Source: Helicobacteraceae bacterium
Lineage (GTDB): Bacteria > Campylobacterota > Campylobacteria > Campylobacterales > Sulfurimonadaceae
Direction of reading: 5' to 3'
Assembly (NCBI GenBank): GCA_027023805.1
Contig: JALVUF010000061.1
Location: forward strand, 1 to 64,000
Length of the DNA stretch: 64,000 nucleotides
Numbering within the stretch: the stretch's first letter is position 1; the number at the start of each line of letters is the position of its first letter. The notes beneath the pieces are model-generated. The model saw only the letters and a program-made list of their open reading frames with translations, was not told the DNA's origin and did not search any database. Positions 1-64,000 of the stretch are shown here, piece after piece. Made by a program: the position numbers and the translations under genes.

Positions 1-71
1 CATCCAGCAAAAAAGACAAAGATTATTATAAAAACTATGCCGCTTGCTCTTTTTATCTCTCTTTTGCGCAT
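1..71 (-). CDS. N-terminus of probable LPS-assembly lipoprotein LptE (truncated by window edge)
   Basis: Seven bases after the leuS stop, on the same strand, an ATG opens a frame that runs off the window edge. It encodes a basic start (MRKREIKRASG) followed by a hydrophobic stretch (IVFIIIFVFFAG) whose next codon begins TG, so Cys or Trp. This would fit a lipoprotein signal peptide with lipobox F-A-G-C. In C. jejuni the gene after leuS is an LptE-type lipoprotein, and that order is the main reason for the name. Only about 23 codons are visible, so the identity rests on context. Confidence 0.5.
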   Translation of the reverse strand, partial: MRKREIKRASGIVFIIIFVFFAG

Positions 72-78
72 TGCTGTG

Positions 79-2532
79 CTATCCTTTGATAACTATATTT
101 ACAAGCCTGTTTGGAACGACTATCTCTTTAATAATCTCTTTATCTTCTATCCATTTAGCAACACTCTGCTTTGCGGCTGCTACTATCTGATCCTTAGCAT
201 CATCTATTCCTATCTCAATCTCTGAGCGCTTTTTACCGTTAACTGATACGCCGATATTGATTGTATCAACTTTAAAAACCTCTTGTATAATCTCCTGTGA
301 TACCAGATTGTTCAGTCCAAACAATTCACTGCTTATCTCCCAGCATACATGTGGCACTATAGGCTCTAAGATAGATGCAAGCACCCAATAACCTTCGCTC
401 CAAACATCCTCATTAGATTGCGCGCTAAGCGCATTTAAAGCTTCCATAACTCCTGCAATAAGCGTATTAAAGCTATATCTGTGCTTATAAGTCTCCATAG
501 CTCTTTGCAGTGCCTCATAAACCTTCCTACGGGCAAATTTTTCATCTTTACTCAATGCACTATGGTTGATAGAGGGTTTTACTTCGCATGCTTTAGCATT
601 AGAGCTTTTATCATAAAACTTTTTCAAGAATCTAAAAGCACCCTCTACGGCACTATCGTTCCATTCAAGTTCCTGTGTCGGTGGAGCTGCAAATAAGATA
701 AATAATCTTGCAGTATCCGCCCCATATTGTTGTATCAAAGCATCAGGGTCAACTATGTTGCCTTTTGATTTACTCATCTTAGCGCCATCTTTTAAAACCA
801 TGCCTTGAGTTAAAAGTTTTTTAAACGGCTCACTGCTACTTATATATCCCAAATCGCGTAAAACTTTAGTAAAAAAACGTGCATACAAAAGATGCAATAT
901 AGCATGCTCTATACCGCCTATGTAGTGATCTACATCCATCCAGTATGCAACTTCTTTAGCGTCAAAAGGTTTTTGCATCCAAATACTCTTTGACGCAGTA
1001 TATCTTAAAAAATACCATGATGATTCTACAAATGTATCCATAGTATCAGTTTCACGCACCGCCTTGCCCCCGCATTTTGGACATATACAATTTTTCCAGG
1101 TCGGATGATTTGCTATCGGATTGCCTTCAGCACTTAAATCAACATCTTCTGGTAAAACAATAGGCAAATTCTCTTTTTTCTCTGTCACTATGCCGCAGGT
1201 CTCGCAGTCAATAAGCGGTATCGGAGCACCCCAGTATCTTTGACGCGATATTCCCCAGTCTTTTAGACGAAAATTAATCACCTTTTTGCCGATACCTTTT
1301 GTCTGAAAATATTTGGTAACGGCATTTATGGCATCTTTTGAAGAAAGTCCGTCAAACTGTTGTGAATTAAATAAAACTCCATCTTGCGTGTATGCTTTTG
1401 AGGCATCTGCTTGTGCATCTTGAGGCTTAATGACAGGCTTAATATCTAAGCCATACTCTTTTGCAAAATCAAAATCTCTCTCATCATGTGCGGGAACAGC
1501 CATAACCGCTCCGCTTCCATAGTCCATAAGAACAAAATTTGCAACCCATACCGGCAGAGACTCATTGGTTAAAGGATGAATTACGCTAATGCCCAAAGAT
1601 ACGCCTTTTTTCTCTTTTTGACGTTTTATAGAGCTCGTGTTTTTCATCTCATTAATTAAAGCGACAGTCTCTTGTGAGAGCAGATGATTTTCTATCATAT
1701 AACTAACTAACTCATGTTCTGGAGCTAGTGCCGTATAGCTTACACCGAAAACAGTGTCTGCACGGGTTGTAAAAACATTAAATTTCTCAAATTTTTCACC
1801 TAAGAGTTGTTTACTCTTATCGTCTAAATAAAGATCAAATTCTAACCCCGTTGATTTGCCAATCCAATTTTTTTGCATAGTGATTACCTGCTTTGGCCAA
1901 CTCTTTTCAAGCAAATCCAAATCATTTAATAGCTCATCGGCGTAGTCACTGATTTTTAGATAATATTGATACATCTCTTTTTTAACAATCTGAGTGCCGC
2001 ATCTCCAACAACAACCATCAATAACCTGCTCGTTTGCCAACACTGTTTTATCATGCTCACACCAGTTTAAATAGCCTTTTTGACGATACAAAAAACCTTT
2101 GTTAAACATATCTATAATAAAACCTTGCTCAAACTTCGTATAGATCTCATCACTTGTAGCAAATTCTCTCTCTTTTGAAAAAGAAAGACCCAGGTTTTCA
2201 AGTTCGCCCTGCATGTAAGCGATGTTGTCGTATGTCCATTTTTTAGGATGAATACCATTTTTAATTGCTGCATTTTCTGCTGGCATACCGAAACTGTCAA
2301 AGCCTATAGGATGAAGTACATTGAAATTTTGTTGTCTGTAATGCCTTGCAAAAGCATCTCCGATGCAATAGTTACGAACATGCCCCATATGTAGGCGACC
2401 GCTTGGAAACGGAAACATACTTAAAATATATTTTTTTTCTTTGTTAAAATCATCACTTGGCTCAAAGGAGCGATTATCTCTCCAAAAAGTTTGCCATTTT
2501 TTTTCTATATCTTTAAATTTATACTCTTTCAT
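79..2532 (-). CDS. leuS: Leucyl-tRNA synthetase
   Basis: Charges tRNA-Leu with leucine in the cytoplasm. The 817-residue product has the class I architecture. The HIGH-type motif reads [10 protein letters not shown] near residue 50, a CP1 editing domain is inserted in the middle, and the KMSKS loop ([10 protein letters not shown]) lies near residue 585. Cys pairs around residues 155-180 and 440-480 look like zinc-ribbon insertions. The length is slightly below the roughly 860 residues of E. coli LeuS, as is common in this phylum. It is the downstream member of yajC-secD-secF-leuS, starting 12 bp after secF, and probably shares their transcript. The ATG start gives a normal N-terminus ([14 protein letters not shown]). 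Confidence 0.98.
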
Positions 2533-2544
2533 TTATACTCTTTT

Positions 2545-3516
2545 TTAGACAATTCCGCCCTCATATTGTGCACGCAATCGTTTTTTTTCTAATGCTCTTT
2601 TTTTCTTTTGGGCCAATCTTTGGCGGTATTGTTTCATATCAAATTTAAACCATAATAAAATAGGCGATGCTATAAATATTGACGAGTATGTTCCAACCAC
2701 TACGCCCACAAGCATGGTAAAAGAAAACGGAGCTATAATGGCGCCCCCAAAAAGATACAGAGTCAGTACAACTAAAAATGTTGTTAACGATGTCAGAACC
2801 GTTCTTGAGAGTGTACGCGTAATAGAATCATCAATTACGAAATCCAAATTATTGTCTTTTATCGTTACGATTCCCTCTCTAATTCTGTCAAATACTATGA
2901 TAGTATCGTTTAACGAGTATCCAAGCAGCGTTAAAAGAGCTGCTAAAACATCAAGATTTACATCAATATGAAACAACGAAATAGCGCCAAGCGCAATGGA
3001 AATATCATGTACTAACGCCAAAACTGAGGCAACGGCAAAACGCCACTCAAATCTAAAAGCAACATACAATAATATACCAAGTACTGCTATCACCATAGAC
3101 ATGATGCCCTTTGTTCTTAGTTCACTACCGACTTTTGGACCAACCATATCTACTCGTCTTATTTGAAAATGTCCGCTGCCAGATAACGCTTTAGCTACGC
3201 TGATGCCTATATCTTTATCAACTTGCTTAGAGATAGTTTTCATTCGTATAACAACCTCATCGGGCGAGCCGAATTTAGTAATAGATACATTTTGAAACAA
3301 AGCATCCTTTTTAAGAAGATTTCTCATCTTTTGGATAGGAGCTCTTTTGTCATATTTGACCTGAACTATTGTTCCCCCGGCAAAATCTATGCCATAATTT
3401 AACCCTTTTGTGGCAAGTAAAATATATGATATTAAAATCAAAGTCAAAGATACGGTAATAGCTAATTTAGAACGCTTCATAAATCCATACGGACGTGAAT
3501 ATTTAAATACTTCCAT
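2545..3516 (-). CDS. secF: Protein translocase subunit SecF
   Basis: Inner-membrane partner of SecD that uses proton-motive force to help complete Sec-dependent export. At 323 residues it has the family's usual size. An N-terminal membrane helix is followed by the periplasmic motif GIDFAGGTIVQVKYD, then five more predicted helices. The RND-type signature GYSLNDTIIVFDRIRE falls near residues 198-213. The C-terminal tail is very basic (RQRLAQKKKRALEKKRLRAQ). It starts 3 bp after the secD stop, so translational coupling is likely. Confidence 0.97.
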   Translation of the reverse strand: MEVFKYSRPYGFMKRSKLAITVSLTLILISYILLATKGLNYGIDFAGGTIVQVKYDKRAPIQKMRNLLKKDALFQNVSITKFGSPDEVVIRMKTISKQVDKDIGISVAKALSGSGHFQIRRVDMVGPKVGSELRTKGIMSMVIAVLGILLYVAFRFEWRFAVASVLALVHDISIALGAISLFHIDVNLDVLAALLTLLGYSLNDTIIVFDRIREGIVTIKDNNLDFVIDDSITRTLSRTVLTSLTTFLVVLTLYLFGGAIIAPFSFTMLVGVVVGTYSSIFIASPILLWFKFDMKQYRQRLAQKKKRALEKKRLRAQYEGGIV

Positions 3517-3519
3517 AAT

Positions 3520-5091
3520 CTAATCCTTTATCCCAAACCAAAACAGATTGTTTTTGCTTTTTGCAATTTTCGATTCTATCATTTGATAAATCCCGTGAGT
3601 GCCGAGTATCGCTGTAACCATAGACACCAAAATGCCTATAGTCATAGTGATGGCAAATCCTTTTATAGTTCCCGTACCATAAATGTACAACACAACCGCA
3701 GCAATTAGCGTTGTAATATTGGCATCTAAAATAGCTCTCATAGCATTTGAGTAGCCCTCTTCTATCGCTTTTTTAATGCTAGCGCCCTCACGAAGCAATT
3801 CTCTTATGCGTTCATTAATGATGACGTTTGAATCAACTGCCATACCTACAGTCAGAACAATACCTGCCATACCCGGCAGAGTCAAAGTAGCGCCAAAAAG
3901 TGCCATAATAGCTATAATTAAAAAAAGGTTTGCGATTAATGCGATATTAGCTATCAGGCCGGCGGCTCTGTAATAGATAATCATAAAAGAAAAAACCAAA
4001 ACAAATCCACCAATGAGTGCCACCAGACTCTCTTTGATGCTTTGTGCTCCCAAGCTGGGTCCGACAGAACGCTGTTCCATGATATAAACCGGCGCAGGCA
4101 AAGCTCCTGAACGTAGAGCAATAGCCAAATCTTCCGCACCGGCTACTGTATAATCACCGCTTATCTGACCATTTCCACCGCCTATTCGCTCATTAATAAC
4201 AGGAGCGGAATAGACTTTATTATCAAGCACGATTGCTAAGTGATGCCCTACATTTTTACCTGTAAAATCACCAAATATTTGTGCACCCTCAGAGTTTAAC
4301 GTAAAATCGATAACCGGACGATTGCTTTTATTAAAAGAAACTTTTGCATTAGTTAGCATAGAGCCATTTAAAATAGGGATCTCATTTACAAGATACTTTA
4401 TTTTTGGATTTGTAGAACTATGAAGTATAACATCACCGTAAGCAGCTGCTTGGGATGGCGTCATACTGTTTACTAGGCTTTCTCTGCTCTCATCTACCGC
4501 CATAAGCTCAAGTTTTGCGGGTCTTGAGATAAGTTTACGTGCTCGGTTTGCCTCAGCAGCTGTTTTTATGCCAGGGAGTTCAACTAAAATATCACTTTTG
4601 TTTTGTCTTTGAACCAACGGTTCGGCTAATCCAAACTGGTCTAAACGGTTACGTATTGTTTCAATCGCCTGTGATACAGATTGTTTTTCGATCTTTTTTA
4701 TATCTGACGCGGTTAAAGTAACTGTATAGGTATCTTTATCATGTATCACTTTAACGCCTTTTAATTTATCTAAAAACTCAGATACATGCCCAGCATCATC
4801 TGAATCTAAAATATTAAAAGAGATAGATGTCCCGTGAATACTTAAATTGGCTATTAAAATCTCATGCTGGCTTGTATAATGCTTGATGCTAGCTGCTATT
4901 GATTTAATACGGGAAGTAGCCGCATCTTGTGTCTTGACACCAAGGAGCATCTGAAGTCCGCCTTGAAGATCAAGACCTAAAGTGACTTTAGGCCCCTCTT
5001 TCATGTTTGCCAGCGATGGAATAGAAAGGACTATACCAAAAAGCATTGCGACAATTAAGATTGCCACTCTATAATTAAGCTTCATCCTCAT
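3520..5091 (-). CDS. secD: Protein translocase subunit SecD
   Basis: Large subunit of the SecDF export motor in the inner membrane. The 523-residue protein has an N-terminal helix, then GLDLQGGLQMLLGV opening the periplasmic P1 domain, a long periplasmic region, and five C-terminal helices. These include the conserved GMAVDSNVIINERIRE motif (about residues 415-430), where acidic residues serve proton transport in the family. The start overlaps the end of yajC by 17 bp. A second ATG two codons in is an equally good start. Gene order yajC-secD-secF is canonical. Confidence 0.97.
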   Translation of the reverse strand: MRMKLNYRVAILIVAMLFGIVLSIPSLANMKEGPKVTLGLDLQGGLQMLLGVKTQDAATSRIKSIAASIKHYTSQHEILIANLSIHGTSISFNILDSDDAGHVSEFLDKLKGVKVIHDKDTYTVTLTASDIKKIEKQSVSQAIETIRNRLDQFGLAEPLVQRQNKSDILVELPGIKTAAEANRARKLISRPAKLELMAVDESRESLVNSMTPSQAAAYGDVILHSSTNPKIKYLVNEIPILNGSMLTNAKVSFNKSNRPVIDFTLNSEGAQIFGDFTGKNVGHHLAIVLDNKVYSAPVINERIGGGNGQISGDYTVAGAEDLAIALRSGALPAPVYIMEQRSVGPSLGAQSIKESLVALIGGFVLVFSFMIIYYRAAGLIANIALIANLFLIIAIMALFGATLTLPGMAGIVLTVGMAVDSNVIINERIRELLREGASIKKAIEEGYSNAMRAILDANITTLIAAVVLYIYGTGTIKGFAITMTIGILVSMVTAILGTHGIYQMIESKIAKSKNNLFWFGIKD

Positions 5092-5341
5092 ACATCCTTG
5101 ATACTGCCTCTTTTGTTAATTTTACGTTAATATCCTTACCCAGTTCTACAGTAAAAAACTTATCTTCTACCTTTTTTATCTCCACTATAAGACCGCCGCT
5201 AGTTACTACTTTATCGCCTTTTTTAAGTGATGCCAGCATAGCCTTATGAGCTTTGGCTTGCTTTTGCTGTGGACGAATTATGATAAAATACATAATCGCA
5301 ATCAAAATAATAAACGGGAATAACTGACCTACTAACTCCAT
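5075..5341 (-). CDS. yajC: Preprotein translocase subunit YajC
   Basis: Small single-span inner-membrane protein associated with SecDF. The 88 residues comprise one helix (about residues 5-24, FPFIILIAIMYFIIIRPQQK), the typical RPQQK boundary, and a soluble C-terminal domain containing LKKGDKVVTSGGLIVEI, which is diagnostic for the family. An AAAGG ribosome site precedes the ATG. It heads the Sec operon, and a TATAAT box lies about 30 bp upstream. Confidence 0.97.
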   Translation of the reverse strand: MELVGQLFPFIILIAIMYFIIIRPQQKQAKAHKAMLASLKKGDKVVTSGGLIVEIKKVEDKFFTVELGKDINVKLTKEAVSRMYEDEA

Positions 5342-5370
5342 TTTGAACCTTTAAGAAATAAAATTGTGCC

Positions 5371-5376
5371 ATTATA
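5371..5376 (-). promoter_or_regulatory. Probable -10 box of the yajC-secD-secF-leuS operon
   Basis: On the minus strand this reads TATAAT within TTTTGTATAATGG, about 30 bp upstream of the yajC ATG. Spacing and sequence match the A/T-rich sigma-70 promoters of this phylum, which often lack a clear -35 box. No experimental support. Confidence 0.45.
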
Positions 5377-5399
5377 CAAAATATAAACATAAAGATAGA

Positions 5400-5405
5400 T
5401 ATAAT
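5400..5405 (+). promoter_or_regulatory. Possible -10 box of lnt, unusually close to the start codon
   Basis: The sequence GATATAATTTGACTATG puts a perfect TATAAT only six bases before the lnt ATG. If it is used, transcription would begin at or next to the initiation codon, giving a leaderless or near-leaderless mRNA. I see no Shine-Dalgarno sequence before the ATG, which is consistent. A chance TATAAT in A/T-rich DNA is a real alternative. Confidence 0.35.
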
Positions 5406-5411
5406 TTGACT

Positions 5412-6638
5412 ATGAATCGATATTTAAACGACAATAACTCACTAAAGCGCGATATATTCCTTGGTATTATCACCGCTATTTCTTTTTCTTTATTTATATA
5501 TCTGGCATATTTTTCTCTTACATGTAAGATCTGTAATACCATATCTGCATTGCTGGGACTTTGGTTACTGCTGTACTTACCAAAAAAAGCGGTGCTTTTT
5601 AGCGGTTTTTTTATAGGGCTTTTATGGTTTTACTGGATAGGCTTTAGTTTTAAATATTACAATCTTCATTGGATGGAACCTATTGTCATTATCGGATTTG
5701 GTCTTGTCTATATGCTTTTTTTTGGTGTTTTAGCGCTGACAAACAAGCCTTATCTAAGAGCTATACTTCTTTTTTTGCTAAATTTTATTCATCCATTTTA
5801 TTTCAATTGGATGAAGATACCGCTGTTGTTTGTAAATAGCTATTTTGGCATACATAACTATGATCTAATGCTTGTTTTAACGGCGCTTTCATTGCCCAGC
5901 TTAATAAAAAACAGATATTCGCCTTTACCGCTGTTTTTACTGTTACCTGCGCTGTCATATCCTCATCCACTGCCAAAACTGCCAAATATCAAAATCGATC
6001 TTGTAACCACCCATCTTTCGCAAAATCAAAAATGGAAGCCGTCAAACTTACAGGCAATCGTTAACCAAAATTTCAAGGATATAAAACATGCCATAGATAA
6101 AAAATATAATGTCGTAGTTTTGCCTGAATCAGCTTTTCCGCTATATATGAACATGCAGCCCAAGCTGATAAAATATTTACAATTTTTATCACATAAAATT
6201 ACTATAATAACCGGAACACTTTTGTATAAAAACCAAAAAGAGTATAATGTCAGCTATATGTTTAAACGTGGTAAATACAAGATCGCAAAGAAAATGGTTT
6301 TAGTTCCTTTTGGAGAATATGTACCGTTGCCGAAATTTATAAGAAAATGGGTAAATAAGATCTTTTTTGGCGGAGCCGGCAGTTTTTCTCACGCTAAGCA
6401 TGTCACGGATTTTACAATTAATGGAATGAAATTTAGAAATGCCATATGTTATGAAGCTACAACGTCGCCTTTATTTAAAGGTGATCCAAAATATATGATA
6501 GCCATGAGCAATAACGCATGGTTTACGCCGTCAATTGAACCGACACTGCAGCTTTTGCTGATGAAATATTATTCAAAAAAATATGGTACTATTATATTTC
6601 ATGCATCCAATATGGCAACAACAGGCATAGTTAGGTAA
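5412..6638 (+). CDS. lnt: Apolipoprotein N-acyltransferase
   Basis: Adds the third acyl chain to the N-terminal cysteine of bacterial lipoproteins in the inner membrane. Five or six hydrophobic segments fill the first 180 residues. A nitrilase-fold domain follows with the expected catalytic Glu (VVLPESAFPLY), Lys (in KMVLVPFGEYVPLPKF or just upstream) and Cys (FRNAICYEATTSP). The ATG at 5412 is preferred over an in-frame TTG at 5364 because the extra residues are polar and precede the membrane region. The protein (408 residues) stops soon after HASNMATTG, so it lacks the extra C-terminal strand and helix of E. coli Lnt (512). It diverges from yajC, as its homologue does in C. jejuni. Confidence 0.9.
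   Translation: MNRYLNDNNSLKRDIFLGIITAISFSLFIYLAYFSLTCKICNTISALLGLWLLLYLPKKAVLFSGFFIGLLWFYWIGFSFKYYNLHWMEPIVIIGFGLVYMLFFGVLALTNKPYLRAILLFLLNFIHPFYFNWMKIPLLFVNSYFGIHNYDLMLVLTALSLPSLIKNRYSPLPLFLLLPALSYPHPLPKLPNIKIDLVTTHLSQNQKWKPSNLQAIVNQNFKDIKHAIDKKYNVVVLPESAFPLYMNMQPKLIKYLQFLSHKITIITGTLLYKNQKEYNVSYMFKRGKYKIAKKMVLVPFGEYVPLPKFIRKWVNKIFFGGAGSFSHAKHVTDFTINGMKFRNAICYEATTSPLFKGDPKYMIAMSNNAWFTPSIEPTLQLLLMKYYSKKYGTIIFHASNMATTGIVR
5518..5527. repeat. Palindrome TTACATGTAA, copy 1
   Basis: Perfect 10-bp palindrome inside lnt, read as part of Leu-Thr-Cys-Lys. One of at least ten copies in the window; see findings. Confidence 0.6.
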
Positions 6639-6664
6639 TAAAACTAAAATATAAAAATTTATTT

Positions 6665-7600
6665 ATGGGAAAAATAATGAAAATAGCTAAAAATATAACC
6701 GGACTCATCGGAAACACTCCAATGGTTCGCTTGTCAAAAATCTCAAAACAAACAGGTGCAAATATTATAGCAAAATGTGAATTTTTAAATCCTACAAGCT
6801 CCGTAAAAGATCGCATAGGATTTAGCATGATAGATGCTGCATTTAAAGATGATTTAATTAACAAAGACACAACAATCATAGAGCCAACAAGCGGTAATAC
6901 CGGCATAGCACTCGCCTCAACGTGCGCTGCACTTGATTTAAAACTTATACTAGTTATGCCGGAGTCCATGAGCATTGAGAGGCGCAAACTCTTGCTTGCT
7001 CTTGGTGCGCAGCTCATCTTAACGCCTGCAAATCAAGGCATGGTAGGATCTATGAACAAGGCAAAACAACTACACAAAGATATACCAAACTCTATAATAT
7101 TACAACAGTTCTCAAACCCGGCAAATCCAAAAATACATGAAAAAACAACGGCAGTTGAGATACTAAAAGATACCGATAATCAAGTCGATCTATTTGTGGC
7201 TTCAGTCGGCACAGGCGGTACGTTAAGCGGGATAGGTAAAGTTTTAAAACAAAAATTAAAAAATGTAAAAATAGTTGCGGTAGAGCCTAAAAACTCTGCG
7301 ATATTATCAAAAGGTAAAGCAGGTCCACACAAAATCCAAGGCATAGGCGCAGGCTTTATACCCGATAATCTAAATATGACTGTTTATGATGAAATAATTA
7401 CAGTCAGTGATGAGGATGCTATTTGTACCGCCAAAGAGCTCGCACTGCAGGAAGGTTTGCTTGTAGGCATATCATCAGGTGCTAATGTTTATGCCGCAAT
7501 GCAATTAGCATCAAGGAAAGAGTTTAAAAACAAAACCATAGTAACAGTGCTGTGTGATACGGCAGAGAGATACTTAAGCACCTCATTATTTGATGAATAA
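6665..7600 (+). CDS. cysK: Cysteine synthase (O-acetylserine sulfhydrylase), PLP-dependent
   Basis: Makes L-cysteine from O-acetylserine and sulfide in the cytoplasm. The 311-residue product has the PLP lysine K48 in NPTSSVKDRIG, the substrate loop TSGNTG at residues 75-80, and a glycine-rich phosphate cradle (SVGTGGTLSG) near residue 180. A C-terminal SSGAN motif is also present. The start used is ATG at 6665; a second in-frame ATG four codons later is possible. It overlaps the next gene by 11 bp. The sequence alone does not settle CysK versus CysM, but the motifs fit CysK better. Confidence 0.94.
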   Translation: MGKIMKIAKNITGLIGNTPMVRLSKISKQTGANIIAKCEFLNPTSSVKDRIGFSMIDAAFKDDLINKDTTIIEPTSGNTGIALASTCAALDLKLILVMPESMSIERRKLLLALGAQLILTPANQGMVGSMNKAKQLHKDIPNSIILQQFSNPANPKIHEKTTAVEILKDTDNQVDLFVASVGTGGTLSGIGKVLKQKLKNVKIVAVEPKNSAILSKGKAGPHKIQGIGAGFIPDNLNMTVYDEIITVSDEDAICTAKELALQEGLLVGISSGANVYAAMQLASRKEFKNKTIVTVLCDTAERYLSTSLFDE

Positions 7601-8168
7601 ACTGTTAGAAACGATAAAAATAGATAACGGTAAAGCCTGCCATCTGTCGTATCATCAGCAAAGATGCGACTACTCACTTAAACAATGTGGTAAAAACACC
7701 GTTTACAATCTGCAAAGTATAATCAAACCGCCTCAAAATAAAATATTTAAATGTCGCATCATATATGATGATACTGCCGTAGATGTAAGTTATCATGCAT
7801 ATTCACAAACACCTGTTTCATCGCTAAAGCTGATTGTTTCAGACATAGAGTATCCTTTAAAATTTGCCGACAGATACGAACTAGATAAATTATACAAACA
7901 AAAAGGAGCAGCAGATGATGTGCTAATTGTCAAAAATAATTTTTTAACAGATACTACACGGGCAAATATTGCACTCTTTGACGGTGATAAATGGTTTACG
8001 CCAAAATCTCCGCTGCTTTTTGGGACAACAAGGCAAAGATTATTAAAAGAAGGTAAAATTTTTCCAACTCAAATACATGTAAACGACCTTCATAAATTTA
8101 CAAAAATCGCTGTCATGAATGCTTTGATAGGCTTTCATATTGTAAAAAATGGTATAATAATGCACTAA
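7590..8168 (+). CDS. Small class IV aminotransferase, possible aminodeoxychorismate lyase (PabC-like)
   Basis: At 192 residues it is much shorter than typical branched-chain aminotransferases or PabC (about 270), but the fold-type IV signature is present. PLKFADRYELDKLYKQKGAADDVLIV matches the catalytic-lysine region. FLTDTTRANIALFDGDKWFTPKSPLLFGTTRQRLL matches the usual 'sNif...dG...TP...l.GitR..ll' block. A 4-amino-4-deoxychorismate lyase role in folate synthesis is an inference from family size and phylum. The start codon lies inside the cysK tail, which suggests co-translation. Confidence 0.75.
   Translation: MMNKLLETIKIDNGKACHLSYHQQRCDYSLKQCGKNTVYNLQSIIKPPQNKIFKCRIIYDDTAVDVSYHAYSQTPVSSLKLIVSDIEYPLKFADRYELDKLYKQKGAADDVLIVKNNFLTDTTRANIALFDGDKWFTPKSPLLFGTTRQRLLKEGKIFPTQIHVNDLHKFTKIAVMNALIGFHIVKNGIIMH
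8073..8082. repeat. Near-copy of the palindrome (ATACATGTAA)
   Basis: One-mismatch relative of TTACATGTAA inside the class IV aminotransferase gene, read as Ile-His-Val-Asn. Confidence 0.3.
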
Positions 8169-8183
8169 AATTAAAGGAATATC

Positions 8184-8642
8184 GTGTTATATAAAATTAT
8201 GAAAGAAGAAAAATTTCAAACATTAATGCAAAAGCATATAGAAGATATTCTGCTCTATTGCTTTGAGGAGGATCAGCATTTTGGCATTTTATGCAAGATT
8301 GAACATGTTGGGTTTAATCCTGAGCTTCCAAATGATATCTATAAAAACTTTAGGGATGTAACACTCTTTTTTTTAGCCGGATATACATTTGAGACTGCAA
8401 AAATCGAGGGGGATATATTAGTTTTTGAAGCAGGTTTTGGAGCTGAAAATATTGGTAGTTTTTTAACTGTACCGCTTTTATCCATATTGCAAATTATCAT
8501 AGATGACACCCCTGTATTTATAAATGTCGCCAATTATGAAAAAAAAGATGTAAAAGAATTAGAACCTGTGAATGATGACGGAATTCAAAATTCTATGTCG
8601 GCTCTACTGTCAAATCCAGAAAATCAAAAATTTAAAAAATAA
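8184..8642 (+). CDS. Conserved-looking protein of unknown function
   Basis: I do not recognise this 152-residue acidic soluble protein. It starts at GTG with a good AAAGGA ribosome site eight bases upstream. The next ATG (8199) lacks one. The middle has regular alternation of hydrophobic strands (DVTLFFLAGYTFETAKIEGDILVFEAGFGAENIGSFLTVPLLSILQIII) and the last 25 residues look disordered. There is no signal peptide or membrane helix. It sits last in a plus-strand run after cysK and the class IV aminotransferase, and a hairpin terminator follows directly. Confidence 0.85.
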   Translation: MLYKIMKEEKFQTLMQKHIEDILLYCFEEDQHFGILCKIEHVGFNPELPNDIYKNFRDVTLFFLAGYTFETAKIEGDILVFEAGFGAENIGSFLTVPLLSILQIIIDDTPVFINVANYEKKDVKELEPVNDDGIQNSMSALLSNPENQKFKK

Positions 8643-8643
8643 A

Positions 8644-8660
8644 GGTAGATAAAATCTGCC
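8644..8660. terminator. Bidirectional hairpin terminator between the cysK operon and the LysR gene
   Basis: A seven-base stem (GGTAGAT / ATCTGCC, one G-U pair) encloses an AAA loop and fills the gap between two convergent stop codons. Read on the minus strand it is followed by a long T-rich run, so it should stop the LysR transcript. The plus-strand side is less T-rich. Confidence 0.6.
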
Positions 8661-9557
8661 CTATATTTTAATACTAAGCAAAAATGAGACAACATTATCT
8701 ACAAATGCGTCATGCTTTCTTTCTTTAAGGTATGCTATATAAAAATTTCTTGCTATTTTAAAATTTTTAATTCTAGACTCATAAAGCGTACCGTTTGCTA
8801 TCTCATTTGCTACAACATGCCTAGACACGATAGATACGGTAGGTCTTGCGTCTTTTGGAGCATTTATAATTGCTTCTTTTATGGCAGTCGGGGTTGCTAC
8901 TACGCCTATTACGTTAAAGCTGCTGCAATCTACTCCAAGCTCCTCAAAAACCTCAGAAGTAAGCTTCCTTGTGTGAGACTGCTCATCTCTGCATACCCAG
9001 TCTAGTTTATACATATCTTCAAGTTTTAGATATCTTGGCAATGGCTGATTTGAAAACACCACCAACTCATCTTCAACCCATTCTCTATAGATAATACCTT
9101 CTCTTAAACATGGTGATTCTATAAGTGCTACATCAATCTGTTTATTTTCAAGTTGGTCGATAATATCAGCAGATAAAGAAACATGCATATGAACTTCGTT
9201 TAGTATTTTCTCTTTAATTTTACCCAAATATGGTGGCAATACATAGTTACCTATAGTATATGAGGCTCCCATGATAAATGTAAAATCTTTATTGATAATT
9301 TTTAAAAGTTCTCTCTCGCTGTTATTTACAGCTTTTTCCAGTTTTGTTGCGATACGAAACAGATCCGCACCCTCTTTGGTTAATATAATTCCATTTTTTT
9401 TACGTTCAACAATTTTTGTATCTAAATACTCTTCTATAAATTTTATCTGCTGCGTAACAGCCGGTTGGGAGATACCCAGCTTAGCGGAAGCTTTAGAGAA
9501 GCTTTTTTCCTTGATGACGGTTAAAAAAGTGTGAAGTTTTGCGAAATCTTTCAACAT
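8661..9557 (-). CDS. LysR-family transcriptional regulator
   Basis: The 298-residue protein has the family layout. A winged helix-turn-helix occupies residues 1-60 (FSKASAKLGISQPAVTQQIKFIEEYL, then the wing NGIILTKEG), and a two-lobed effector domain follows from about residue 90 (FIMGASYTIGNYVLPPYLGKI). Target and ligand cannot be read from sequence. Its upstream neighbour on the same strand, the EI24 gene, is separated by a terminator, so it has its own promoter. C. jejuni carries one similar LysR gene, but I cannot claim orthology. Confidence 0.92.
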   Translation of the reverse strand: MLKDFAKLHTFLTVIKEKSFSKASAKLGISQPAVTQQIKFIEEYLDTKIVERKKNGIILTKEGADLFRIATKLEKAVNNSERELLKIINKDFTFIMGASYTIGNYVLPPYLGKIKEKILNEVHMHVSLSADIIDQLENKQIDVALIESPCLREGIIYREWVEDELVVFSNQPLPRYLKLEDMYKLDWVCRDEQSHTRKLTSEVFEELGVDCSSFNVIGVVATPTAIKEAIINAPKDARPTVSIVSRHVVANEIANGTLYESRIKNFKIARNFYIAYLKERKHDAFVDNVVSFLLSIKI

Positions 9558-9612
9558 AATAATTCCTATAAGTTTGATTTATAGCATAATTATAACTTAA
9601 AATTATTAAAAG

Positions 9613-9632
9613 TGCAAGAACTTTCGTCTTGT
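9613..9632. promoter_or_regulatory. Imperfect palindrome upstream of the LysR gene
   Basis: CAAGA and TCTTG arms, separated by seven bases, lie about 60 bp upstream of the LysR start. Dyads of this kind are typical for LysR autoregulation, but there is no independent support. Confidence 0.25.
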
Positions 9633-9653
9633 TTCATTAAAATTATATATTAC

Positions 9654-9688
9654 ATCAAAAAAATTGCCGCGACAAGTCTTGTGATGGC
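9654..9688 (-). terminator. Rho-independent terminator after the EI24 gene
   Basis: Directly after the EI24 stop, the minus strand forms an interrupted hairpin (GCC/GGC base, inner ACAA/TTGT stem, GAC loop) followed by a run of seven T. The internal 3x3 mismatch weakens the stem, but position and T tract are right. Confidence 0.55.
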
Positions 9689-9689
9689 A

Positions 9690-10481
9690 TTAATTATTGA
9701 TTTTATTTCTTAATTGTTTAGCTTCGATAAAATAAGTATGACCCAAAAATATTACATAAAAAACACCGGCAAAGAGTATGGCAAAAGGTATCAAAGATAT
9801 GATATACAGCAACAAAGTTCGCATTTTTATCTTATTGCCTGAAAAATAGAGTATCTGCTTATTTTCATTTGGAGTTACGATATTTGAAGAGACATCGTAT
9901 GTTAAGATGGAATGAAACAGATAATACATAGGTAGATTTAACATAATGATATTTAAAAGCGGAATAAAATAAAAAGGTATAAACAAGATAAACATAAGAA
10001 GCGATAAAATAAACGATACCACAATATGCCACAAAGCTGACAAAATAGTATCTTCACCCCTCATTTGAACATCAGGGTAATGTTTTTGTTGCAAATCTTT
10101 CAAAATAAAAGGTGTTAAAAATGATATAACGATAATGGCTATTATGATAGAAATCACCAATACAATCATTCCGCCAATAATATAAAAAAATATTGAAAAT
10201 ATCCAAGCAGTTAAGAAGTGGCTCATTAAAAATGTCATAATACCAGAACCTGCATAAGTGGTAACTATAGTGCTTGAATGCTCTATGCCGTTAGTAACGG
10301 TTTCTTGAGACTGCATTATATGCAAAGAAGCATTATGAATATTGCCTAACATCGATCCGGCAAAATAGAAAAATACAATATACATAATTATCATGCTAAC
10401 TACAAATGGACTGACTGCATATTTAAGCATCTTTGGTGTAAAAAAATCACGAAGACTAATTAAAAATATACTTTTTTCCAC
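9690..10481 (-). CDS. EI24-domain integral membrane protein
   Basis: Polytopic inner-membrane protein of the EI24/CysZ-like family, about 263 residues, with four or five long hydrophobic segments. Examples are VSMIIMYIVFFYFAGSM near the N-terminus, IVLVISIIIAIIVISFLTPFIL in the middle, and LLLYIISLIPFAILFAGVFYVIFLG near the end. CysZ members take up sulfate, but Campylobacterota EI24 proteins are generally uncharacterised, so the substrate is unknown. I chose the GTG at 10481 because AAGG lies seven bases upstream. The TTG two codons earlier is too close to that site. Confidence 0.8.
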   Translation of the reverse strand: MEKSIFLISLRDFFTPKMLKYAVSPFVVSMIIMYIVFFYFAGSMLGNIHNASLHIMQSQETVTNGIEHSSTIVTTYAGSGIMTFLMSHFLTAWIFSIFFYIIGGMIVLVISIIIAIIVISFLTPFILKDLQQKHYPDVQMRGEDTILSALWHIVVSFILSLLMFILFIPFYFIPLLNIIMLNLPMYYLFHSILTYDVSSNIVTPNENKQILYFSGNKIKMRTLLLYIISLIPFAILFAGVFYVIFLGHTYFIEAKQLRNKINN

Positions 10482-10562
10482 TATCAAACCTTAGTTTTTA
10501 ATTGTTTAATTGTATCAGATATTTGGATAATACATTACAGCATGCCTCAAATGAAAAAGGCG

Positions 10563-11798
10563 TTATTTTTTATTAATCGTCTTTATACCTTCGGCTGCCA
10601 AAAAACCGGAAGCAAAAGCAAAGTGGAAGTTATATCCACCGCGTTTTCCTACAACATCCAACACCTCTCCTGCAAAATAAAGATTTTTGCATTTTTTGGA
10701 TCCCATAGTTTTAGCGTCTATCTCATCAATACTGATACCTCCTCCGGCTGCCTCAGCATACTCAAAACCACGCGTATTTGTTACTTGTACTTTAAAATTG
10801 GTTATACTGTTTGATATATGATTTATCTGTTTTTGGTTTATCTGGCTGGCTGTTAAATCAGCATCAACACCCAACGTCTTAAGTATAACTGATGCCAGCT
10901 TATGTGAAAGCATACCTGACAAAATAGTAAAAATAGACATATATGGTACATTTTTACACAATTTGACTATCTGTCTTGCTAATGTCTGCCTATCAAACGC
11001 AGGAAGCAAATTAAGAGACAAAGAAACTCTCTGATGATTTAAAATTGCCAAAGAAACATATAAAGAGATATCTAGTATTGCCAAACCGGATATGCCATAC
11101 TTTGTAAAGAGTATATCGCCATAAATCGTCATCTCTTGTTTGTTGTTTACAAACAAAGTCGTCTTTGCATATGTTTTAACGCCGCTTAACTCTTTTGCGT
11201 GGGCAAAATCTAGTACAAGCGGAACTAGCACCGGATAAGCAGGCACTATAGTGTGACCAAATGACCTGGCTAGAGTATGTCCACTATCATTACCGCCTAG
11301 TCTTGGTGCAGCCGGTCCGCCTGATGTTATTATCACACTGTCGTAACCGTCAAACAAGCCCTGTTTACATGTAATGCAAAATAAGCCATGCTTGTTGATA
11401 TCTGTAATCTTATGCTCGTAAAATATTTTGCCTCCAAGCTTTTGTAATGTTTGCGTAAATATCAAAACAACGCTTTTTGCTTCATATGATAACGGATATG
11501 CTTTGCCGTCACTTTTACTAAAAATATTTAAACCCAGTGAATTAAGATAAGTCTCCAGTTTTTTAAAATCAAATCTGCTAAGAATACCCTGAATAAATTG
11601 GTTGTTATCTAAGAGATAATACTCCGGACTTTGATTTTTATTTGTGATATTGCAGTGACCGTTGCCTGAGACAAGAATTTTTTTACCCGCTTTGCTGTTT
11701 TGCTCAAAAATATCAACTTCAAATCCTGCTCTAAGCAACATGACGGCACTCATCATGCCGGCGGCTCCTGCACCTACTATAGCGATTTTTTTTGCCAC
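10563..11798 (-). CDS. HI0933/BaiN-family FAD-dependent oxidoreductase
   Basis: The 411-residue flavoprotein opens with an FAD-binding Rossmann motif (IAIVGAGAAGMMSAVMLLRAG, then E33 in VDIFEQ) and the family marker KAGKKILVSGNGHCNITN. It ends with the second FAD motif NLYFAGEVLDVVGKRGGYNF. Family members are annotated as aminoacetone oxidases or NAD(P)/FAD oxidoreductases, but no reaction is firmly established. Start is GTG, three bases after the holA stop, which indicates an operon with holA and the RNase R gene. One copy of the TTACATGTAA palindrome lies inside. Confidence 0.9.
   Translation of the reverse strand: MAKKIAIVGAGAAGMMSAVMLLRAGFEVDIFEQNSKAGKKILVSGNGHCNITNKNQSPEYYLLDNNQFIQGILSRFDFKKLETYLNSLGLNIFSKSDGKAYPLSYEAKSVVLIFTQTLQKLGGKIFYEHKITDINKHGLFCITCKQGLFDGYDSVIITSGGPAAPRLGGNDSGHTLARSFGHTIVPAYPVLVPLVLDFAHAKELSGVKTYAKTTLFVNNKQEMTIYGDILFTKYGISGLAILDISLYVSLAILNHQRVSLSLNLLPAFDRQTLARQIVKLCKNVPYMSIFTILSGMLSHKLASVILKTLGVDADLTASQINQKQINHISNSITNFKVQVTNTRGFEYAEAAGGGISIDEIDAKTMGSKKCKNLYFAGEVLDVVGKRGGYNFHFAFASGFLAAEGIKTINKK
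11365..11374. repeat. Palindrome TTACATGTAA, copy 2
   Basis: Inside the HI0933-family gene, read on its coding strand as Ile-Thr-Cys-Lys. Confidence 0.6.
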
Positions 11799-11800
11799 AT

Positions 11801-12769
11801 TTATACCATTTTTTGTAATCTTATAAGCATACTAAAAAGAAGTGCACTTTTATCTATGCCACCTAATTTCATCTTTAGCTGAGTATCAAGAACCAACTTA
11901 AGCATCAAAAAATACTGCTTTGGCTTAAATTTTAGAGAAAATGAAGCTTTATTTTGCAATACAAACGCAGGGACATTGTATCCCAAAATAGCCTTAGCAT
12001 CCGGAGAGCCGTTGATACGTATATATGTATTAAAAAGATAAAGTTGCGTGATATATGAGCCTAGTGCCGTTACTATCGCTATCTCATCCTCTTTGCTTTG
12101 TAAAAAAACACTCATTTGCTGCGTTATATCCTCTTTTGATAAAATACTCTGCAAGAGTTTGTCTATTTGCACATGTGAGAGTCCAAAAACAAGTTTATCT
12201 ATCATGGCGATGTCAACTTTTGTATCATACAAAGCTAGTTTTTGGAGCTCTTGCAGACATAAAGGTACATCATGGTTATGAAGATGAAGCAGATGGTTGA
12301 TGCAGTATTTGTCTATTTGAAGATTTAATGCATTTGCCTCTTCTTCCATAATCTGTATAGATTCTTGATAATTTGGATGAAAAAATCTAACACTCATTCC
12401 GCCTGATTTTTGACTAAAAGCTTTATCTGATGTTTTATAGTCATTTCCAAAATATGCATAAATAAAATAGTTAACACCGCTGCTCTTAGCCGCTAAGACC
12501 AATTTATCAAGTTGGGCTTTAGGGATTTTTTTTTCAGTTTTTATTACTAAGATATTACTATTATTAAAGAGCGATCCCTGACTAAGATGTAAATAAGCTG
12601 TATTAAAATCATATTCATCATAATAAAGCACAAGCTTCATAGCGTCACTATGCAAACTCAAGAGCTTATCGGTATATCTATTTATATAAAAATGACTCTC
12701 GCCAAATAAAATCACAGCGTTTGCGATGGTTGCATTTTGTATATGCCTGTCAAAATCCCGTTTATACAT
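11801..12769 (-). CDS. holA: DNA polymerase III subunit delta
   Basis: Clamp-loader subunit that opens the sliding clamp. The 322 residues fit HolA size. N-terminal AAA+-like features (ANAVILFGESHFYINRYTDKLL, LVLYYDEYDFNTAYLHLSQGSLFNNSNILVIKTEKKI) match the delta fold, which lacks a true Walker A. The C-terminal helices contain LLQSILSKEDITQQMSVFLQSKEDEIAIVTALGSYITQLY. It overlaps the RNase R gene by 8 bp and is followed after 2 bp by the flavoprotein gene. Sequence identity is only moderate by eye, but length, order of elements and context agree. Confidence 0.85.
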   Translation of the reverse strand: MYKRDFDRHIQNATIANAVILFGESHFYINRYTDKLLSLHSDAMKLVLYYDEYDFNTAYLHLSQGSLFNNSNILVIKTEKKIPKAQLDKLVLAAKSSGVNYFIYAYFGNDYKTSDKAFSQKSGGMSVRFFHPNYQESIQIMEEEANALNLQIDKYCINHLLHLHNHDVPLCLQELQKLALYDTKVDIAMIDKLVFGLSHVQIDKLLQSILSKEDITQQMSVFLQSKEDEIAIVTALGSYITQLYLFNTYIRINGSPDAKAILGYNVPAFVLQNKASFSLKFKPKQYFLMLKLVLDTQLKMKLGGIDKSALLFSMLIRLQKMV

Positions 12770-14702
12770 TTGATAGATTCTTCACAACGCTTACATCTAT
12801 TTTTGTAGAGACAATATCAACATTTTCGATCTTTATTAGCACTTTATCAAACAAAACAACGGGTATTTGTGACTTTACATGCAAAGATGCTCCTTTTATT
12901 TTATCATCAAGCATGGCTATAAGCTCTCCATCGGTTGATTCAATCCTTGCTTGAAAAATCTCTCCTAAATGTTTGTTAGCCCATCTGGCAAATTTTCTAT
13001 CCATAAATCTAAACTCAACATCAGCGCTTTCGCGCTCTTTTTCACTTATGGCGATAGTTAAAGATTCTATATTTCTTAACACATACGAGCTCTCTTTTGT
13101 ATTGTCTGCTTTTATCGCTTTTATGAGCCTATGGACTATCAAATCACTATATCGGCGAATAGGTGATGTAAAATGTGTATATTTTTCAAAACCAAGACCA
13201 AAATGTCCATAATTTTCAGGTGAATATCTTGCCCGTTTTTGAGACTGGATAATGAGTCTGTCAACATCTGCTTCAATCCCCATCTCTTGCGCTTTTTTTT
13301 GTATAAACACGATAGTATCATGCACAGATTCCTGAGGCTCTACAAATATACCGATTCCGGCCAACTCATTATATAAAGATTGCATTTTAGATTGTGAAGG
13401 TATCTCATGCACTCTAAAAACACCAAATTCATACATCCCTGCCGCAGCTTTGTTAGCTAAAAGCATACACTCTTCTATAAGAGAATGAGAAGGGGTCTCA
13501 GATGCGACAGATGTAGATAAAAGCTCACCGTTATCATCAAGCGTCATCTCTATCTCATCAGATCTAAAATCAAACCCGTTTTGTAATCTTTGACTGCGCA
13601 GTTTTGTGGTCAAACTATTTAACGATAAGATATAATTTATGATATCTGATTCCTCTTGAGTATGCGCGGATATCTTTTTACTTAAATATTTATCAATTTC
13701 ATCATAAGCAAATCTTCGCCTAGAGTGTATGATAGCCTCAAACACATCGCTTTGAATTACTTTTAAGCTTTTTTTATCTATCGTTAATTTAAAAGTGTAA
13801 CTGAGCCTATCTACATTTGGTTGCAATGAGCATAACCCCTCACTTAGCTTGCGTGGAAGCATTGGGATGCTGCGGTGAGGCAGATAGATGGAAAATCCTC
13901 TATACATCGCCTCAATATCAATCACTCCAAAAGGTTTTACGTATTGACTCACATCAGCAATAGCCACATACAACATATACTCTTTTGCATCAAAATAGAT
14001 AGCATCGTCAAAATCCTTAGCACTCACCGGGTCTATCGTACAAAACGGAAGATGACGCAAATCAATTCTGTTTGGATAAAACGAGGCATCCACTTCTTTA
14101 AATCCGGAGGCTACTTTGATAATCTCATCGCTAAACTTATCATGTTTGTTGTACTGAGCCAACACTATCTTTTCATCTACCATCGGATCTTCTAAATTAC
14201 CAAGTATCTCAACTATCTTAGCAGTTTGATTATCGATTTTAAAAACATCTGAAACTTTATACTTTTGCATTTCATCTTCACTTAAAGAGATGCCGATTGG
14301 ATTTTGTGTTTTTATATCAAGGATAGTTTTTACACCATCTCTAAGAGCTATAAAAGCCACGCTATATACTTTAGCGCACCCAATAACCTCAACTACTTTA
14401 GCACCGGCACGACCTGATAGCATTCGCTTGACAATGACCAAATCACCCTCTTTGGCTCCTTGCATGTCATCTGCGTATATTATTATATCTTTAACACTTT
14501 TAATTATGCTTCGCAGATAAGCCCTGTCTTGTGAAACAGTTGCGATCTCACCCGCACGATATTTAGAATGAAATCTATATATATTATCTTTTTTAAGTAT
14601 ATATTTTTGATCCATCCATTCATTTATATATATCCATTCACCGGGCATAACATCTTGAACGTACAAACCGACACTAAGGCGTATTAAAAGTGATTTTTGC
14701 AT
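12762..14702 (-). CDS. rnr: RNase R/VacB-type 3'-5' exoribonuclease
   Basis: Processive exoribonuclease of the RNase II superfamily that degrades structured RNA. Cold-shock-like N-terminal domains cover residues 1-210. The RNB catalytic domain follows, with metal-binding aspartates in TIDPVSAKDFDDAIYFD, the HRSIPMLPRKLSEGLCSL block and FTSPIRRYSDLIVHRLI. A C-terminal S1-like domain is present (GEIFQARIESTDGELIAMLDD). At 646 residues it is shorter than E. coli RNase R (813) and close to Campylobacter and Helicobacter homologues. holA and the flavoprotein gene follow in the same transcript. Confidence 0.93.
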   Translation of the reverse strand: MQKSLLIRLSVGLYVQDVMPGEWIYINEWMDQKYILKKDNIYRFHSKYRAGEIATVSQDRAYLRSIIKSVKDIIIYADDMQGAKEGDLVIVKRMLSGRAGAKVVEVIGCAKVYSVAFIALRDGVKTILDIKTQNPIGISLSEDEMQKYKVSDVFKIDNQTAKIVEILGNLEDPMVDEKIVLAQYNKHDKFSDEIIKVASGFKEVDASFYPNRIDLRHLPFCTIDPVSAKDFDDAIYFDAKEYMLYVAIADVSQYVKPFGVIDIEAMYRGFSIYLPHRSIPMLPRKLSEGLCSLQPNVDRLSYTFKLTIDKKSLKVIQSDVFEAIIHSRRRFAYDEIDKYLSKKISAHTQEESDIINYILSLNSLTTKLRSQRLQNGFDFRSDEIEMTLDDNGELLSTSVASETPSHSLIEECMLLANKAAAGMYEFGVFRVHEIPSQSKMQSLYNELAGIGIFVEPQESVHDTIVFIQKKAQEMGIEADVDRLIIQSQKRARYSPENYGHFGLGFEKYTHFTSPIRRYSDLIVHRLIKAIKADNTKESSYVLRNIESLTIAISEKERESADVEFRFMDRKFARWANKHLGEIFQARIESTDGELIAMLDDKIKGASLHVKSQIPVVLFDKVLIKIENVDIVSTKIDVSVVKNLSNV

Positions 14703-14708
14703 AGCCGG

Positions 14709-15512
14709 CTAAACCTTTATATCTTGAGCTACGGATTCTAAACATTGAGTGTTTAAACCGTACTGTTTCATCTGCTGTGTTGCTTCTTCTACACTTTTTG
14801 TAGTGAGTGTGGCATTTAAAGTGACTGCTGTTCTTAAACACTTTAAAATTTCTGCAGCCTGTCGGTTTTGCATTTTTGCGTTTTGCGGCATATCCGCATT
14901 TTCAATAACATCTACGAGGTCACAATCAAACTTCCAATGTTTAAACAGTGCCGCACTAACTTTGACAGTTGTAGTGCCTGCAACCTCTCTTTCAGCTTCT
15001 TGTATGCTGCTTCTTGTTTTTAATGCTTCGCTAAATCTATCTACCAAATTTTCTTTGATAATATAATGCGATATCAGAACTTTTCCCATCTCAACCAAAA
15101 ATGTAGCAGGTGACAGCAGATCAAGTATGCTTGGGTCTTTTTTCATGTAGCATAAAACCGCAACGGCATTTAACAAGCCCGACATATCAGCAAACTCATC
15201 ATTGCTGATACCGTATGCCGACATATCAAGCTCAAAGCTGTGTTTTACCACGCTAGCCATAGCAAATCCTCTAACAGTCCCCATACCAAACAGACTTACG
15301 GCCTTGTTGATTGATCTTACCTCATGTGAGAAACCGTAAAGCGCAGAGTTGGCGGCTTTTAAGATGTCTGCCGTTAATAACGGATCGCTTTGCACGATAT
15401 CAGCCATATCTTTAAATGTTGCTTTTGGATTATGATACACGCTCTCAATTTTTGTAAATGATTCCGGCAAAGTAGGAAGTTTTGTTATGCGCTGCAATAT
15501 TAAATCATTCAT
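14709..15512 (-). CDS. HDOD-domain signalling protein
   Basis: 267 residues, almost entirely an HDOD domain. This is an HD-related fold without the catalytic metal site, often found in regulators of motility or stress. Hallmarks are TKLPTLPESFTKIESVYHNPKATFKDMADIVQSDPLLTADILKAANSALYG and INKAVSLFGMGTVRGFAMASVV. There is no membrane segment or output domain. It lies 6 bp upstream of rnr on the same strand and may be co-transcribed. Function in this organism is unknown. Confidence 0.9.
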   Translation of the reverse strand: MNDLILQRITKLPTLPESFTKIESVYHNPKATFKDMADIVQSDPLLTADILKAANSALYGFSHEVRSINKAVSLFGMGTVRGFAMASVVKHSFELDMSAYGISNDEFADMSGLLNAVAVLCYMKKDPSILDLLSPATFLVEMGKVLISHYIIKENLVDRFSEALKTRSSIQEAEREVAGTTTVKVSAALFKHWKFDCDLVDVIENADMPQNAKMQNRQAAEILKCLRTAVTLNATLTTKSVEEATQQMKQYGLNTQCLESVAQDIKV

Positions 15513-15550
15513 AAATTATCCTTAAAAATGATATCTTAACTAAAATATGT

Positions 15551-15556
15551 TAAAAT
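15551..15556 (+). promoter_or_regulatory. Candidate -10 box for the 110-residue hypothetical gene
   Basis: TAAAAT in the divergent gap between the HDOD gene and the plus-strand gene, 34 bases before the start codon. An excellent AAAAGGAG ribosome site lies between. The weak consensus keeps confidence low. Confidence 0.3.
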
Positions 15557-15590
15557 TTTCATTTAAAAAATCAAAAAAGGAGCATTAAAA

Positions 15591-15923
15591 ATGCAAGACA
15601 GCGCTATATTAACTCAATTAGGGTATGTGCCAAATGAAACATTAATTCAACAGTTCAACCATATAAAAAATAATACATCAGGTTATGATAAGATAGAAAA
15701 ACATCTTATAGGCTTACACAATTCGCTCATGCCACTTCATGGCTATATAGCCATGTCTAACTCAAAAGATTACTTAAAAATAAAAGTTGAACAGCCAAAT
15801 GACGAATTGAGACAAGAAGCACTAAATAAAATAGAAAAATTTGCGCAAAAGTTTAAAGTAAAACTTGAAAAGGTAAACAATAAAGATACTTTTTATATTT
15901 TAGGCTTTGATAAAAACAACTAG
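15591..15923 (+). CDS. Small protein of unknown function
   Basis: 110 residues, soluble and lysine-rich, with a strong Shine-Dalgarno sequence (AAAAGGAG) before the ATG. I do not recognise a family. The N-terminal half looks helical (TLIQQFNHIKNNTSGYDKIEKHLIGLHNSL). The second half alternates strand and helix (YLKIKVEQPNDELRQEALNKIEKFAQKFKVKLEKVNNKDTFYILGF), like a small alpha/beta domain. It is monocistronic between the divergent HDOD gene and purL, which has its own promoter. Confidence 0.85.
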   Translation: MQDSAILTQLGYVPNETLIQQFNHIKNNTSGYDKIEKHLIGLHNSLMPLHGYIAMSNSKDYLKIKVEQPNDELRQEALNKIEKFAQKFKVKLEKVNNKDTFYILGFDKNN

Positions 15924-15960
15924 CATCTATCGGATTAATCTACAACTATTAATAATATGA

Positions 15961-15966
15961 TATAAT
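15961..15966 (+). promoter_or_regulatory. Probable -10 box of purL
   Basis: TATAAT within ATGATATAATCTTG, 33 bases before the GTG start of purL. This is good spacing for a short 5' leader containing the CAGGA ribosome site. Confidence 0.45.
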
Positions 15967-15999
15967 CTTGCCTTAAAAACCAAATTTTCAGGATTATCC

Positions 16000-18201
16000 G
16001 TGAGCCAGCAAGATATAGATACACTGTTATCTCAGCATAAATTATCAAAATTAGATTATGAAAACATCAAAAAAATCTTAGACAGAGAACCAAACCTCGT
16101 CGAGCTTGGCATATTTTCTGCCATGTGGAGCGAACACTGCAGTTACAAATCTTCAAAAAAATACCTAAACGGTTTCCCTACAAAAGCACCTTGGGTCATT
16201 CAGGGACCCGGTGAAAATGCCGGCGTTATAGATATAGGTGACGGTTATGCGGCTGTTTTTAAAATGGAGAGTCATAACCATCCTAGTTTCATAGAGCCCT
16301 ATCAAGGCGCAGCCACCGGAGTCGGCGGCATTATGCGCGATATCTTTACTATGGGGGCTAGACCTGTGGCAAATCTTAACGCTCTTAGATTTGGCAATAT
16401 CTTACGTGATGATAAAATAGGTGCTCACCAGCGTTATCTTGTTAGAGGCGTAGTTGAGGGTATCGGCGGATACGGCAACTGTATGGGAGTGCCTACAATC
16501 GGCGGAGAGAGCAGTTTTGATGATTGTTATAACGGTAATATTTTAGTAAACGCTTTTACTCTTGGCATTGCAAAGAGTGATGAGATATTTTACGGCAAAG
16601 CTGAGGGTATCGGTAATCCCGTTATCTATGTCGGCAGTAAAACAGGGCGCGACGGGCTAGGCGGAGCTGTTATGAGCAGCGACAGCTTCACGGATGAATC
16701 AAAATCGCTTCGCCCTACGGTGCAAGTGGGTGATCCTTTTACTGAGAAGCTTTTACTTGAAGCATGTTTAGAGCTTTTTAAAACAGATCATGTTATCGGC
16801 ATCCAGGATATGGGAGCTGCGGGTCTTACATCAAGCTCATTTGAGATGGCAGGACGCTCAAGAAGCGGAATGATCATGCATCTTGATCAAATCCCCGCTC
16901 GTGAAGAGGGTATGACTCCTTATGAGTTTATGCTCAGTGAATCACAAGAGAGGATGCTGCTTTGCGCAAAAAAGGGAAGCGAGCAGGAGATTATCGATAT
17001 TTTTCATAAATGGGACCTTGACGCGGCCGTTGTAGGAGAAGTGACTGATACCGGGCGTATGGAGCTTTTTTGGCATGGTGAAAAATGTGCCGATATCCCC
17101 ATTGATCCTGTCAGTGAAGAAGCGCCAATCCTTGACAGACCGACAAAACGTCCCGCTTATCTTCAAGATATTGAAGATATTTTACTTGAAGATTTTGCCT
17201 ATACACACAATCAAGATGCCTTTATCAAGTTAATCACCTCTATGGAAGTTGTTGATAAGACATGGATATATGAACAGTATGATTCGATGGTGCAGACAAA
17301 CACGATAAAAAAAGGCGGAGATCTTGATGCATCAGTTATGCGGGTCAAAGAAACAGGCAAAGCGCTTGCTATGAGCTCTGATTGTAACGTAAGATACTGC
17401 TATATCAATCCTAAAGAAGGTGCTGCGGCGGCTGTAATTGAGAGCGGGCGTAATGTTGCAATGAGTGGTGCGCGTCCGTTAGCAATAACTGATTGCCTTA
17501 ATTATGGTAATCCTGAAAATCCGGAAGTTATGTGGCAGTTTGCACAAGGGTGTGATGGCATAAAAGAAGCTTGTGCAAAGTTAAATACTCCGGTTATCGG
17601 GGGCAATGTATCTCTTTACAATGAAACTGACGGAGTATCCGTATTTCCAACACCAACCATAGCCACAGTTGGAGTAAATGAAGACCAAAACAGGGTTTTA
17701 CCATCTAGTTTTCAGTCCAATGACTCGGTACTGTATCTAATCGGGCAGACAAAACATGAATTTGGAGGTTCACTTTATCTAAAGGAGCTTTATAATACGG
17801 TCGGAGGCAAAATGCCAAAGATTGATTATGATGCGGAACTAGCTCTTTGGAGGCTTGTCATCGAAGCTAACAAAAAAGATTTACTTTTGTGCGCGAAAGA
17901 TTGCAGCAGCGGAGGTATCGCTATAGCTTTAGCTAAGATGAGCGCAAAAAGCCATATCGGCTGTAATGTCGGCATAGACACGATAGATGAACGCGATATA
18001 TTTTCTGAGAGTTTTTCAAGGGCTATCGTAGAGGTAAGGCCTCAAAACTGCGATACTTTTGAAGAGATGACCAAAGATTTAAAAATAACTAAAATTGGTA
18101 CAACCGGCGGCAAACACTTTACATGTAACGATATAGTGCTAAGCCTCGATCAGCTATGCACATACTATTTTGATACTTTTAAAGATGTTATTAAATTATG
18201 A
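16000..18201 (+). CDS. purL: Phosphoribosylformylglycinamidine synthase, large subunit (short-type PurL)
   Basis: ATP-dependent conversion of FGAR to FGAM in purine synthesis, acting with PurS and PurQ. The 733-residue length marks it as the short, multi-subunit type. Diagnostic segments include [17 protein letters not shown] (with the conserved His), [41 protein letters not shown] and, in the second half, GGNVSLYN and [14 protein letters not shown]. The GTG start gives the expected N-terminus and has CAGGA upstream. purS and purQ are not in the window. Confidence 0.97.
18119..18128. repeat. Palindrome TTACATGTAA, copy 3
   Basis: Near the 3' end of purL, read as Phe-Thr-Cys-Asn. Only 86 bp from copy 4, the closest pair in the window. 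Confidence 0.6.
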
Positions 18202-18204
18202 TCT

Positions 18205-18214
18205 TTACATGTAA
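18205..18214. repeat. Palindrome TTACATGTAA, copy 4 (intergenic)
   Basis: Lies between the purL stop and the TTG start of the next gene. It is the only fully intergenic perfect copy seen. Confidence 0.6.
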
Positions 18215-18223
18215 TGGCATATC

Positions 18224-19144
18224 TTGAAAAAACAACCGGCAAAGCACAAACGAAAGAAAAAAAGCAACAATACCGCTTTTAAATATCTAACATATCTTTT
18301 ACTCTTTTGTTTATTAGCATTGGTTGTTTTTGCGGTAGGTTATTATATCGGATATAAAGATGGTTCATTTGATCAAATAAGCAAACAAAAGCTTTATAAG
18401 CAGATAAGCAAATCTATAAAACATACAACCAAGCCATCTCTATCTAAAAAGATAAAAGCGATACCGGTTTTATTTCATCATAGCCTTGTGCACAATATAA
18501 AACACAAACCAAAGCTTGCAATCATTTTTGATGATGTTTCCTTTGCATCTGAGGTGCGTGATATAAATGCTCTGCATCTCAAAGTGACAATGTCCTTTTT
18601 TCCGCCAAATTATATACACCCAAACACTGCGCTCTTAGCGGCAAAAGAGCCTTTTTATATGGTGCACCTACCCTTGCAGGCCGTTGAGTTTAAACATCCT
18701 GAGCCAAACACATTAAATATAACAGATTCACTAGCTAAGATACAAAAACGCATAGCAACAATAAAAAAAGAGTTTCCAAGACTTACATATCTGAACAACC
18801 ACACAGGCAGTACATTTACGGCAAATAAAAAAGCAATGCGTAAGCTTATATATGTGCTTAAAAAATACCATATACAGTTTGTTGATAGCGTTACCACACC
18901 GCACTCTAAAGCACCAGAAGTGACAAAAGAATTTCATATGAGATATATTGCAAGAGATGTTTTTTTAGATGATAAACAAAATGTGGCCTATATAAAACAT
19001 CAGCTAAAAATTGCAGTTGATATTGCCAAAAAGAAAGGATATGCTATTGCCATTGGTCATCCGCACCCCGCAACTCTTAAAGCCGTTGAGCAATCTAAGC
19101 AGCTGTTAAAACAAGTAGATTTGGTATATGTGAATCAGATATGA
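18224..19144 (+). CDS. YibQ-family divergent polysaccharide deacetylase
   Basis: A 306-residue envelope protein. A lysine-rich cytoplasmic start is followed by one membrane anchor (about residues 19-45, YLTYLLLFCLLALVVFAVGYYIGY). The periplasmic domain contains KPKLAIIFDDVSFASEVRDI, VTMSFFPPNYIHPNTALLA, YMVHLPLQA, LNNHTGSTFTANKKAM and AIAIGHPHPATLKAV, which are typical of the YibQ (divergent deacetylase) family. Substrate is unknown; some relatives are linked to cell-wall or lipoprotein processes. The TTG start is the only codon giving a complete anchor. It overlaps dprA by 4 bp. Confidence 0.88.
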   Translation: MKKQPAKHKRKKKSNNTAFKYLTYLLLFCLLALVVFAVGYYIGYKDGSFDQISKQKLYKQISKSIKHTTKPSLSKKIKAIPVLFHHSLVHNIKHKPKLAIIFDDVSFASEVRDINALHLKVTMSFFPPNYIHPNTALLAAKEPFYMVHLPLQAVEFKHPEPNTLNITDSLAKIQKRIATIKKEFPRLTYLNNHTGSTFTANKKAMRKLIYVLKKYHIQFVDSVTTPHSKAPEVTKEFHMRYIARDVFLDDKQNVAYIKHQLKIAVDIAKKKGYAIAIGHPHPATLKAVEQSKQLLKQVDLVYVNQI

Positions 19145-19917
19145 TAAGTACGATTGATTTTCATATACATGAGCTAGACTCCATGAAACAGTACCCCAAA
19201 GAGCTCTTTTATATAGGCGATACTTCTTTATTAAAGCGAAGAAAAATATCAATAGTCGGCAGTAGAAAAGCAAATCAATACGCAAAACAGTTTACGCAGA
19301 TTATCGCATCCAAACTAGCAAATGCGGGACTATGCATAGTAAGCGGCGGGGCCATAGGGATAGATACAATAGCCCACCAGGCAGCAGGAGCTAACAGCAC
19401 CATCATGGTAGCAGGAACAGGACTTGACAAACGATATCCTGCAATAAATGAAAAGTTAATCCGGCAGATAGAGCAAAACGGTTTAGTGCTAAGTCAGTTT
19501 AAAGCCGGGACACCTTCGCAAAGATATACTTTTCCTCTAAGAAATGAGCTTATCGTAGCTCTGGCAGAGATACTCATTGTTATGCATGCGGATATTGATT
19601 CGGGAACTATGCACAGCGTAAAATATGCCAAAAAAATGGGTAAACAGATATATGTTTTACCTCATCATATCAACCAAAGCAACGGAACAAATCAGCTTTT
19701 AGCAAACAACGAGGCAACTGCCATTTATAATATTGATGAATTTGTGTCACAATTTAAAACCATCAATAACGTAGCCAATACGTCAGATGAATTTTTAAAC
19801 TATTGCGCATCATCTCCGTCTTACGAAGAAGCAGTGTCAAAATATGCGGCTAAGGTATTTGAATATGAATTACAGGGGTTAATCGAGGTAAAATATGGTA
19901 AAATCACACTATTATAA
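19141..19917 (+). CDS. dprA: DNA processing protein DprA (natural transformation)
   Basis: DprA loads RecA onto incoming single strands during natural transformation. The 258-residue form has the extended Rossmann fold: SIVGSRKANQYAKQF, LCIVSGGAIGIDTIAHQAA, TIMVAGTGLDKRYPAINEKL, YTFPLRNELIVALAEILIV and DSGTMHSVKYAKKMGKQIYVLPH. A short C-terminal extension (about residues 220-258) resembles the winged-helix tail of Helicobacter DprA. It is coupled to the deacetylase gene by an ATGA overlap. It is the only gene in the window specific to DNA uptake and processing. Confidence 0.93.
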   Translation: MISTIDFHIHELDSMKQYPKELFYIGDTSLLKRRKISIVGSRKANQYAKQFTQIIASKLANAGLCIVSGGAIGIDTIAHQAAGANSTIMVAGTGLDKRYPAINEKLIRQIEQNGLVLSQFKAGTPSQRYTFPLRNELIVALAEILIVMHADIDSGTMHSVKYAKKMGKQIYVLPHHINQSNGTNQLLANNEATAIYNIDEFVSQFKTINNVANTSDEFLNYCASSPSYEEAVSKYAAKVFEYELQGLIEVKYGKITLL

Positions 19918-19930
19918 AGGATAAAAACAG

Positions 19931-20509
19931 ATGACCCATATTTTAATAGAATTAATGAAAGAGTACAGCTATATCATACTTTACATATGGAGTATTTTAG
20001 AGGGTGAATCGGGTCTGATTATGGCGGGTATCTTTTCACATACGGGTGACATGAATCTGTATCTATCTATCTTAGTCGCAGCTCTTGGTGGTTTTTCAGG
20101 AGATTTTATCTACTTTTTTATCGGCAGGTACAACAAAAAATATGTACATAAAAAACTGATTTCACAAAGACGCAAATTTGCGTTAACTCATCTTTTGCTA
20201 AAAAAATATGGCTGGCCGATTATATTTGTGCAACGTTACATGTACGGTATGCGTACGCTCATTCCCATCTCTATCGGATTAACCGGATATAGTAGCAAAA
20301 AATTTGCAATTATTAATTTTTTAAGTGCTTTAGTATGGGCAGGTGTAACTATAACGCTTGCATGGTATTTTGGTCAAGACCTTCTTGATTTGCTCAAAAT
20401 CATGAAAGAACATTGGTATATAGCGGCACCGCTTGGTTTGATATTTGCGGGTGCTGTGTATTACTATTTTCATAAAGCAACGCAAAAAAAGGAGAAAAAT
20501 GATGGTTAG
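19931..20509 (+). CDS. DedA-family membrane protein
   Basis: 192 residues with four or five hydrophobic segments and the DedA (SNARE-associated/VTT) pattern: ILEGESGLIMAGI near residue 22, a glycine-rich GGFSGDFIYFFIGR segment, and the motif FVQRYMYGMRTLIPISIGLTGYS. Several DedA proteins act as flippases for undecaprenyl phosphate or phospholipids, but the specific substrate here is unknown. An AAAGGAT ribosome site precedes the ATG. Its end overlaps the next gene by a few bases. Confidence 0.9.
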   Translation: MTHILIELMKEYSYIILYIWSILEGESGLIMAGIFSHTGDMNLYLSILVAALGGFSGDFIYFFIGRYNKKYVHKKLISQRRKFALTHLLLKKYGWPIIFVQRYMYGMRTLIPISIGLTGYSSKKFAIINFLSALVWAGVTITLAWYFGQDLLDLLKIMKEHWYIAAPLGLIFAGAVYYYFHKATQKKEKNDG

Positions 20510-21311
20510 GCAAATAACAACATATCCGACAACTCCAAGCCTTGAATTTGGTGCCAATGTCAGAAAATTTGACCAATCTTTAGACGAGCTTATCTGTGAT
20601 CTAAAAGATACGATAACGGCCAATAATATATCCGGTCTAGCTGCATTTCAAATAGGCTCACCTCTAAATGTAATTGTTATTAAAAGGGAAAATGGAGAGT
20701 TTTTAGAACTTATAAACCCGAGATTGATAAAAAAAGAGGGGCAGATAACACCGGTTGAGACAACGGCATATTTTCCCGGTTTAAGCGCTAAGACTAAAAG
20801 ATATAAAAAAATAACTATTATGTATGAAGATAAAAATGAACAGCAGCAGTTCTTAAACGCAGAAGATGATTTATCAGTCTTGCTGCAAAGAAAACTTGAC
20901 TACATGTTTGGTGCAAATTTTAGGGTAAGGCTTGATGAAAAGGAAAAAGCACTGCTTGACTCAAAACTTCAATTTGGTACAGATGCGATTACCGATAATG
21001 GGTGTCCCACGGTTTTTAAACGAGATAAAATTCTAAATACTTTTAAATACCTTTTTGCGGCCAGTTTAATTCTTGCGTTTTTTAAATTTTTTCTAACCAA
21101 TCACATGACTTACCTGCTTGGTCTCTTGGAAGGATATTCAAGTGCAATACTGTTTGTATTGCTGATAATTTATTTTTTCTATGCGCAGTATGAGGGAAAA
21201 CAGTATAAAAACTGCTCATCTTGCCAAATCGGAAATATCATAGGCACAACCGCAATATTGCTAGCTAAACTGCTCATACTGCTTTGTATCAATTATCTAT
21301 TGTTGTGGTAA
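20502..21311 (+). CDS. Peptide-deformylase-like membrane protein with degenerate active site
   Basis: About 270 residues. The first 155 align by eye to peptide deformylase: ISGLAAFQIGSP matches motif 1 (GLAAPQIG), ETTAYFPGLSA stands where EGCLSVPG is expected, and LQRKLDYMFGANF stands where QHEMDHLNGVLF is expected. The metal ligands Cys, His and His and the catalytic Glu are therefore Thr, Arg, Tyr and Lys, so deformylase activity is unlikely. After an NGCPTVF linker there are three C-terminal membrane helices with a CSSC pair between the second and third. AAAGGAG precedes two adjacent ATG codons, and the second is used here. It overlaps dedA by 8 bp. Function is unknown. Confidence 0.8.
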   Translation: MVRQITTYPTTPSLEFGANVRKFDQSLDELICDLKDTITANNISGLAAFQIGSPLNVIVIKRENGEFLELINPRLIKKEGQITPVETTAYFPGLSAKTKRYKKITIMYEDKNEQQQFLNAEDDLSVLLQRKLDYMFGANFRVRLDEKEKALLDSKLQFGTDAITDNGCPTVFKRDKILNTFKYLFAASLILAFFKFFLTNHMTYLLGLLEGYSSAILFVLLIIYFFYAQYEGKQYKNCSSCQIGNIIGTTAILLAKLLILLCINYLLLW

Positions 21312-21334
21312 AATTATATCTTAAAAGTTAAAAT

Positions 21335-22492
21335 ATGAAAGTCATATATATAACCGGGTCAATATTAGTAATTTTTTTAATTATATTTGCCTTAATGTAC
21401 AAAACAAGCAAAAACACAAGAACTATCTCTGTCTTGATGTCTCAAAACAGTATAAAATATTATCAAAAGAAACATAACGCGCACAAAGACGGAAACACTC
21501 CACTCATAACAGCGATACTAAGCAACAATGCTTCTCGCTGCAAAGCTTTAATATCAACAAAAACCAATATCAATACTCCAAACAATCAAGGCAATACTCC
21601 GCTTCATATTGCAGCAAGACTAGGCTACGCAAAACTAGCTCTTATGCTGATTAAAAACGGTGCCGATATTAACGCCACAAACAATCAAGGTAACACTCCG
21701 CTTATCAGTGCTGTCATAGCAGATAACTTAAATCTTGTAAAACTTTTTCAAAAAAAGGGTGCAAGCATAAATATAAAAAACAGTAACGGTGACACACCGC
21801 TTATTTGTGCAATCAAACATGGAAATATAGATATTGCAAAATATTTTCTTAGTAATACCAAATATCAATATATCAACAGTTATCACAGAGATGGCAACAC
21901 TCTCCTTAGCATTGCGGTATCAAACGACCAGCCGGCTATGGTAGATTTTTTGATATCGCATGGCGCATTGGTGAACAGAGCAAATAATTTTAGAATATCG
22001 CCGTTATATATTGCCGCAAAAAAGGGATATGCAAATATCGTTAAAATACTATTAAGACATGGCGGAGATATGCAATACAAAAACAATCACGGTGACACAG
22101 CGTTAAATACCGCCGCATATCACGGACACTATAACGTAGTAAAGATTTTAATTTTTCACGGGGCAAATATACATACAAAAGACAAAGATGGAGATACGCC
22201 GCTAAATAATGCAGCATATTATGGGTATAAAAAAATTGTTAATTTTTTACTATCAAGAGGAGCGCATGTAAACACATCAGATAATTTTGGCAACACTCCG
22301 CTTATAAATGCAGTATATTTTGACCACTATGCAATCATAAAATCTCTTGTTTTTCACCATGCCAATGTGATGCAAAAAAACAATTACAACAAAACCCCTC
22401 TAATCTACGCCATAGATAAAGGATATACAAAAATTGCCAAATTTTTAAAGCTGCATGGAGCTTCGTGTAAAGCACAGCCTTTGATACATTAA
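21335..22492 (+). CDS. Membrane-anchored ankyrin-repeat protein
   Basis: 385 residues. An N-terminal signal anchor (YITGSILVIFLIIFALMYK, about residues 4-22) is followed, from about residue 51 to the end, by roughly ten ankyrin repeats of 33 residues. Each has the G-x-TPL-x-x-A pattern (for example NNQGNTPLHIAARLGYAKLA). The repeats should face the periplasm and mediate protein binding; the partner is unknown. The long, regular, similar repeats suggest growth by internal duplication. It is convergent with serB, and the two share a hairpin across both stop codons. Confidence 0.9.
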   Translation: MKVIYITGSILVIFLIIFALMYKTSKNTRTISVLMSQNSIKYYQKKHNAHKDGNTPLITAILSNNASRCKALISTKTNINTPNNQGNTPLHIAARLGYAKLALMLIKNGADINATNNQGNTPLISAVIADNLNLVKLFQKKGASINIKNSNGDTPLICAIKHGNIDIAKYFLSNTKYQYINSYHRDGNTLLSIAVSNDQPAMVDFLISHGALVNRANNFRISPLYIAAKKGYANIVKILLRHGGDMQYKNNHGDTALNTAAYHGHYNVVKILIFHGANIHTKDKDGDTPLNNAAYYGYKKIVNFLLSRGAHVNTSDNFGNTPLINAVYFDHYAIIKSLVFHHANVMQKNNYNKTPLIYAIDKGYTKIAKFLKLHGASCKAQPLIH

Positions 22493-22511
22493 GAGTTTAA
22501 ATAACTCTTAA
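22489..22511. terminator. Hairpin shared by the ankyrin gene and serB, overlapping both stop codons
   Basis: A perfect nine-base stem (TTAAGAGTT / AACTCTTAA) with a TAAAT loop. The ankyrin stop lies in the left arm, and the serB stop spans the end of the left arm and the loop. There is no long T tract, so efficiency is uncertain. Confidence 0.5.
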
Positions 22512-23117
22512 AACCTGGCTCAAATCTTTCTCATCAACGATATGGGTAGCTTCTTTTTTTAACACCTCTTTAGCACAAAAGGCTATCTTTGTCGATGCAT
22601 AGGCAAACATTGACAAATCATTAGCACCGTCACCGACAACCAAAGTCTCTTCAGCACTTACATGTAAAAGATTTTGCAGTCTTGTTAGCATATCTCCTTT
22701 TGAAAAGCCAAACATCATGTCTCCTCCAACCAAACCGCTTAGTTTGCCGTCTTTATGATGCAATACATTGGAAAAATCGGCATCATATCCCAAAATATCT
22801 TTGGCATATGAAGTAGCAACTCTAAAACCTCCGCTAAAACACACGACACTAATGCCCCGACTCTTTAACTCTTTAATGGTCTCCTTTGCACCTTGCATAT
22901 ATGGCAAGTTGCGGCAAATCTCTGTAACTTCTTTGTGCTCATATCCTTTTAAAAGCTCTACTCTTTGTTTAAGGCTTTCAAAAAAATCAAGCTCACCCCT
23001 CATAGCCTGCGAAGTTATCTTAGAAACCATCTCGCCGATACCAAACTCTTTAGCTATAATATCAATAGTCTCGCCGTCCATTAATGTAGAATCAAAATCA
23101 AATACTGCCAATTTCAT
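22497..23117 (-). CDS. serB: Phosphoserine phosphatase
   Basis: Final step of serine synthesis: removes phosphate from phosphoserine. The 206-residue HAD-superfamily enzyme has the nucleophile motif FDFDSTLMDGETID at residues 6-19, motif II in VVCFSGGFRVATSY, and motif III/IV GDGANDLSMFAYA. It lacks the N-terminal ACT domain of longer SerB proteins, as in other Campylobacterota. It diverges from metF, and its promoter region adjoins the inverted-repeat element upstream. Confidence 0.95.
   Translation of the reverse strand: MKLAVFDFDSTLMDGETIDIIAKEFGIGEMVSKITSQAMRGELDFFESLKQRVELLKGYEHKEVTEICRNLPYMQGAKETIKELKSRGISVVCFSGGFRVATSYAKDILGYDADFSNVLHHKDGKLSGLVGGDMMFGFSKGDMLTRLQNLLHVSAEETLVVGDGANDLSMFAYASTKIAFCAKEVLKKEATHIVDEKDLSQVLRVI
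22658..22667. repeat. Palindrome TTACATGTAA, copy 5
   Basis: Inside serB, read on its coding strand as Leu-His-Val. Confidence 0.6.
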
Positions 23118-23138
23118 AATTTATGCTCACTTTAGGTT

Positions 23139-23408
23139 ATAATACCAAACCCAGCTAAAGAGTAGGTATTTAAATAAAAAATAAGCTTTTAGATGCAAGA
23201 CAGGCTATCGCAGGCGCTACTAGTAGCTCTAAGATAGTCTAACGAAGCAGATGAAGGCTTATCGTTTACCCAAAGGGCGAACATATTGCAACATATTACC
23301 GCGTTAAAAGAGTTTGAAGCTACCAGTAGCGTCTGCACTCTTTTGCCTTGTGCCATTGCCGCAATATGTTCGTTTAAATTCCTACTCTTTAGCTGGGTTT
23401 GGTATAAT
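23139..23408. mobile_element. MITE-like inverted-repeat element between serB and metF
   Basis: Terminal inverted repeats at 23142-23174 and 23373-23405 match over 33 bp with one mismatch, beginning ATACCAAACCCAGC. The 5-bp sequence ATAAT flanks the core on both sides (23139-23143 and 23404-23408), as a target duplication would. Inside lie a perfect 12-bp inverted repeat (23278-23289 with 23361-23372, CGAACATATTGC) and an imperfect one (23210-23245 with 23301-23336, about 26 of 36 matching). It encodes no transposase. It fills an otherwise unusually large gap. A structured RNA or attenuator is the main alternative, and copy number elsewhere cannot be seen here. Confidence 0.55.
23403..23408 (+). 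promoter_or_regulatory. Candidate metF -10 box at the edge of the inverted-repeat element
   Basis: TATAAT in GGTATAATTG, formed at the junction of the right terminal repeat and the flank, 30 bases before the metF TTG. A second candidate, TATACT, is at 23417-23422. The mirror-image end reads GGTATTATAACC towards serB. Confidence 0.4.
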
Positions 23409-23438
23409 TGCGTAATTATACTCTTTTTAGGAATAGAT

Positions 23439-24347
23439 TTGTTTACAAAACTCATAGAAAAATTACAAAACGGGGCATACACAACGCTAGAGACTACACC
23501 TGCTCACGCTGCTAAATTTTCATCCATCATAAGCACACTTGAGTCTCTAGAGCTCGATACTTTAGTAGATGGTTTCACCACAACAGATAATCCGCTGGCA
23601 AAGCTCAAGTACAATTCACTCTTTGCCGCAAAAATGCTTCAAGATAGATTTCAAAAGCCTGTTATCGCTACTATGAGTATGCGAGATAGAAATATCATAG
23701 CGCTTCAGTCAGATCTTTTAGGTGCAAATGAAGTTAATATAAGAGCTATTTTAGCACTTACCGGAGACCCCGCAAAGATGTCAGACCAGCCAAATGCAAA
23801 AGGTGTATTTGAGGGTGACAGCTCCTTGCTTTTAGATATCATATCATGCTTTAACAGCTCAATAGATTACGCCGGCAAACCATTTTTACTGCCGCCTGAG
23901 ACCATATATCCATTTGCGGTGGTAAATTCTTATGCCAAAAACCCAAAAACACTTCAAAAAAAGATACACAAAAAAATATCCAAAGGCGCTATAGGGATAA
24001 TCACGCAGCCCGTATATGATTTGCAAAATGCCAAACTTTTGATAGAACTGACAAAGGAGGTAAATTTAGCGCATCCAAACAAACAAGATGCTACCTTGAT
24101 TCTTGGTTTATTTCCAATTACAAAACTAAGGACCGCGCAATTTTTAGCTTCACATGTACCGGGTATTAATGTTCCTCAAATATGGCTTGATAAATTAAGA
24201 GCTGCAAATGCCGTATCTGCAGAAGAAGAGTTTAAGGTAGGATTTAAGCTTAGTAAAAATCTTTTTAAGCAAATCAAAGCAATTCATCCAAAAATACATC
24301 TAATGACAGCGAACCAATTTGGGCTTGCCAAGCAAATATTAGAATAA
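23439..24347 (+). CDS. metF: Methylenetetrahydrofolate reductase family protein
   Basis: FAD-dependent reduction of 5,10-methylene- to 5-methyl-THF, the methyl donor for methionine. The 302-residue barrel has ETTPAHAAKFSS (where the family's E-x-x-P motif sits), a TMSMRDRNIIALQSDL block, NIRAILALTGDP, and GAIGIITQPVYDLQNAKLL. The start is the TTG at 23439, which has an AGGAA site seven bases upstream. The open frame extends back to 23286, but that part lies in the inverted-repeat element and reads as nonsense. The sequence is divergent from E. coli MetF, so a related folate-dependent function is possible. Confidence 0.82.
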   Translation: MFTKLIEKLQNGAYTTLETTPAHAAKFSSIISTLESLELDTLVDGFTTTDNPLAKLKYNSLFAAKMLQDRFQKPVIATMSMRDRNIIALQSDLLGANEVNIRAILALTGDPAKMSDQPNAKGVFEGDSSLLLDIISCFNSSIDYAGKPFLLPPETIYPFAVVNSYAKNPKTLQKKIHKKISKGAIGIITQPVYDLQNAKLLIELTKEVNLAHPNKQDATLILGLFPITKLRTAQFLASHVPGINVPQIWLDKLRAANAVSAEEEFKVGFKLSKNLFKQIKAIHPKIHLMTANQFGLAKQILE

Positions 24348-24353
24348 ATTCGC

Positions 24354-26123
24354 ATGAAAACAGATCAAATCACTCTCAAATCGATATTTAAACTTATACT
24401 AGATTCCAAAAAAGAGCTTATCAGCGGGCAGATTATCACACTTCTTGTTATATTAGTCAGCGTTCCAATCCCTTTGATGCTTCCTGCCATGGTCAATGAA
24501 GTTGTACTGCACAAACCGGCAGTCATAGTTCATACCATTAATCATCTCTTTGGAAGCGGTAATGCTTTTTATTATATCGCTCTTGTTGCAACTGTTGTTA
24601 TATTTTTACGTTTTATCTATTTTGTTTTAGGTATTATTACCACAAAAATATTTACTAAAATCTCCAAATATGTTACTTTTATGATAAGAACAAAACTATT
24701 ACGACATCTTAAAAACGTTTCAATGAACGAATATGAAACATTAGGAAGCGGGACGATTGCCGCAAATCTAATAACTGATGTTGATACACTGGATAATTTC
24801 ATACTAACATCTTCAAGCAAACTTGTCACATCTGTTCTAACGCTTGTAGCAGTCGGTACCGTTATGATAATCATCAATCCATGGCTTGGACTTATGATAC
24901 TTATCTTGCAACCTCTTATTATGCTAGTTAGTAAAAAAATGTCCAAACATGTCGGGAGATTAAAACGAGATGAAAATGCTTCAATTTCCGAATTTCAGGA
25001 CAATATCAGCCAAACTCTAGATCTCTTTGGACAGATAAAAGCCAGCAACAAAGAGGAGTATTTTTTCAAATCAGCCATTAGTAAAGCTAAAGCGATCAAG
25101 CAAACCTCCAATGAATACGGATACAAAAGCGTAGCATACGAAAAACTCTCAAATACTATATTTTTAATTATCTTTGAACTGATACGAGCTTCAGGACTCT
25201 TACTTGTTGTTTATAGCAATCTAAGCATCGGCATGATGCTTGCCATGTTTGGATATATATGGTTTATCATGGCACCGGTACAAGATATATTTTCTATACA
25301 ATACTCATACCAGTCTGCTCTAGCTGCTATTGGGCGACTAAATAAACTGCTTGATTTAAAAACCGAAACAAGCGGTACTGTTTTTGTTGACTCACATAAG
25401 CTAGGCATCTGTGTTAAAGATTTATATTTTGCCTATAGCGGCGATGATTATATTTTGCGCAATATCTCACTAGATATACCAAGCGCCGCTAAAATAGCAC
25501 TCATTGGAGCAAGCGGAAGCGGTAAAACAACTTTGGCTCAGTTGATTTCAGGATTTTATGAAAAAACAAAAGGGGATATCTTTTATAACGGTATAAAAAC
25601 AGAAGATATAGACAAACGCTCACTTAGAGATAAAATATTTTTGATTTTGCAGATGCCGATTTTATTTAACGATACTCTCAGGTTTAACATAACTATGGGC
25701 GCGGCAAATATTAAAGATGATGATATATATCGAGCGCTTCATATTGCACAGCTTGATGAGATGATAGATACTATGGAGCAAGGTCTAGATACGATAGTAG
25801 GACGCCACGGCATTAAACTCTCAGGCGGTCAAAGACAGAGAATGAGCATCGCAAGAATGATAATCGCCGATCCTGATGTGGTTATTTTCGATGAATCCAC
25901 GTCAGCGCTTGATTCTAAAACCGAGACAAAACTATATATCGCACTACTGCCCATACTACAAAGTAAGACGGTAATCACCATAGCACACAGACTAAGCACG
26001 GTTAAAAATGCCGATATGATATATGTTTTAAATAATGCTACGATAGTACAACGCGGAACTCACGAGGAATTAAAATCACAAGAAGGTCATTATGCTGATT
26101 TTATAAGGCATCAACTTACTTAA
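24354..26123 (+). CDS. ABC exporter, MsbA/lipid-exporter type (fused permease and ATPase)
   Basis: Half-transporter of 589 residues. Six membrane helices lie within residues 1-310. A nucleotide-binding domain follows with Walker A (GASGSGKTTLAQL, near residue 385), Q-loop, signature LSGGQRQRMSIARM, Walker B VVIFDESTSALDS and switch histidine in IAHRLS. It would act as a homodimer. The architecture is shared by lipid A, peptide and drug exporters, and the substrate cannot be told from sequence. It starts 6 bp after metF. Confidence 0.92.
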   Translation: MKTDQITLKSIFKLILDSKKELISGQIITLLVILVSVPIPLMLPAMVNEVVLHKPAVIVHTINHLFGSGNAFYYIALVATVVIFLRFIYFVLGIITTKIFTKISKYVTFMIRTKLLRHLKNVSMNEYETLGSGTIAANLITDVDTLDNFILTSSSKLVTSVLTLVAVGTVMIIINPWLGLMILILQPLIMLVSKKMSKHVGRLKRDENASISEFQDNISQTLDLFGQIKASNKEEYFFKSAISKAKAIKQTSNEYGYKSVAYEKLSNTIFLIIFELIRASGLLLVVYSNLSIGMMLAMFGYIWFIMAPVQDIFSIQYSYQSALAAIGRLNKLLDLKTETSGTVFVDSHKLGICVKDLYFAYSGDDYILRNISLDIPSAAKIALIGASGSGKTTLAQLISGFYEKTKGDIFYNGIKTEDIDKRSLRDKIFLILQMPILFNDTLRFNITMGAANIKDDDIYRALHIAQLDEMIDTMEQGLDTIVGRHGIKLSGGQRQRMSIARMIIADPDVVIFDESTSALDSKTETKLYIALLPILQSKTVITIAHRLSTVKNADMIYVLNNATIVQRGTHEELKSQEGHYADFIRHQLT

Positions 26124-26171
26124 ACACATGTTTGCATAACTTTAGTATTAAATTATTAAGCTATTAAATTT

Positions 26172-27242
26172 TTAAAGCGGCTCTTGCCTTAACATCTGAA
26201 CAATTCGCCTCTCCTGATCGGCTATATATTGGCTCAAAAAGGTCTCTTGTTGTTTAGTTAGATTGAACTGAAAGTGATATACTTTACCCTCTTTAGCATC
26301 AGAATCCTCAACCAAGCTGCCATCTACCATCTTAAAATCACTTAAAATTTCTGAAGGAAAATAAAGCGTTATCACTTTGTGATTGGATAAAGATGGATTT
26401 TGGCTAAGAGTTGCCGCACCGCCCAGTGATATATCATAAAGATTAAGTGCTACCATCTCACCATCGCTAATTGCATCGATTCTAACTGATTTTAACGGAT
26501 GTACTCTAATATTCTTGCGTTTAAAAAATGGCTTTTTCATCCAATGAAAATGAGTCAATTTCAGCAAACGCTCTTTATTTATATATTTTATAACAGCCTT
26601 CGCATAAATATCATAATCAATATCTTTATTTTTCAGTATGTATATCTCACCGGAATGTTTTGCGGCAGCTAACTGATTTCTAGGTGCTTTAATTAAAATG
26701 CTCTCTGCCTCTATTTCGACAATTTGTGCTTTACTTTCTATGGGAACGCCATAATAAGTATTATAAACTGTAATATTTTGTTGGTTATTAGATATTTTTG
26801 TAAATATATTGATAAGGTCTTGATTAAAAATATCTGTAGTGGCATCCAAATTAAAAATATCTCCAATATATGAGATACAATCTTCAGCGGCATTAACAAA
26901 AGAGCCTATTTTATCCCATCCATACCCATGCTTATAAAAAGATTTGACATATAAGTTTAGTATGATATAAAAAGTATTATTTAAAAATCTTTCAACATCA
27001 TCAACATTGTCAAACATATCTTTTAGAGTTAATGCGGCACTATCTAAATCATTATCACTAGATAAAAATAAAATTTCAAATAGAGGAATAATTTTTATTT
27101 TAAATTGTGAAGAGGAAAGCTTTGTGAAATTATCACTGCTGTATGCCTGCCAAGCAGCTTTTAAAAACATGGGAAAGTAATATTTTGCGTCAAAGTCTGC
27201 GTGCGTAAGATTTCTTAAAGTTATAACAAATTCTAACTGCAT
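26172..27242 (-). CDS. PilZ-domain protein with a long uncharacterised N-terminal region
   Basis: 356 residues. The C-terminal third carries a PilZ domain with both c-di-GMP motifs: RKNIRVHP (RxxxR-like, near residue 240) and LYDISLGGAAT (D/NxSxxG, near residue 272). The N-terminal 160 residues are mostly helical and match nothing I know. A middle segment (YNTYYGVPIESKAQIVEIEAESILIKAPRNQ) resembles the YcgR-N-type barrel that precedes PilZ in flagellar brake proteins. Probably a cytoplasmic c-di-GMP receptor; its target is unknown. It is monocistronic. Confidence 0.85.
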   Translation of the reverse strand: MQLEFVITLRNLTHADFDAKYYFPMFLKAAWQAYSSDNFTKLSSSQFKIKIIPLFEILFLSSDNDLDSAALTLKDMFDNVDDVERFLNNTFYIILNLYVKSFYKHGYGWDKIGSFVNAAEDCISYIGDIFNLDATTDIFNQDLINIFTKISNNQQNITVYNTYYGVPIESKAQIVEIEAESILIKAPRNQLAAAKHSGEIYILKNKDIDYDIYAKAVIKYINKERLLKLTHFHWMKKPFFKRKNIRVHPLKSVRIDAISDGEMVALNLYDISLGGAATLSQNPSLSNHKVITLYFPSEILSDFKMVDGSLVEDSDAKEGKVYHFQFNLTKQQETFLSQYIADQERRIVQMLRQEPL

Positions 27243-27300
27243 GATGTTTTATCCGTTTATATAAGAATTAATATATTATAGCATAATGAAAGTTTGGTAG

Positions 27301-27377
27301 TGGTGGGTTCTCGGAGACTCGAACTCCGGACCGCTCGGTTATGAGCCGAGAGCTCTAACCAACTGAGCTAAAAACCC
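27301..27377 (-). tRNA. tRNA-Met (anticodon CAT), elongator type
   Basis: A complete 77-nt cloverleaf with encoded CCA. The acceptor stem is GGGTTTT/AGAACCC. The D arm is GCTC/GAGC, the anticodon stem CTCGG/CCGAG encloses loop CTCATAA, and the T arm is CGGAG/CTCCG. The anticodon CAT could be initiator Met, elongator Met or lysidine-modified Ile. A paired 1-72 position and the lack of three consecutive G-C pairs at 29-31 argue against initiator. The U4-A69/U5-A68 acceptor pairs argue against Ile2. Confidence 0.93.
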
Positions 27378-27408
27378 TTCCGCATCAATGTTATAATTGA
27401 AGGTTGAA

Positions 27409-27414
27409 ATTATA
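27409..27414 (-). promoter_or_regulatory. Probable -10 box of the tRNA-Met gene
   Basis: TATAAT on the minus strand, 31 bases upstream of the mature tRNA 5' end, leaving room for a short 5' precursor removed by RNase P. Confidence 0.4.
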
Positions 27415-27441
27415 CTACAGTATTATTAAAAATTGATTAAA

Positions 27442-28554
27442 TTAAAAAAACTTGAAAAAACCACGCTGATGATACGAATCTCTAAACCTAAATGCTAACA
27501 GATTTTCAAATACCGCAAACAATACTATAAATGTCATATAACTACTGCCGCCATAACTAAACATGGGCAAAGGTACACCTACCACCGGAGCAAATCCCAT
27601 CGTCATTGCAATATTTATACTCATATATATAAAAAGCATAAATGCAATAGAAATAGCAACTACCTTTATAAAATAATCATTATAATGCAAGCTAACGCTA
27701 AAAAGGTGCAGCACAAACAAAATATAAATGCCTATAAGAAAAGATGCGCCTAAAAAGCCGACTCTCTCCACTACATAAGCAAAAATAAAATCACTTGTGG
27801 CAATAGGTAGAAATTTTAATTGAGCCTGAGTTGCCTGAATACTCGTTTTACCTCTCCAGCCTCCCGACCCGATGGCTATAATAGATTGCTCAACATGATA
27901 AGATGGCTTCTTGGCTATAAAGCTTACTAATCTTTGTTTTTGGTAATCTTTTAAAACTTTAGTATAAACAAGCGGTAATAATAACGAAGATATTATTATC
28001 AAAACTGTCCAGATTTTCCAATTTACACCTATAAAAAATAAAATCGAGAAACCTATTAAAAATAAAACTATAGCTGTTCCTAAATCAGGCTCAGCGGCTA
28101 TCAGCAAAAAAGGCAAGATGATGTAAAAAGCCAGTTTTACAAACTCTTTTAGCTTATAACCTCCCACAGGCGGAGGATTTTTATATATTAGGTACGCTAA
28201 CATAAAAACGAGTGCCGATGCCATAAATTCCGATGGCTGCAGGGTCAAGTGGATAAAAGGTATCTCTATCCAGCGTTTTGCTCCAAGCCTGCTATAGCCT
28301 ATTAGTTTAACAGACAACAAAAGAGTGATACTAAACCAGTAAAATATAGGTATAATCCAGCTCATGCGTCTGATTGGCAAAAGAAATATAGCTATAAAAA
28401 CACCGGCAGAAGCAACAACATACATTATCTGCTTGTGCGCTAGTGCCGGCACCAGTTCACCTACAAGCCAATTAGACATAATTACCAAAGGCAATATCAA
28501 TATCAATGAAATAAAATCAAATTGTGCTAAAATTCTTCTATCAATATTAAACAA
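27442..28554 (-). CDS. rodA: Rod-shape-determining peptidoglycan polymerase RodA
   Basis: SEDS-family glycosyltransferase of the elongasome. The 370-residue protein has about ten membrane helices and SEDS signatures: RWIEIPFIHLTLQPSEFMASALV, AAEPDLGTAIVLFLIG (with the catalytic Asp of the family) and VVGVPLPMFSYGGSSYMTFIV near the C-terminus. Start is TTG with GGAG nine bases upstream. The C-terminal GG...RFRD ending and length favour RodA over FtsW. It diverges from rluD, as in C. jejuni. Confidence 0.95.
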   Translation of the reverse strand: MFNIDRRILAQFDFISLILILPLVIMSNWLVGELVPALAHKQIMYVVASAGVFIAIFLLPIRRMSWIIPIFYWFSITLLLSVKLIGYSRLGAKRWIEIPFIHLTLQPSEFMASALVFMLAYLIYKNPPPVGGYKLKEFVKLAFYIILPFLLIAAEPDLGTAIVLFLIGFSILFFIGVNWKIWTVLIIISSLLLPLVYTKVLKDYQKQRLVSFIAKKPSYHVEQSIIAIGSGGWRGKTSIQATQAQLKFLPIATSDFIFAYVVERVGFLGASFLIGIYILFVLHLFSVSLHYNDYFIKVVAISIAFMLFIYMSINIAMTMGFAPVVGVPLPMFSYGGSSYMTFIVLFAVFENLLAFRFRDSYHQRGFFKFF

Positions 28555-28631
28555 ACAACCAATCTCCGAAATACTTTTTGAGATTGTAGCATAGATAAGT
28601 TACGCATCATAATAAGCGGAGGTATTAATAA

Positions 28632-29600
28632 TTGGATATTCTAACATACATGTCAAGTGATAATTCTAGGCTTGACAGTTTTTTAACAGACAAAATGACT
28701 AAATCAAGATCGCAAATCGCTCAATTGATTAAAATACATGGAGTAGAAGTAGATGGACATCTGGTAAAAAAGCCGGGCTTTGCCCTAAAAGCTAATCAAA
28801 TGATTAAAATTACACTCCCAAAGCTATCTCAAGCTACCCCGGTAAAAATAGATTTTGACGTTGAAATATTATTTGAAGATGACGATATATTGATTATAAA
28901 TAAGCCATCAGGTCTTGTTACGCACCCTGCCCCAAGCGTTGATGAACCGACATTAGTTGATTGGCTAAGATATCATAATATCCGGCTTTCAAACATAAGC
29001 GCACAAGAGCGCCATGGCATAGTGCATAGACTAGATAAAGGCACAAGCGGTGTTATGGTTGTAGCAAAAAATAATGAAGCTCATGAATTTTTATCGCTAC
29101 AGCTACAAGATAAAACCATGGGCAGATACTATCTTGCAGTAACTCTGCCGCCTTTAAAAAATGAGCTCACAACTGTTGAACTACCGCTTGCTAGAAGTAC
29201 GCACAACAGGCTGAAAATGGGTTCACGGCCTAACGGAAAATACGCTAAAACACAATTTAAAAAAACTCTTCTTAGCAACAATGAACAATACGACCTGCTT
29301 ACATGTAAACTCTTTACCGGCAGAACTCATCAGATAAGAGCTCACCTTGAAACACTAAACAGGCATATTTTAGGTGATCATCTTTATGGCGCAAAAATCA
29401 ATAAAAATGAGCCAAAACATATATTGTTGCACGCATATATGTTATACTTCGTACATCCAAAAACAAAACAAAAAAAGTATTTTACCGCACCGTTAGATAC
29501 TTTAATGAATACTTTTTTAGAAAAAAACTTTAATATGGAGCTTTTAAATGAAAAAATTAAGCGCAATACTATTGAGCTTGGGTTTACTGATACTCATTGA
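28632..29600 (+). CDS. rluD: 23S rRNA pseudouridine synthase, RluD/RluA family
   Basis: Converts specific uridines of 23S rRNA to pseudouridine. 322 residues: an S4 RNA-binding domain (RLDSFLTDKMTKSRSQIAQLIKIHGVEVDG) and the RluA catalytic domain with the Asp-containing motif GIVHRLDKGTSGVMVVAKN near residue 132, plus TGRTHQIRAHL. Start is TTG, with GGAGG nine bases upstream. It leads a co-directional run through rluD, a FlpA-like lipoprotein, trmB, ftsE, ftsX and an M23 protein. It overlaps the next gene by 53 bp in another frame. Confidence 0.93.
   Translation: MDILTYMSSDNSRLDSFLTDKMTKSRSQIAQLIKIHGVEVDGHLVKKPGFALKANQMIKITLPKLSQATPVKIDFDVEILFEDDDILIINKPSGLVTHPAPSVDEPTLVDWLRYHNIRLSNISAQERHGIVHRLDKGTSGVMVVAKNNEAHEFLSLQLQDKTMGRYYLAVTLPPLKNELTTVELPLARSTHNRLKMGSRPNGKYAKTQFKKTLLSNNEQYDLLTCKLFTGRTHQIRAHLETLNRHILGDHLYGAKINKNEPKHILLHAYMLYFVHPKTKQKKYFTAPLDTLMNTFLEKNFNMELLNEKIKRNTIELGFTDTH
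29299..29308. repeat. Palindrome TTACATGTAA, copy 6
   Basis: Inside rluD, read as Leu-Thr-Cys-Lys. Confidence 0.6.
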
Positions 29601-30882
29601 CGGATGTGGTCTGCTGCATCCAAAACCGGCTATCCCTACCTCGCTAGACTCTACACTGCCGGTTGTAAAAATTAATGGACACATTCAAGACATGCGTTCT
29701 ATCGCTTTTCAATGGAAACCGATTCATAATCCTAGAGTAACAGGTATCGGCATATACAGAAGCAATCCGAAATTACCGCACGCTCCGATACAATATCATG
29801 CCGTCATTGACAACCGTTTTGCAACACATTTTACCGATACCGGCTTACAGCCAAATACTCCATATAGGTACTTTTTTACTACTTTTTCCAAACATGCGCA
29901 ATCAATGGCATCTGCCACAATCACAGTTTTAACATCACCCGGACCTCAGTCAGTTACATGGATACATGGCATAAGCGGTATGCCAAAAAGTGCAAAAATT
30001 ATATGGAGACCGGATGTGCACCCTTTAACAAAAGGTTATATTATACAGCGATTAAACGCAGCTAGTAATATATGGGTTAATATCGCTAAATTAAAAGGCA
30101 GACTAAACAGCGAATATATTGATACTCCGCTAGCAAGCAATAAAACATACCAATACAGAGTTAAAGTCTATACCTATAACAACCTTGTCTCTTTGCCAAG
30201 TAAAATTGTCACAATCACTACAAAACCACTACCGCTCGGAGTACAAAACCTTCAAGCAAGTAAAACTCTTGCTTACAAAATTAAGCTGTCGTGGTCACCG
30301 GTACATATAAAAACGTTCGCATATTACAAAATCTATCGTTCAAAATACCCAGATAAAGATTTTACCTATTATGCAAAAGTTACACAAAACCATTTTACTG
30401 ACCGTATAAATCATGACGGCAAAACTTATTACTATAAAGTAACAGTAGTTGACAATGATGGACTTCAAAGCAATCCCGATATTCCGGCTATAGGCGGTAT
30501 GACACGAGCAAGACCTGCAAGACCAATAATTACCATGATTAGTGCTATAGGCCATCATATTCATGTTGCCTGGTTTGATAACGATCCTCAGGTTCATAGC
30601 TATATTCTTATAAAAAAAGAAAAAATAGATTGGCTAAAAAGCAAAACAAGCAAAATTGCAGGTATAACCACTCAGGCATACAATGATATGAAAGCATATG
30701 CCAATAAAACCTACAGCTACCAAGTCATTGCCGTAGGCTCAATGGGATTAGAGTCACAGCCTAGCAAATCTGTGTCCATATCATCACCAAATCTTCCCAT
30801 ATACCACAAACCGGCAACCTCCGTTACATCAAACGGAAGCAACATACGACCTACAAACAATCTCAATACAAACTCCTTATAA
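29548..30882 (+). CDS. Fibronectin type III-repeat lipoprotein, FlpA-like
   Basis: Secreted lipoprotein of 444 residues. The signal peptide MKKLSAILLSLGLLILIDGC ends in a lipobox with Cys20. About four fibronectin type III domains follow, recognisable by Trp/Tyr-Leu repeats such as NPRVTGIGIYRSNPK, NTPYRYFFTTFS, LSWSPVHIKTFAYYKIYRS and KTYYYKVTVVDNDG. In C. jejuni the protein at this position, FlpA, is a fibronectin-binding adhesin. Gene order strongly supports orthology, but an adhesin role in this organism is untested. Neighbours are rluD and trmB. Confidence 0.88.
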   Translation: MKKLSAILLSLGLLILIDGCGLLHPKPAIPTSLDSTLPVVKINGHIQDMRSIAFQWKPIHNPRVTGIGIYRSNPKLPHAPIQYHAVIDNRFATHFTDTGLQPNTPYRYFFTTFSKHAQSMASATITVLTSPGPQSVTWIHGISGMPKSAKIIWRPDVHPLTKGYIIQRLNAASNIWVNIAKLKGRLNSEYIDTPLASNKTYQYRVKVYTYNNLVSLPSKIVTITTKPLPLGVQNLQASKTLAYKIKLSWSPVHIKTFAYYKIYRSKYPDKDFTYYAKVTQNHFTDRINHDGKTYYYKVTVVDNDGLQSNPDIPAIGGMTRARPARPIITMISAIGHHIHVAWFDNDPQVHSYILIKKEKIDWLKSKTSKIAGITTQAYNDMKAYANKTYSYQVIAVGSMGLESQPSKSVSISSPNLPIYHKPATSVTSNGSNIRPTNNLNTNSL

Positions 30883-32063
30883 TGCCGCATCTACATGTAA
30901 AGCAATGTAAAGTTCCTCTGTTGCCTCATAAGGCAGACAGGTTTACATTTACTTTTGCCGCACAAAATATATCTAATACAAACGAGAAGCTCATAGCGGT
31001 ACGAACCAATACAGAAAACTTCTTTTTACTTTGCTACAATAAAGATGAAAAACATCTGCTCAAATCAGATAAATTAACTCGTCCTACTTCAACATACACT
31101 CTGCACTTAGCTATGATGAGATATGCCGATATTGCAGGTTTAGAGATAACCGCATCAAACATTCCTCAAAAAAAGGAAAATGAGCACTTAAAAGACAGTT
31201 CCGTTTTAAAAAATATTAGTTTTTTTACAGCACCGTTTACTACTGATAAAAAAATAGTAATAGAGATAGGTTTTGGTTCAGGAAGACACCTCTTGCATCG
31301 CGCAAAACAGTATCCAAATAAGCTTTTTATCGGTATTGAAATACACAAAGCATCTATACAGCAGGTCATAAAAGCAATCAATATCGAACATTTAAACAAT
31401 ATATATTTACTAGATTATGATGCCAGGCTGTTTTTAGAACTGCTCCCGTCAAACAGCATTGAGAAAATATATATCCATTTTCCCGTCCCATGGGATAAAA
31501 AACCTCAACGAAGAGTAATTTCACCAAGTTTTATCAATGAAGCATACAGAGTACTTGAGAAAAATGCCGCTCTTGAATTGCGTACGGATAGTCAAAACTA
31601 TTATGAGTATTCATACCAATGTTTTATAAATAGGCATAAGGTTCTCTTAAATATTAAAAAAAACAAGCACATAGATATTACAAGCAAATATGAAGCGCGC
31701 TGGCAAAAAATGCAAAAAGATATTTACGATATCGTTATGACAAAAGATGATATAAGCGGCCACAGTGAGATAGATGGAACGCTTGACTTTAAGATTCCAC
31801 CCATTTGCAAAACAGATCCGTCATCTTTTTTAAACAAACAAACTATCAAATTTGATGACGGATTTGTTCATATTGAACGCGTTTACAGGGTTGTTGACAC
31901 AAGCTCATATATGCTTCGGATATCTATGGGGAGTTTTAACAGACCTGAACATTTGTATGTTATAATTCATAGTAATGCCATAGAGTATTTTCCAAAACAA
32001 CCCGTCAAATCAGCCATAAATCTAAAAGCTCATAAAATATTAAACGGACTTATTTATGAATAA
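30882..32063 (+). CDS. trmB: tRNA (guanine-N7-)-methyltransferase
   Basis: Methylates G46 of tRNA using SAM. 393 residues, much longer than E. coli TrmB (239). An extra N-terminal region of about 120 residues precedes the methylase core, and further sequence follows it. Core motifs are EIGFGSGRHLLHRAKQYPN (SAM site, near residue 127), FIGIEIHKASIQQVIKAI and IHFPVPWDKKPQRRVISPSF. The long form is usual in Campylobacterota. Start and end overlap the flanking genes, indicating a tight operon. Confidence 0.92.
   Translation: MPHLHVKQCKVPLLPHKADRFTFTFAAQNISNTNEKLIAVRTNTENFFLLCYNKDEKHLLKSDKLTRPTSTYTLHLAMMRYADIAGLEITASNIPQKKENEHLKDSSVLKNISFFTAPFTTDKKIVIEIGFGSGRHLLHRAKQYPNKLFIGIEIHKASIQQVIKAINIEHLNNIYLLDYDARLFLELLPSNSIEKIYIHFPVPWDKKPQRRVISPSFINEAYRVLEKNAALELRTDSQNYYEYSYQCFINRHKVLLNIKKNKHIDITSKYEARWQKMQKDIYDIVMTKDDISGHSEIDGTLDFKIPPICKTDPSSFLNKQTIKFDDGFVHIERVYRVVDTSSYMLRISMGSFNRPEHLYVIIHSNAIEYFPKQPVKSAINLKAHKILNGLIYE
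30891..30900. repeat. Near-copy of the palindrome (CTACATGTAA)
   Basis: One-mismatch copy at the fourth codon of trmB, read as Leu-His-Val-Lys. Confidence 0.35.
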
Positions 32064-32727
32064 TATTATTACGGCAAACAATATTTCATTATCATACAAT
32101 CAAAATGAGACAATTATCAATAAAGCCAGCTTTACGATTGAAAACGGAAGTTTTACCTTTATAACAGGTGCTAGCGGTAGCGGTAAATCAACTTTACTGA
32201 AATCACTTTACGGTGCTTTAAAACTAGATAGCGGCACTTTACTAATAGGCGGTACGGAGTTAAATAAAATAAGTTCAAAAAAACTAAATTTTTTACGCCA
32301 AAATATCGGCATAGTCTTTCAAGATTATAAATTGATAAAAGAATGGGATGTTGAAAAAAATGTTATGTTACCGCTAATAATCGGCGGTTTTGATAAAGAT
32401 TTAAGCAAACAACAGGTGCATAAAGTCTTAAACCATGTCAAACTAAATCATCAATCAAACAAATACCCGTTAGAATTAAGCGGAGGGGAACAACAACGAG
32501 TTGCCATGGCAAGAGCGCTTGCTCATAATCCAATTATGATTTTAGCCGATGAGCCTACCGGCAACCTTGATGACTATTCTGCCGAACTTATATGGCATCT
32601 ACTTGAGGGTGCAAACCAACAACTAAAAACTACAATCGTTGTCGTAACACACCATATACCCAATACCCTAAAAGTAAGGTACAACCATCTGCATATTGAA
32701 TATGGAGAAATTTATGAAGTCAATTAA
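32056..32727 (+). CDS. ftsE: Cell division ATP-binding protein FtsE
   Basis: ATPase of the FtsEX complex, which links the division ring to septal peptidoglycan hydrolysis. 223 residues with Walker A (GASGSGKSTLLKSLYG), Q-loop VFQDYKLI, signature LSGGEQQRVAMARAL and Walker B ILADEPTGNLD. It overlaps trmB and ftsX. The downstream EnvC-like gene completes the expected functional set. Confidence 0.95.
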   Translation: MNNIITANNISLSYNQNETIINKASFTIENGSFTFITGASGSGKSTLLKSLYGALKLDSGTLLIGGTELNKISSKKLNFLRQNIGIVFQDYKLIKEWDVEKNVMLPLIIGGFDKDLSKQQVHKVLNHVKLNHQSNKYPLELSGGEQQRVAMARALAHNPIMILADEPTGNLDDYSAELIWHLLEGANQQLKTTIVVVTHHIPNTLKVRYNHLHIEYGEIYEVN

Positions 32728-33526
32728 AAATCATTTTTCTTTGATTGTGGCGCTGTTTGCCATTTTGTTCTCTATTGAGGTTCTTATCATAAACAATAGA
32801 GCCATAAACGCATATGAAGTAAAATTAGCATCTAATTACTCTATCATTGTTGTATCAAATACATTAATAACCAATAAGCAATTTAAAAGCTACAGCCCAT
32901 ACATTGCAACTTCCAAGGAACTATCGGCAGAAAAAATTATCAGCAAACTTCAAAAAAACATCAGTAAACAAAATATACAACTCTTAAAGCTTGCGATGCC
33001 AAAATTTTATCAACTAAAGCTAAATCATTATCCGACGCCATATCAGATAAAAACAATCACAAATGCCCTTTTTAGCAATCCAAATATTACAAAAGTGCAA
33101 GATTTTTCAAACACCTATAACACTACATTTAAACTGCTTCTTCTCTTAAAGACAATCACTCAAATTTTCACATTGACTATATTTATCATAACCATACTGC
33201 TTATTTCTAAAGAGATGCGCATATGGCAGCTAAAACACAAAGAAAGAATGAATATTATGGGACTCTTCGGTGCGCCCGTTTGGCTTAGGTCTGCCGTATT
33301 ATTTAGACTTGCTATAGTCGATGCTTTGATAGCTTCTGCTATAACTGCTATGTTGTTTTACATCATATCTCAAACCAGATTCATTAAAGCGCAATTATCA
33401 TCTATCGGTATAAATATTAATATATTCTTACCTGTCCAAGATGGCATAACGCTTGTAATAATCTCAACTTGCTTATCCATAATACTGGCAAGCATAATAA
33501 TTATCGGCTACAAAGAAGAAATTTAA
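32714..33526 (+). CDS. ftsX: Cell division protein FtsX
   Basis: Membrane partner of FtsE. 270 residues: a helix near residues 10-28, a periplasmic domain containing LSAEKIISKLQKNISKQNIQLLKLAMPKFY, then three C-terminal helices with the FtsX-family segment ERMNIMGLFGAPVWLRSAVLFRL. The ATG at 32714 follows a TGGAGA ribosome site; the reading frame extends six codons upstream without one. It overlaps ftsE by 14 bp, and its stop overlaps the start of the next gene. Confidence 0.93.
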   Translation: MKSIKNHFSLIVALFAILFSIEVLIINNRAINAYEVKLASNYSIIVVSNTLITNKQFKSYSPYIATSKELSAEKIISKLQKNISKQNIQLLKLAMPKFYQLKLNHYPTPYQIKTITNALFSNPNITKVQDFSNTYNTTFKLLLLLKTITQIFTLTIFIITILLISKEMRIWQLKHKERMNIMGLFGAPVWLRSAVLFRLAIVDALIASAITAMLFYIISQTRFIKAQLSSIGININIFLPVQDGITLVIISTCLSIILASIIIIGYKEEI

Positions 33527-34737
33527 TGAGAATTATTGTTACATTTTTGTTTATGCTCGTGCTGCTGCATGCCAATTTTATCAATATTGATAAAAACATC
33601 ATAAAAACATCTCATCAAATAAAAAAAACAAAAAGAAAATATAGATCAATATATTCAAAAATGAGGCAAAACGCAATAGATATCTATGCACAAACAAAGC
33701 TTATATCAAAACAGCGCCAACAACTCAAAAGATTATCATCTGCCTTGAACTTAAAAGATACTATTTATAAACAAAACAAAGCGCAACTCACCAAGCTGCA
33801 GTTATCTCAAAAAGCATTGCAACTTCATCATGAACAAATTGAAGAAAAACTAGTATTTTTTATTGCAAAAATTATGTCTCTTTACACAAGCATTAACACG
33901 AAAAATCAGCCTACTGCCAACTCCATGATAAGCCGTGCCGTCATAAAACAGATAATCATTATAACAGGCAGAGAAATTAAAAAACTAAATAAAGTTTTTT
34001 TAAAAAACACTATGCATATGAAGTTGATTCAAACTAAAATTACCGCTTTACAAAACGATATCAAAGAGATTGATTTGCAAAAAAATCTATTAATTAAAAT
34101 TAAACATCAAAACGAACTCTCTTTGCATCATCTAAAGCTAGATAAAACAAGGTACAAACTGGCTCTTGAGAGAATTTTAAAACAGCAGCATTTACTGCGA
34201 TCCACCCTATCACATCTAAAAATTATTAAAATAAATAAGATCAGGCAAAAACGACAACAAGCACGCGAAAAAGCGGCATTGAAAGTTTCTGTAAATACAA
34301 AACTACTAAATGTCAAAAAGGTTGACAGCAGCTATATGCGAGTAAAAACCATTAGATATACAGGTGCAAAAACTATTGCTCCGTTATCGCATTTTACAGT
34401 TATCAAGTACTATGGCCCCTATATAGATCCGATATACAAGATAAAAATATTTAACGAATCAGTCTCTTTAAAGTCTAAGCATAGAAATGCTAAAGTCAGG
34501 ACTATATTAAACGGTAAAATTATCTTCTCTAAAAAAACAGCACTTCTAAAAAGAGTTATTATTATGCAAAACGCGGGCGGTATTCATACAATTTATGCCA
34601 ATTTAACTAACTTAGCTCCTGGTATCAAAGTAGGTTCAAGATTAAGAAAAGGCTCCGTGCTGGGTCGTATAAACAGACAGCTTGTATTTGAGGTGACAAG
34701 AAAAAATTATCATATAAATCCGTTGGAACTTTTTTAA
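33526..34737 (+). CDS. EnvC-like M23 family protein with degenerate LytM domain
   Basis: Secreted protein of 403 residues. A signal peptide (MRIIVTFLFMLVLLHA) is followed by long coiled coil (about residues 20-265) and a C-terminal LytM fold. Zinc residues appear lost: the family's Y-x-H-L is YANLT and the L-H-F-E motif is LVFEV. It is therefore probably an activator of amidases, like EnvC, rather than an active endopeptidase. Position directly after ftsEX, with overlapping stop and start codons (TAATG), matches the EnvC-FtsEX partnership. An ATG at 33469 is in frame but lies inside ftsX. Confidence 0.88.
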   Translation: MRIIVTFLFMLVLLHANFINIDKNIIKTSHQIKKTKRKYRSIYSKMRQNAIDIYAQTKLISKQRQQLKRLSSALNLKDTIYKQNKAQLTKLQLSQKALQLHHEQIEEKLVFFIAKIMSLYTSINTKNQPTANSMISRAVIKQIIIITGREIKKLNKVFLKNTMHMKLIQTKITALQNDIKEIDLQKNLLIKIKHQNELSLHHLKLDKTRYKLALERILKQQHLLRSTLSHLKIIKINKIRQKRQQAREKAALKVSVNTKLLNVKKVDSSYMRVKTIRYTGAKTIAPLSHFTVIKYYGPYIDPIYKIKIFNESVSLKSKHRNAKVRTILNGKIIFSKKTALLKRVIIMQNAGGIHTIYANLTNLAPGIKVGSRLRKGSVLGRINRQLVFEVTRKNYHINPLELF

Positions 34738-34801
34738 AGTTTTTACAAAAACGGTCGATATTATATTGACTAACCTTGAAGTTATACTTTGGAGATTTAT
34801 T

Positions 34802-35194
34802 ATGAATCATATAGACGTAACGGCACAAAGACTTATATCGGCATCACGTCAGACACAGCTTAACAGTAACACGATGACCCCGTCAACGGCACACAAGCCG
34901 GTTAAAACAACAACATCTGCTACTATCACTATATCCAAAAAAAAGCCAAGCGAACAAAACGTCTCACTACAAACACAGCAGGAGATTCAACAGCAGATTA
35001 AAAAATTAAATGAATCTATCGGTCCGCTAAGCACTTTTATCAAATTTGGAGTTGATAAAAATGATGTTTTTTTTGTATCGGTGATTGATAAAAAAAATAA
35101 TGAAGTTATAAGCAGATTTCCTGCAGCTAAAGCTGAAAATATTATACAAAAACTAAAAGAACCTATCGGAATAATTTTTGATACTAAAGGCTAA
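34802..35194 (+). CDS. flaG: FlaG-family flagellar protein
   Basis: 130 residues. The FlaG domain covers the last 70 (QQIKKLNESIGPLSTFIKFGVDKNDVFFVSVIDKKNNEVISRFPAAKA), and the N-terminus is polar and disordered. FlaG affects filament length or cap-filament interplay in other bacteria. A GGAG site lies eight bases before the ATG. Unusually it is not beside fliD, fliS or flagellin; its neighbours are the cell-division operon and argG. Confidence 0.9.
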   Translation: MNHIDVTAQRLISASRQTQLNSNTMTPSTAHKPVKTTTSATITISKKKPSEQNVSLQTQQEIQQQIKKLNESIGPLSTFIKFGVDKNDVFFVSVIDKKNNEVISRFPAAKAENIIQKLKEPIGIIFDTKG

Positions 35195-35249
35195 CCGTAG
35201 CTTAATCTATTTTACAGTATAATGCAGTTAAAAAGTTGTAGGTTTGCTC

Positions 35250-36458
35250 ATGAAAAAAGATGTAAAGAAAGTTGTACTTGCGTATTCAGGCGGTCTGGAT
35301 ACAAGTGTAATTTTAAAATGGTTACAAGATGAATATCAATGCGAAGTGGTAACTTTTACCGCCGATATAGGTCAAGGTGAAGAGGTTGAGCCCGCTAGAG
35401 AAAAAGCATTGGCTTTAGGTATCAAACCGGAAAATATCTTTATTGATGATTTACGAGAGGAATTTGTACGGGATTATGTATATCCTATGTTTAGGGCAAA
35501 TACAATCTATGAAGGCGAATATCTTTTAGGAACTTCTATCGCCAGACCATTGATTGCCAAACGTCAAGCAGAAATAGCAAAACTAACAGGCGCTGACGCA
35601 GTCGCTCATGGTGCAACGGGCAAGGGAAATGATCAGATTAGATTTGAGATAGGCTACCTGGCAATTAACTCCGATTTGACAATCATAGCTCCATGGAGAG
35701 AGTGGGATCTTAATTCCCGCGAAAAACTATTGGCATACGCACACCGTCATGGCATTAAGATTGAGAAAAAAGGCACTAAATCCCCATATTCAATGGATGC
35801 CAACCTCTTGCATATCTCTTATGAAGGCGGCATATTAGAAGATCCAAACGCAGAGCCGCAAGAGAGTATGTGGCTATGGTCGGTCTCACCTGAAAAAGCA
35901 CCGGATAAAGCAGAATATATAACATTGGAATTTAAAAACGGAGATCCTTTTAAGCTAAATAACAAAGAACTCTCGCCCGCTACTATGCTTAAAGAGCTCA
36001 ATATTCTAGGCTCTAAGCATGGAATTGGACGAATTGACATAGTTGAAAACCGTTATGTAGGGATGAAAAGCAGAGGCTGCTATGAAACTCCCGGCGGAAC
36101 CATCATGCTAAAAGCACACAGAGCCATAGAGTCTATCACACTCGATAGAGAAGAAGTACATTTAAAAGATGAGCTTATGCCAAAATATGCAACTTTGATT
36201 TATAATGGATTTTGGTTCTCACCGGAGCGTGAGATGCTGCAAAGCGCAATAGATAAATCTCAGCAAAATGTAAATGGAACAGTTACATTAAAACTCTACA
36301 AGGGTAATGTGATCGTTACAGGCAGAGAATCATCAAGCTCTTTATTTAATGCAGAATACTGTACATTTGAAGAAGATGAAGTATATAATCAAAAAGATGC
36401 GGAAGGTTTTATAAAACTTAATGCACTTCGGTTTATTATCAAAGGCAAAAGAAAATGA
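35250..36458 (+). CDS. argG: Argininosuccinate synthase
   Basis: Joins citrulline and aspartate with ATP cleavage in arginine synthesis. 402 residues, normal length. ATP-binding PP-loop is [18 protein letters not shown] near the N-terminus; further signatures are [32 protein letters not shown] and [12 protein letters not shown] use the ATG at 35250; a TTG two codons earlier is in frame but less likely. It overlaps the next gene by 4 bp (ATGA). Confidence 0.97.
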
Positions 36459-37189
36459 GCATGGTAAAGCTGGATATGAACTCTTTGGAGTTCAAAAAAG
36501 AACTAGAAAAGACTGTACGTTTTACAGATAAAGTCGTTACTCAATTTGGCTGGGAGTACAACCCTCAAGCAGATATCAATGAAGCCATTCAGCTTGGCTT
36601 GGCAAGAAATAAAATTTTATATAACAAACGTTTTTGTCCATGCTTTATGGTTGATGAAATTGACGGAAAACCGCAAAGTTCGGACAATAGAGTGTGCCCA
36701 TGTACACCGGCTATAGAGCATGAAATACCAGAGGACGGTGTATGCCACTGTCAAATTTTCTGCTCACCTGAGTTTGCCGCAAACAGGCGCAAAGAACTCA
36801 ATATGGAGGAAATAATATATACACGCAAAAGAGAGTTGTCACAAGAAGAGTGTCGGCTACTTCTTCAAAGAAAAGAGCTTGATTCTAATGATCTTATCGC
36901 CTTGCTAGATGCAAGAGGAGACAGGCTAACAGATTTCTATCTCATTGATGTGCGAGAAAAAAATGAAGATAATAACAAATATATTAAAGGTACGGATAAA
37001 TTTATGCCGACTAGCACTATTTTTAATGATATAGCAGATGAATCAATTCATAAAGATAATCATATTATATTATACAGTCACGACACTCAAAGAGCTCAGT
37101 ACTGCGCACAAATGTTAAATGATCTTGGATATAAAAATATATCCATACTTCAGCATGGTATTACGGCATTTGGCGGTGAGATACAATAG
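36455..37189 (+). CDS. Ferredoxin-thioredoxin reductase catalytic domain fused to a rhodanese-like domain
   Basis: 244 residues. The N-terminal half has the cysteine pattern of the FTR catalytic subunit: CPC (near residue 62), CPC (near 82) and CHC (near 98). These provide the 4Fe-4S cluster and redox disulfide. The spacings, 17 and 13, differ slightly from the plant-type 16 and 8. The C-terminal half resembles a rhodanese ([44 protein letters not shown]), but the sulfur-carrying cysteine position is Ser. Likely a thiol-redox protein; the electron donor and target are unknown. It is co-transcribed with argG. Confidence 0.85.
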
Positions 37190-37229
37190 ATAATTTTTAT
37201 AAAATAGACATAATATAAATAGGAACACA

Positions 37230-37676
37230 ATGAAAGTATTATTAATTAAAGATGTTCAAGGGCTTGGAAAAGCAGGAGAAGTCAAAGAGGTAAAAGACGG
37301 TTACGGTAAAAATTTTCTAATCGGTAAAGGTTTTGCAAAACATGCCACACAAGAAGTGTTGGCAAGGCATGCCGCATCTGTTAAAAAGCGTAAAGAAAAT
37401 GAACAAAAAGAGCTTGAACGCCTGAAAACGATAAGTACTCAATTAGAGAAACTTAAAATAGATATTATAAAAAAGATGGGCAAAAACAATCATCTTTTTG
37501 GAGCCGTGACAAAAGAGGAAATAATGCAGGCATTAAAACTCCAACATGATATCGAAATAGACAAAAAACATATTGTCTCAAAAGAAAATATTAAATCTAT
37601 AGGCGAGCATAATATAGATTTAAAACTAGGACATGGTCTTAAAGCAACATTACATGTAAATGTCTTGGGTGAGTAA
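37230..37676 (+). CDS. rplI: 50S ribosomal protein L9
   Basis: 148 residues, standard length. The N-terminal domain has the L9 signature [24 protein letters not shown] long connecting helix rich in Lys and Glu leads to a C-terminal domain ([21 protein letters not shown]). AGGAACACA precedes the ATG. The order argG, rplI, hslV, hslU, era is as in Campylobacter. Confidence 0.97.
37650..37659. repeat. Palindrome TTACATGTAA, copy 7
   Basis: Near the 3' end of rplI, read as Leu-His-Val. Confidence 0.6.
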
Positions 37677-37678
37677 TT

Positions 37679-38218
37679 ATGTTTGATGCTACAACAATAT
37701 TAGCCTATAAAGGCAAAACGAAAGCTGTTATAGGCGGTGATGGACAAGTTACATTTGGTAATACCGTACTAAAGAGCAATGCCACAAAAATACGTACACT
37801 GTATAACGATAAAATCTTAGCCGGTTTTGCTGGCAGCACTGCCGATGCGTTTAATCTCTTTGATATGTTTGAGGGATATTTGGCCGATAAAAAAGGTGAT
37901 TTACTAAAAGCCGTTATAGATTTTTCAAAAGCATGGAGAAAAGACAAAGTGCTAAGACGCTTAGAGGCTATGATGATTGTATTAAACAACAACCATATAT
38001 TTATCTTGACCGGAAACGGAGATGTCGTAGAACCAGAAGACGGCGAATTAGCATCTATCGGAAGCGGTGGCAATTTTGCAATTTCAGCGGCGCGGGCATT
38101 AAAAAGACATGCGGTGGATATGGATGAAGAGGTTCTAGTAAAAGAGAGTCTGAAAATAGCATCAGAATTATGTATATACACAAATGATAATATCAAAATT
38201 TTAACACTACAAGAGTAA
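37679..38218 (+). CDS. hslV: ATP-dependent protease subunit HslV
   Basis: Threonine peptidase of the HslUV proteasome-like complex. 179 residues. The catalytic Thr follows a four-residue propeptide ([23 protein letters not shown]). Other marks are [19 protein letters not shown] and [14 protein letters not shown]. It begins 2 bp after rplI and precedes hslU by 5 bp. Confidence 0.97.
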
Positions 38219-38223
38219 CACAT

Positions 38224-39552
38224 ATGAATATGAACCCAAAAGAGATAGTAGCTTATTTAGACAACTATATAGTCGGACAGCAAGATGCTAAAAGAGTTAT
38301 AGCTCTTGCGCTTAGAACAAGATATAGACGCTTGCAGCTCCCCCAAGAGATGCAAGAGGAGATAACCCCTAAAAATATCTTGATGATAGGCTCTACAGGG
38401 GTAGGAAAAACAGAAATTTCCAGACGGCTGGCAAAAATGATGAAAGTACCATTTTTAAAAGTTGAAGCCAGTAAATTTACAGAAGTAGGCTTTGTTGGCA
38501 GAGATGTTGAATCGATGGTAAGAGATTTGGTAGCAGCCTCAATCGCTATTGTTAAAAAAGAAAAGGAGCAAGAGTATAAAGAGCAGATAGAAAACTATAT
38601 AATAAATAAAATAGTAGAAAAATTACTGCCGCCTTTATCAAAGTCTGTTTCAAAAGACAAACAAGACTCATACCAAGGGCTACTTAAAAAAATGGAAGAT
38701 AAAGTACTCTCTGGCGAAATGGATGACAAGATTATAGAGATAGAAATTTTGCCCGCCACAATGGAATTTAACGACTCAAATCTCCCGCCGGAGATGCTTA
38801 AGGTTCAAGAATCACTTGCCAATATGTTTAGTTCTGCTTCTAAAGACAAAAAAGTAAAATCAGTCACTATCAAGCAGGCAAAAGAGTTATTAAAACAAGA
38901 AGCAAGCGCAAAACTAATTGATAGCGGCACAATACATATTGAGGCTATTAAAAGAGCGCAAGAAGGCGGAATTATTTTTTTAGATGAGATAGACAAAATA
39001 GCAGTCAGTTCAAAAAGTCAAGGCAGAAATGATCCCAGCAAAGAGGGTGTGCAACGTGATCTGCTTCCTATAGTAGAGGGCAGCAGCGTTACAACAAAAT
39101 ATGGGATTATAAATACAGACCATATACTCTTTATTGCTGCGGGCGCATTTCATTTATGCAGTCCAAGTGATCTCATACCGGAACTTCAAGGACGTTTTCC
39201 TCTTAGAGTAGAATTAGAGTCCTTAACGCAAGGATCCTTGTATCAGATACTAACCCAAACTAAAAATTCGCTACTTAGACAATATACGGCACTTCTTAGC
39301 GTTGAAGGTGTAAAGCTTGAATTTAGTGATGAAAGCATCAAAGAGCTAGCTAAAATATCTTTTAAAGCCAATGAGCTAAAAGAAGATATTGGAGCCAGAA
39401 GACTTCATACGGTTTTAGAAAAAGTTATAGAAGATATCAGCTTTAATGCTAATGAGTTTAAGGGACAAACCTATACTATTACTCCGGAGATTGTACGTCA
39501 AAAACTAGATTTAATTGTAAACAATGAAGACTTATCACGGTATATTTTATAA
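38224..39552 (+). CDS. hslU: ATP-dependent protease ATPase subunit HslU
   Basis: AAA+ unfoldase that feeds HslV. 442 residues with PKEIVAYLDNYIVGQQDAK at the start, Walker A GSTGVGKTEISRRLA (near residue 60), an I-domain insertion, Walker B GIIFLDEIDKIA and the C-terminal sensor 2 region EDIGARRLHTVLEKVIEDI. The last residues (LSRYIL) fit the tail that activates HslV. Confidence 0.97.
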   Translation: MNMNPKEIVAYLDNYIVGQQDAKRVIALALRTRYRRLQLPQEMQEEITPKNILMIGSTGVGKTEISRRLAKMMKVPFLKVEASKFTEVGFVGRDVESMVRDLVAASIAIVKKEKEQEYKEQIENYIINKIVEKLLPPLSKSVSKDKQDSYQGLLKKMEDKVLSGEMDDKIIEIEILPATMEFNDSNLPPEMLKVQESLANMFSSASKDKKVKSVTIKQAKELLKQEASAKLIDSGTIHIEAIKRAQEGGIIFLDEIDKIAVSSKSQGRNDPSKEGVQRDLLPIVEGSSVTTKYGIINTDHILFIAAGAFHLCSPSDLIPELQGRFPLRVELESLTQGSLYQILTQTKNSLLRQYTALLSVEGVKLEFSDESIKELAKISFKANELKEDIGARRLHTVLEKVIEDISFNANEFKGQTYTITPEIVRQKLDLIVNNEDLSRYIL

Positions 39553-39554
39553 TT

Positions 39555-40451
39555 ATGAGCATCAATAATCAAAATACAAAATGTGGCTTTGTAGCTGTCA
39601 TAGGACGACCAAACGCCGGTAAGAGCACACTTTTAAATACTATTTTAGGCGAAAAAATCGCTATGATAAGTCAAAAAGCCAATGCTACTCGCAAAAGGTC
39701 CAATGCTATTGTTATGCACAAACAAGCACAAATAATTTTTGTAGATACACCCGGTCTGCATGAAAAAGAGAAGTTATTAAATAAATACATGCTCAATGAA
39801 GCTTTAAAGGCAATTAGCGATTGTGATCTGATTGTTTACCTGGCTCCGGCTACAGACTCTTTAGAGTATTATAAAAAATTCTTAACAATAAATACAAAAC
39901 ATACAAAACATATCATAGCATTAAATAAAATAGATCAGATCTCCAATGCAAAACTTTTAAAACGTATAAATGAATACAACCAATATTCAGATAAATTTGA
40001 AGATCTTATTCCAATGAGTGTATCAAAATCCGTCGGATATCAAGACTTACTAGATACTATTGTTAAGCATTTGGAGCCTTCGCCGTTTTTATACGATCCT
40101 GATGATATTACGACTCAACATATTAGAGATATATACAAAGAGTTTATTCGAGAAGCTATTTTTGAAAATGTCAGTGATGAACTTCCGTATGAGTCAGATG
40201 TTATAATTGAAAAAATTGATGAAAAAAAGAATATTGAATATATCAAAGCAACTATTATAGTTGAAAAAGAGAGTCAAAAAATCATCTTAGTTGGCAAGCA
40301 GGGCAACACTATCAAGCGCATAGGTATAAATTCAAGAGAAAAAATAGAGCTCCTAAGCGGTAAAAAATGCTTCCTTGAGCTATTTGTACTTGTTAAAAAA
40401 GGCTGGAGCAAAGATAAAGCCTTCCTAGAGAAAATCGGATACATACAATGA
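39555..40451 (+). CDS. era: GTPase Era
   Basis: Ribosome-assembly GTPase that binds the 3' end of 16S rRNA. 298 residues. G1 is GRPNAGKST, G3 is DTPG, G4 is NKID, and a C-terminal KH domain includes IVEKESQKIILVGKQGNTIKRIG. It sits 2 bp after hslU and overlaps the next gene by 4 bp. Confidence 0.96.
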   Translation: MSINNQNTKCGFVAVIGRPNAGKSTLLNTILGEKIAMISQKANATRKRSNAIVMHKQAQIIFVDTPGLHEKEKLLNKYMLNEALKAISDCDLIVYLAPATDSLEYYKKFLTINTKHTKHIIALNKIDQISNAKLLKRINEYNQYSDKFEDLIPMSVSKSVGYQDLLDTIVKHLEPSPFLYDPDDITTQHIRDIYKEFIREAIFENVSDELPYESDVIIEKIDEKKNIEYIKATIIVEKESQKIILVGKQGNTIKRIGINSREKIELLSGKKCFLELFVLVKKGWSKDKAFLEKIGYIQ

Positions 40452-41413
40452 GATTGTTTTTATTAGCCGTATTAATTTCTACTATGCTCTTTGCATCAAA
40501 TAACGCATTATTGACACGGTACCGGCTGCATGGCTTATATGGCTTAAAAAAGAGCCTGGATTATGATTTAACGAGTAAAAGTTATTGGCTGGGAGTATTA
40601 AAAAATACAAATACGAAATTTGGATATATACAGCCTAGCATCGATCTATTAATATGTGATAAACAGCGATCCCAACTACAATTGTATATAAAAGACGATA
40701 ATAATACATTTGTTCAAAAAAGTGATTATCAGGCTATAGTAGGCAAAAATACCGGGGATAAACTTCTAAAGGGAGATTTAAAAACCCCTGTTGGCATATA
40801 CGTGATAACAAAAAAAATTAAGAAAATCGAATCATTTTACGGACCGATGGCGTTTGTAACGTCATATCCAAATCTATATGACAAGTATAGAGGCAAAGAC
40901 GGGTATGGAATATGGATACATGGTGTTCCCGAAAACGGTACAAGACAGCCATATACACATGGATGTATTGCACTTCAAAACAATAATCTTGAGCAGTTAA
41001 ACAATCAAATAGACTACCGCAAGACATTGATTATAATAAGCAACAATGCAATCAAAACAAGAATATCCAAAGGGACTTTAGCCGGGTTGCTGTCAAGTTT
41101 TTACATGTGGAGATTCGCATGGATATATAACGACATCAATACATATCTAAGCTTTTACAGTCCATTGTTTCACCGTAATGATGGTTTAGGTTTTAAAGCT
41201 TTTAAACAGTATAAAACCAAACTGTTTAAAAGCAAAGGAACTACTTCAATCAAATTCACCGGTATTATTATTCTGCCATATCCGGGCACAAAAAATCTAT
41301 ATGAGATTGTTGCGCACGAATATTATAAAACAAACCATTACAAATGGCAAGGTATAAAAAAACTTATAGTTACCCTAAAAGATAATAAAATGCAGATTAT
41401 TACCGCTAATTAA
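40448..41413 (+). CDS. Csd6/Pgp2-like LD-carboxypeptidase (YkuD fold)
   Basis: Periplasmic peptidoglycan-trimming enzyme of 321 residues. A signal peptide (MRLFLLAVLISTMLFA) precedes the L,D-transpeptidase (YkuD) domain, with IWIHGVP and the catalytic YTHGCIAL motif near residues 174-181. The C-terminal 100 residues (LLSSFYMWRFAWIYNDINTYLSFYSPLFH) look like the NTF2-type domain found in Helicobacter Csd6 and Campylobacter Pgp2, which cleave tetrapeptides to tripeptides and set cell shape. Function is inferred from architecture. Confidence 0.85.
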   Translation: MRLFLLAVLISTMLFASNNALLTRYRLHGLYGLKKSLDYDLTSKSYWLGVLKNTNTKFGYIQPSIDLLICDKQRSQLQLYIKDDNNTFVQKSDYQAIVGKNTGDKLLKGDLKTPVGIYVITKKIKKIESFYGPMAFVTSYPNLYDKYRGKDGYGIWIHGVPENGTRQPYTHGCIALQNNNLEQLNNQIDYRKTLIIISNNAIKTRISKGTLAGLLSSFYMWRFAWIYNDINTYLSFYSPLFHRNDGLGFKAFKQYKTKLFKSKGTTSIKFTGIIILPYPGTKNLYEIVAHEYYKTNHYKWQGIKKLIVTLKDNKMQIITAN

Positions 41414-41644
41414 ATCTTAAGATAATTATTTATTCAAAAAAGTAATACTTTTATTGAGTTGTTATAGCCATAAATAAACTTTTTTAAGCTTTGCTGTGGT
41501 AAAATCATCCCATCTTATTTAATGCTGATTAATGGATGTAATTATAAGTATCTTTTAAATATTATTATAAATGACGATATTATATTAGTTCTACAACAAG
41601 TCGGGTTGCTTTGTAACAGCTTGAATATATATGCAGGGGGTAGC

Positions 41645-43177
41645 GTGAAACAAAATCAAGAAATCTTTTCCAGCGTTGTGTCAATCGATCCATATCTTCA
41701 ATCATATTTTAAAAATCTATCAGGTCAGTTAGTCAAAGAGGATATTTTACAATATTCTAAAAAGCAGTATGCAATCTCATTTTTAGATACCAAATCATTT
41801 ATCAACACCATTGTAAGTGTAAGTAAAAATATTCCCCAAGAAGATCTTCACGATGTAATTGAAAACAAAGCATATGAAGAACTCGCTCTTGATATGGCAA
41901 TTGCATATCAGACGAACTATATAGAAATACATAACCGCATTGACGAAAACAATAGATTTTTCCATGTATTTGTAGTTGATCCGCTAATCTTAGAAAACGA
42001 TTTTAAGCCTATTATAGATCAGATAAAATATATCGACTATATTACCCCCTACCCTTTGCTTTTAAAGTCATTATACTCCAAAGAAATTATTGATGATTTA
42101 GGTATTCACTGTTTTATATCATTTGCAAGAGATGATGCCAGTTTAACTATTTATCAAGAACAGCAATATCTATATACAAAATCTTTAAACTTTTCACTTA
42201 CCAAGTTACACGAATCATTTTGTGAGCTTTTTGGTGAACAAATATCAATGGATGCTTTTGTAGATATCTTATCTACTGAAGGATTAGCAACTGGTAATGT
42301 GGATCATCAGAAATATCTCATCAAAATCTTTTCTGATGCTTTTTTACATGTAAATGATGTTATAACATATGCCAAAAGAGCTTTCCAGATTGATAAGATT
42401 GATACACTGTATGTCGGTTGCGATACCATTGACATCTCTGGCTTAGATGAATATGCTCAAACATATCTATCTATAACAACTTATGATTTTTCATTTAATT
42501 ACGGATTTACAGATCAAGAGCAGTATATTAGCCAAACTCATGCTTTGATGCAACTCTATACTACAATCCCGGCTGATGAACGATATGAGTGTAATTTTTC
42601 TACATATCATCGCCCTCCTCCGTTTATTCAAAGACAAAGCGGTAAACTTATCTTGCTTATTGCCGCATCACTGATTATAGCTTTTATTTATCCGGTAACA
42701 AACTGGACGCTTACATATATAGCAAATTTAAAATACAACCGCCTTTATACGCAATATAATCAAATACACAATACCAAAATAAGACGGCAAGCAACTATCT
42801 TTTTAAAAAATAGAGAGAAAAAGAGACTTACAGCCCTGGCAAATCAAGAAATCAAGAACTACAATACTACTAAAAACACTCTCATTAAGATACATAATAT
42901 CAAGGTAAATTATTCCATGAAAGCAAAAGATTTAGCATATCTTACAAAAACACTAAATCAATTTCATGTAAAATTAGAAGAGATTGGCTATAAGCAAAAA
43001 AATAACCAACACTATTTTATATTCACACTTGTATCAAACCATAATAAAAATATAACAGAGCTCGTAAAATATCTTACTAAAACAGATGCCGGTATATATG
43101 TGTTTTCTTTAAAAGATATTAGCTACAACGCAAAAAAAGAAACTTATGTCAGCAAACTAAAGGCGGTCTTGTTATGA
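41645..43177 (+). CDS. MshI-like (PilM/GspL-type) pilus assembly protein
   Basis: First gene of the pilus cluster. 510 residues from a GTG preceded by a GGGGG ribosome site. The open frame reaches back to 41522, but the extra 41 residues have no ribosome site and look unrelated. The N-terminal half resembles an actin-like ATPase of weak conservation (KAYEELALDMAIAYQ, IDTLYVGCDTIDISGLDEY). One membrane helix falls near residues 334-355 (LILLIAASLIIAFIYP), followed by a periplasmic PilN-like segment. Position before J-K-L-M genes supports MshI. Sequence similarity alone is weak. Confidence 0.8.
   Translation: MKQNQEIFSSVVSIDPYLQSYFKNLSGQLVKEDILQYSKKQYAISFLDTKSFINTIVSVSKNIPQEDLHDVIENKAYEELALDMAIAYQTNYIEIHNRIDENNRFFHVFVVDPLILENDFKPIIDQIKYIDYITPYPLLLKSLYSKEIIDDLGIHCFISFARDDASLTIYQEQQYLYTKSLNFSLTKLHESFCELFGEQISMDAFVDILSTEGLATGNVDHQKYLIKIFSDAFLHVNDVITYAKRAFQIDKIDTLYVGCDTIDISGLDEYAQTYLSITTYDFSFNYGFTDQEQYISQTHALMQLYTTIPADERYECNFSTYHRPPPFIQRQSGKLILLIAASLIIAFIYPVTNWTLTYIANLKYNRLYTQYNQIHNTKIRRQATIFLKNREKKRLTALANQEIKNYNTTKNTLIKIHNIKVNYSMKAKDLAYLTKTLNQFHVKLEEIGYKQKNNQHYFIFTLVSNHNKNITELVKYLTKTDAGIYVFSLKDISYNAKKETYVSKLKAVLL
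42344..42353. repeat. Palindrome TTACATGTAA, copy 8
   Basis: Inside the MshI-like gene, read as Leu-His-Val. Confidence 0.6.
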
Positions 43178-43806
43178 AGTTTAACATTGAAAATTATTTA
43201 TACAAAATAGATAATTCGTTTAGCCAAAAATCTAAAAAAGATATTTATCTTATATATATTATGGTTTTTGCCGTAATATTTGGCTTATCTTATATTTTAC
43301 TATTTGATTCTTCAAAACAAAGTTTACAAGCTTCAAATAAAAAAGTAACCCAAATTCAAACTCTCATCAATACAGATAAAAGATATTTAGCACAAAACTC
43401 TCAAAGCGTACTCGCCGGCCTTAACAATCATATATCTAGTTTAAAACTGCAATACATTAAGTACAAAAAAGATAATAGCTATATTAAATACAAAATAAGT
43501 CAAATATCTTCTTTGTTTTACAATCAGACAACTTGGGGAAATTTTTTAAATTCTATATCTTTGGATGCAAAACAAGATAATATTAAACTGCTTAAATATA
43601 GTAATAGCTTTATAAAACATGGTATTTCATTTGGACATGTGCTAAATATCAGTATCAAAGCACGCGGTAACTATAAAGATACTCTCAAGTTTATCAATAC
43701 TTTAGAGAAGAGTTTTTTAGTAGTTGATGTTCATGATATTGATATGAAAGCGAAAGAAAAGTTATACACAGATTTAAATATATCAGTTTGGGGGATTAAA
43801 CAGTGA
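43174..43806 (+). CDS. MshJ-like (PilO/GspM-type) pilus assembly protein
   Basis: 210 residues, overlapping the MshI-like gene by 4 bp. It has a short cytoplasmic part, one membrane helix (IYIMVFAVIFGLSYILLF, about residues 28-45), a coiled coil and a ferredoxin-like periplasmic end (HVLNISIKARGNYKDTLKFINTLEKSFLVVDVHDIDMKAK). This is the PilO/GspM fold pattern. Assigned by topology and order. Confidence 0.75.
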   Translation: MKFNIENYLYKIDNSFSQKSKKDIYLIYIMVFAVIFGLSYILLFDSSKQSLQASNKKVTQIQTLINTDKRYLAQNSQSVLAGLNNHISSLKLQYIKYKKDNSYIKYKISQISSLFYNQTTWGNFLNSISLDAKQDNIKLLKYSNSFIKHGISFGHVLNISIKARGNYKDTLKFINTLEKSFLVVDVHDIDMKAKEKLYTDLNISVWGIKQ

Positions 43807-44246
43807 AGACAATATCAGCGATTATATTTTGCTTGCTTGCTCCATGGTTTTTGCGGGCAAACGACCTATTGGCAAATCACAATAAATCACTCTCGTGGGT
43901 TGATGCTCAGGTGCAAGCGATACAAGTTCCAAGAATAGGTGCTTCTGAGGCATCTATTAATTCTTTGAATAATCCTTTTGTTTTTACTTATACAGTGAAA
44001 AAAAATCATAAACTTATACATGTAACGTACAAACACAGATATCACCACATCAGACCGCTACGGTTAATGTTGATAATTAACAATAAAGCTATGATAAACA
44101 ACAGATGGTATAATTTAAACGAGAAACTTAGAGGTTACAAAATCATATCTATAACTCCTGATGAAGTAACCTTAAAAAATAGATATAGAGTTAAGATTTT
44201 ATCACTTCGCAAAAATCGTAACAATGTAAAAATTCACATTAAATAG
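43803..44246 (+). CDS. MshK-like (PilP-type) periplasmic protein
   Basis: 147 residues from GTG. The signal peptide (MKTISAIIFCLLAPWFLRA) precedes a basic domain whose end (RWYNLNEKLRGYKIISITPDEVTLKNRYRVKILSL) matches the small beta-domain of MshK and PilP, which couples inner-membrane pilus proteins to the secretin. It lies just before the secretin gene, as expected. It overlaps the previous gene by 4 bp. Confidence 0.7.
   Translation: MKTISAIIFCLLAPWFLRANDLLANHNKSLSWVDAQVQAIQVPRIGASEASINSLNNPFVFTYTVKKNHKLIHVTYKHRYHHIRPLRLMLIINNKAMINNRWYNLNEKLRGYKIISITPDEVTLKNRYRVKILSLRKNRNNVKIHIK
44016..44025. repeat. Near-copy of the palindrome (ATACATGTAA)
   Basis: One-mismatch copy in the MshK-like gene, read as Ile-His-Val-Thr. 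Confidence 0.3.
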
Positions 44247-44255
44247 GACACAACT

Positions 44256-45884
44256 ATGAATAAAACGCTAACAACAAAACTTCATAAATCAATACTAAAA
44301 ATCTGTTGCGCCATATTATTGATCTCTACTGCTGCATCGGCAGATTGCCAGTATCAACTTTTTAATATTACAACAGCCAACCATGCCAAAATACGGACGG
44401 TTATCAATCAACTGAGTCAAGATTGTCAGTTTACCCTTGTTGTACGAAGTAAATATGCGTCACATAAGTTAAATCAACGACTCAACCAAACATATATAAA
44501 AAATATGACGCTAGATGAAGTTTTTAATCTTATCTTGTCTGATCACAATCTATTTTATACATTTAAAAACAATACTTTAACTATCTCATATCTAAAAACT
44601 AAAACATTTAATATAAATTATATCTTATCACAACGCAAGGGAACGGGAAGTACCGATATAACTCTTGGCTCAAATAACAGCAACAACAGTAACGGCGGAT
44701 TATTGGGTTCAACACAAAGCTCAGCTACAAACTCAAACAGCCAAAGTCAATCCGCAACAAGTCAAACCAGCTCCGGTATATCAATAACTTCTACAGATGA
44801 AGTAGAATTTTGGAAAAATCTCGATACTCAACTAAGGGGGGTTTTAAATCGCCCTGAGGACAGCTACACGGCGCAATCCCCTATTATCAACAAAAATGCA
44901 GGGCTTATCACCGTTACGGCAACAAAAAATCAATTAGATAGATTGGGCACGTACCTAAAAAGATTACAAAAAAAGGTGCAACTGCAGGTTTTAATCAACG
45001 TACAGCTATTAACGGTAACTATGAGCCAGTCAAAAACAACCGGAATAGATTGGAGTCAACTCTATGCACTTGAGAACGGAACTATTCATCTAAACTATAT
45101 CAGTAAAAACAATGTTACTACATGGGACAATACAAACGGAGATATCACAACTATAGGAGATCAAGCAAAAAGTGCGGCTAATCTCATTACAATCAAAGCT
45201 GGAGGAACTATCAATCAAATTATAAAATTTTTAAAGACACAGGGTAATGTTCAGTCTATCTCCAATCCAAAAATTCTGACTCTAAACAACCAGCCGGCTC
45301 TAATTACTTCCGGTACGCAATATTTTTATACAATAAAGCAATCAGCAAACCAACAAGGCAGCAGCGGGGGTATTGCATCTACTGTTCAAAATAATATTGT
45401 CCGCTCTGTTTTTGCCGGGATACTTTTAAATATAACTCCGGAAATCTCAGATAATAACATGGTAACTTTGAAGATAAACCCATCCATCTCAGAAACCGCA
45501 GACGGACCTGTCACAACAACCTCTGCAACTAGAACCGCTCCGCCTGATTTAAATAAACGACAGCTCTCATCCGTTGTAACCGTTAAAAGCGGAAATCGCA
45601 TTATCTTAGGCGGTTTGATACACACAGTTACTACCGTTGATAACAATAAGGTTCCTATACTTGGCGATATTCCGGGTCTTAGCTATCTATTTAGCCGTAA
45701 AAGTCACTCTAAAGAGGTTCAAGAGCTAGTTATAATCATACAACCACACATCATTCGTAACGGTGAGTCTAAATTATCTCTATCAGATTTAGGATACGAG
45801 GTTATAAAAAAATCTATGCTTCGTAAAAGCAATGACTTAAATTTAACAATCAAGGCTGATAAAGAAGGTCATGCAAAACAGTAA
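44256..45884 (+). CDS. mshL: MSHA-type pilus secretin (GspD/PilQ family)
   Basis: Outer-membrane channel for the pilus. 542 residues. A signal peptide ends near ASA at residue 29. N-domains follow (YIKNMTLDEVFNLILSDHNLFYTFKNNTLTISY), then a low-complexity Asn/Ser/Gly/Gln linker (about residues 140-178). The secretin domain (VQSISNPKILTLNNQPALITSG, VFAGILLNITPEISDNNMVTLKI, ILGGLIHT, VPILGDIPGLSYLFSRK) is well conserved. An AGGACACA ribosome site precedes the ATG. No lipobox is present. Confidence 0.9.
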   Translation: MNKTLTTKLHKSILKICCAILLISTAASADCQYQLFNITTANHAKIRTVINQLSQDCQFTLVVRSKYASHKLNQRLNQTYIKNMTLDEVFNLILSDHNLFYTFKNNTLTISYLKTKTFNINYILSQRKGTGSTDITLGSNNSNNSNGGLLGSTQSSATNSNSQSQSATSQTSSGISITSTDEVEFWKNLDTQLRGVLNRPEDSYTAQSPIINKNAGLITVTATKNQLDRLGTYLKRLQKKVQLQVLINVQLLTVTMSQSKTTGIDWSQLYALENGTIHLNYISKNNVTTWDNTNGDITTIGDQAKSAANLITIKAGGTINQIIKFLKTQGNVQSISNPKILTLNNQPALITSGTQYFYTIKQSANQQGSSGGIASTVQNNIVRSVFAGILLNITPEISDNNMVTLKINPSISETADGPVTTTSATRTAPPDLNKRQLSSVVTVKSGNRIILGGLIHTVTTVDNNKVPILGDIPGLSYLFSRKSHSKEVQELVIIIQPHIIRNGESKLSLSDLGYEVIKKSMLRKSNDLNLTIKADKEGHAKQ

Positions 45885-46683
45885 ATATGAAGCACCAAAA
45901 CTGGCTTTTTTAGATGTTATAGATATTAAAAATTATATCCAATTAGATAGAACTTCTGCTATATATCAAGCACTAAAAGAATCAATCAAAAAACCTCTAA
46001 AGATGATTTTGCTATATGGCAGACCGGGAACAGGCAAAAGCATGATGCTAAATAAGCTCGCTAGCGACCTGTCTGTAGAGGGATACCATATCTATTATTA
46101 CGGTACTCCGCTTATAGATGAAAGTGAGTTTTTGAAATCTCTCTCATCTGATCTTTTTGGCGTTAAATATCAGGGTAGTTTAAATTTAACACATTTTATT
46201 AAAATTGCAAATAAACATACGCAAGAAAGGGTTCCTATAGTACTGCTTGATGAAGCACAGTTATATCCGCAAGCTCTAATGGAGAAAATAAGATTGCTCT
46301 CAGACGCAAGGATTGTCAAATTTGTTATAGCCTTACATAAAACAAAAGAGGAAGATCTTATTGCAAAAGAACACTTTCAAACACGGATCTGGGAAAGTAT
46401 AGAGTTAAAAAATGCAACCACTCAGGAATTGAAGATATATATCCAAAAAAAGATATTAAAAGTTAATTGCTTTGAAGTGGCAAACATGTTCCATGATAAA
46501 ACAGCAAAAAGAATATATAAATATACAGATGGCAATTATCGCCAAACAAATAAATTGCTTTACATATTGTTTGACATATATGCATGGTATGAAACCAATC
46601 AACCACATAAAATTAGAAAAACATATATTGAGTCAAAATACATTGATATGGCCGCAATACATGCAGGACTGCTAAATGCTTAA
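45871..46683 (+). CDS. mshM: MshM/ExeA-type AAA ATPase
   Basis: 270 residues. Walker A LLYGRPGTGKSMMLNKL is near residue 50 and Walker B VPIVLLDEAQLYPQAL near residue 125, with an arginine-finger region around FQTRIWESIELK. In type II systems ExeA helps assemble the secretin across peptidoglycan; MshM is the MSHA counterpart. There is no peptidoglycan-binding domain here, as the protein ends after the ATPase core. It overlaps mshL by 14 bp. Confidence 0.85.
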   Translation: MQNSKYEAPKLAFLDVIDIKNYIQLDRTSAIYQALKESIKKPLKMILLYGRPGTGKSMMLNKLASDLSVEGYHIYYYGTPLIDESEFLKSLSSDLFGVKYQGSLNLTHFIKIANKHTQERVPIVLLDEAQLYPQALMEKIRLLSDARIVKFVIALHKTKEEDLIAKEHFQTRIWESIELKNATTQELKIYIQKKILKVNCFEVANMFHDKTAKRIYKYTDGNYRQTNKLLYILFDIYAWYETNQPHKIRKTYIESKYIDMAAIHAGLLNA

Positions 46684-47572
46684 CGTACCGGAACTAGAAC
46701 AACAATATAAAAAACGAATATACAGAAGATATGCCATCTTAATCATAATTTTTATAACCATTTGTATAATCACAATAGGTATCGCGTATTTTAAACATTA
46801 TGCAACAAATAATAAACATACCACTATGACAACCAAACCAGCGGTTTCGATAATTAATACAAAACTACCATTAACCAACACTAAGCTGATAGTCAAGAAA
46901 ATAACTAAACAGAAAAAACCGTCGATTACGCCAATAAAATCATATTCAACTAACAAACAGCTAACAGTCGGCAAAACGGCTAAAGAGCAAAATATAACAG
47001 TACCATCGGTTGTATCAAAAATACAAACTAACCCACAGAATCTTCAAATACTTCAACCTTCAATGCAGTTTATAGACAATATACATTCAAATGCCAACAA
47101 TGACCAATATACAAAAGTTAGCCATGTTAAAAAACGCATTGTAAGTAAAGCTACCACTGTAAAACATCCCCTTAGTAACAAAACAACCGCTACGAGGCAT
47201 ACATCCCAAATAAAAACAGTTACAATACCGATGATTGAGCAAAGCTCTGTTATAATCAAATCAGTACCCATATCAAGCAATATGCAAGATATCATCAAGC
47301 GCTTCAAACGCACAAATGATCCAATATTAGGTTTATTTTTAGCAAGAAGATATTATCACTTAAAAAAATATAATCTAGCATATAACTATGCACTGCTAAC
47401 AAATCAGCTAGACAGCAAAAATGAGCAAAGTTGGATTATATTTGCTAAATCATTAGTCAAATTAGGGCAAACAAACATGGCAATACAAACATTAAAATCA
47501 TATATTAAAATTTCACATTCTAAAAATGCTAAAGTGTTATTAGAAAATATACAATCAGGTCATTTCAAATGA
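46676..47572 (+). CDS. MshN-like membrane protein with C-terminal TPRs
   Basis: 298 residues. A membrane helix (YAILIIIFITICIITIGIAYF, about residues 20-40) is followed by about 160 residues of low-complexity Lys/Thr/Ser sequence that should span the periplasm. A small TPR region ends the protein (DPILGLFLARRYYHLKKYNLAYNYALLTNQLDSKNEQSWIIFAKSLVKLGQ). This architecture and the slot between mshM and mshE match MshN; sequence identity is low. Confidence 0.72.
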   Translation: MLNVPELEQQYKKRIYRRYAILIIIFITICIITIGIAYFKHYATNNKHTTMTTKPAVSIINTKLPLTNTKLIVKKITKQKKPSITPIKSYSTNKQLTVGKTAKEQNITVPSVVSKIQTNPQNLQILQPSMQFIDNIHSNANNDQYTKVSHVKKRIVSKATTVKHPLSNKTTATRHTSQIKTVTIPMIEQSSVIIKSVPISSNMQDIIKRFKRTNDPILGLFLARRYYHLKKYNLAYNYALLTNQLDSKNEQSWIIFAKSLVKLGQTNMAIQTLKSYIKISHSKNAKVLLENIQSGHFK

Positions 47573-48105
47573 AACATTTAATATGGATATTTTTATCTTC
47601 ATGCTATATCTATGCAGGTACATCATTACAGATGTACAATCTGTACAATAGCCATAAATACTCGCAAGCCTGTAACCTTGGTCTATCAAAGCTGTATGAG
47701 CATAGAAATGATGAGAACTACATATCTATATATGCTTTTTCTTGTCTTAATGCAGGCCGACTTGATAGACTGTCATATCCCATAGCAAGACTTAAAGATA
47801 CAGCTAGCTCCAGAGCCAATGCCGTATATCTATCGGTCATTGTAATGCAAGAAAAGTTACTTCTGCACTCTATGCTAGATGGATATAAAATAAATCATTT
47901 AAAACTGCCTACGACAAATTATATTTTATCAAAAATATTTAATTGGTACAGTAGTTTAAAACACTATCATAAAGTACCCCTATATCTTTTTACCGACCCA
48001 CACAATAAACACACGATATACAAGGTCTATGTTACAACATCAAAACAGCTGATAGTTGAAGTATTGCATAATTTAACTATTAAACATAAATATATATTTG
48101 ACTAA
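47569..48105 (+). CDS. Secreted protein of unknown function within the pilus operon
   Basis: 178 residues with a probable signal peptide (MKHLIWIFLSSCYIYAG). I do not recognise the family. The mature part is helical and TPR-like at first (LYNSHKYSQACNLGLSKLYEHRNDENYISIYAFSCLNAGRLDRL), then Tyr/His/Lys-rich. Overlaps of 4 bp upstream and close spacing downstream show it belongs to the operon. There is no equivalent at this position in the Vibrio MSHA locus as I remember it. Confidence 0.8.
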   Translation: MKHLIWIFLSSCYIYAGTSLQMYNLYNSHKYSQACNLGLSKLYEHRNDENYISIYAFSCLNAGRLDRLSYPIARLKDTASSRANAVYLSVIVMQEKLLLHSMLDGYKINHLKLPTTNYILSKIFNWYSSLKHYHKVPLYLFTDPHNKHTIYKVYVTTSKQLIVEVLHNLTIKHKYIFD

Positions 48106-48115
48106 AGGTGTAACT

Positions 48116-49852
48116 ATGGATAGAATCACAAGCGATTTATTAACACAAAACCATATCACACAAACACAGATAGATAGACTGCTCTCGCGTGGTGTTAAAG
48201 AAGATACAGTCTTATATACTCTCACAAAAGTCGGTGCAGTATCAATCAATTTTATTAAAAGATTTATAGTAGAGCAAATTCGTGCCGGCAAATATGATTT
48301 ATCTATCTTAAAAAACTATACTTTTTTGGATGAAGCCGATGTTTTAAAATATTTAGCTCAAATGCTTTCTCTTGAGTTTTTAGATTTGGACTCAATTGAT
48401 ATGGACTACAAGTTAGCAGAACGAGTACCACTTAGCCAGCTGAAAAAATATAATATTTTACCGATTTCCCAAGATGACCTACATATACAAATTGCTTTTG
48501 CGGACCCTTTAAATATAGAGGCACAAGAAGCGACCGGACGATTATTTCCAAGAAAAATTATTACAAAAATAGTTGCTACAAAAAAACAGATTCAAGAGTA
48601 TCTCTCTAAAATAGCTCTCAAAGATAGCATTAAAGAGCTAGTTATCAATATAAGAAATGAATTAAATACTCTAAACACGATAGAAGACCAGCAGGAGGCT
48701 TCATCTATTTTAAAACTCATAGAAGTCGTTTTAAATACATGTATAAAGCGTAGAGCAAGCGATATACATATTGAACCCACTGAAAAAAACTGTGTTGTGC
48801 GCACACGTATTGACGGTAAGCTTAGCGAAGTATTTATTTTTGATAAGGACATCTATCCGCCGTTTGCTTCTAGGTTGAAATTGCTTGCCAACCTTGATAT
48901 TGCAGAAAAACGAAAACCTCAAGATGGTCGTTTTTCTACAATAGTCGGTAATTTAGAGTTTGATTATCGTATCTCAACTTTGCCGATCCTTTACGGTGAA
49001 TCGATAGTTATAAGAATTTTAGACAAGACCAAAGCTCTGGTTAAACTTGAAGATGCGGGTATGGATAACGCCAGTTATCAAAAATTTACAAAATCCCTTC
49101 ACTCTCCTTTTGGTATTATTTTAGTAACCGGACCGACGGGATCTGGTAAAACAACTACGCTTTACGGAGCACTAAATGAACTTCGAAATATAGAAGATAA
49201 AGTTATAACGGTTGAAGACCCTGTTGAATATAGAATGAACCTCATACAGCAGGTGCAGGTAAATGCTCACGTAGGACTTAGTTTTGCTGACGCCCTAAGA
49301 TCGATCTTGCGTCAGGACCCGGATAAGATAATGATAGGTGAAATAAGAGATCAAGAAACGTTAGAAATTGCTATCAAAGCAGCACTAACCGGACACTTGG
49401 TAATTTCAACCCTTCACACAAATGATTCTATCAGTGCAATTCCACGTATGATTGATATGGGTATTGAATCATATCTTATAAGTGGAGCATTAGTTGCCGT
49501 ACAGGCACAAAGATTAGTTAGAAAAATATGTAAAAATTGTAAAATAGAAGAACACATACCCGAGTCTTCATTAGAGCCGTATAAACATCTTATACCAAAA
49601 GATACTATATTTTATAAAGGTGAAGGTTGTCATGAATGTAACGGTACGGGTTTTATCGGCAGAGAAATGATATGTGAGGTTCTACCGATATCTGAAACAA
49701 TCTCCAGTATGATTGCGCAAGGTGCTTCAAAAAGTGATCTAACCAAACAAGCGCAACAAGAGGGTTTTACAGATATGTTTCAAAATGGAATACAAAAAGC
49801 ATGTGATGGAATCACAACATTTGAAGAGATTTTAAGGGTGGCTAAGATATGA
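48116..49852 (+). CDS. mshE: MSHA-type pilus extension ATPase (GspE/PilB family)
   Basis: Hexameric cytoplasmic ATPase that drives pilus assembly. 578 residues from the ATG after AAAGGTG; an upstream TTG in frame is inside the previous gene's end. The N-terminal domain (RITSDLLTQNHITQTQIDRLL) loosely resembles the c-di-GMP-binding MshEN repeat. The motor has Walker A GPTGSGKTTTLYGAL near residue 340, an Asp box, Walker B LRQDPDKIMIGEIRDQET and a His box GHLVISTLHTND. A tetracysteine zinc site (CKNC...CHEC) follows. Confidence 0.92.
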   Translation: MDRITSDLLTQNHITQTQIDRLLSRGVKEDTVLYTLTKVGAVSINFIKRFIVEQIRAGKYDLSILKNYTFLDEADVLKYLAQMLSLEFLDLDSIDMDYKLAERVPLSQLKKYNILPISQDDLHIQIAFADPLNIEAQEATGRLFPRKIITKIVATKKQIQEYLSKIALKDSIKELVINIRNELNTLNTIEDQQEASSILKLIEVVLNTCIKRRASDIHIEPTEKNCVVRTRIDGKLSEVFIFDKDIYPPFASRLKLLANLDIAEKRKPQDGRFSTIVGNLEFDYRISTLPILYGESIVIRILDKTKALVKLEDAGMDNASYQKFTKSLHSPFGIILVTGPTGSGKTTTLYGALNELRNIEDKVITVEDPVEYRMNLIQQVQVNAHVGLSFADALRSILRQDPDKIMIGEIRDQETLEIAIKAALTGHLVISTLHTNDSISAIPRMIDMGIESYLISGALVAVQAQRLVRKICKNCKIEEHIPESSLEPYKHLIPKDTIFYKGEGCHECNGTGFIGREMICEVLPISETISSMIAQGASKSDLTKQAQQEGFTDMFQNGIQKACDGITTFEEILRVAKI

Positions 49853-51099
49853 AATATTTTATCGCAACGGTACTTAACAAAGGGGTAAAAGATGAACATG
49901 GATTCTATGCCGACAATAAAAAAGAGGCTCATTATTTAGCTAAAATTAAATTTACCGGCATAATCATTAAAATTGTAGAAGCAACGCCTCCGCTAGAAGA
50001 CAGACTAAAGCAATTTAAAAATAATTTTACAAAAAACCTTAGTAAAAAAAGGTTAAAACCAGATGCTTTAATTGCATCTATCAGGCAATTAGCGGTTATG
50101 TCAAATGCCGGAATATCCATCCATGACTCTATCAAAGAGATAGCCAATTCAACAAACGATAAGCGTTTAAAAAAAATATTTTATTCACTAGCAGATGATA
50201 TTAACTCAGGAAGCAGTTTATCTAAGGCTATGGAAAATTATAGATTCGAGCTTGGAAACTTAACGCTGGCTATGATAGAGCTTGGTGAAAAAACAGGTAA
50301 TCTAGCAGAAGCACTATACACTCTTGCCAATATGCTTGAGGAGATAAGAGCAAATGTAGTAAAATTTAAAAAAGCTATGGCATATCCGAGAAATGTTATG
50401 ATTGCTATGGCTATTGCCTTTACAATCTTAATATCGTATGTCGTACCTAAATTTAAATCTATTTTTGATCAATTAGGCGCACACCTTCCTCTGCCTACGC
50501 TGATACTTTTAAAATTAGAATACATCTTTAATAACTTCGGTCCATACGTGTTAGCTGGACTAATTTTAACCTTTGTTGTACTAAGGTATCTTATATCAAA
50601 CTACACCAATATCAGATTTGGATTTCATCGGCTTTTATTAAAAATCTATTTAATAAAAAATATTATTAAATTTGCAACACTTAGCCGCTTTACTCTTGTA
50701 TTTGCTGCGCTAATTAAAGCCGGTATTCCCATTGCCGAGGCTTTAGATACATCAATTTCAATGATAGATAATCTTGTGCTAAAAACAAAACTCTTACATG
50801 TAAAAGCAACAGTTGAAAAAGGCGGAACGCTTAATGAAGGCTTAAAAGAAACAAGGCTTTTAGAAAATATGATCATACAAATGGTAGCGGCCGGCGAATC
50901 AAGCGGACAGCTTGATGATATGATGGGTAAAGTTGCCGATTATTATAAAATGAGATTTGACGCTATTATAGATGGATTGGCTGAAGCTATTGAACCTATT
51001 ATGTTAATCTTGATAGCGTCTATGGTCTTATTACTAGCCCTTGGAATCTTTTTACCTATGTGGAATATGGGTCAAGCCGTGCAAGGTTCAGGAGGCTGA
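49849..51099 (+). CDS. mshG: MSHA-type pilus inner-membrane platform protein (GspF/PilC family)
   Basis: 416 residues with two GspF domains and three membrane helices. Marks include SIRQLAVMSNAGISIHDSIKEIA, LTLAMIELGEKTGNLAEAL, SRFTLVFAALIKAGIPIAEALDTS and MIIQMVAAGESSGQLDDMMGKVADYY, and a final helix (PIMLILIASMVLLLALGIFLPMW). It overlaps mshE by 4 bp and is the last gene of the operon, with a hairpin terminator starting at its stop codon. No prepilin genes follow. Confidence 0.93.
   Translation: MKYFIATVLNKGVKDEHGFYADNKKEAHYLAKIKFTGIIIKIVEATPPLEDRLKQFKNNFTKNLSKKRLKPDALIASIRQLAVMSNAGISIHDSIKEIANSTNDKRLKKIFYSLADDINSGSSLSKAMENYRFELGNLTLAMIELGEKTGNLAEALYTLANMLEEIRANVVKFKKAMAYPRNVMIAMAIAFTILISYVVPKFKSIFDQLGAHLPLPTLILLKLEYIFNNFGPYVLAGLILTFVVLRYLISNYTNIRFGFHRLLLKIYLIKNIIKFATLSRFTLVFAALIKAGIPIAEALDTSISMIDNLVLKTKLLHVKATVEKGGTLNEGLKETRLLENMIIQMVAAGESSGQLDDMMGKVADYYKMRFDAIIDGLAEAIEPIMLILIASMVLLLALGIFLPMWNMGQAVQGSGG
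50794..50803. repeat. Palindrome TTACATGTAA, copy 9
   Basis: Inside the GspF-family gene, read as Leu-His-Val. Confidence 0.6.
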
Positions 51100-51141
51100 T
51101 AAATATTAAAATCATTCCTCTGAAATATTTATCAATTTTTT
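51097..51141 (+). terminator. Terminator of the pilus operon, inside the 3' end of the convergent helicase gene
   Basis: A perfect 11-base stem (TGATAAATATT at 51097-51107 with AATATTTATCA at 51124-51134) is followed by ATTTTTTAT. The left arm begins with the mshG stop codon. The right arm and T tract lie inside the convergent helicase coding sequence. Confidence 0.65.
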
Positions 51142-53184
51142 ATACTCCTCATCCATAGCAATCAAACCGGCTTCATATAAAAATTGTGAGGCTATAAAGG
51201 TTGCTTTTTTCATTTTATCATATTTTGCAAAACTAAGATATAAAATATCTTTTGCTCTGGTTATTGCAACATAAAAAAGCCGTCTTTCTTCTTCTATGCT
51301 GCCGCCTTTTAACATTAGTTTTCTATTTGGAAACCTCCCATCCATCAAATCGACTATATAAACCTCTTTATACTCCAATCCTTTGGATGCATGTACGCTT
51401 AAAAGATGAACACCATCTCCCTGAGTTAGATCTGAGGAGCCTAAAATCATAGCATTTAAAAAGCGTTCATGCTCTTGGTATGGTTTGGCTAACTCTTGCA
51501 ATAACAAAATCTTTCTAGCAATCTTTTCTTCTGCACTACTCTTTAGCTTACTGTCAATCGAGCCATCTTTTAGCTGTGCACGTTTTGTGCTAAGCGTATC
51601 AATCATAATGCTGTACAATTCCGACTTTGCTATCTTTAAAACAATAGTTTTTGGCTGCTTAATCTTTTTTAAAACTTTTTGTAGATTGTAAAAATAATAT
51701 AAAAATTTTGCACCATCTTTTGTCAGTTTAGGGTGCTTTAAAATCGGGTTTTTTAAAAATTTATCACTAAAACCGAGTGTAGCAAAACGACCTGCGACTC
51801 CAAGCTCTAAAAAATCATCAAAGAGTCCTAATTGATGATTTGTTTGTCTATTTTGAAAAGGATTTATAATGCTTAAATCCGGTGCATCAAGACCCAAAAA
51901 TACAGATCCGCCTCCCAAGGTCTTTAGAGCAATATACAGCTCTTTTGACATGGCACTCCCTATGCCTCTTGCATACTCAAAGATGTGCATAAAAGCCATC
52001 ATATCAGACCCATTTGTTAAAAACATATAGATATCTAAAATGGCTTTAATCTCTTTAGAATCAAAAAAACTGATACCTCCTCTGCGCCTGCAGGCGATAT
52101 TTAACTCTTTTAATGATACTTCAATACCATCTGCTGATGCATTATTTCTAAAGATCACCGCTATATCATCATGATTTGTAGTGGAGTTTTGTATATTTAC
52201 CGCTACTGCGCGGTATTGTTCAAAGAGCTCATCATATATTGTTAAAACAGGCGCTTTGGCATCAACGTCCGTTCTGGTAAACTCCAACTTTTTCTCATAA
52301 ATGCGCTTGTTATAAGATATTGCTTTATTTGCAAGAGACAAGATGGCAACAGTTGAACGATAATTTTTATTTAACGTAAAGATGGTTGCATCTTTAAATT
52401 TATCTGCAAAACCGCCTATAATTGAAATATCAGCTCCATTAAATGCATAAATACTCTGATCATAATCTCCCACGCAAAATAAAGACGGAGTATTCATAGC
52501 ATCTATTAGCGCGCCTTGCAAGGCATTGGTATCTTGATATTCGTCAATTAGCACCTCTTTGTATCCCAGATCTTTTGATTGACACAACTGCCGCATCTTA
52601 ATTAAAAGATCATTAAAATTTAAAAAACCGTATTGCTGTTTGAGCGCTTCAAATTCGTCAACAATATCTGCATAAATCATGGCAAACGGACAATGAGCTT
52701 CTTGTGTTTTACATATCCAGCTCTCAAAATCCGCGTCTAGTTGCGTATTTTGAAAAAAAAGATACAAATCATATAGATAGTTGCCTCCAAAAGGCACAAC
52801 CTCAGCATCTATATGAGAAAAATTACGTCTGTCATGAACACTTCTAAAAAGCGTTTTAAGTTCTCTTGGCTGTTTAAGCGCAACTTTAGTATCGTTTTTT
52901 TTAAGCCATCTATAGCTAACGGCATGAAATGTTCCGGCATCAATGTTACTTGCGACCCCATCTCCGAAAAAACCAGCCACTCTTTGAATCATCTGCGCGG
53001 CTGCTTTATTGGTAAATGTCAGTAGTAGTATTTCATGTGGCTGCACGCCTTTTTTTAACAAATATGCTATTCTGCCCACTATCGTTGAAGTTTTACCGGT
53101 CCCGGCAGAGGCGATAATCAAGTTATGTCCAAAATTAGCGGTTGCGGCAGTTAGTTGCTGTTTATTAAGGTTTGTAAGGGGCAA
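51112..53184 (-). CDS. UvrD/Rep-family ATP-dependent DNA helicase
   Basis: Superfamily 1A 3'-5' helicase, about 691 residues. Motif I is IIASAGTGKTSTIVGRIA near residue 25, motif II VLIDEYQDTN, motif III VGDYDQSIYAFNGA, motif IV-like KNYRST, motif V LLSVHASKGLEYKEVYIVD and motif VI EEERRLFYVAITRAKDILYLS. It could serve repair or replication-fork restart; Rep, UvrD and PcrA cannot be told apart by eye. Start is the TTG at 53184, since upstream codons to 53217 encode a poor extension. Confidence 0.92.
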   Translation of the reverse strand: MPLTNLNKQQLTAATANFGHNLIIASAGTGKTSTIVGRIAYLLKKGVQPHEILLLTFTNKAAAQMIQRVAGFFGDGVASNIDAGTFHAVSYRWLKKNDTKVALKQPRELKTLFRSVHDRRNFSHIDAEVVPFGGNYLYDLYLFFQNTQLDADFESWICKTQEAHCPFAMIYADIVDEFEALKQQYGFLNFNDLLIKMRQLCQSKDLGYKEVLIDEYQDTNALQGALIDAMNTPSLFCVGDYDQSIYAFNGADISIIGGFADKFKDATIFTLNKNYRSTVAILSLANKAISYNKRIYEKKLEFTRTDVDAKAPVLTIYDELFEQYRAVAVNIQNSTTNHDDIAVIFRNNASADGIEVSLKELNIACRRRGGISFFDSKEIKAILDIYMFLTNGSDMMAFMHIFEYARGIGSAMSKELYIALKTLGGGSVFLGLDAPDLSIINPFQNRQTNHQLGLFDDFLELGVAGRFATLGFSDKFLKNPILKHPKLTKDGAKFLYYFYNLQKVLKKIKQPKTIVLKIAKSELYSIMIDTLSTKRAQLKDGSIDSKLKSSAEEKIARKILLLQELAKPYQEHERFLNAMILGSSDLTQGDGVHLLSVHASKGLEYKEVYIVDLMDGRFPNRKLMLKGGSIEEERRLFYVAITRAKDILYLSFAKYDKMKKATFIASQFLYEAGLIAMDEEYKKLINISEE

Positions 53185-53251
53185 TAAATTTCCATTTATG
53201 ATAATTAATATTTGCAATTATAACATAAGAGGAGTCTGCATAAAGTTTAGG

Positions 53252-53257
53252 TATAAT
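53252..53257 (+). promoter_or_regulatory. Probable -10 box of valS
   Basis: TATAAT within TTAGGTATAATTCC, 26 bases before the valS ATG, with CAAGG as ribosome site in between. Confidence 0.45.
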
Positions 53258-53283
53258 TCCGAAAAAAGAGTCAAGGTATATAA

Positions 53284-55911
53284 ATGTCAAAAGACGGCTA
53301 TAATGCAAAAACGATAGAAGAATTATACTACAACACCTGGGAACAAAACGGTCATTTTGAGATTGACGGCAACAAAGCAATACAACATGATAATAAAAAA
53401 TTTTCAATCATGATGCCTCCTCCTAATGTAACTGGTACACTTCATATAGGGCATGCCCTCACCTTTACCCTGCAAGATATTATAGTTAGATATAAACGCA
53501 TGGATGGCTATAAAACACTCTGGCAACCCGGGACTGACCACGCAGGTATTGCAACACAAAATGTTGTTGAAAAACAACTACTGCAAGAAGGAAGCACTAA
53601 AGAAGAGATAGGTCGCAAAGAGTTTTTAAAACGAGCATGGGCATGGAAAGAAAAAAGTGGCAATATCATGGTCTCACAATTAAGACGCCTTGGTGTCAGC
53701 CCTGCATGGAGGCGCGAAAGATTTACTATGGATGAAGGCTTACAAAAAGCTGTCAGAGAAGCCTTTGTGCATCTTTACAATCAAGATCTCATTGTGCGCG
53801 GAAACTATATGGTAAACTGGTGTACGCATGACGGAGCGCTAAGCGATATTGAAGTAGAGTATAAAGAGGAGCAAGGACATTTTTATAATTTAAAATACCC
53901 ATTTGCCGATGGAAGCGGATTTATCACAGTAGCTACCACAAGACCTGAGACATATTTTGGCGATACTGCCGTTATGGTTCATCCTGATGATGCAAGATAC
54001 CAATATCTAATAGGCAAAAAAGTGAAGCTTCCCCTAATAGACAGAGAGATTCCTATTATTGCGGACGATTATGTTGATATGGAGTTTGGAACCGGAATGG
54101 TTAAAGTAACTCCCGCACATGATCAAAATGACTATGAAGTCGGTAAACGCCATGATTTGGATTTTATTACGGTATTTGACGAGAAAGGGATATTAAATGA
54201 TTTTGCCGGCGAATTTAAAGGAATGGAGCGTTTAGCCGCGCGGGAAGAGATAGTTAAAAAACTTGACAGCAAAGGATTTGTTCAAAGCATCACAGAACAT
54301 TCTCACCAAGTCGGACACTGTTATCGCTGTCACAATATCGTAGAGCCTTACATTTCAAAGCAATGGTTCATAAGAAAAGAGATAGCTAAAGGCTCTATTG
54401 AAAAAACTAATAATCAGGATGTAAAATTTTTTCCATCCCACTGGATAAACAGTTATAATTCATGGATGTCAAATCTTCGTGACTGGTGTATATCCAGACA
54501 ACTTTGGTGGGGTCATCAAATACCGGTATTTTATTGTGCTACATGTAAGCATGAATGGGCAAGTGTTGAGGAGAAGCCGACAAAATGTCCAAAATGCTCT
54601 TCAGAAAATTTTACACAAGATCCCGATGTACTTGACACATGGTTTTCTTCTGCTCTTTGGCCATTTTCAACTCTTGGATGGGGACATGGCGATGTGCAGA
54701 TGGATAGACTGTTTCAAGGTGATGATTTAAAAGAATTTTATCCAAACACTTTGCTAATCACAGGATTTGATATTTTGTTTTTTTGGGTTGCGCGCATGAT
54801 GATGATGGGTGATACTTTTATGCAAAAACTGCCGTTTGAGCATATCTATCTACATGCTCTAGTTAGAGATGAAAACGGCGACAAGATGAGTAAATCTAAA
54901 GGCAACGTCGTAGATCCTCTGGATATTATTGGAGACTATAGTGCCGATATACTTCGTTTTACTCTTGCCATCAGTGCTGCTCAAGGACGCGATATAAGAA
55001 TGAGCGGTGAAAAACTTCAGCAGATACGAAATTTTACCAACAAACTATACAATGCAGCTAAATATCTACAGTTAAATATGCAAAGCTTTCCGGATTTAGA
55101 CAAATTTTGCCTCAGTACAAACCTCGGACGCTATATGGTCTCAAGACTAAACAATGCCACAAAAGAGGTTCGTCAATATCTTGATGAATACAGATTTAAT
55201 GATGCCGCTACGACAATATACAGATTTTTATGGAATGAATTTTGTGACTGGGGGATAGAGTTAAGCAAGGCCGATAAAGAATCCATCGTAGAGCTTGGTG
55301 CGGTGTTTAAAGAAGCTTTAAAGCTTCTGCATCCGTTTATGCCTTTTATTACCGAGCATCTATATCAGCAATTATCAGGCACCACGTTAAACAGTGAAAA
55401 CTCAATCATGATATCGAAATTTCCTACTAAAACAAAAAAGCGTAAAGAGGAGCGGTTGTTTAATACTATCATGGATGCAATCATCTCAATAAGACGAGCC
55501 AAAGTACTAATAGATATGGCAAACCAAACTATAGATAAAGCATATATTAAAATTGAAGATATAAAAAAGAGTGATCAACAGATTATGCTGCCATACATAC
55601 TAAAACTTGCCAAAGTCAAAGAGATTGAATTTTGCAGCGAAAAACTTGATAACGCAGTTAGCGATATCTCAGAATTTTGTGAAGTATTTATACCGATGAG
55701 TTCTATTGATCTGCAGCCTCTTATATCACGTCTTACAAAACAGTATGAAAAGCTTGATAAAGAAGCTATGAAGCTACAATCAATGTTAAATAATGAACGA
55801 TTTGTTAAAAATGCACCGCAAGAAGTTTTAGCAAAAAATAAAGAAGCCCTTGCCGTAGCCAAGGACAAACAGCAAAAAATACGGGAGCAATTAAGCTCTT
55901 TAAAGAAGTAG
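53284..55911 (+). CDS. valS: Valyl-tRNA synthetase
   Basis: Charges tRNA-Val. 875 residues. The HIGH motif is TGTLHIGHALTFTLQD near residue 56, the editing domain is inserted centrally with GTGMVKVTPAHDQNDYEVG, the KMSKS loop [16 protein letters not shown] is near residue 535, and a coiled-coil tail ends the protein (KQYEKLDKEAMKLQSMLNNERFVKNAP). Zinc-type Cys pairs flank the KMSKS half (CATCKHEW, CPKCSSENF). Confidence 0.98.
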   Translation: MSKDGYNAKTIEELYYNTWEQNGHFEIDGNKAIQHDNKKFSIMMPPPNVTGTLHIGHALTFTLQDIIVRYKRMDGYKTLWQPGTDHAGIATQNVVEKQLLQEGSTKEEIGRKEFLKRAWAWKEKSGNIMVSQLRRLGVSPAWRRERFTMDEGLQKAVREAFVHLYNQDLIVRGNYMVNWCTHDGALSDIEVEYKEEQGHFYNLKYPFADGSGFITVATTRPETYFGDTAVMVHPDDARYQYLIGKKVKLPLIDREIPIIADDYVDMEFGTGMVKVTPAHDQNDYEVGKRHDLDFITVFDEKGILNDFAGEFKGMERLAAREEIVKKLDSKGFVQSITEHSHQVGHCYRCHNIVEPYISKQWFIRKEIAKGSIEKTNNQDVKFFPSHWINSYNSWMSNLRDWCISRQLWWGHQIPVFYCATCKHEWASVEEKPTKCPKCSSENFTQDPDVLDTWFSSALWPFSTLGWGHGDVQMDRLFQGDDLKEFYPNTLLITGFDILFFWVARMMMMGDTFMQKLPFEHIYLHALVRDENGDKMSKSKGNVVDPLDIIGDYSADILRFTLAISAAQGRDIRMSGEKLQQIRNFTNKLYNAAKYLQLNMQSFPDLDKFCLSTNLGRYMVSRLNNATKEVRQYLDEYRFNDAATTIYRFLWNEFCDWGIELSKADKESIVELGAVFKEALKLLHPFMPFITEHLYQQLSGTTLNSENSIMISKFPTKTKKRKEERLFNTIMDAIISIRRAKVLIDMANQTIDKAYIKIEDIKKSDQQIMLPYILKLAKVKEIEFCSEKLDNAVSDISEFCEVFIPMSSIDLQPLISRLTKQYEKLDKEAMKLQSMLNNERFVKNAPQEVLAKNKEALAVAKDKQQKIREQLSSLKK
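54539..54548. repeat. Near-copy of the palindrome (CTACATGTAA)
   Basis: One-mismatch copy in valS, read as Ala-Thr-Cys-Lys; the Cys is part of a zinc-type pair. Confidence 0.35.
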
Positions 55912-55918
55912 AAAAATA

Positions 55919-57463
55919 TTGTTTAATATAAGAACCTACAGTAAGGCAAACCTTAAAAACGACATTTTATCCGGACTTGTCGTAGCAGTCGCCTTAGTGC
56001 CGGAAGCTATAGCGTTTTCATTTATAGTAGGCGTTAGTCCTATAGTGGGATTATATACAGCGTTTATTTTAGGCATAGTAACATCTGTCTTAGGCGGAAG
56101 ACCGGGTATGATAAGCGGGGCTACAGGATCAGTAGCCGTGGTGCTTGTATCATTGGCTATCGCGGTAAAACATCTACTAATCATTCATGGTATCAGTGGA
56201 GATGCTTTGAGTGTAGGGATACTGCAATATATCACTTTAACTGCAATCTTAGCCGGCGCGTTGCAGATACTAGCCGGCGTATTTAAGCTTGGTAAGTTTA
56301 TACGCCTTGTACCCCTGCCCGCTATTTATGGGTTTGTAAATGGCTTAGCGATAGTAATTGCCATGTCTCAACTTAAATTTTTTCATCATCAAAATCTTTA
56401 CATGTACATCCTGGTTTTTTGCACCATGTTGATTATGTTTTATTTACCAAAGATTACTAAAAGTATTCCGGCAGGACTAATTGCCATAGTATCTCTTACT
56501 TTAATTGTCTATATTTTTCATATCCACACGACCCTGATAGGCAATATCGCAAATCTCTCTGCATTTGAAGGTAAATTACCGTCATTTTCAATCCCAACTA
56601 CGGTATTAAGTGTCCATGCGCTCAAACTTGTTTTTCCATACGCACTCATAGTCGCACTAGTGGGATTGATAGAATCACTCTTAACTTTAACAGTTTTAGA
56701 TGAGATGAGCCAGACAAGGGGGAGTGCTAACAAAGAATGTATAGCCTTAGGTACCGGAAATGTAACATGTGGGCTGTTTGGCGGTATGCCCGGATGTGCC
56801 ATGATAGGACAATCGATTATCAATTTTACATCAGGCGGACTGGGACGATTATCCAGCAGTGTTGCTGCAATTGGACTGCTCCTGCTTGTCACTTCGCTCA
56901 CACCGCTATTAAATATCATTCCCATAGCCGTTTTAGTCGGCATTATGTTTATGGTGAGTGTCGGAACATTTGAGTGGAGCAGTATCTCACATCTAAAGCA
57001 CATGCCTAAAGAAGATGCTTTTATAGTAGTTTCCGTTACTGTTATAACTATATTTGCGGATTTAGGCATTGCCGTACTAGCAGGAGTGATTATCTCGGCA
57101 CTTGTATTTGCATGGAAAAATGCAAAAATATATGCACATACACACACCAATAAAGATGGCAGTAAAATATATAAACTAAGCGGTCCGCTCTTTTTTGCTT
57201 CAAGTAAATTTTTTCTGGATATATTTGATACAAAAGACGATCCATTATCTGTTATTATTGATTTTAAAAATGCCAGAGTTATGGACGCGAGCGGTGTAGA
57301 GGCTATAGATACAATTACAAAACAGTACAATAAATTAGGTAAAGATGTAATATTAAGACATCTCAGTCAAGACTGCAAAGCTATTTTAACAAATGCGGGT
57401 AAACACTGTAAGTTTACTCAAGAAGAAGATGATCCAAATTATAAAGTCGCATATAACTATTGA
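55919..57463 (+). CDS. SulP-family anion transporter with STAS domain
   Basis: 514 residues. About ten to twelve membrane helices carry SulP signatures: LSGLVVAVALVPEAIAFSFIVGVSPIVGLYTAF, GGRPGMISGATGSVAVV and GTGNVTCGLFGGMPGCAMIGQS. The C-terminal STAS domain spans about residues 425-510 (SVIIDFKNARVMDASGVEAIDTI). Substrates in the family include sulfate and bicarbonate, and either would suit a sulfur-oxidising autotroph. The sequence does not decide. Start is TTG, 8 bp after valS, so the two genes may be co-transcribed. Confidence 0.92.
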   Translation: MFNIRTYSKANLKNDILSGLVVAVALVPEAIAFSFIVGVSPIVGLYTAFILGIVTSVLGGRPGMISGATGSVAVVLVSLAIAVKHLLIIHGISGDALSVGILQYITLTAILAGALQILAGVFKLGKFIRLVPLPAIYGFVNGLAIVIAMSQLKFFHHQNLYMYILVFCTMLIMFYLPKITKSIPAGLIAIVSLTLIVYIFHIHTTLIGNIANLSAFEGKLPSFSIPTTVLSVHALKLVFPYALIVALVGLIESLLTLTVLDEMSQTRGSANKECIALGTGNVTCGLFGGMPGCAMIGQSIINFTSGGLGRLSSSVAAIGLLLLVTSLTPLLNIIPIAVLVGIMFMVSVGTFEWSSISHLKHMPKEDAFIVVSVTVITIFADLGIAVLAGVIISALVFAWKNAKIYAHTHTNKDGSKIYKLSGPLFFASSKFFLDIFDTKDDPLSVIIDFKNARVMDASGVEAIDTITKQYNKLGKDVILRHLSQDCKAILTNAGKHCKFTQEEDDPNYKVAYNY

Positions 57464-57523
57464 GCTGATGACTACGGTTAAAAGCTATTTCATCTAATTC
57501 TCTCAAACAAATATGTTAACCCG

Positions 57524-58900
57524 CTAATAGATAAATTTAACCGGTGCTACATCTTGATACAGAGGTCTGCATTGTCCCAAATTACCATTAACAAATGATG
57601 GATCTGCGATAACAAAATGTATGCCGTGTATAAAAAAACCATAACCCTTCATAGGAATATCAAGAGCAACCGCTGCATAATGCTTATAAATAGCAATTCT
57701 CACAGCAATATCAAATAACTTATGCATGACATTAGCATATAAAATGCTACGGTTAAAACTATTTAAACTCCCATAATACAGTGTTTGTTCACTAAACATA
57801 AACTTGCTAGCATCAACAGACTTCTTGTGTAAAGTTAAGCTATGTTGCATAAATAACAACACAAAATTCATAGCATGACTTGCGCTTTTTCCGTCAATAT
57901 ATTGAGCTAGTTGAGTGGATATCTGACGATACAAAGCTTTTGATATAGGCGCATGCAGATATACCGATAGGCCTACTTGTGGATATGTATTTAAAAAATC
58001 TAGGATATTTTTATTGTAAGTAAATAAAAAATTATATTTCTTACCTTCATAATTAAATACCGTCTCCTGCTTTACTGCTTTAAAAGGTAAAACAGGCAAT
58101 CTCTTTAACATAAAATTAAAAGGATGATTAGCATGAGGGTAATCAAATGCATATGTAAGAAGCTTGGCATCTTTTTTAGGCTGTTGCAAAAACAGATAAT
58201 ATCTTTTATGCTTTATATCATAAAAAGCACGATTATACAATTTATTATTACTGTATATCAACAATGCAACCTTGCCCTCTACCAAAGCTACTTTAACATT
58301 AAAGTCTAATTTATTTAAGATAAAGCAAGTAAAAACATTAGCGGCATTTGTTAAAAATAACTTATTGGCCAATTTGTGTATCAGCAAAAATGTACCCCAA
58401 TCATTAAGCTTCATTTGTCTGCGCAGCATCACAATACGCGTTATTATTTTTTTATACTTTGAACTAGCTACTAAATCAAAAAACTTAATAATATCCTTTT
58501 TATTTCCTACATGTAATGAACTATTTTGCAACTTTGATGGAATATTAAAAGCGATAGTTGAGCCAAAAAATTTTACCGTCACATTACCGAGATACTCATT
58601 GTTGCTCTTTAGAGTACGCCTTACATGTAAAGGATTAACCGGCAGAAGAATTCTAGGACCAAGACTGCTAATAGTTGAGTATCGTGTTTTGCCTATCTTT
58701 ACATTAAAAATAAGCTTATATCTGCCTGCTGCCGCATAATTATTCCATTTGCCATTTAAGGCTTTTAGAAACAGACGATCATTATCATTATGCAAGTTAC
58801 TTGATATTGCAATGGGCGCAGTTTCAAACTTTGCAAATGCTGCGGCATATGACTCTATACTAAAGAGCAGTAAAAAACTAAAAAGGCCAAATAGTTTCAA
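57524..58900 (-). CDS. Secreted protein, possibly transglutaminase-like
   Basis: About 458 residues. Starting at the TTG at 58900 gives a clean signal peptide (MKLFGLFSFLLLFSIESYA); a GTG at 58933 is the longest frame. No firm family. The segment NAANVFTCFILNKLDFNVKVALVEGKVALLIYSNNKLYNRAFY, with one Cys before a strand-rich stretch, together with HFVIADPSFVNGNLGQ near the end, resembles the Cys...His...Asp layout of transglutaminase-like peptidases. This is an eye-level similarity only. It overlaps the 3' end of flgH by about 20 bp and is probably co-transcribed. Two copies of the TACATGTAA motif lie inside. Confidence 0.8.
   Translation of the reverse strand: MKLFGLFSFLLLFSIESYAAAFAKFETAPIAISSNLHNDNDRLFLKALNGKWNNYAAAGRYKLIFNVKIGKTRYSTISSLGPRILLPVNPLHVRRTLKSNNEYLGNVTVKFFGSTIAFNIPSKLQNSSLHVGNKKDIIKFFDLVASSKYKKIITRIVMLRRQMKLNDWGTFLLIHKLANKLFLTNAANVFTCFILNKLDFNVKVALVEGKVALLIYSNNKLYNRAFYDIKHKRYYLFLQQPKKDAKLLTYAFDYPHANHPFNFMLKRLPVLPFKAVKQETVFNYEGKKYNFLFTYNKNILDFLNTYPQVGLSVYLHAPISKALYRQISTQLAQYIDGKSASHAMNFVLLFMQHSLTLHKKSVDASKFMFSEQTLYYGSLNSFNRSILYANVMHKLFDIAVRIAIYKHYAAVALDIPMKGYGFFIHGIHFVIADPSFVNGNLGQCRPLYQDVAPVKFIY
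58507..58516. repeat. Near-copy of the palindrome (CTACATGTAA on the plus strand)
   Basis: One-mismatch copy in the secreted-protein gene, read on its strand as Leu-His-Val-Gly; 114 bp from perfect copy 10. Confidence 0.35.
58621..58630. repeat. Palindrome TTACATGTAA, copy 10
   Basis: Inside the secreted-protein gene, read on its strand as Leu-His-Val. Confidence 0.6.
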
Positions 58901-59594
58901 TAAGCTTAGTACCCCATCCCTGGTTTGTAACACTGTTTAAATCTCCTTCGGTAGTGTAAAGAATCTTAGCATCACTTATTTGATTCGAATTGATCGTATT
59001 GTTTGAGCCTATATCAAACGGTCTGATAACACCGCTTACTTCAACGATCTGCTTCTCGCCATCAACCATAATCTCACGCTTGCCCATAATATAATAATTT
59101 CCATTTTGCATAACTTTTATCACTCTAGCTGAAACTGTTGTCGTAAAAGAAGCAGCCTGTGTTGCTGAACCAGAACCGCTGAATTTTGATGATGAGTTGG
59201 TTCCAAACCCGATATTTGTCAAGCCGTTTAATTTATTTGCATATGCAGATACGGCAGGATTAGCTCCCTGTGCGGTAAAAATACCGCCTCCAAGTTTTTC
59301 AGCATCGCTTTTAGTTAACGCTTTTGTATTTTTATTACTGCTTGTTGTTTGTGTCGATATTATGACGGTGACAAGATCATTAACTCTCATGGCTTTATGA
59401 TCTGAAAATAGCTGATGATTTCCTTGCCCATATATACTCCCATCTGCAATATAGCTGCTTGTTTCAGGTTTTGAAGGCATCTGCTGAACATATTTTGGCG
59501 GTTTAAAATTCATAGTAGGCTCAGTTAAACGTGCTGCACAGCCTGAAAATAAAATCGCAAAGAAAGATAAAATGAAAAATATTGATTTATGCAT
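58878..59594 (-). CDS. flgH: Flagellar L-ring protein FlgH
   Basis: Lipoprotein forming the outer-membrane L ring of the flagellar basal body. 238 residues. The signal peptide ends in the lipobox FSGC (Cys19). FlgH signatures are GSIYGQGNHQLFSDHKAMRVNDLVTVIISTQT, and towards the end YYIMGKREIMVDGEKQIVEVSGVIRPFDIGSNNTI. No flgG or flgI is adjacent; flagellar genes in this phylum are scattered, so this is not unusual. Confidence 0.95.
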   Translation of the reverse strand: MHKSIFFILSFFAILFSGCAARLTEPTMNFKPPKYVQQMPSKPETSSYIADGSIYGQGNHQLFSDHKAMRVNDLVTVIISTQTTSSNKNTKALTKSDAEKLGGGIFTAQGANPAVSAYANKLNGLTNIGFGTNSSSKFSGSGSATQAASFTTTVSARVIKVMQNGNYYIMGKREIMVDGEKQIVEVSGVIRPFDIGSNNTINSNQISDAKILYTTEGDLNSVTNQGWGTKLIETIWPF

Positions 59595-59674
59595 AAATTT
59601 TACTTCTTTTACTTTTGTTATATAGCTGTATCAAGCAATAATAGTTCCATAAGTAATTTATGATCAAACAATAT

Positions 59675-60463
59675 TTAAACACCTGTTTTTAGCTTACGCA
59701 ATGCCTTTTGTATATTATCTTCACGCATCAAAGACTCTCCGACTAAAAATGCATCAACGCCGATACTAGAGAGTTCTTCTAGCTGCTTATGCTCTTTTAT
59801 GCCACTCTCAGCAATAATTACTTTTCCATTAGGTATTAGACCAATTAGCTCATGGCATAAACTCATATTCATCTCAAATGTATGTAAGTCTCTATGATTA
59901 ATCCCGATAATATCCGCACCGCAATATATTGCCTTTGTTAAGTCTTTTTTATCGTGTATCTCAACTAACGCCTCCATACCAAGATGTCTTGTATAGTTCA
60001 GTAAATCCTTTAGATCCTTTTTGCTAAGCGCCTTTGCAATTAAAAGTATAAAATCCGCTCCATACACCAAAGACTCCAATACCTGATATTTGGAGACGAT
60101 AAAGTCTTTTCTTAAAAGCGGAATGCCGACATATCGTCTGATACCGGCTAAATACTCTATATCTCCTTTGAAAAAATGCGGCTCAGTTAAAACAGATATA
60201 GCGTTAGCTCCGCTGGCTTCATAAGCTTGCGCAATAGCTAAGGGATCAAAATTTTCTTTAATGATACCTTTAGACGGACTAGCTTGTTTTACTTCGGCTA
60301 TGATGCGATAAGGGTCGCTGTCTGTTGATTTGAGCTCTGATATAACATCTCTTGGGACTCTGGCATTAAATGCAAGTGAGCGCCCCAGCCAGTCCAGACT
60401 AAACTCTTTTTCTCTTTTTTTTACATCTATTTTGGTTTGTTTTATAATATCATCTAAAATCAT
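59675..60463 (-). CDS. trpC: Indole-3-glycerol phosphate synthase
   Basis: Ring closure step of tryptophan synthesis. 262 residues, monofunctional. The TIM-barrel motifs are present: [69 protein letters not shown] and [10 protein letters not shown]. It lies 5 bp after the TPR lipoprotein gene and ends a four-gene minus-strand run. Confidence 0.96.
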
Positions 60464-60468
60464 TTGAA

Positions 60469-61731
60469 CTATTTTTCCTTACAACTGTGTATCATCATAT
60501 AATGACTGTTTATTTCACTATTTTTAAGTCCTATATCATGTTTTACTTTTTCAATTAATCTATAGGCTCTTTGACAGTCATGCAGCTTATAATATCCAAG
60601 CGCTAAAGAGTCTATATAATAAGCTGAGTCCGGATCTTTTTTCAATGCCATCTTAACATATCTTATGCCCTGCTTTATATCTATATCATGTTCAATCATA
60701 AGATATCCAAGGTAATTCAAATATATAGCTTTTGAATCATAACTGACAGCTTTTTTTAACTCATGGACTATATCCGCCAACTGTTTACTCGTTGCCTTGC
60801 TTTGAAGACTCTCATACTCAAACATGGCACTTTGCGCCAAATAATTTGCGTTATATGTTTTTTTGTACAATGATTTGGCGACATCAGCCGCTTTATCATA
60901 CATATTTGAATATACATACAAGCTTAAAAGAAGTTTGTCGTTGCAATGACATCGCTGTAAAAATAACATTAATTGAGGATAATTTTGAGTATATTCATAA
61001 ATATTAACAATATCTTTTGCAATTTTTTTAGATGGATTAATGTTATACATTCTCAAATATGTTGATAACATGCCGTTAATGTTATTTTCATTACTATAAA
61101 ATCCTGCTAAAAGATTGCATACACCATCACCACATCCATTTATATGTATATAAGTCTCAAGATACGCAACCGCATCTCTTGGTTTTTGCAAATTTACAAA
61201 CAATATTGTAGCAATTCTTTTAAGCAGTTGTACATTATGATTAGCAGCATAAGCACTCTCAAGATAATCCAGTGCCATGCGATAACGCTTTTGCTTAATA
61301 TATACATCACTGACTAAAATATAATCACTGTTTTTATGTGTTTGATTAACCAATGCAAGAGCTTCTTTTTTTGCTGTATTATACTTTTTAAGGTTGATAA
61401 GCGCCAATACTTTATAGCGTTTTATCATGCTGTTGGTTTTTAGTTTTAAACTGTAATAAGATGCGGTTTTAAATACTTGGTTAAAATCTCTAGCAGCTAA
61501 TCGATCCGACAAAGCTCTATACAGATAAATAACATTTCCTGTTTTTTTATATACTTTTTTAAATAGTTTTGCAGCAGAGGCGTAATTATGAGTATTTTCT
61601 GCTTCTAGCGCAAACATTATGTAGGTATTCTCACCTGTAAATGTTTTTATCTCTTGTGGCTTCGGTGAAGCGTTAAAGCAACCTTGCAGCACCATAACCA
61701 TGCCGACTAATAATATAAATCTAATCATCAA
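60469..61731 (-). CDS. TPR-repeat lipoprotein of unknown function
   Basis: 420 residues. The signal peptide [18 protein letters not shown] ends in a lipobox with Cys18. The rest is helical TPR-like repeats ([109 protein letters not shown]). Likely anchored in a membrane facing the periplasm as a binding scaffold. It overlaps the YkgJ gene upstream by 11 bp. Confidence 0.88.
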
Positions 61732-62101
61732 TAATTCCTGGACATTCTAATTTTAAAATATCGACACGATGTCTGAAATAGTCCCAAAAGGGAAATGTCC
61801 TGCACTGTGTCGGCCTAGCCTCGTATATGGAGCAGCCATTTATATTTCTGTCATAAAAAATACAATCAAAAGAATCTTCAACAACTCTCTCTTTAATAGA
61901 GTATCTACCCTTATGCTTATATAAATATTTATCACTAAATATCTCAGTATCTAATTTTAACAGACGTGCGATATCCGTAATCTCACCAGACGATAGATAA
62001 ATATAACCACTCTCACCCGTGCAGCACTTACCGCCGCAACTCTCGCATGCCCCTGCATCAAAGGTATATGAAAAATTCTTTTGTTTTATTATATTTGACA
62101 T
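61721..62101 (-). CDS. YkgJ-family cysteine cluster protein
   Basis: 126 residues with the family pattern: ACESCGGKCCTGESGYIYLS near residue 18, then FDCIFYDRNINGCSIYEARPTQCRTFPFW. The clustered cysteines probably bind zinc or an iron-sulfur cluster. Biological role is not established for the family. Overlaps at both ends (13 bp with the methylase upstream, 11 bp with the TPR gene) show co-translation. Confidence 0.92.
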   Translation of the reverse strand: MSNIIKQKNFSYTFDAGACESCGGKCCTGESGYIYLSSGEITDIARLLKLDTEIFSDKYLYKHKGRYSIKERVVEDSFDCIFYDRNINGCSIYEARPTQCRTFPFWDYFRHRVDILKLECPGIIDD

Positions 62102-62784
62102 TTAATACTTTCCGTATTTGCCTGTTTGTATAAGCAGAGCATCTCATCACTAAAACTATTTCCGTTAAAAGCTATAAATGGGGGTAGAACATTTAAAAGG
62201 GATCTAGAATTATTTCTTGCATGTATCATAACAACGGATGCGCTCCTGTCAATTTTTGAATGAACGAATTGTACATCAACTACTCTTAAATTTACTTCTT
62301 CTAAAGCAGTGCAAACAAGCGCAAACTGTTTTGCATCATAACAAAACACAAAATGACCCTTTGGACTCAGAAGTTGGGATACCTTTTTAAAAAATTCTTT
62401 CATTGGAAGATTGAAACTATATCTTGCATTGTTTATGATTTTATTTGAGCTTCTTGAAGCGCCATCATGATAAAAAGGCGGATTAGATACAATATGGTCA
62501 AATCGCTGTGTTGGACTAAATTTCAAAAAATCATCATGGTAGAGCGTATAGGATAGATCATTTATCTCAATATTTTTTTGGATATAATCAATAAATATTT
62601 TTTGTTTTTCGATACCATGTATTTTGATATTAAGGTTGTCCCTTGCCACAAGCAACCCAATGACGCCGCATCCGGCACCGACGTCTAACATGGTCCCTCT
62701 TTTACAAAAACGGTTAATAAATCCATACAGCACAATAGAATCACTATTGTAACAATACCCTCCATCAGGCTGATACAATTTCAC
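62089..62784 (-). CDS. TrmN6-like tRNA (adenine-N6) methyltransferase
   Basis: 231 residues. The SAM-binding motif GTMLDVGAGCGVIGLLVARDN is near residue 33, and the N6-adenine methylase motif IVSNPPFYHDGASRS near residue 95, as in TrmN6 (YfiC), which modifies A37 of tRNA1-Val. The N-terminal LYQPDGGYCYNSDSIVLYGF also fits. GTG start with AAGGA five bases upstream. First gene of the run that continues with ykgJ, the TPR lipoprotein and trpC. Confidence 0.87.
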   Translation of the reverse strand: MKLYQPDGGYCYNSDSIVLYGFINRFCKRGTMLDVGAGCGVIGLLVARDNLNIKIHGIEKQKIFIDYIQKNIEINDLSYTLYHDDFLKFSPTQRFDHIVSNPPFYHDGASRSSNKIINNARYSFNLPMKEFFKKVSQLLSPKGHFVFCYDAKQFALVCTALEEVNLRVVDVQFVHSKIDRSASVVMIHARNNSRSLLNVLPPFIAFNGNSFSDEMLCLYKQANTESIKCQI

Positions 62785-62808
62785 ATCTGTCCTTAAACTC
62801 AGTTTTGA

Positions 62809-62814
62809 TATACT
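62809..62814 (+). promoter_or_regulatory. Candidate -10 box of kdsB
   Basis: TATACT in TTGATATACTTTGG, 26 bases before the kdsB ATG. It lies within 10 bp of the opposing promoter box of the methylase gene. Confidence 0.35.
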
Positions 62815-62820
62815 TTGGGC

Positions 62821-62826
62821 ATTATA
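62821..62826 (-). promoter_or_regulatory. Candidate -10 box of the TrmN6-like operon
   Basis: TATAAT on the minus strand, 36 bases before the GTG start. It is close enough to the kdsB box that RNA polymerase could not occupy both at once. Confidence 0.4.
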
Positions 62827-62840
62827 TCAAAGGTGTGTAA

Positions 62841-63557
62841 ATGATAATAATTCCTGCACGTTTAGAATCAAGTAGGTTTGCAAGAAAAGTTCTAGCTGAT
62901 GTCGGTGGGCTTCCTATGGTAGTAAGGACGGCACAGGCTGTCAAAGAGATTGATGACGTGGTTGTAGCGGCAGATAGTGAGCTTATACTCTCTACATGTA
63001 AAGAGCATGATATAAAAGCCGTACTCACCTCAACAACGCATAAAAGCGGAACAGACAGAGTGCATGAATGTGCTCAAAAGCTCCTGCTTGATGATCATGA
63101 AATTATTATAAACGTACAAGCAGATGAGCCTTTTTTGCATCCAGAGGTTATACATAAATTACAATACCGGCTCAAAGAACTAAAACAGCAAAACAGAGAT
63201 TTTATCATGGGAAGCTGTTATAATGAGATAAACGATGATGCCGCAAAAGACGTCAATTTAGTCAAAGTTGTCATAGATAGTTGTGATAATGCCATATATT
63301 TTTCAAGAGCAAAAATTCCCTACAATCGAAGCAATACGGCAACATATTTTGGTCATATAGGTATATACGGTTTTACTAAAAAAAGCTTAAAAGAGTTTTG
63401 TAATCTTACAGATGCGCCGATTGAGAATATTGAGAAACTTGAGCAGTTGCGCGCTATTTACCACTCAAAGCCTATATCTATGGTAAAAGTTTCATCTACA
63501 AGTTTTGGAATTGATACGAAAGAAGATCTACAAAGAGCAGTAAAGCAGTTTTTATAA
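62841..63557 (+). CDS. kdsB: 3-deoxy-manno-octulosonate cytidylyltransferase
   Basis: Activates KDO as CMP-KDO for lipopolysaccharide core. 238 residues. MIIIPARLESSRFARKVLADVGGLPMVVRTA is the nucleotide-binding start, followed by HKSGTDRVHECAQKL, INVQADEPFLHPEVI, YFSRAKIPYNR and GIDTKEDLQRA. An AAAGGTG ribosome site precedes the ATG. Confidence 0.96.
   Translation: MIIIPARLESSRFARKVLADVGGLPMVVRTAQAVKEIDDVVVAADSELILSTCKEHDIKAVLTSTTHKSGTDRVHECAQKLLLDDHEIIINVQADEPFLHPEVIHKLQYRLKELKQQNRDFIMGSCYNEINDDAAKDVNLVKVVIDSCDNAIYFSRAKIPYNRSNTATYFGHIGIYGFTKKSLKEFCNLTDAPIENIEKLEQLRAIYHSKPISMVKVSSTSFGIDTKEDLQRAVKQFL
62992..63001. repeat. Near-copy of the palindrome (CTACATGTAA)
   Basis: One-mismatch copy in kdsB, read as Ser-Thr-Cys-Lys. 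Confidence 0.35.
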
Positions 63558-63566
63558 ATAAAGATT

Positions 63567-63602
63567 ACATTTACTCACATCTGCTTAAATATGAGTAAAT
63601 GT
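63567..63602. terminator. Bidirectional hairpin between kdsB and rpsO
   Basis: A perfect 11-base stem (ACATTTACTCA at 63567-63577 with TGAGTAAATGT at 63592-63602) and a 14-base loop sit between the convergent kdsB and rpsO stops. The minus-strand side is followed by a T-rich stretch, so it mainly suits rpsO. Confidence 0.6.
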
Positions 63603-63609
63603 GGTATTA

Positions 63610-63885
63610 TTAGATATTGTCTCTAATACCTAATTCTGATACTAAAGTATTGTAGCCTTCTCTATTGGTTGATTTAAGATAACGCATTAAGCGGCGACGC
63701 TGACCAACTAGCTTAAGCAAACCTAAACGAGATGAGTGATCTTTTTTAAATGTTTTTAAATGATCTGTTAATTCATTTATACGTGTTGTTAAAAGTGCAA
63801 TTTGAACTTCGCTTGAACCTGTGTCATTTTCATGACGTCCATATTTACTGACTATTTCCTGTTTTTTTGCCGAATCTAAAGCCAT
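63610..63885 (-). CDS. rpsO: 30S ribosomal protein S15
   Basis: 91 residues, standard S15. The signature [31 protein letters not shown] and the 16S-binding [22 protein letters not shown] are complete. An AGGAGGC ribosome site precedes the ATG. It lies alone, without pnp adjacent on the visible side. Confidence 0.98.
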
Positions 63886-63911
63886 AAAAGCCTCCTGAAT
63901 GGTATAATTTT

Positions 63912-63928
63912 TTAACTTTGAAAGTTAA
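63912..63928 (-). promoter_or_regulatory. Hairpin at the predicted 5' end of the rpsO mRNA
   Basis: TTAACTT and AAGTTAA form a seven-base stem with a three-base loop. It begins about where transcription would start from the upstream -10 box, so the rpsO mRNA may carry a hairpin at its extreme 5' end. Confidence 0.35.
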
Positions 63929-63934
63929 GGTGCA

Positions 63935-63940
63935 ATTATA
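63935..63940 (-). promoter_or_regulatory. Probable -10 box of rpsO
   Basis: TATAAT on the minus strand, 49 bases before the rpsO ATG. Confidence 0.4.
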
Positions 63941-63975
63941 TCAAAAATATCTTTATATCCGCAAGCTATTTTAGG

Positions 63976-63981
63976 TATAAT
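63976..63981 (+). promoter_or_regulatory. Possible -10 box for a plus-strand gene beyond the window
   Basis: TATAAT in TTAGGTATAATAAG, followed after about 14 bases by TTAGGATC, which could be a ribosome site at the window edge. The gene itself is not visible. Confidence 0.25.
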
Positions 63982-64000
63982 AAGTAAAAAAATTAGGATC

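Follow-up and report, generated by a model that had tools for sequence, protein, structure and literature searches.

The miniature inverted-repeat transposable elements (MITEs) of bacteria are usually viewed as deletion leftovers of a single insertion sequence (IS), their cores being of no consequence. Several described systems come close to the element analyzed here, two of them from pneumococcus and Neisseria. The repeat unit of pneumococcus (RUP) is 107 bp long, has 9-bp terminal inverted repeats (TIRs) and inserts at TA; no other signature of structure or function was reported for it, and its mobilization in trans by the IS630 transposase of IS630-Spn1 has been proposed (PMC2229807). The Correia elements (NEMIS) of Neisseria have TIRs of ~24 bp with TA termini and lie mostly upstream of genes, and outward promoters have been demonstrated for some of them (PMC10969869, PMC2229807). 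A review of MITEs in prokaryotes from 2024 makes no mention in its text of Campylobacter, Helicobacter or the epsilon group (PMC10969869).

Our subject is a 262-bp element between serB and metF in a 64,000-nt stretch of DNA from a Helicobacteraceae bacterium (hereafter, the window). Compared by anatomy alone, it is like RUP in being nonautonomous, in the IS630-like character of its ends and in its AT target, but unlike RUP in its size, its 32-bp TIRs, its TWA duplication and its two conserved hairpin arms. By description, and with no homology claimed, it shares with the Correia elements the character of a MITE; those, however, measure about 105–155 bp and are described from Neisseria only. The ERIC/IRU elements of enterobacteria, again compared by description, are likewise palindromic and intergenic (127 bp), conserved in their fold and ending in TA, but differ in their 7-bp TIRs, their size and the taxa that carry them. 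The CIR repeats of Caulobacter and Brucella share an RNA fold in which a linker joins two long arms, conserved from one genus to the other, but have no TIR or established target duplication, whereas the arms of the window element are enclosed by terminal repeats. Against Rfam, the best that the window yielded was a chance-level match below threshold (13.2 bits, compared with 35.6), and 14 other loci yielded nothing. MITEs as such are a known kind of element; as far as tested in the open-licence literature, there is no description of a folded core that is conserved while its ends are of several kinds. Judging from sequence comparisons, we read the element, with a probability of roughly 0.85, as a nonautonomous transposon (MITE) of type T1 within a Campylobacterota-wide family of ~260–275 bp, with a putative IS630-type mover.

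Boundaries, copies and unoccupied sites

Comparison of copies and of unoccupied sites places the element, TACC...GGTA in its canonical orientation (+), at 23143–23404. Its TIRs, delimited by inverted-arm and copy comparison, occupy 23143–23174 (+) and 23373–23404 (−), the right one with a single mismatch to the left; the inverted arms as a whole, 23132–23174 and 23373–23415, are 88% complementary over 43 nt. The earlier note had proposed a MITE-like element of 260 bp with 33-bp repeats and one mismatch: the kind of element, the repeats and the mismatch stand, but the element is 262 bp long and the TIR proper 32 bp. Its description of the core as noncoding and free of a transposase agrees with a comparison of coding potential between copies, in which no common reading frame was found. 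The junctions read GGTTATAA-[TACC...GGTA]-TAATTGCG, and the orthologous, element-free site in the sister contig WFMO01000144 (L057) reads GGTTATAATTGCG, leaving TAA at 23140–23142 and at 23405–23407 as the target-site duplication. The same 3-bp pattern (TWA) was seen in 19 of 20 T1 elements, against 9.5 with mispaired flanks. The ATAAT formerly taken for the target duplication is this TAA extended by the terminal T/A of the element, because unoccupied sites and intact copies show a duplication of three bases.

The genome holds one further copy at 99% identity (contig C43), two at 75% and 76% (C7 and C10), one truncated where its contig stops, and numerous solo ends and short TIR–TIR palindromes; full-length cores number six, two of them with another TIR type. 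For three copies (window, C43 and C10), orthologous sites free of the element exist in the sister genome, collapsing by 3 bp. That of C10 is exact and clean (TTTTGTCC-TTA-TATGC, in G002), and that of C43 has a few substitutions beside the site. The window site in L057 is not pristine: within the serB–metF gap (L057 837–880), ~10 bp from the insertion point, lies a second, separate T1 end remnant, TTA|TACCAAACCCAACTAAAGAGTAGG, and the same promoter was therefore hit twice in sister lineages. The sequence is thus multicopy, and a sister genome lacks it at serB–metF, so that neither uniqueness nor conservation everywhere at this place applies; together with the TIRs and the 3-bp TWA duplication, this bears out the MITE reading. 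The earlier note overlooked that the duplication is one of 3 bp, that two hairpin arms are conserved, and that the family extends across the phylum with varied terminal repeats.

A folded core with several kinds of ends

Between the TIRs, the window element consists of a hairpin arm 1 (23175–23268, +; CAAGRC ... GCTACTAGTAGC ... TAACGAAG), a central CCCAAAGGG mini-hairpin (23269–23277), whose C–G pairs are nearly invariant in 150 aligned matches, and a hairpin arm 2 (23278–23372, −), an inverted homologue of arm 1 at 58% identity; the arms were delimited by a consensus fold with compensatory changes and by comparison with each other. The fold of the 286-nt stretch has an energy of −118 kcal/mol, where shuffled versions average −66 (z −11.5; 0 of 200 shuffles). 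Thirteen T1 elements could be aligned over their whole length, and from this alignment, built without structure, RNAalifold derived 105 pairs: the TIR stem, the two long arms and a CCC/GGG mini-hairpin. Compensatory double changes affect 49 of the 105, and 96% of cells are paired in this same alignment from which the structure was derived, against 35–46% with slid partners and far above shuffled controls.

A covariance model of the 198-nt core, searched in 397 Campylobacterota genomes, gave nearly always full-length matches in 33 of them, from 14 of 68 genera and seven families. Element size stays near 260–275 bp; among the matches listed, about 30 places are in the genome G407 and about 20 in G076. 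Searches of plasmid, phage and viral collections found no relatives. Another abundant palindromic repeat, GCAACTAACCGTTACGCAAAAAGCGTAACG..., apparently unrelated, occurs in G333 (about 35 places) and G267.

The terminal repeats around the cores fall into six or more recurrent types, besides some seen once: T1, TACCA(A/T); T2, AAGTNN; T3, ACTGACCTTACGCA; T4, TTACCGCACCAA; T5, AGACTTCTTGC; and T6, GGGCACCTCTAA. Applied to all six types, comparison of true with mispaired flanks allowed a duplication length to be assigned for three of them: for T1 (3 bp, TWA), for T5 (3 bp, ANT-like; 7 of 13, 1.8 expected, the examples read being AAT or ATT) and for T6 (4 bp; 14 of 17, 1.0 expected, most of the tested copies coming from G407). 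In that complete genome, at least seven of the T6 copies L472–L486 (G407:C1) have nearly identical model scores, 4-bp duplications and different sites; the T6 copies there suggest recent amplification, no partner IS being seen. On the core tree, elements of like type group together (16 changes, with a minimum of 12 and 51 when shuffled), and the ends therefore changed along lineages, not freely; rampant end swapping among close relatives is ruled out by this clustering. Core-less TIR–TIR palindromes of about 40–60 bp recur for T1, T4 and T5 (G000:C65:10371, C27:25210–25259 and C70:19125; G407:C1:1844674; G542:C7:19535), as if the core were often deleted and a terminator-like hairpin left.

Between types, core identity falls to 38–45%. 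Across 39 representatives, 93% of paired cells are still standard pairs, against 36–45% in slid controls, a figure that leans towards structure as the alignment was fitted to the covariance model; all four Watson–Crick types are seen in 51 of 73 pairs. The unpaired motifs CAAGGC opposite AACGCAG and GCAGG opposite TTCAA are among the most conserved positions (37 effective sequences), and full-length cores measure ~195–207 nt across families. The fold and the conserved unpaired motifs argue for selection on the core. Since related cores occur with other ends, it is probably selection on the fold, as extruded DNA or as RNA, that keeps the hairpin core, not the transposase. A consistent RNA strand was looked for in T1 by G–U versus A–C mismatches and rejected (arm 1, 40 to 2; arm 2, 21 to 23).

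The same covariation could arise without selection if template switching in replication corrected one arm of an imperfect palindrome from the other. The free change of the stems, with every Watson–Crick type at so many pairs, fits such a process, and the terminal repeats covary likewise. It should, however, erase internal mismatches, yet the two pairs of opposed motifs stay mismatched and highly conserved, and it would have to account for full-length cores that hold their narrow size range across families; we regard this explanation as unlikely, though of the alternatives it is the one to be taken most seriously. Given the number of end types and the differing lengths of the duplications, it appears that a single folded core, itself conserved, travels with ends that belong to different transposases. 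A further step, which we take tentatively and with rather more hesitation than conviction, is that the core is a cassette conserved independently of its mover, repeatedly rearmed with at least six end types and kept by selection.

A candidate mover

A search with the TIR across the family met pairs spaced 260–263 bp in several genera and also sites where T1-like ends run into an IS630-type gene; the search proposed earlier for an insertion sequence with the same ends has thus turned up an IS630-family partner within the family. In G165 and G195, the IS is ~1.12 kb long with two overlapping frames (OrfA/OrfB) and TTA on both sides; its ends are TACCAATCCCCATTAAA in G165 and slightly degenerate in G195. 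The partner at L200/L201 ends in TTA|TACCAATCCCCATTAAA and GGTA|TTA, and the fused OrfA/OrfB protein matches PF13358 (5.9e-26) and NF033545 (183.7 bits). Outer ends and TWA flanks are common to T1 elements and to the IS630-family IS of G165, G195 and G189, the last of which holds IS copies and one T1 element, both with TACCAATCCCCACTAA ends. The window element has TACCAA-CCC in common with the IS, similarity being weak further in, and the MITE that comes closest, in G155, matches the IS of G189 over 18 bp. The window's own genome, assembled in 73 contigs, yielded no intact IS630 copy with T1 ends; it holds a C-terminal IS relic with a T1-like end (G000:C62). Among IS630-profile matches in 30 element-bearing genomes, none had T1 or T3–T6 ends except a T1-type remnant in G102, the T2 motif being too short to scan; around T4 and T5 ends, the genomes rich in them yielded only elements, half elements and ~55-bp palindromes, and no IS.

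The usual target duplication of IS630 elements is TA and not TWA. The classical TA duplication of an IS630-type MITE was not seen here: T1 duplicates TWA, and the IS630-type partner is also TTA-flanked. Some IS5 groups (IS1031-like) target TNA, and a transposase of that family could have moved T1, the IS630 likeness of the ends being convergent. The 3-bp TWA duplication would fit TNA-target IS5 groups better than classical IS630, and T5 shows 3-bp duplications as well. Two IS630-family IS, however, themselves carry T1-like ends with TTA on either flank, and no IS5-type IS was among those seen with T1 ends in a profile search that covered IS630; we consider an IS5-family mover improbable. From ends and target, the full-length IS630-family IS of relatives is the likely mover of the window element. 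Its transposase would bind the TACC...GGTA ends in trans, excise the element and insert it at a TWA, frequently within a promoter.

The divergent promoter and the meaning of the family

The window element sits between serB (−) and metF (+), a divergent pair, in their shared control region. Adjoining serB is a gene for a 385-aa ankyrin-repeat-like protein (21335–22492), conserved in the sister contig. Fifteen T1 copies have resolvable neighbors (for the window, the order of serB and metF was used); 11 of them occupy gaps between divergent genes, and no convergent gap holds one. Against a rough baseline of one third, from 18 gaps of the window, the binomial estimate is ~0.002, and the excess is unlikely to be due to chance; T4 and T5 copies do not show the preference. 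Since the ends are GGTA and the target TWA, every junction would read TATWA behind TGG, a −10-like sequence pointing outward on each side. At this locus, the candidate extended −10-like motifs formed by element end and target are TGGTATAAT (23400–23408, +), towards metF, and TGGTATTAT (23139–23147, −), towards serB. An insertion between divergent genes may in this way leave both transcribed; the idea amounts to a 9-base match, and a consensus promoter scan gave no full sigma-70 match at the element junctions.

In about 48 of 80 named contigs, serB has a metF homologue upstream, and a family member at serB is absent in nearly all of the 80 named relatives. Two members lie just upstream of serB elsewhere: L084 2695–2965, in a Sulfurimonas MAG, with T5-like terminal repeats, and L109 168–444, in a Helicobacteraceae MAG, with ATTACTCCATTGGT. 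The family may have targeted the serB promoter repeatedly. These two members and the strong conserved fold could also be taken for signs that the serB/metF promoter contains a regulatory RNA, or an intergenic structure fixed in place, and not a mobile element. Their terminal repeats differ from those in the window, and they are therefore separate insertions; copies adjoin many different genes, and the collapse by 3 bp in the sister genome refutes a fixed structure as the sole explanation, which leaves this account very improbable. Least credible of all is a REPIN-like element moved by a RAYT (Y1) transposase, suggested by two homologous hairpins in inverted orientation, since the elements have 3-bp target duplications and long terminal repeats that match each other, and Y1/REP systems are not known to make such duplications.

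In the transposon family as we read it, cores with as little as about 40% of their sequence in common keep the same fold, and both the ends and the length of the duplication vary. Whether a mobile core can persist beyond its transposase, and of what use its fold is to the element or the host, can thereby be put to a direct test. The Campylobacterota also gain a family of mobile, promoter-landing elements.
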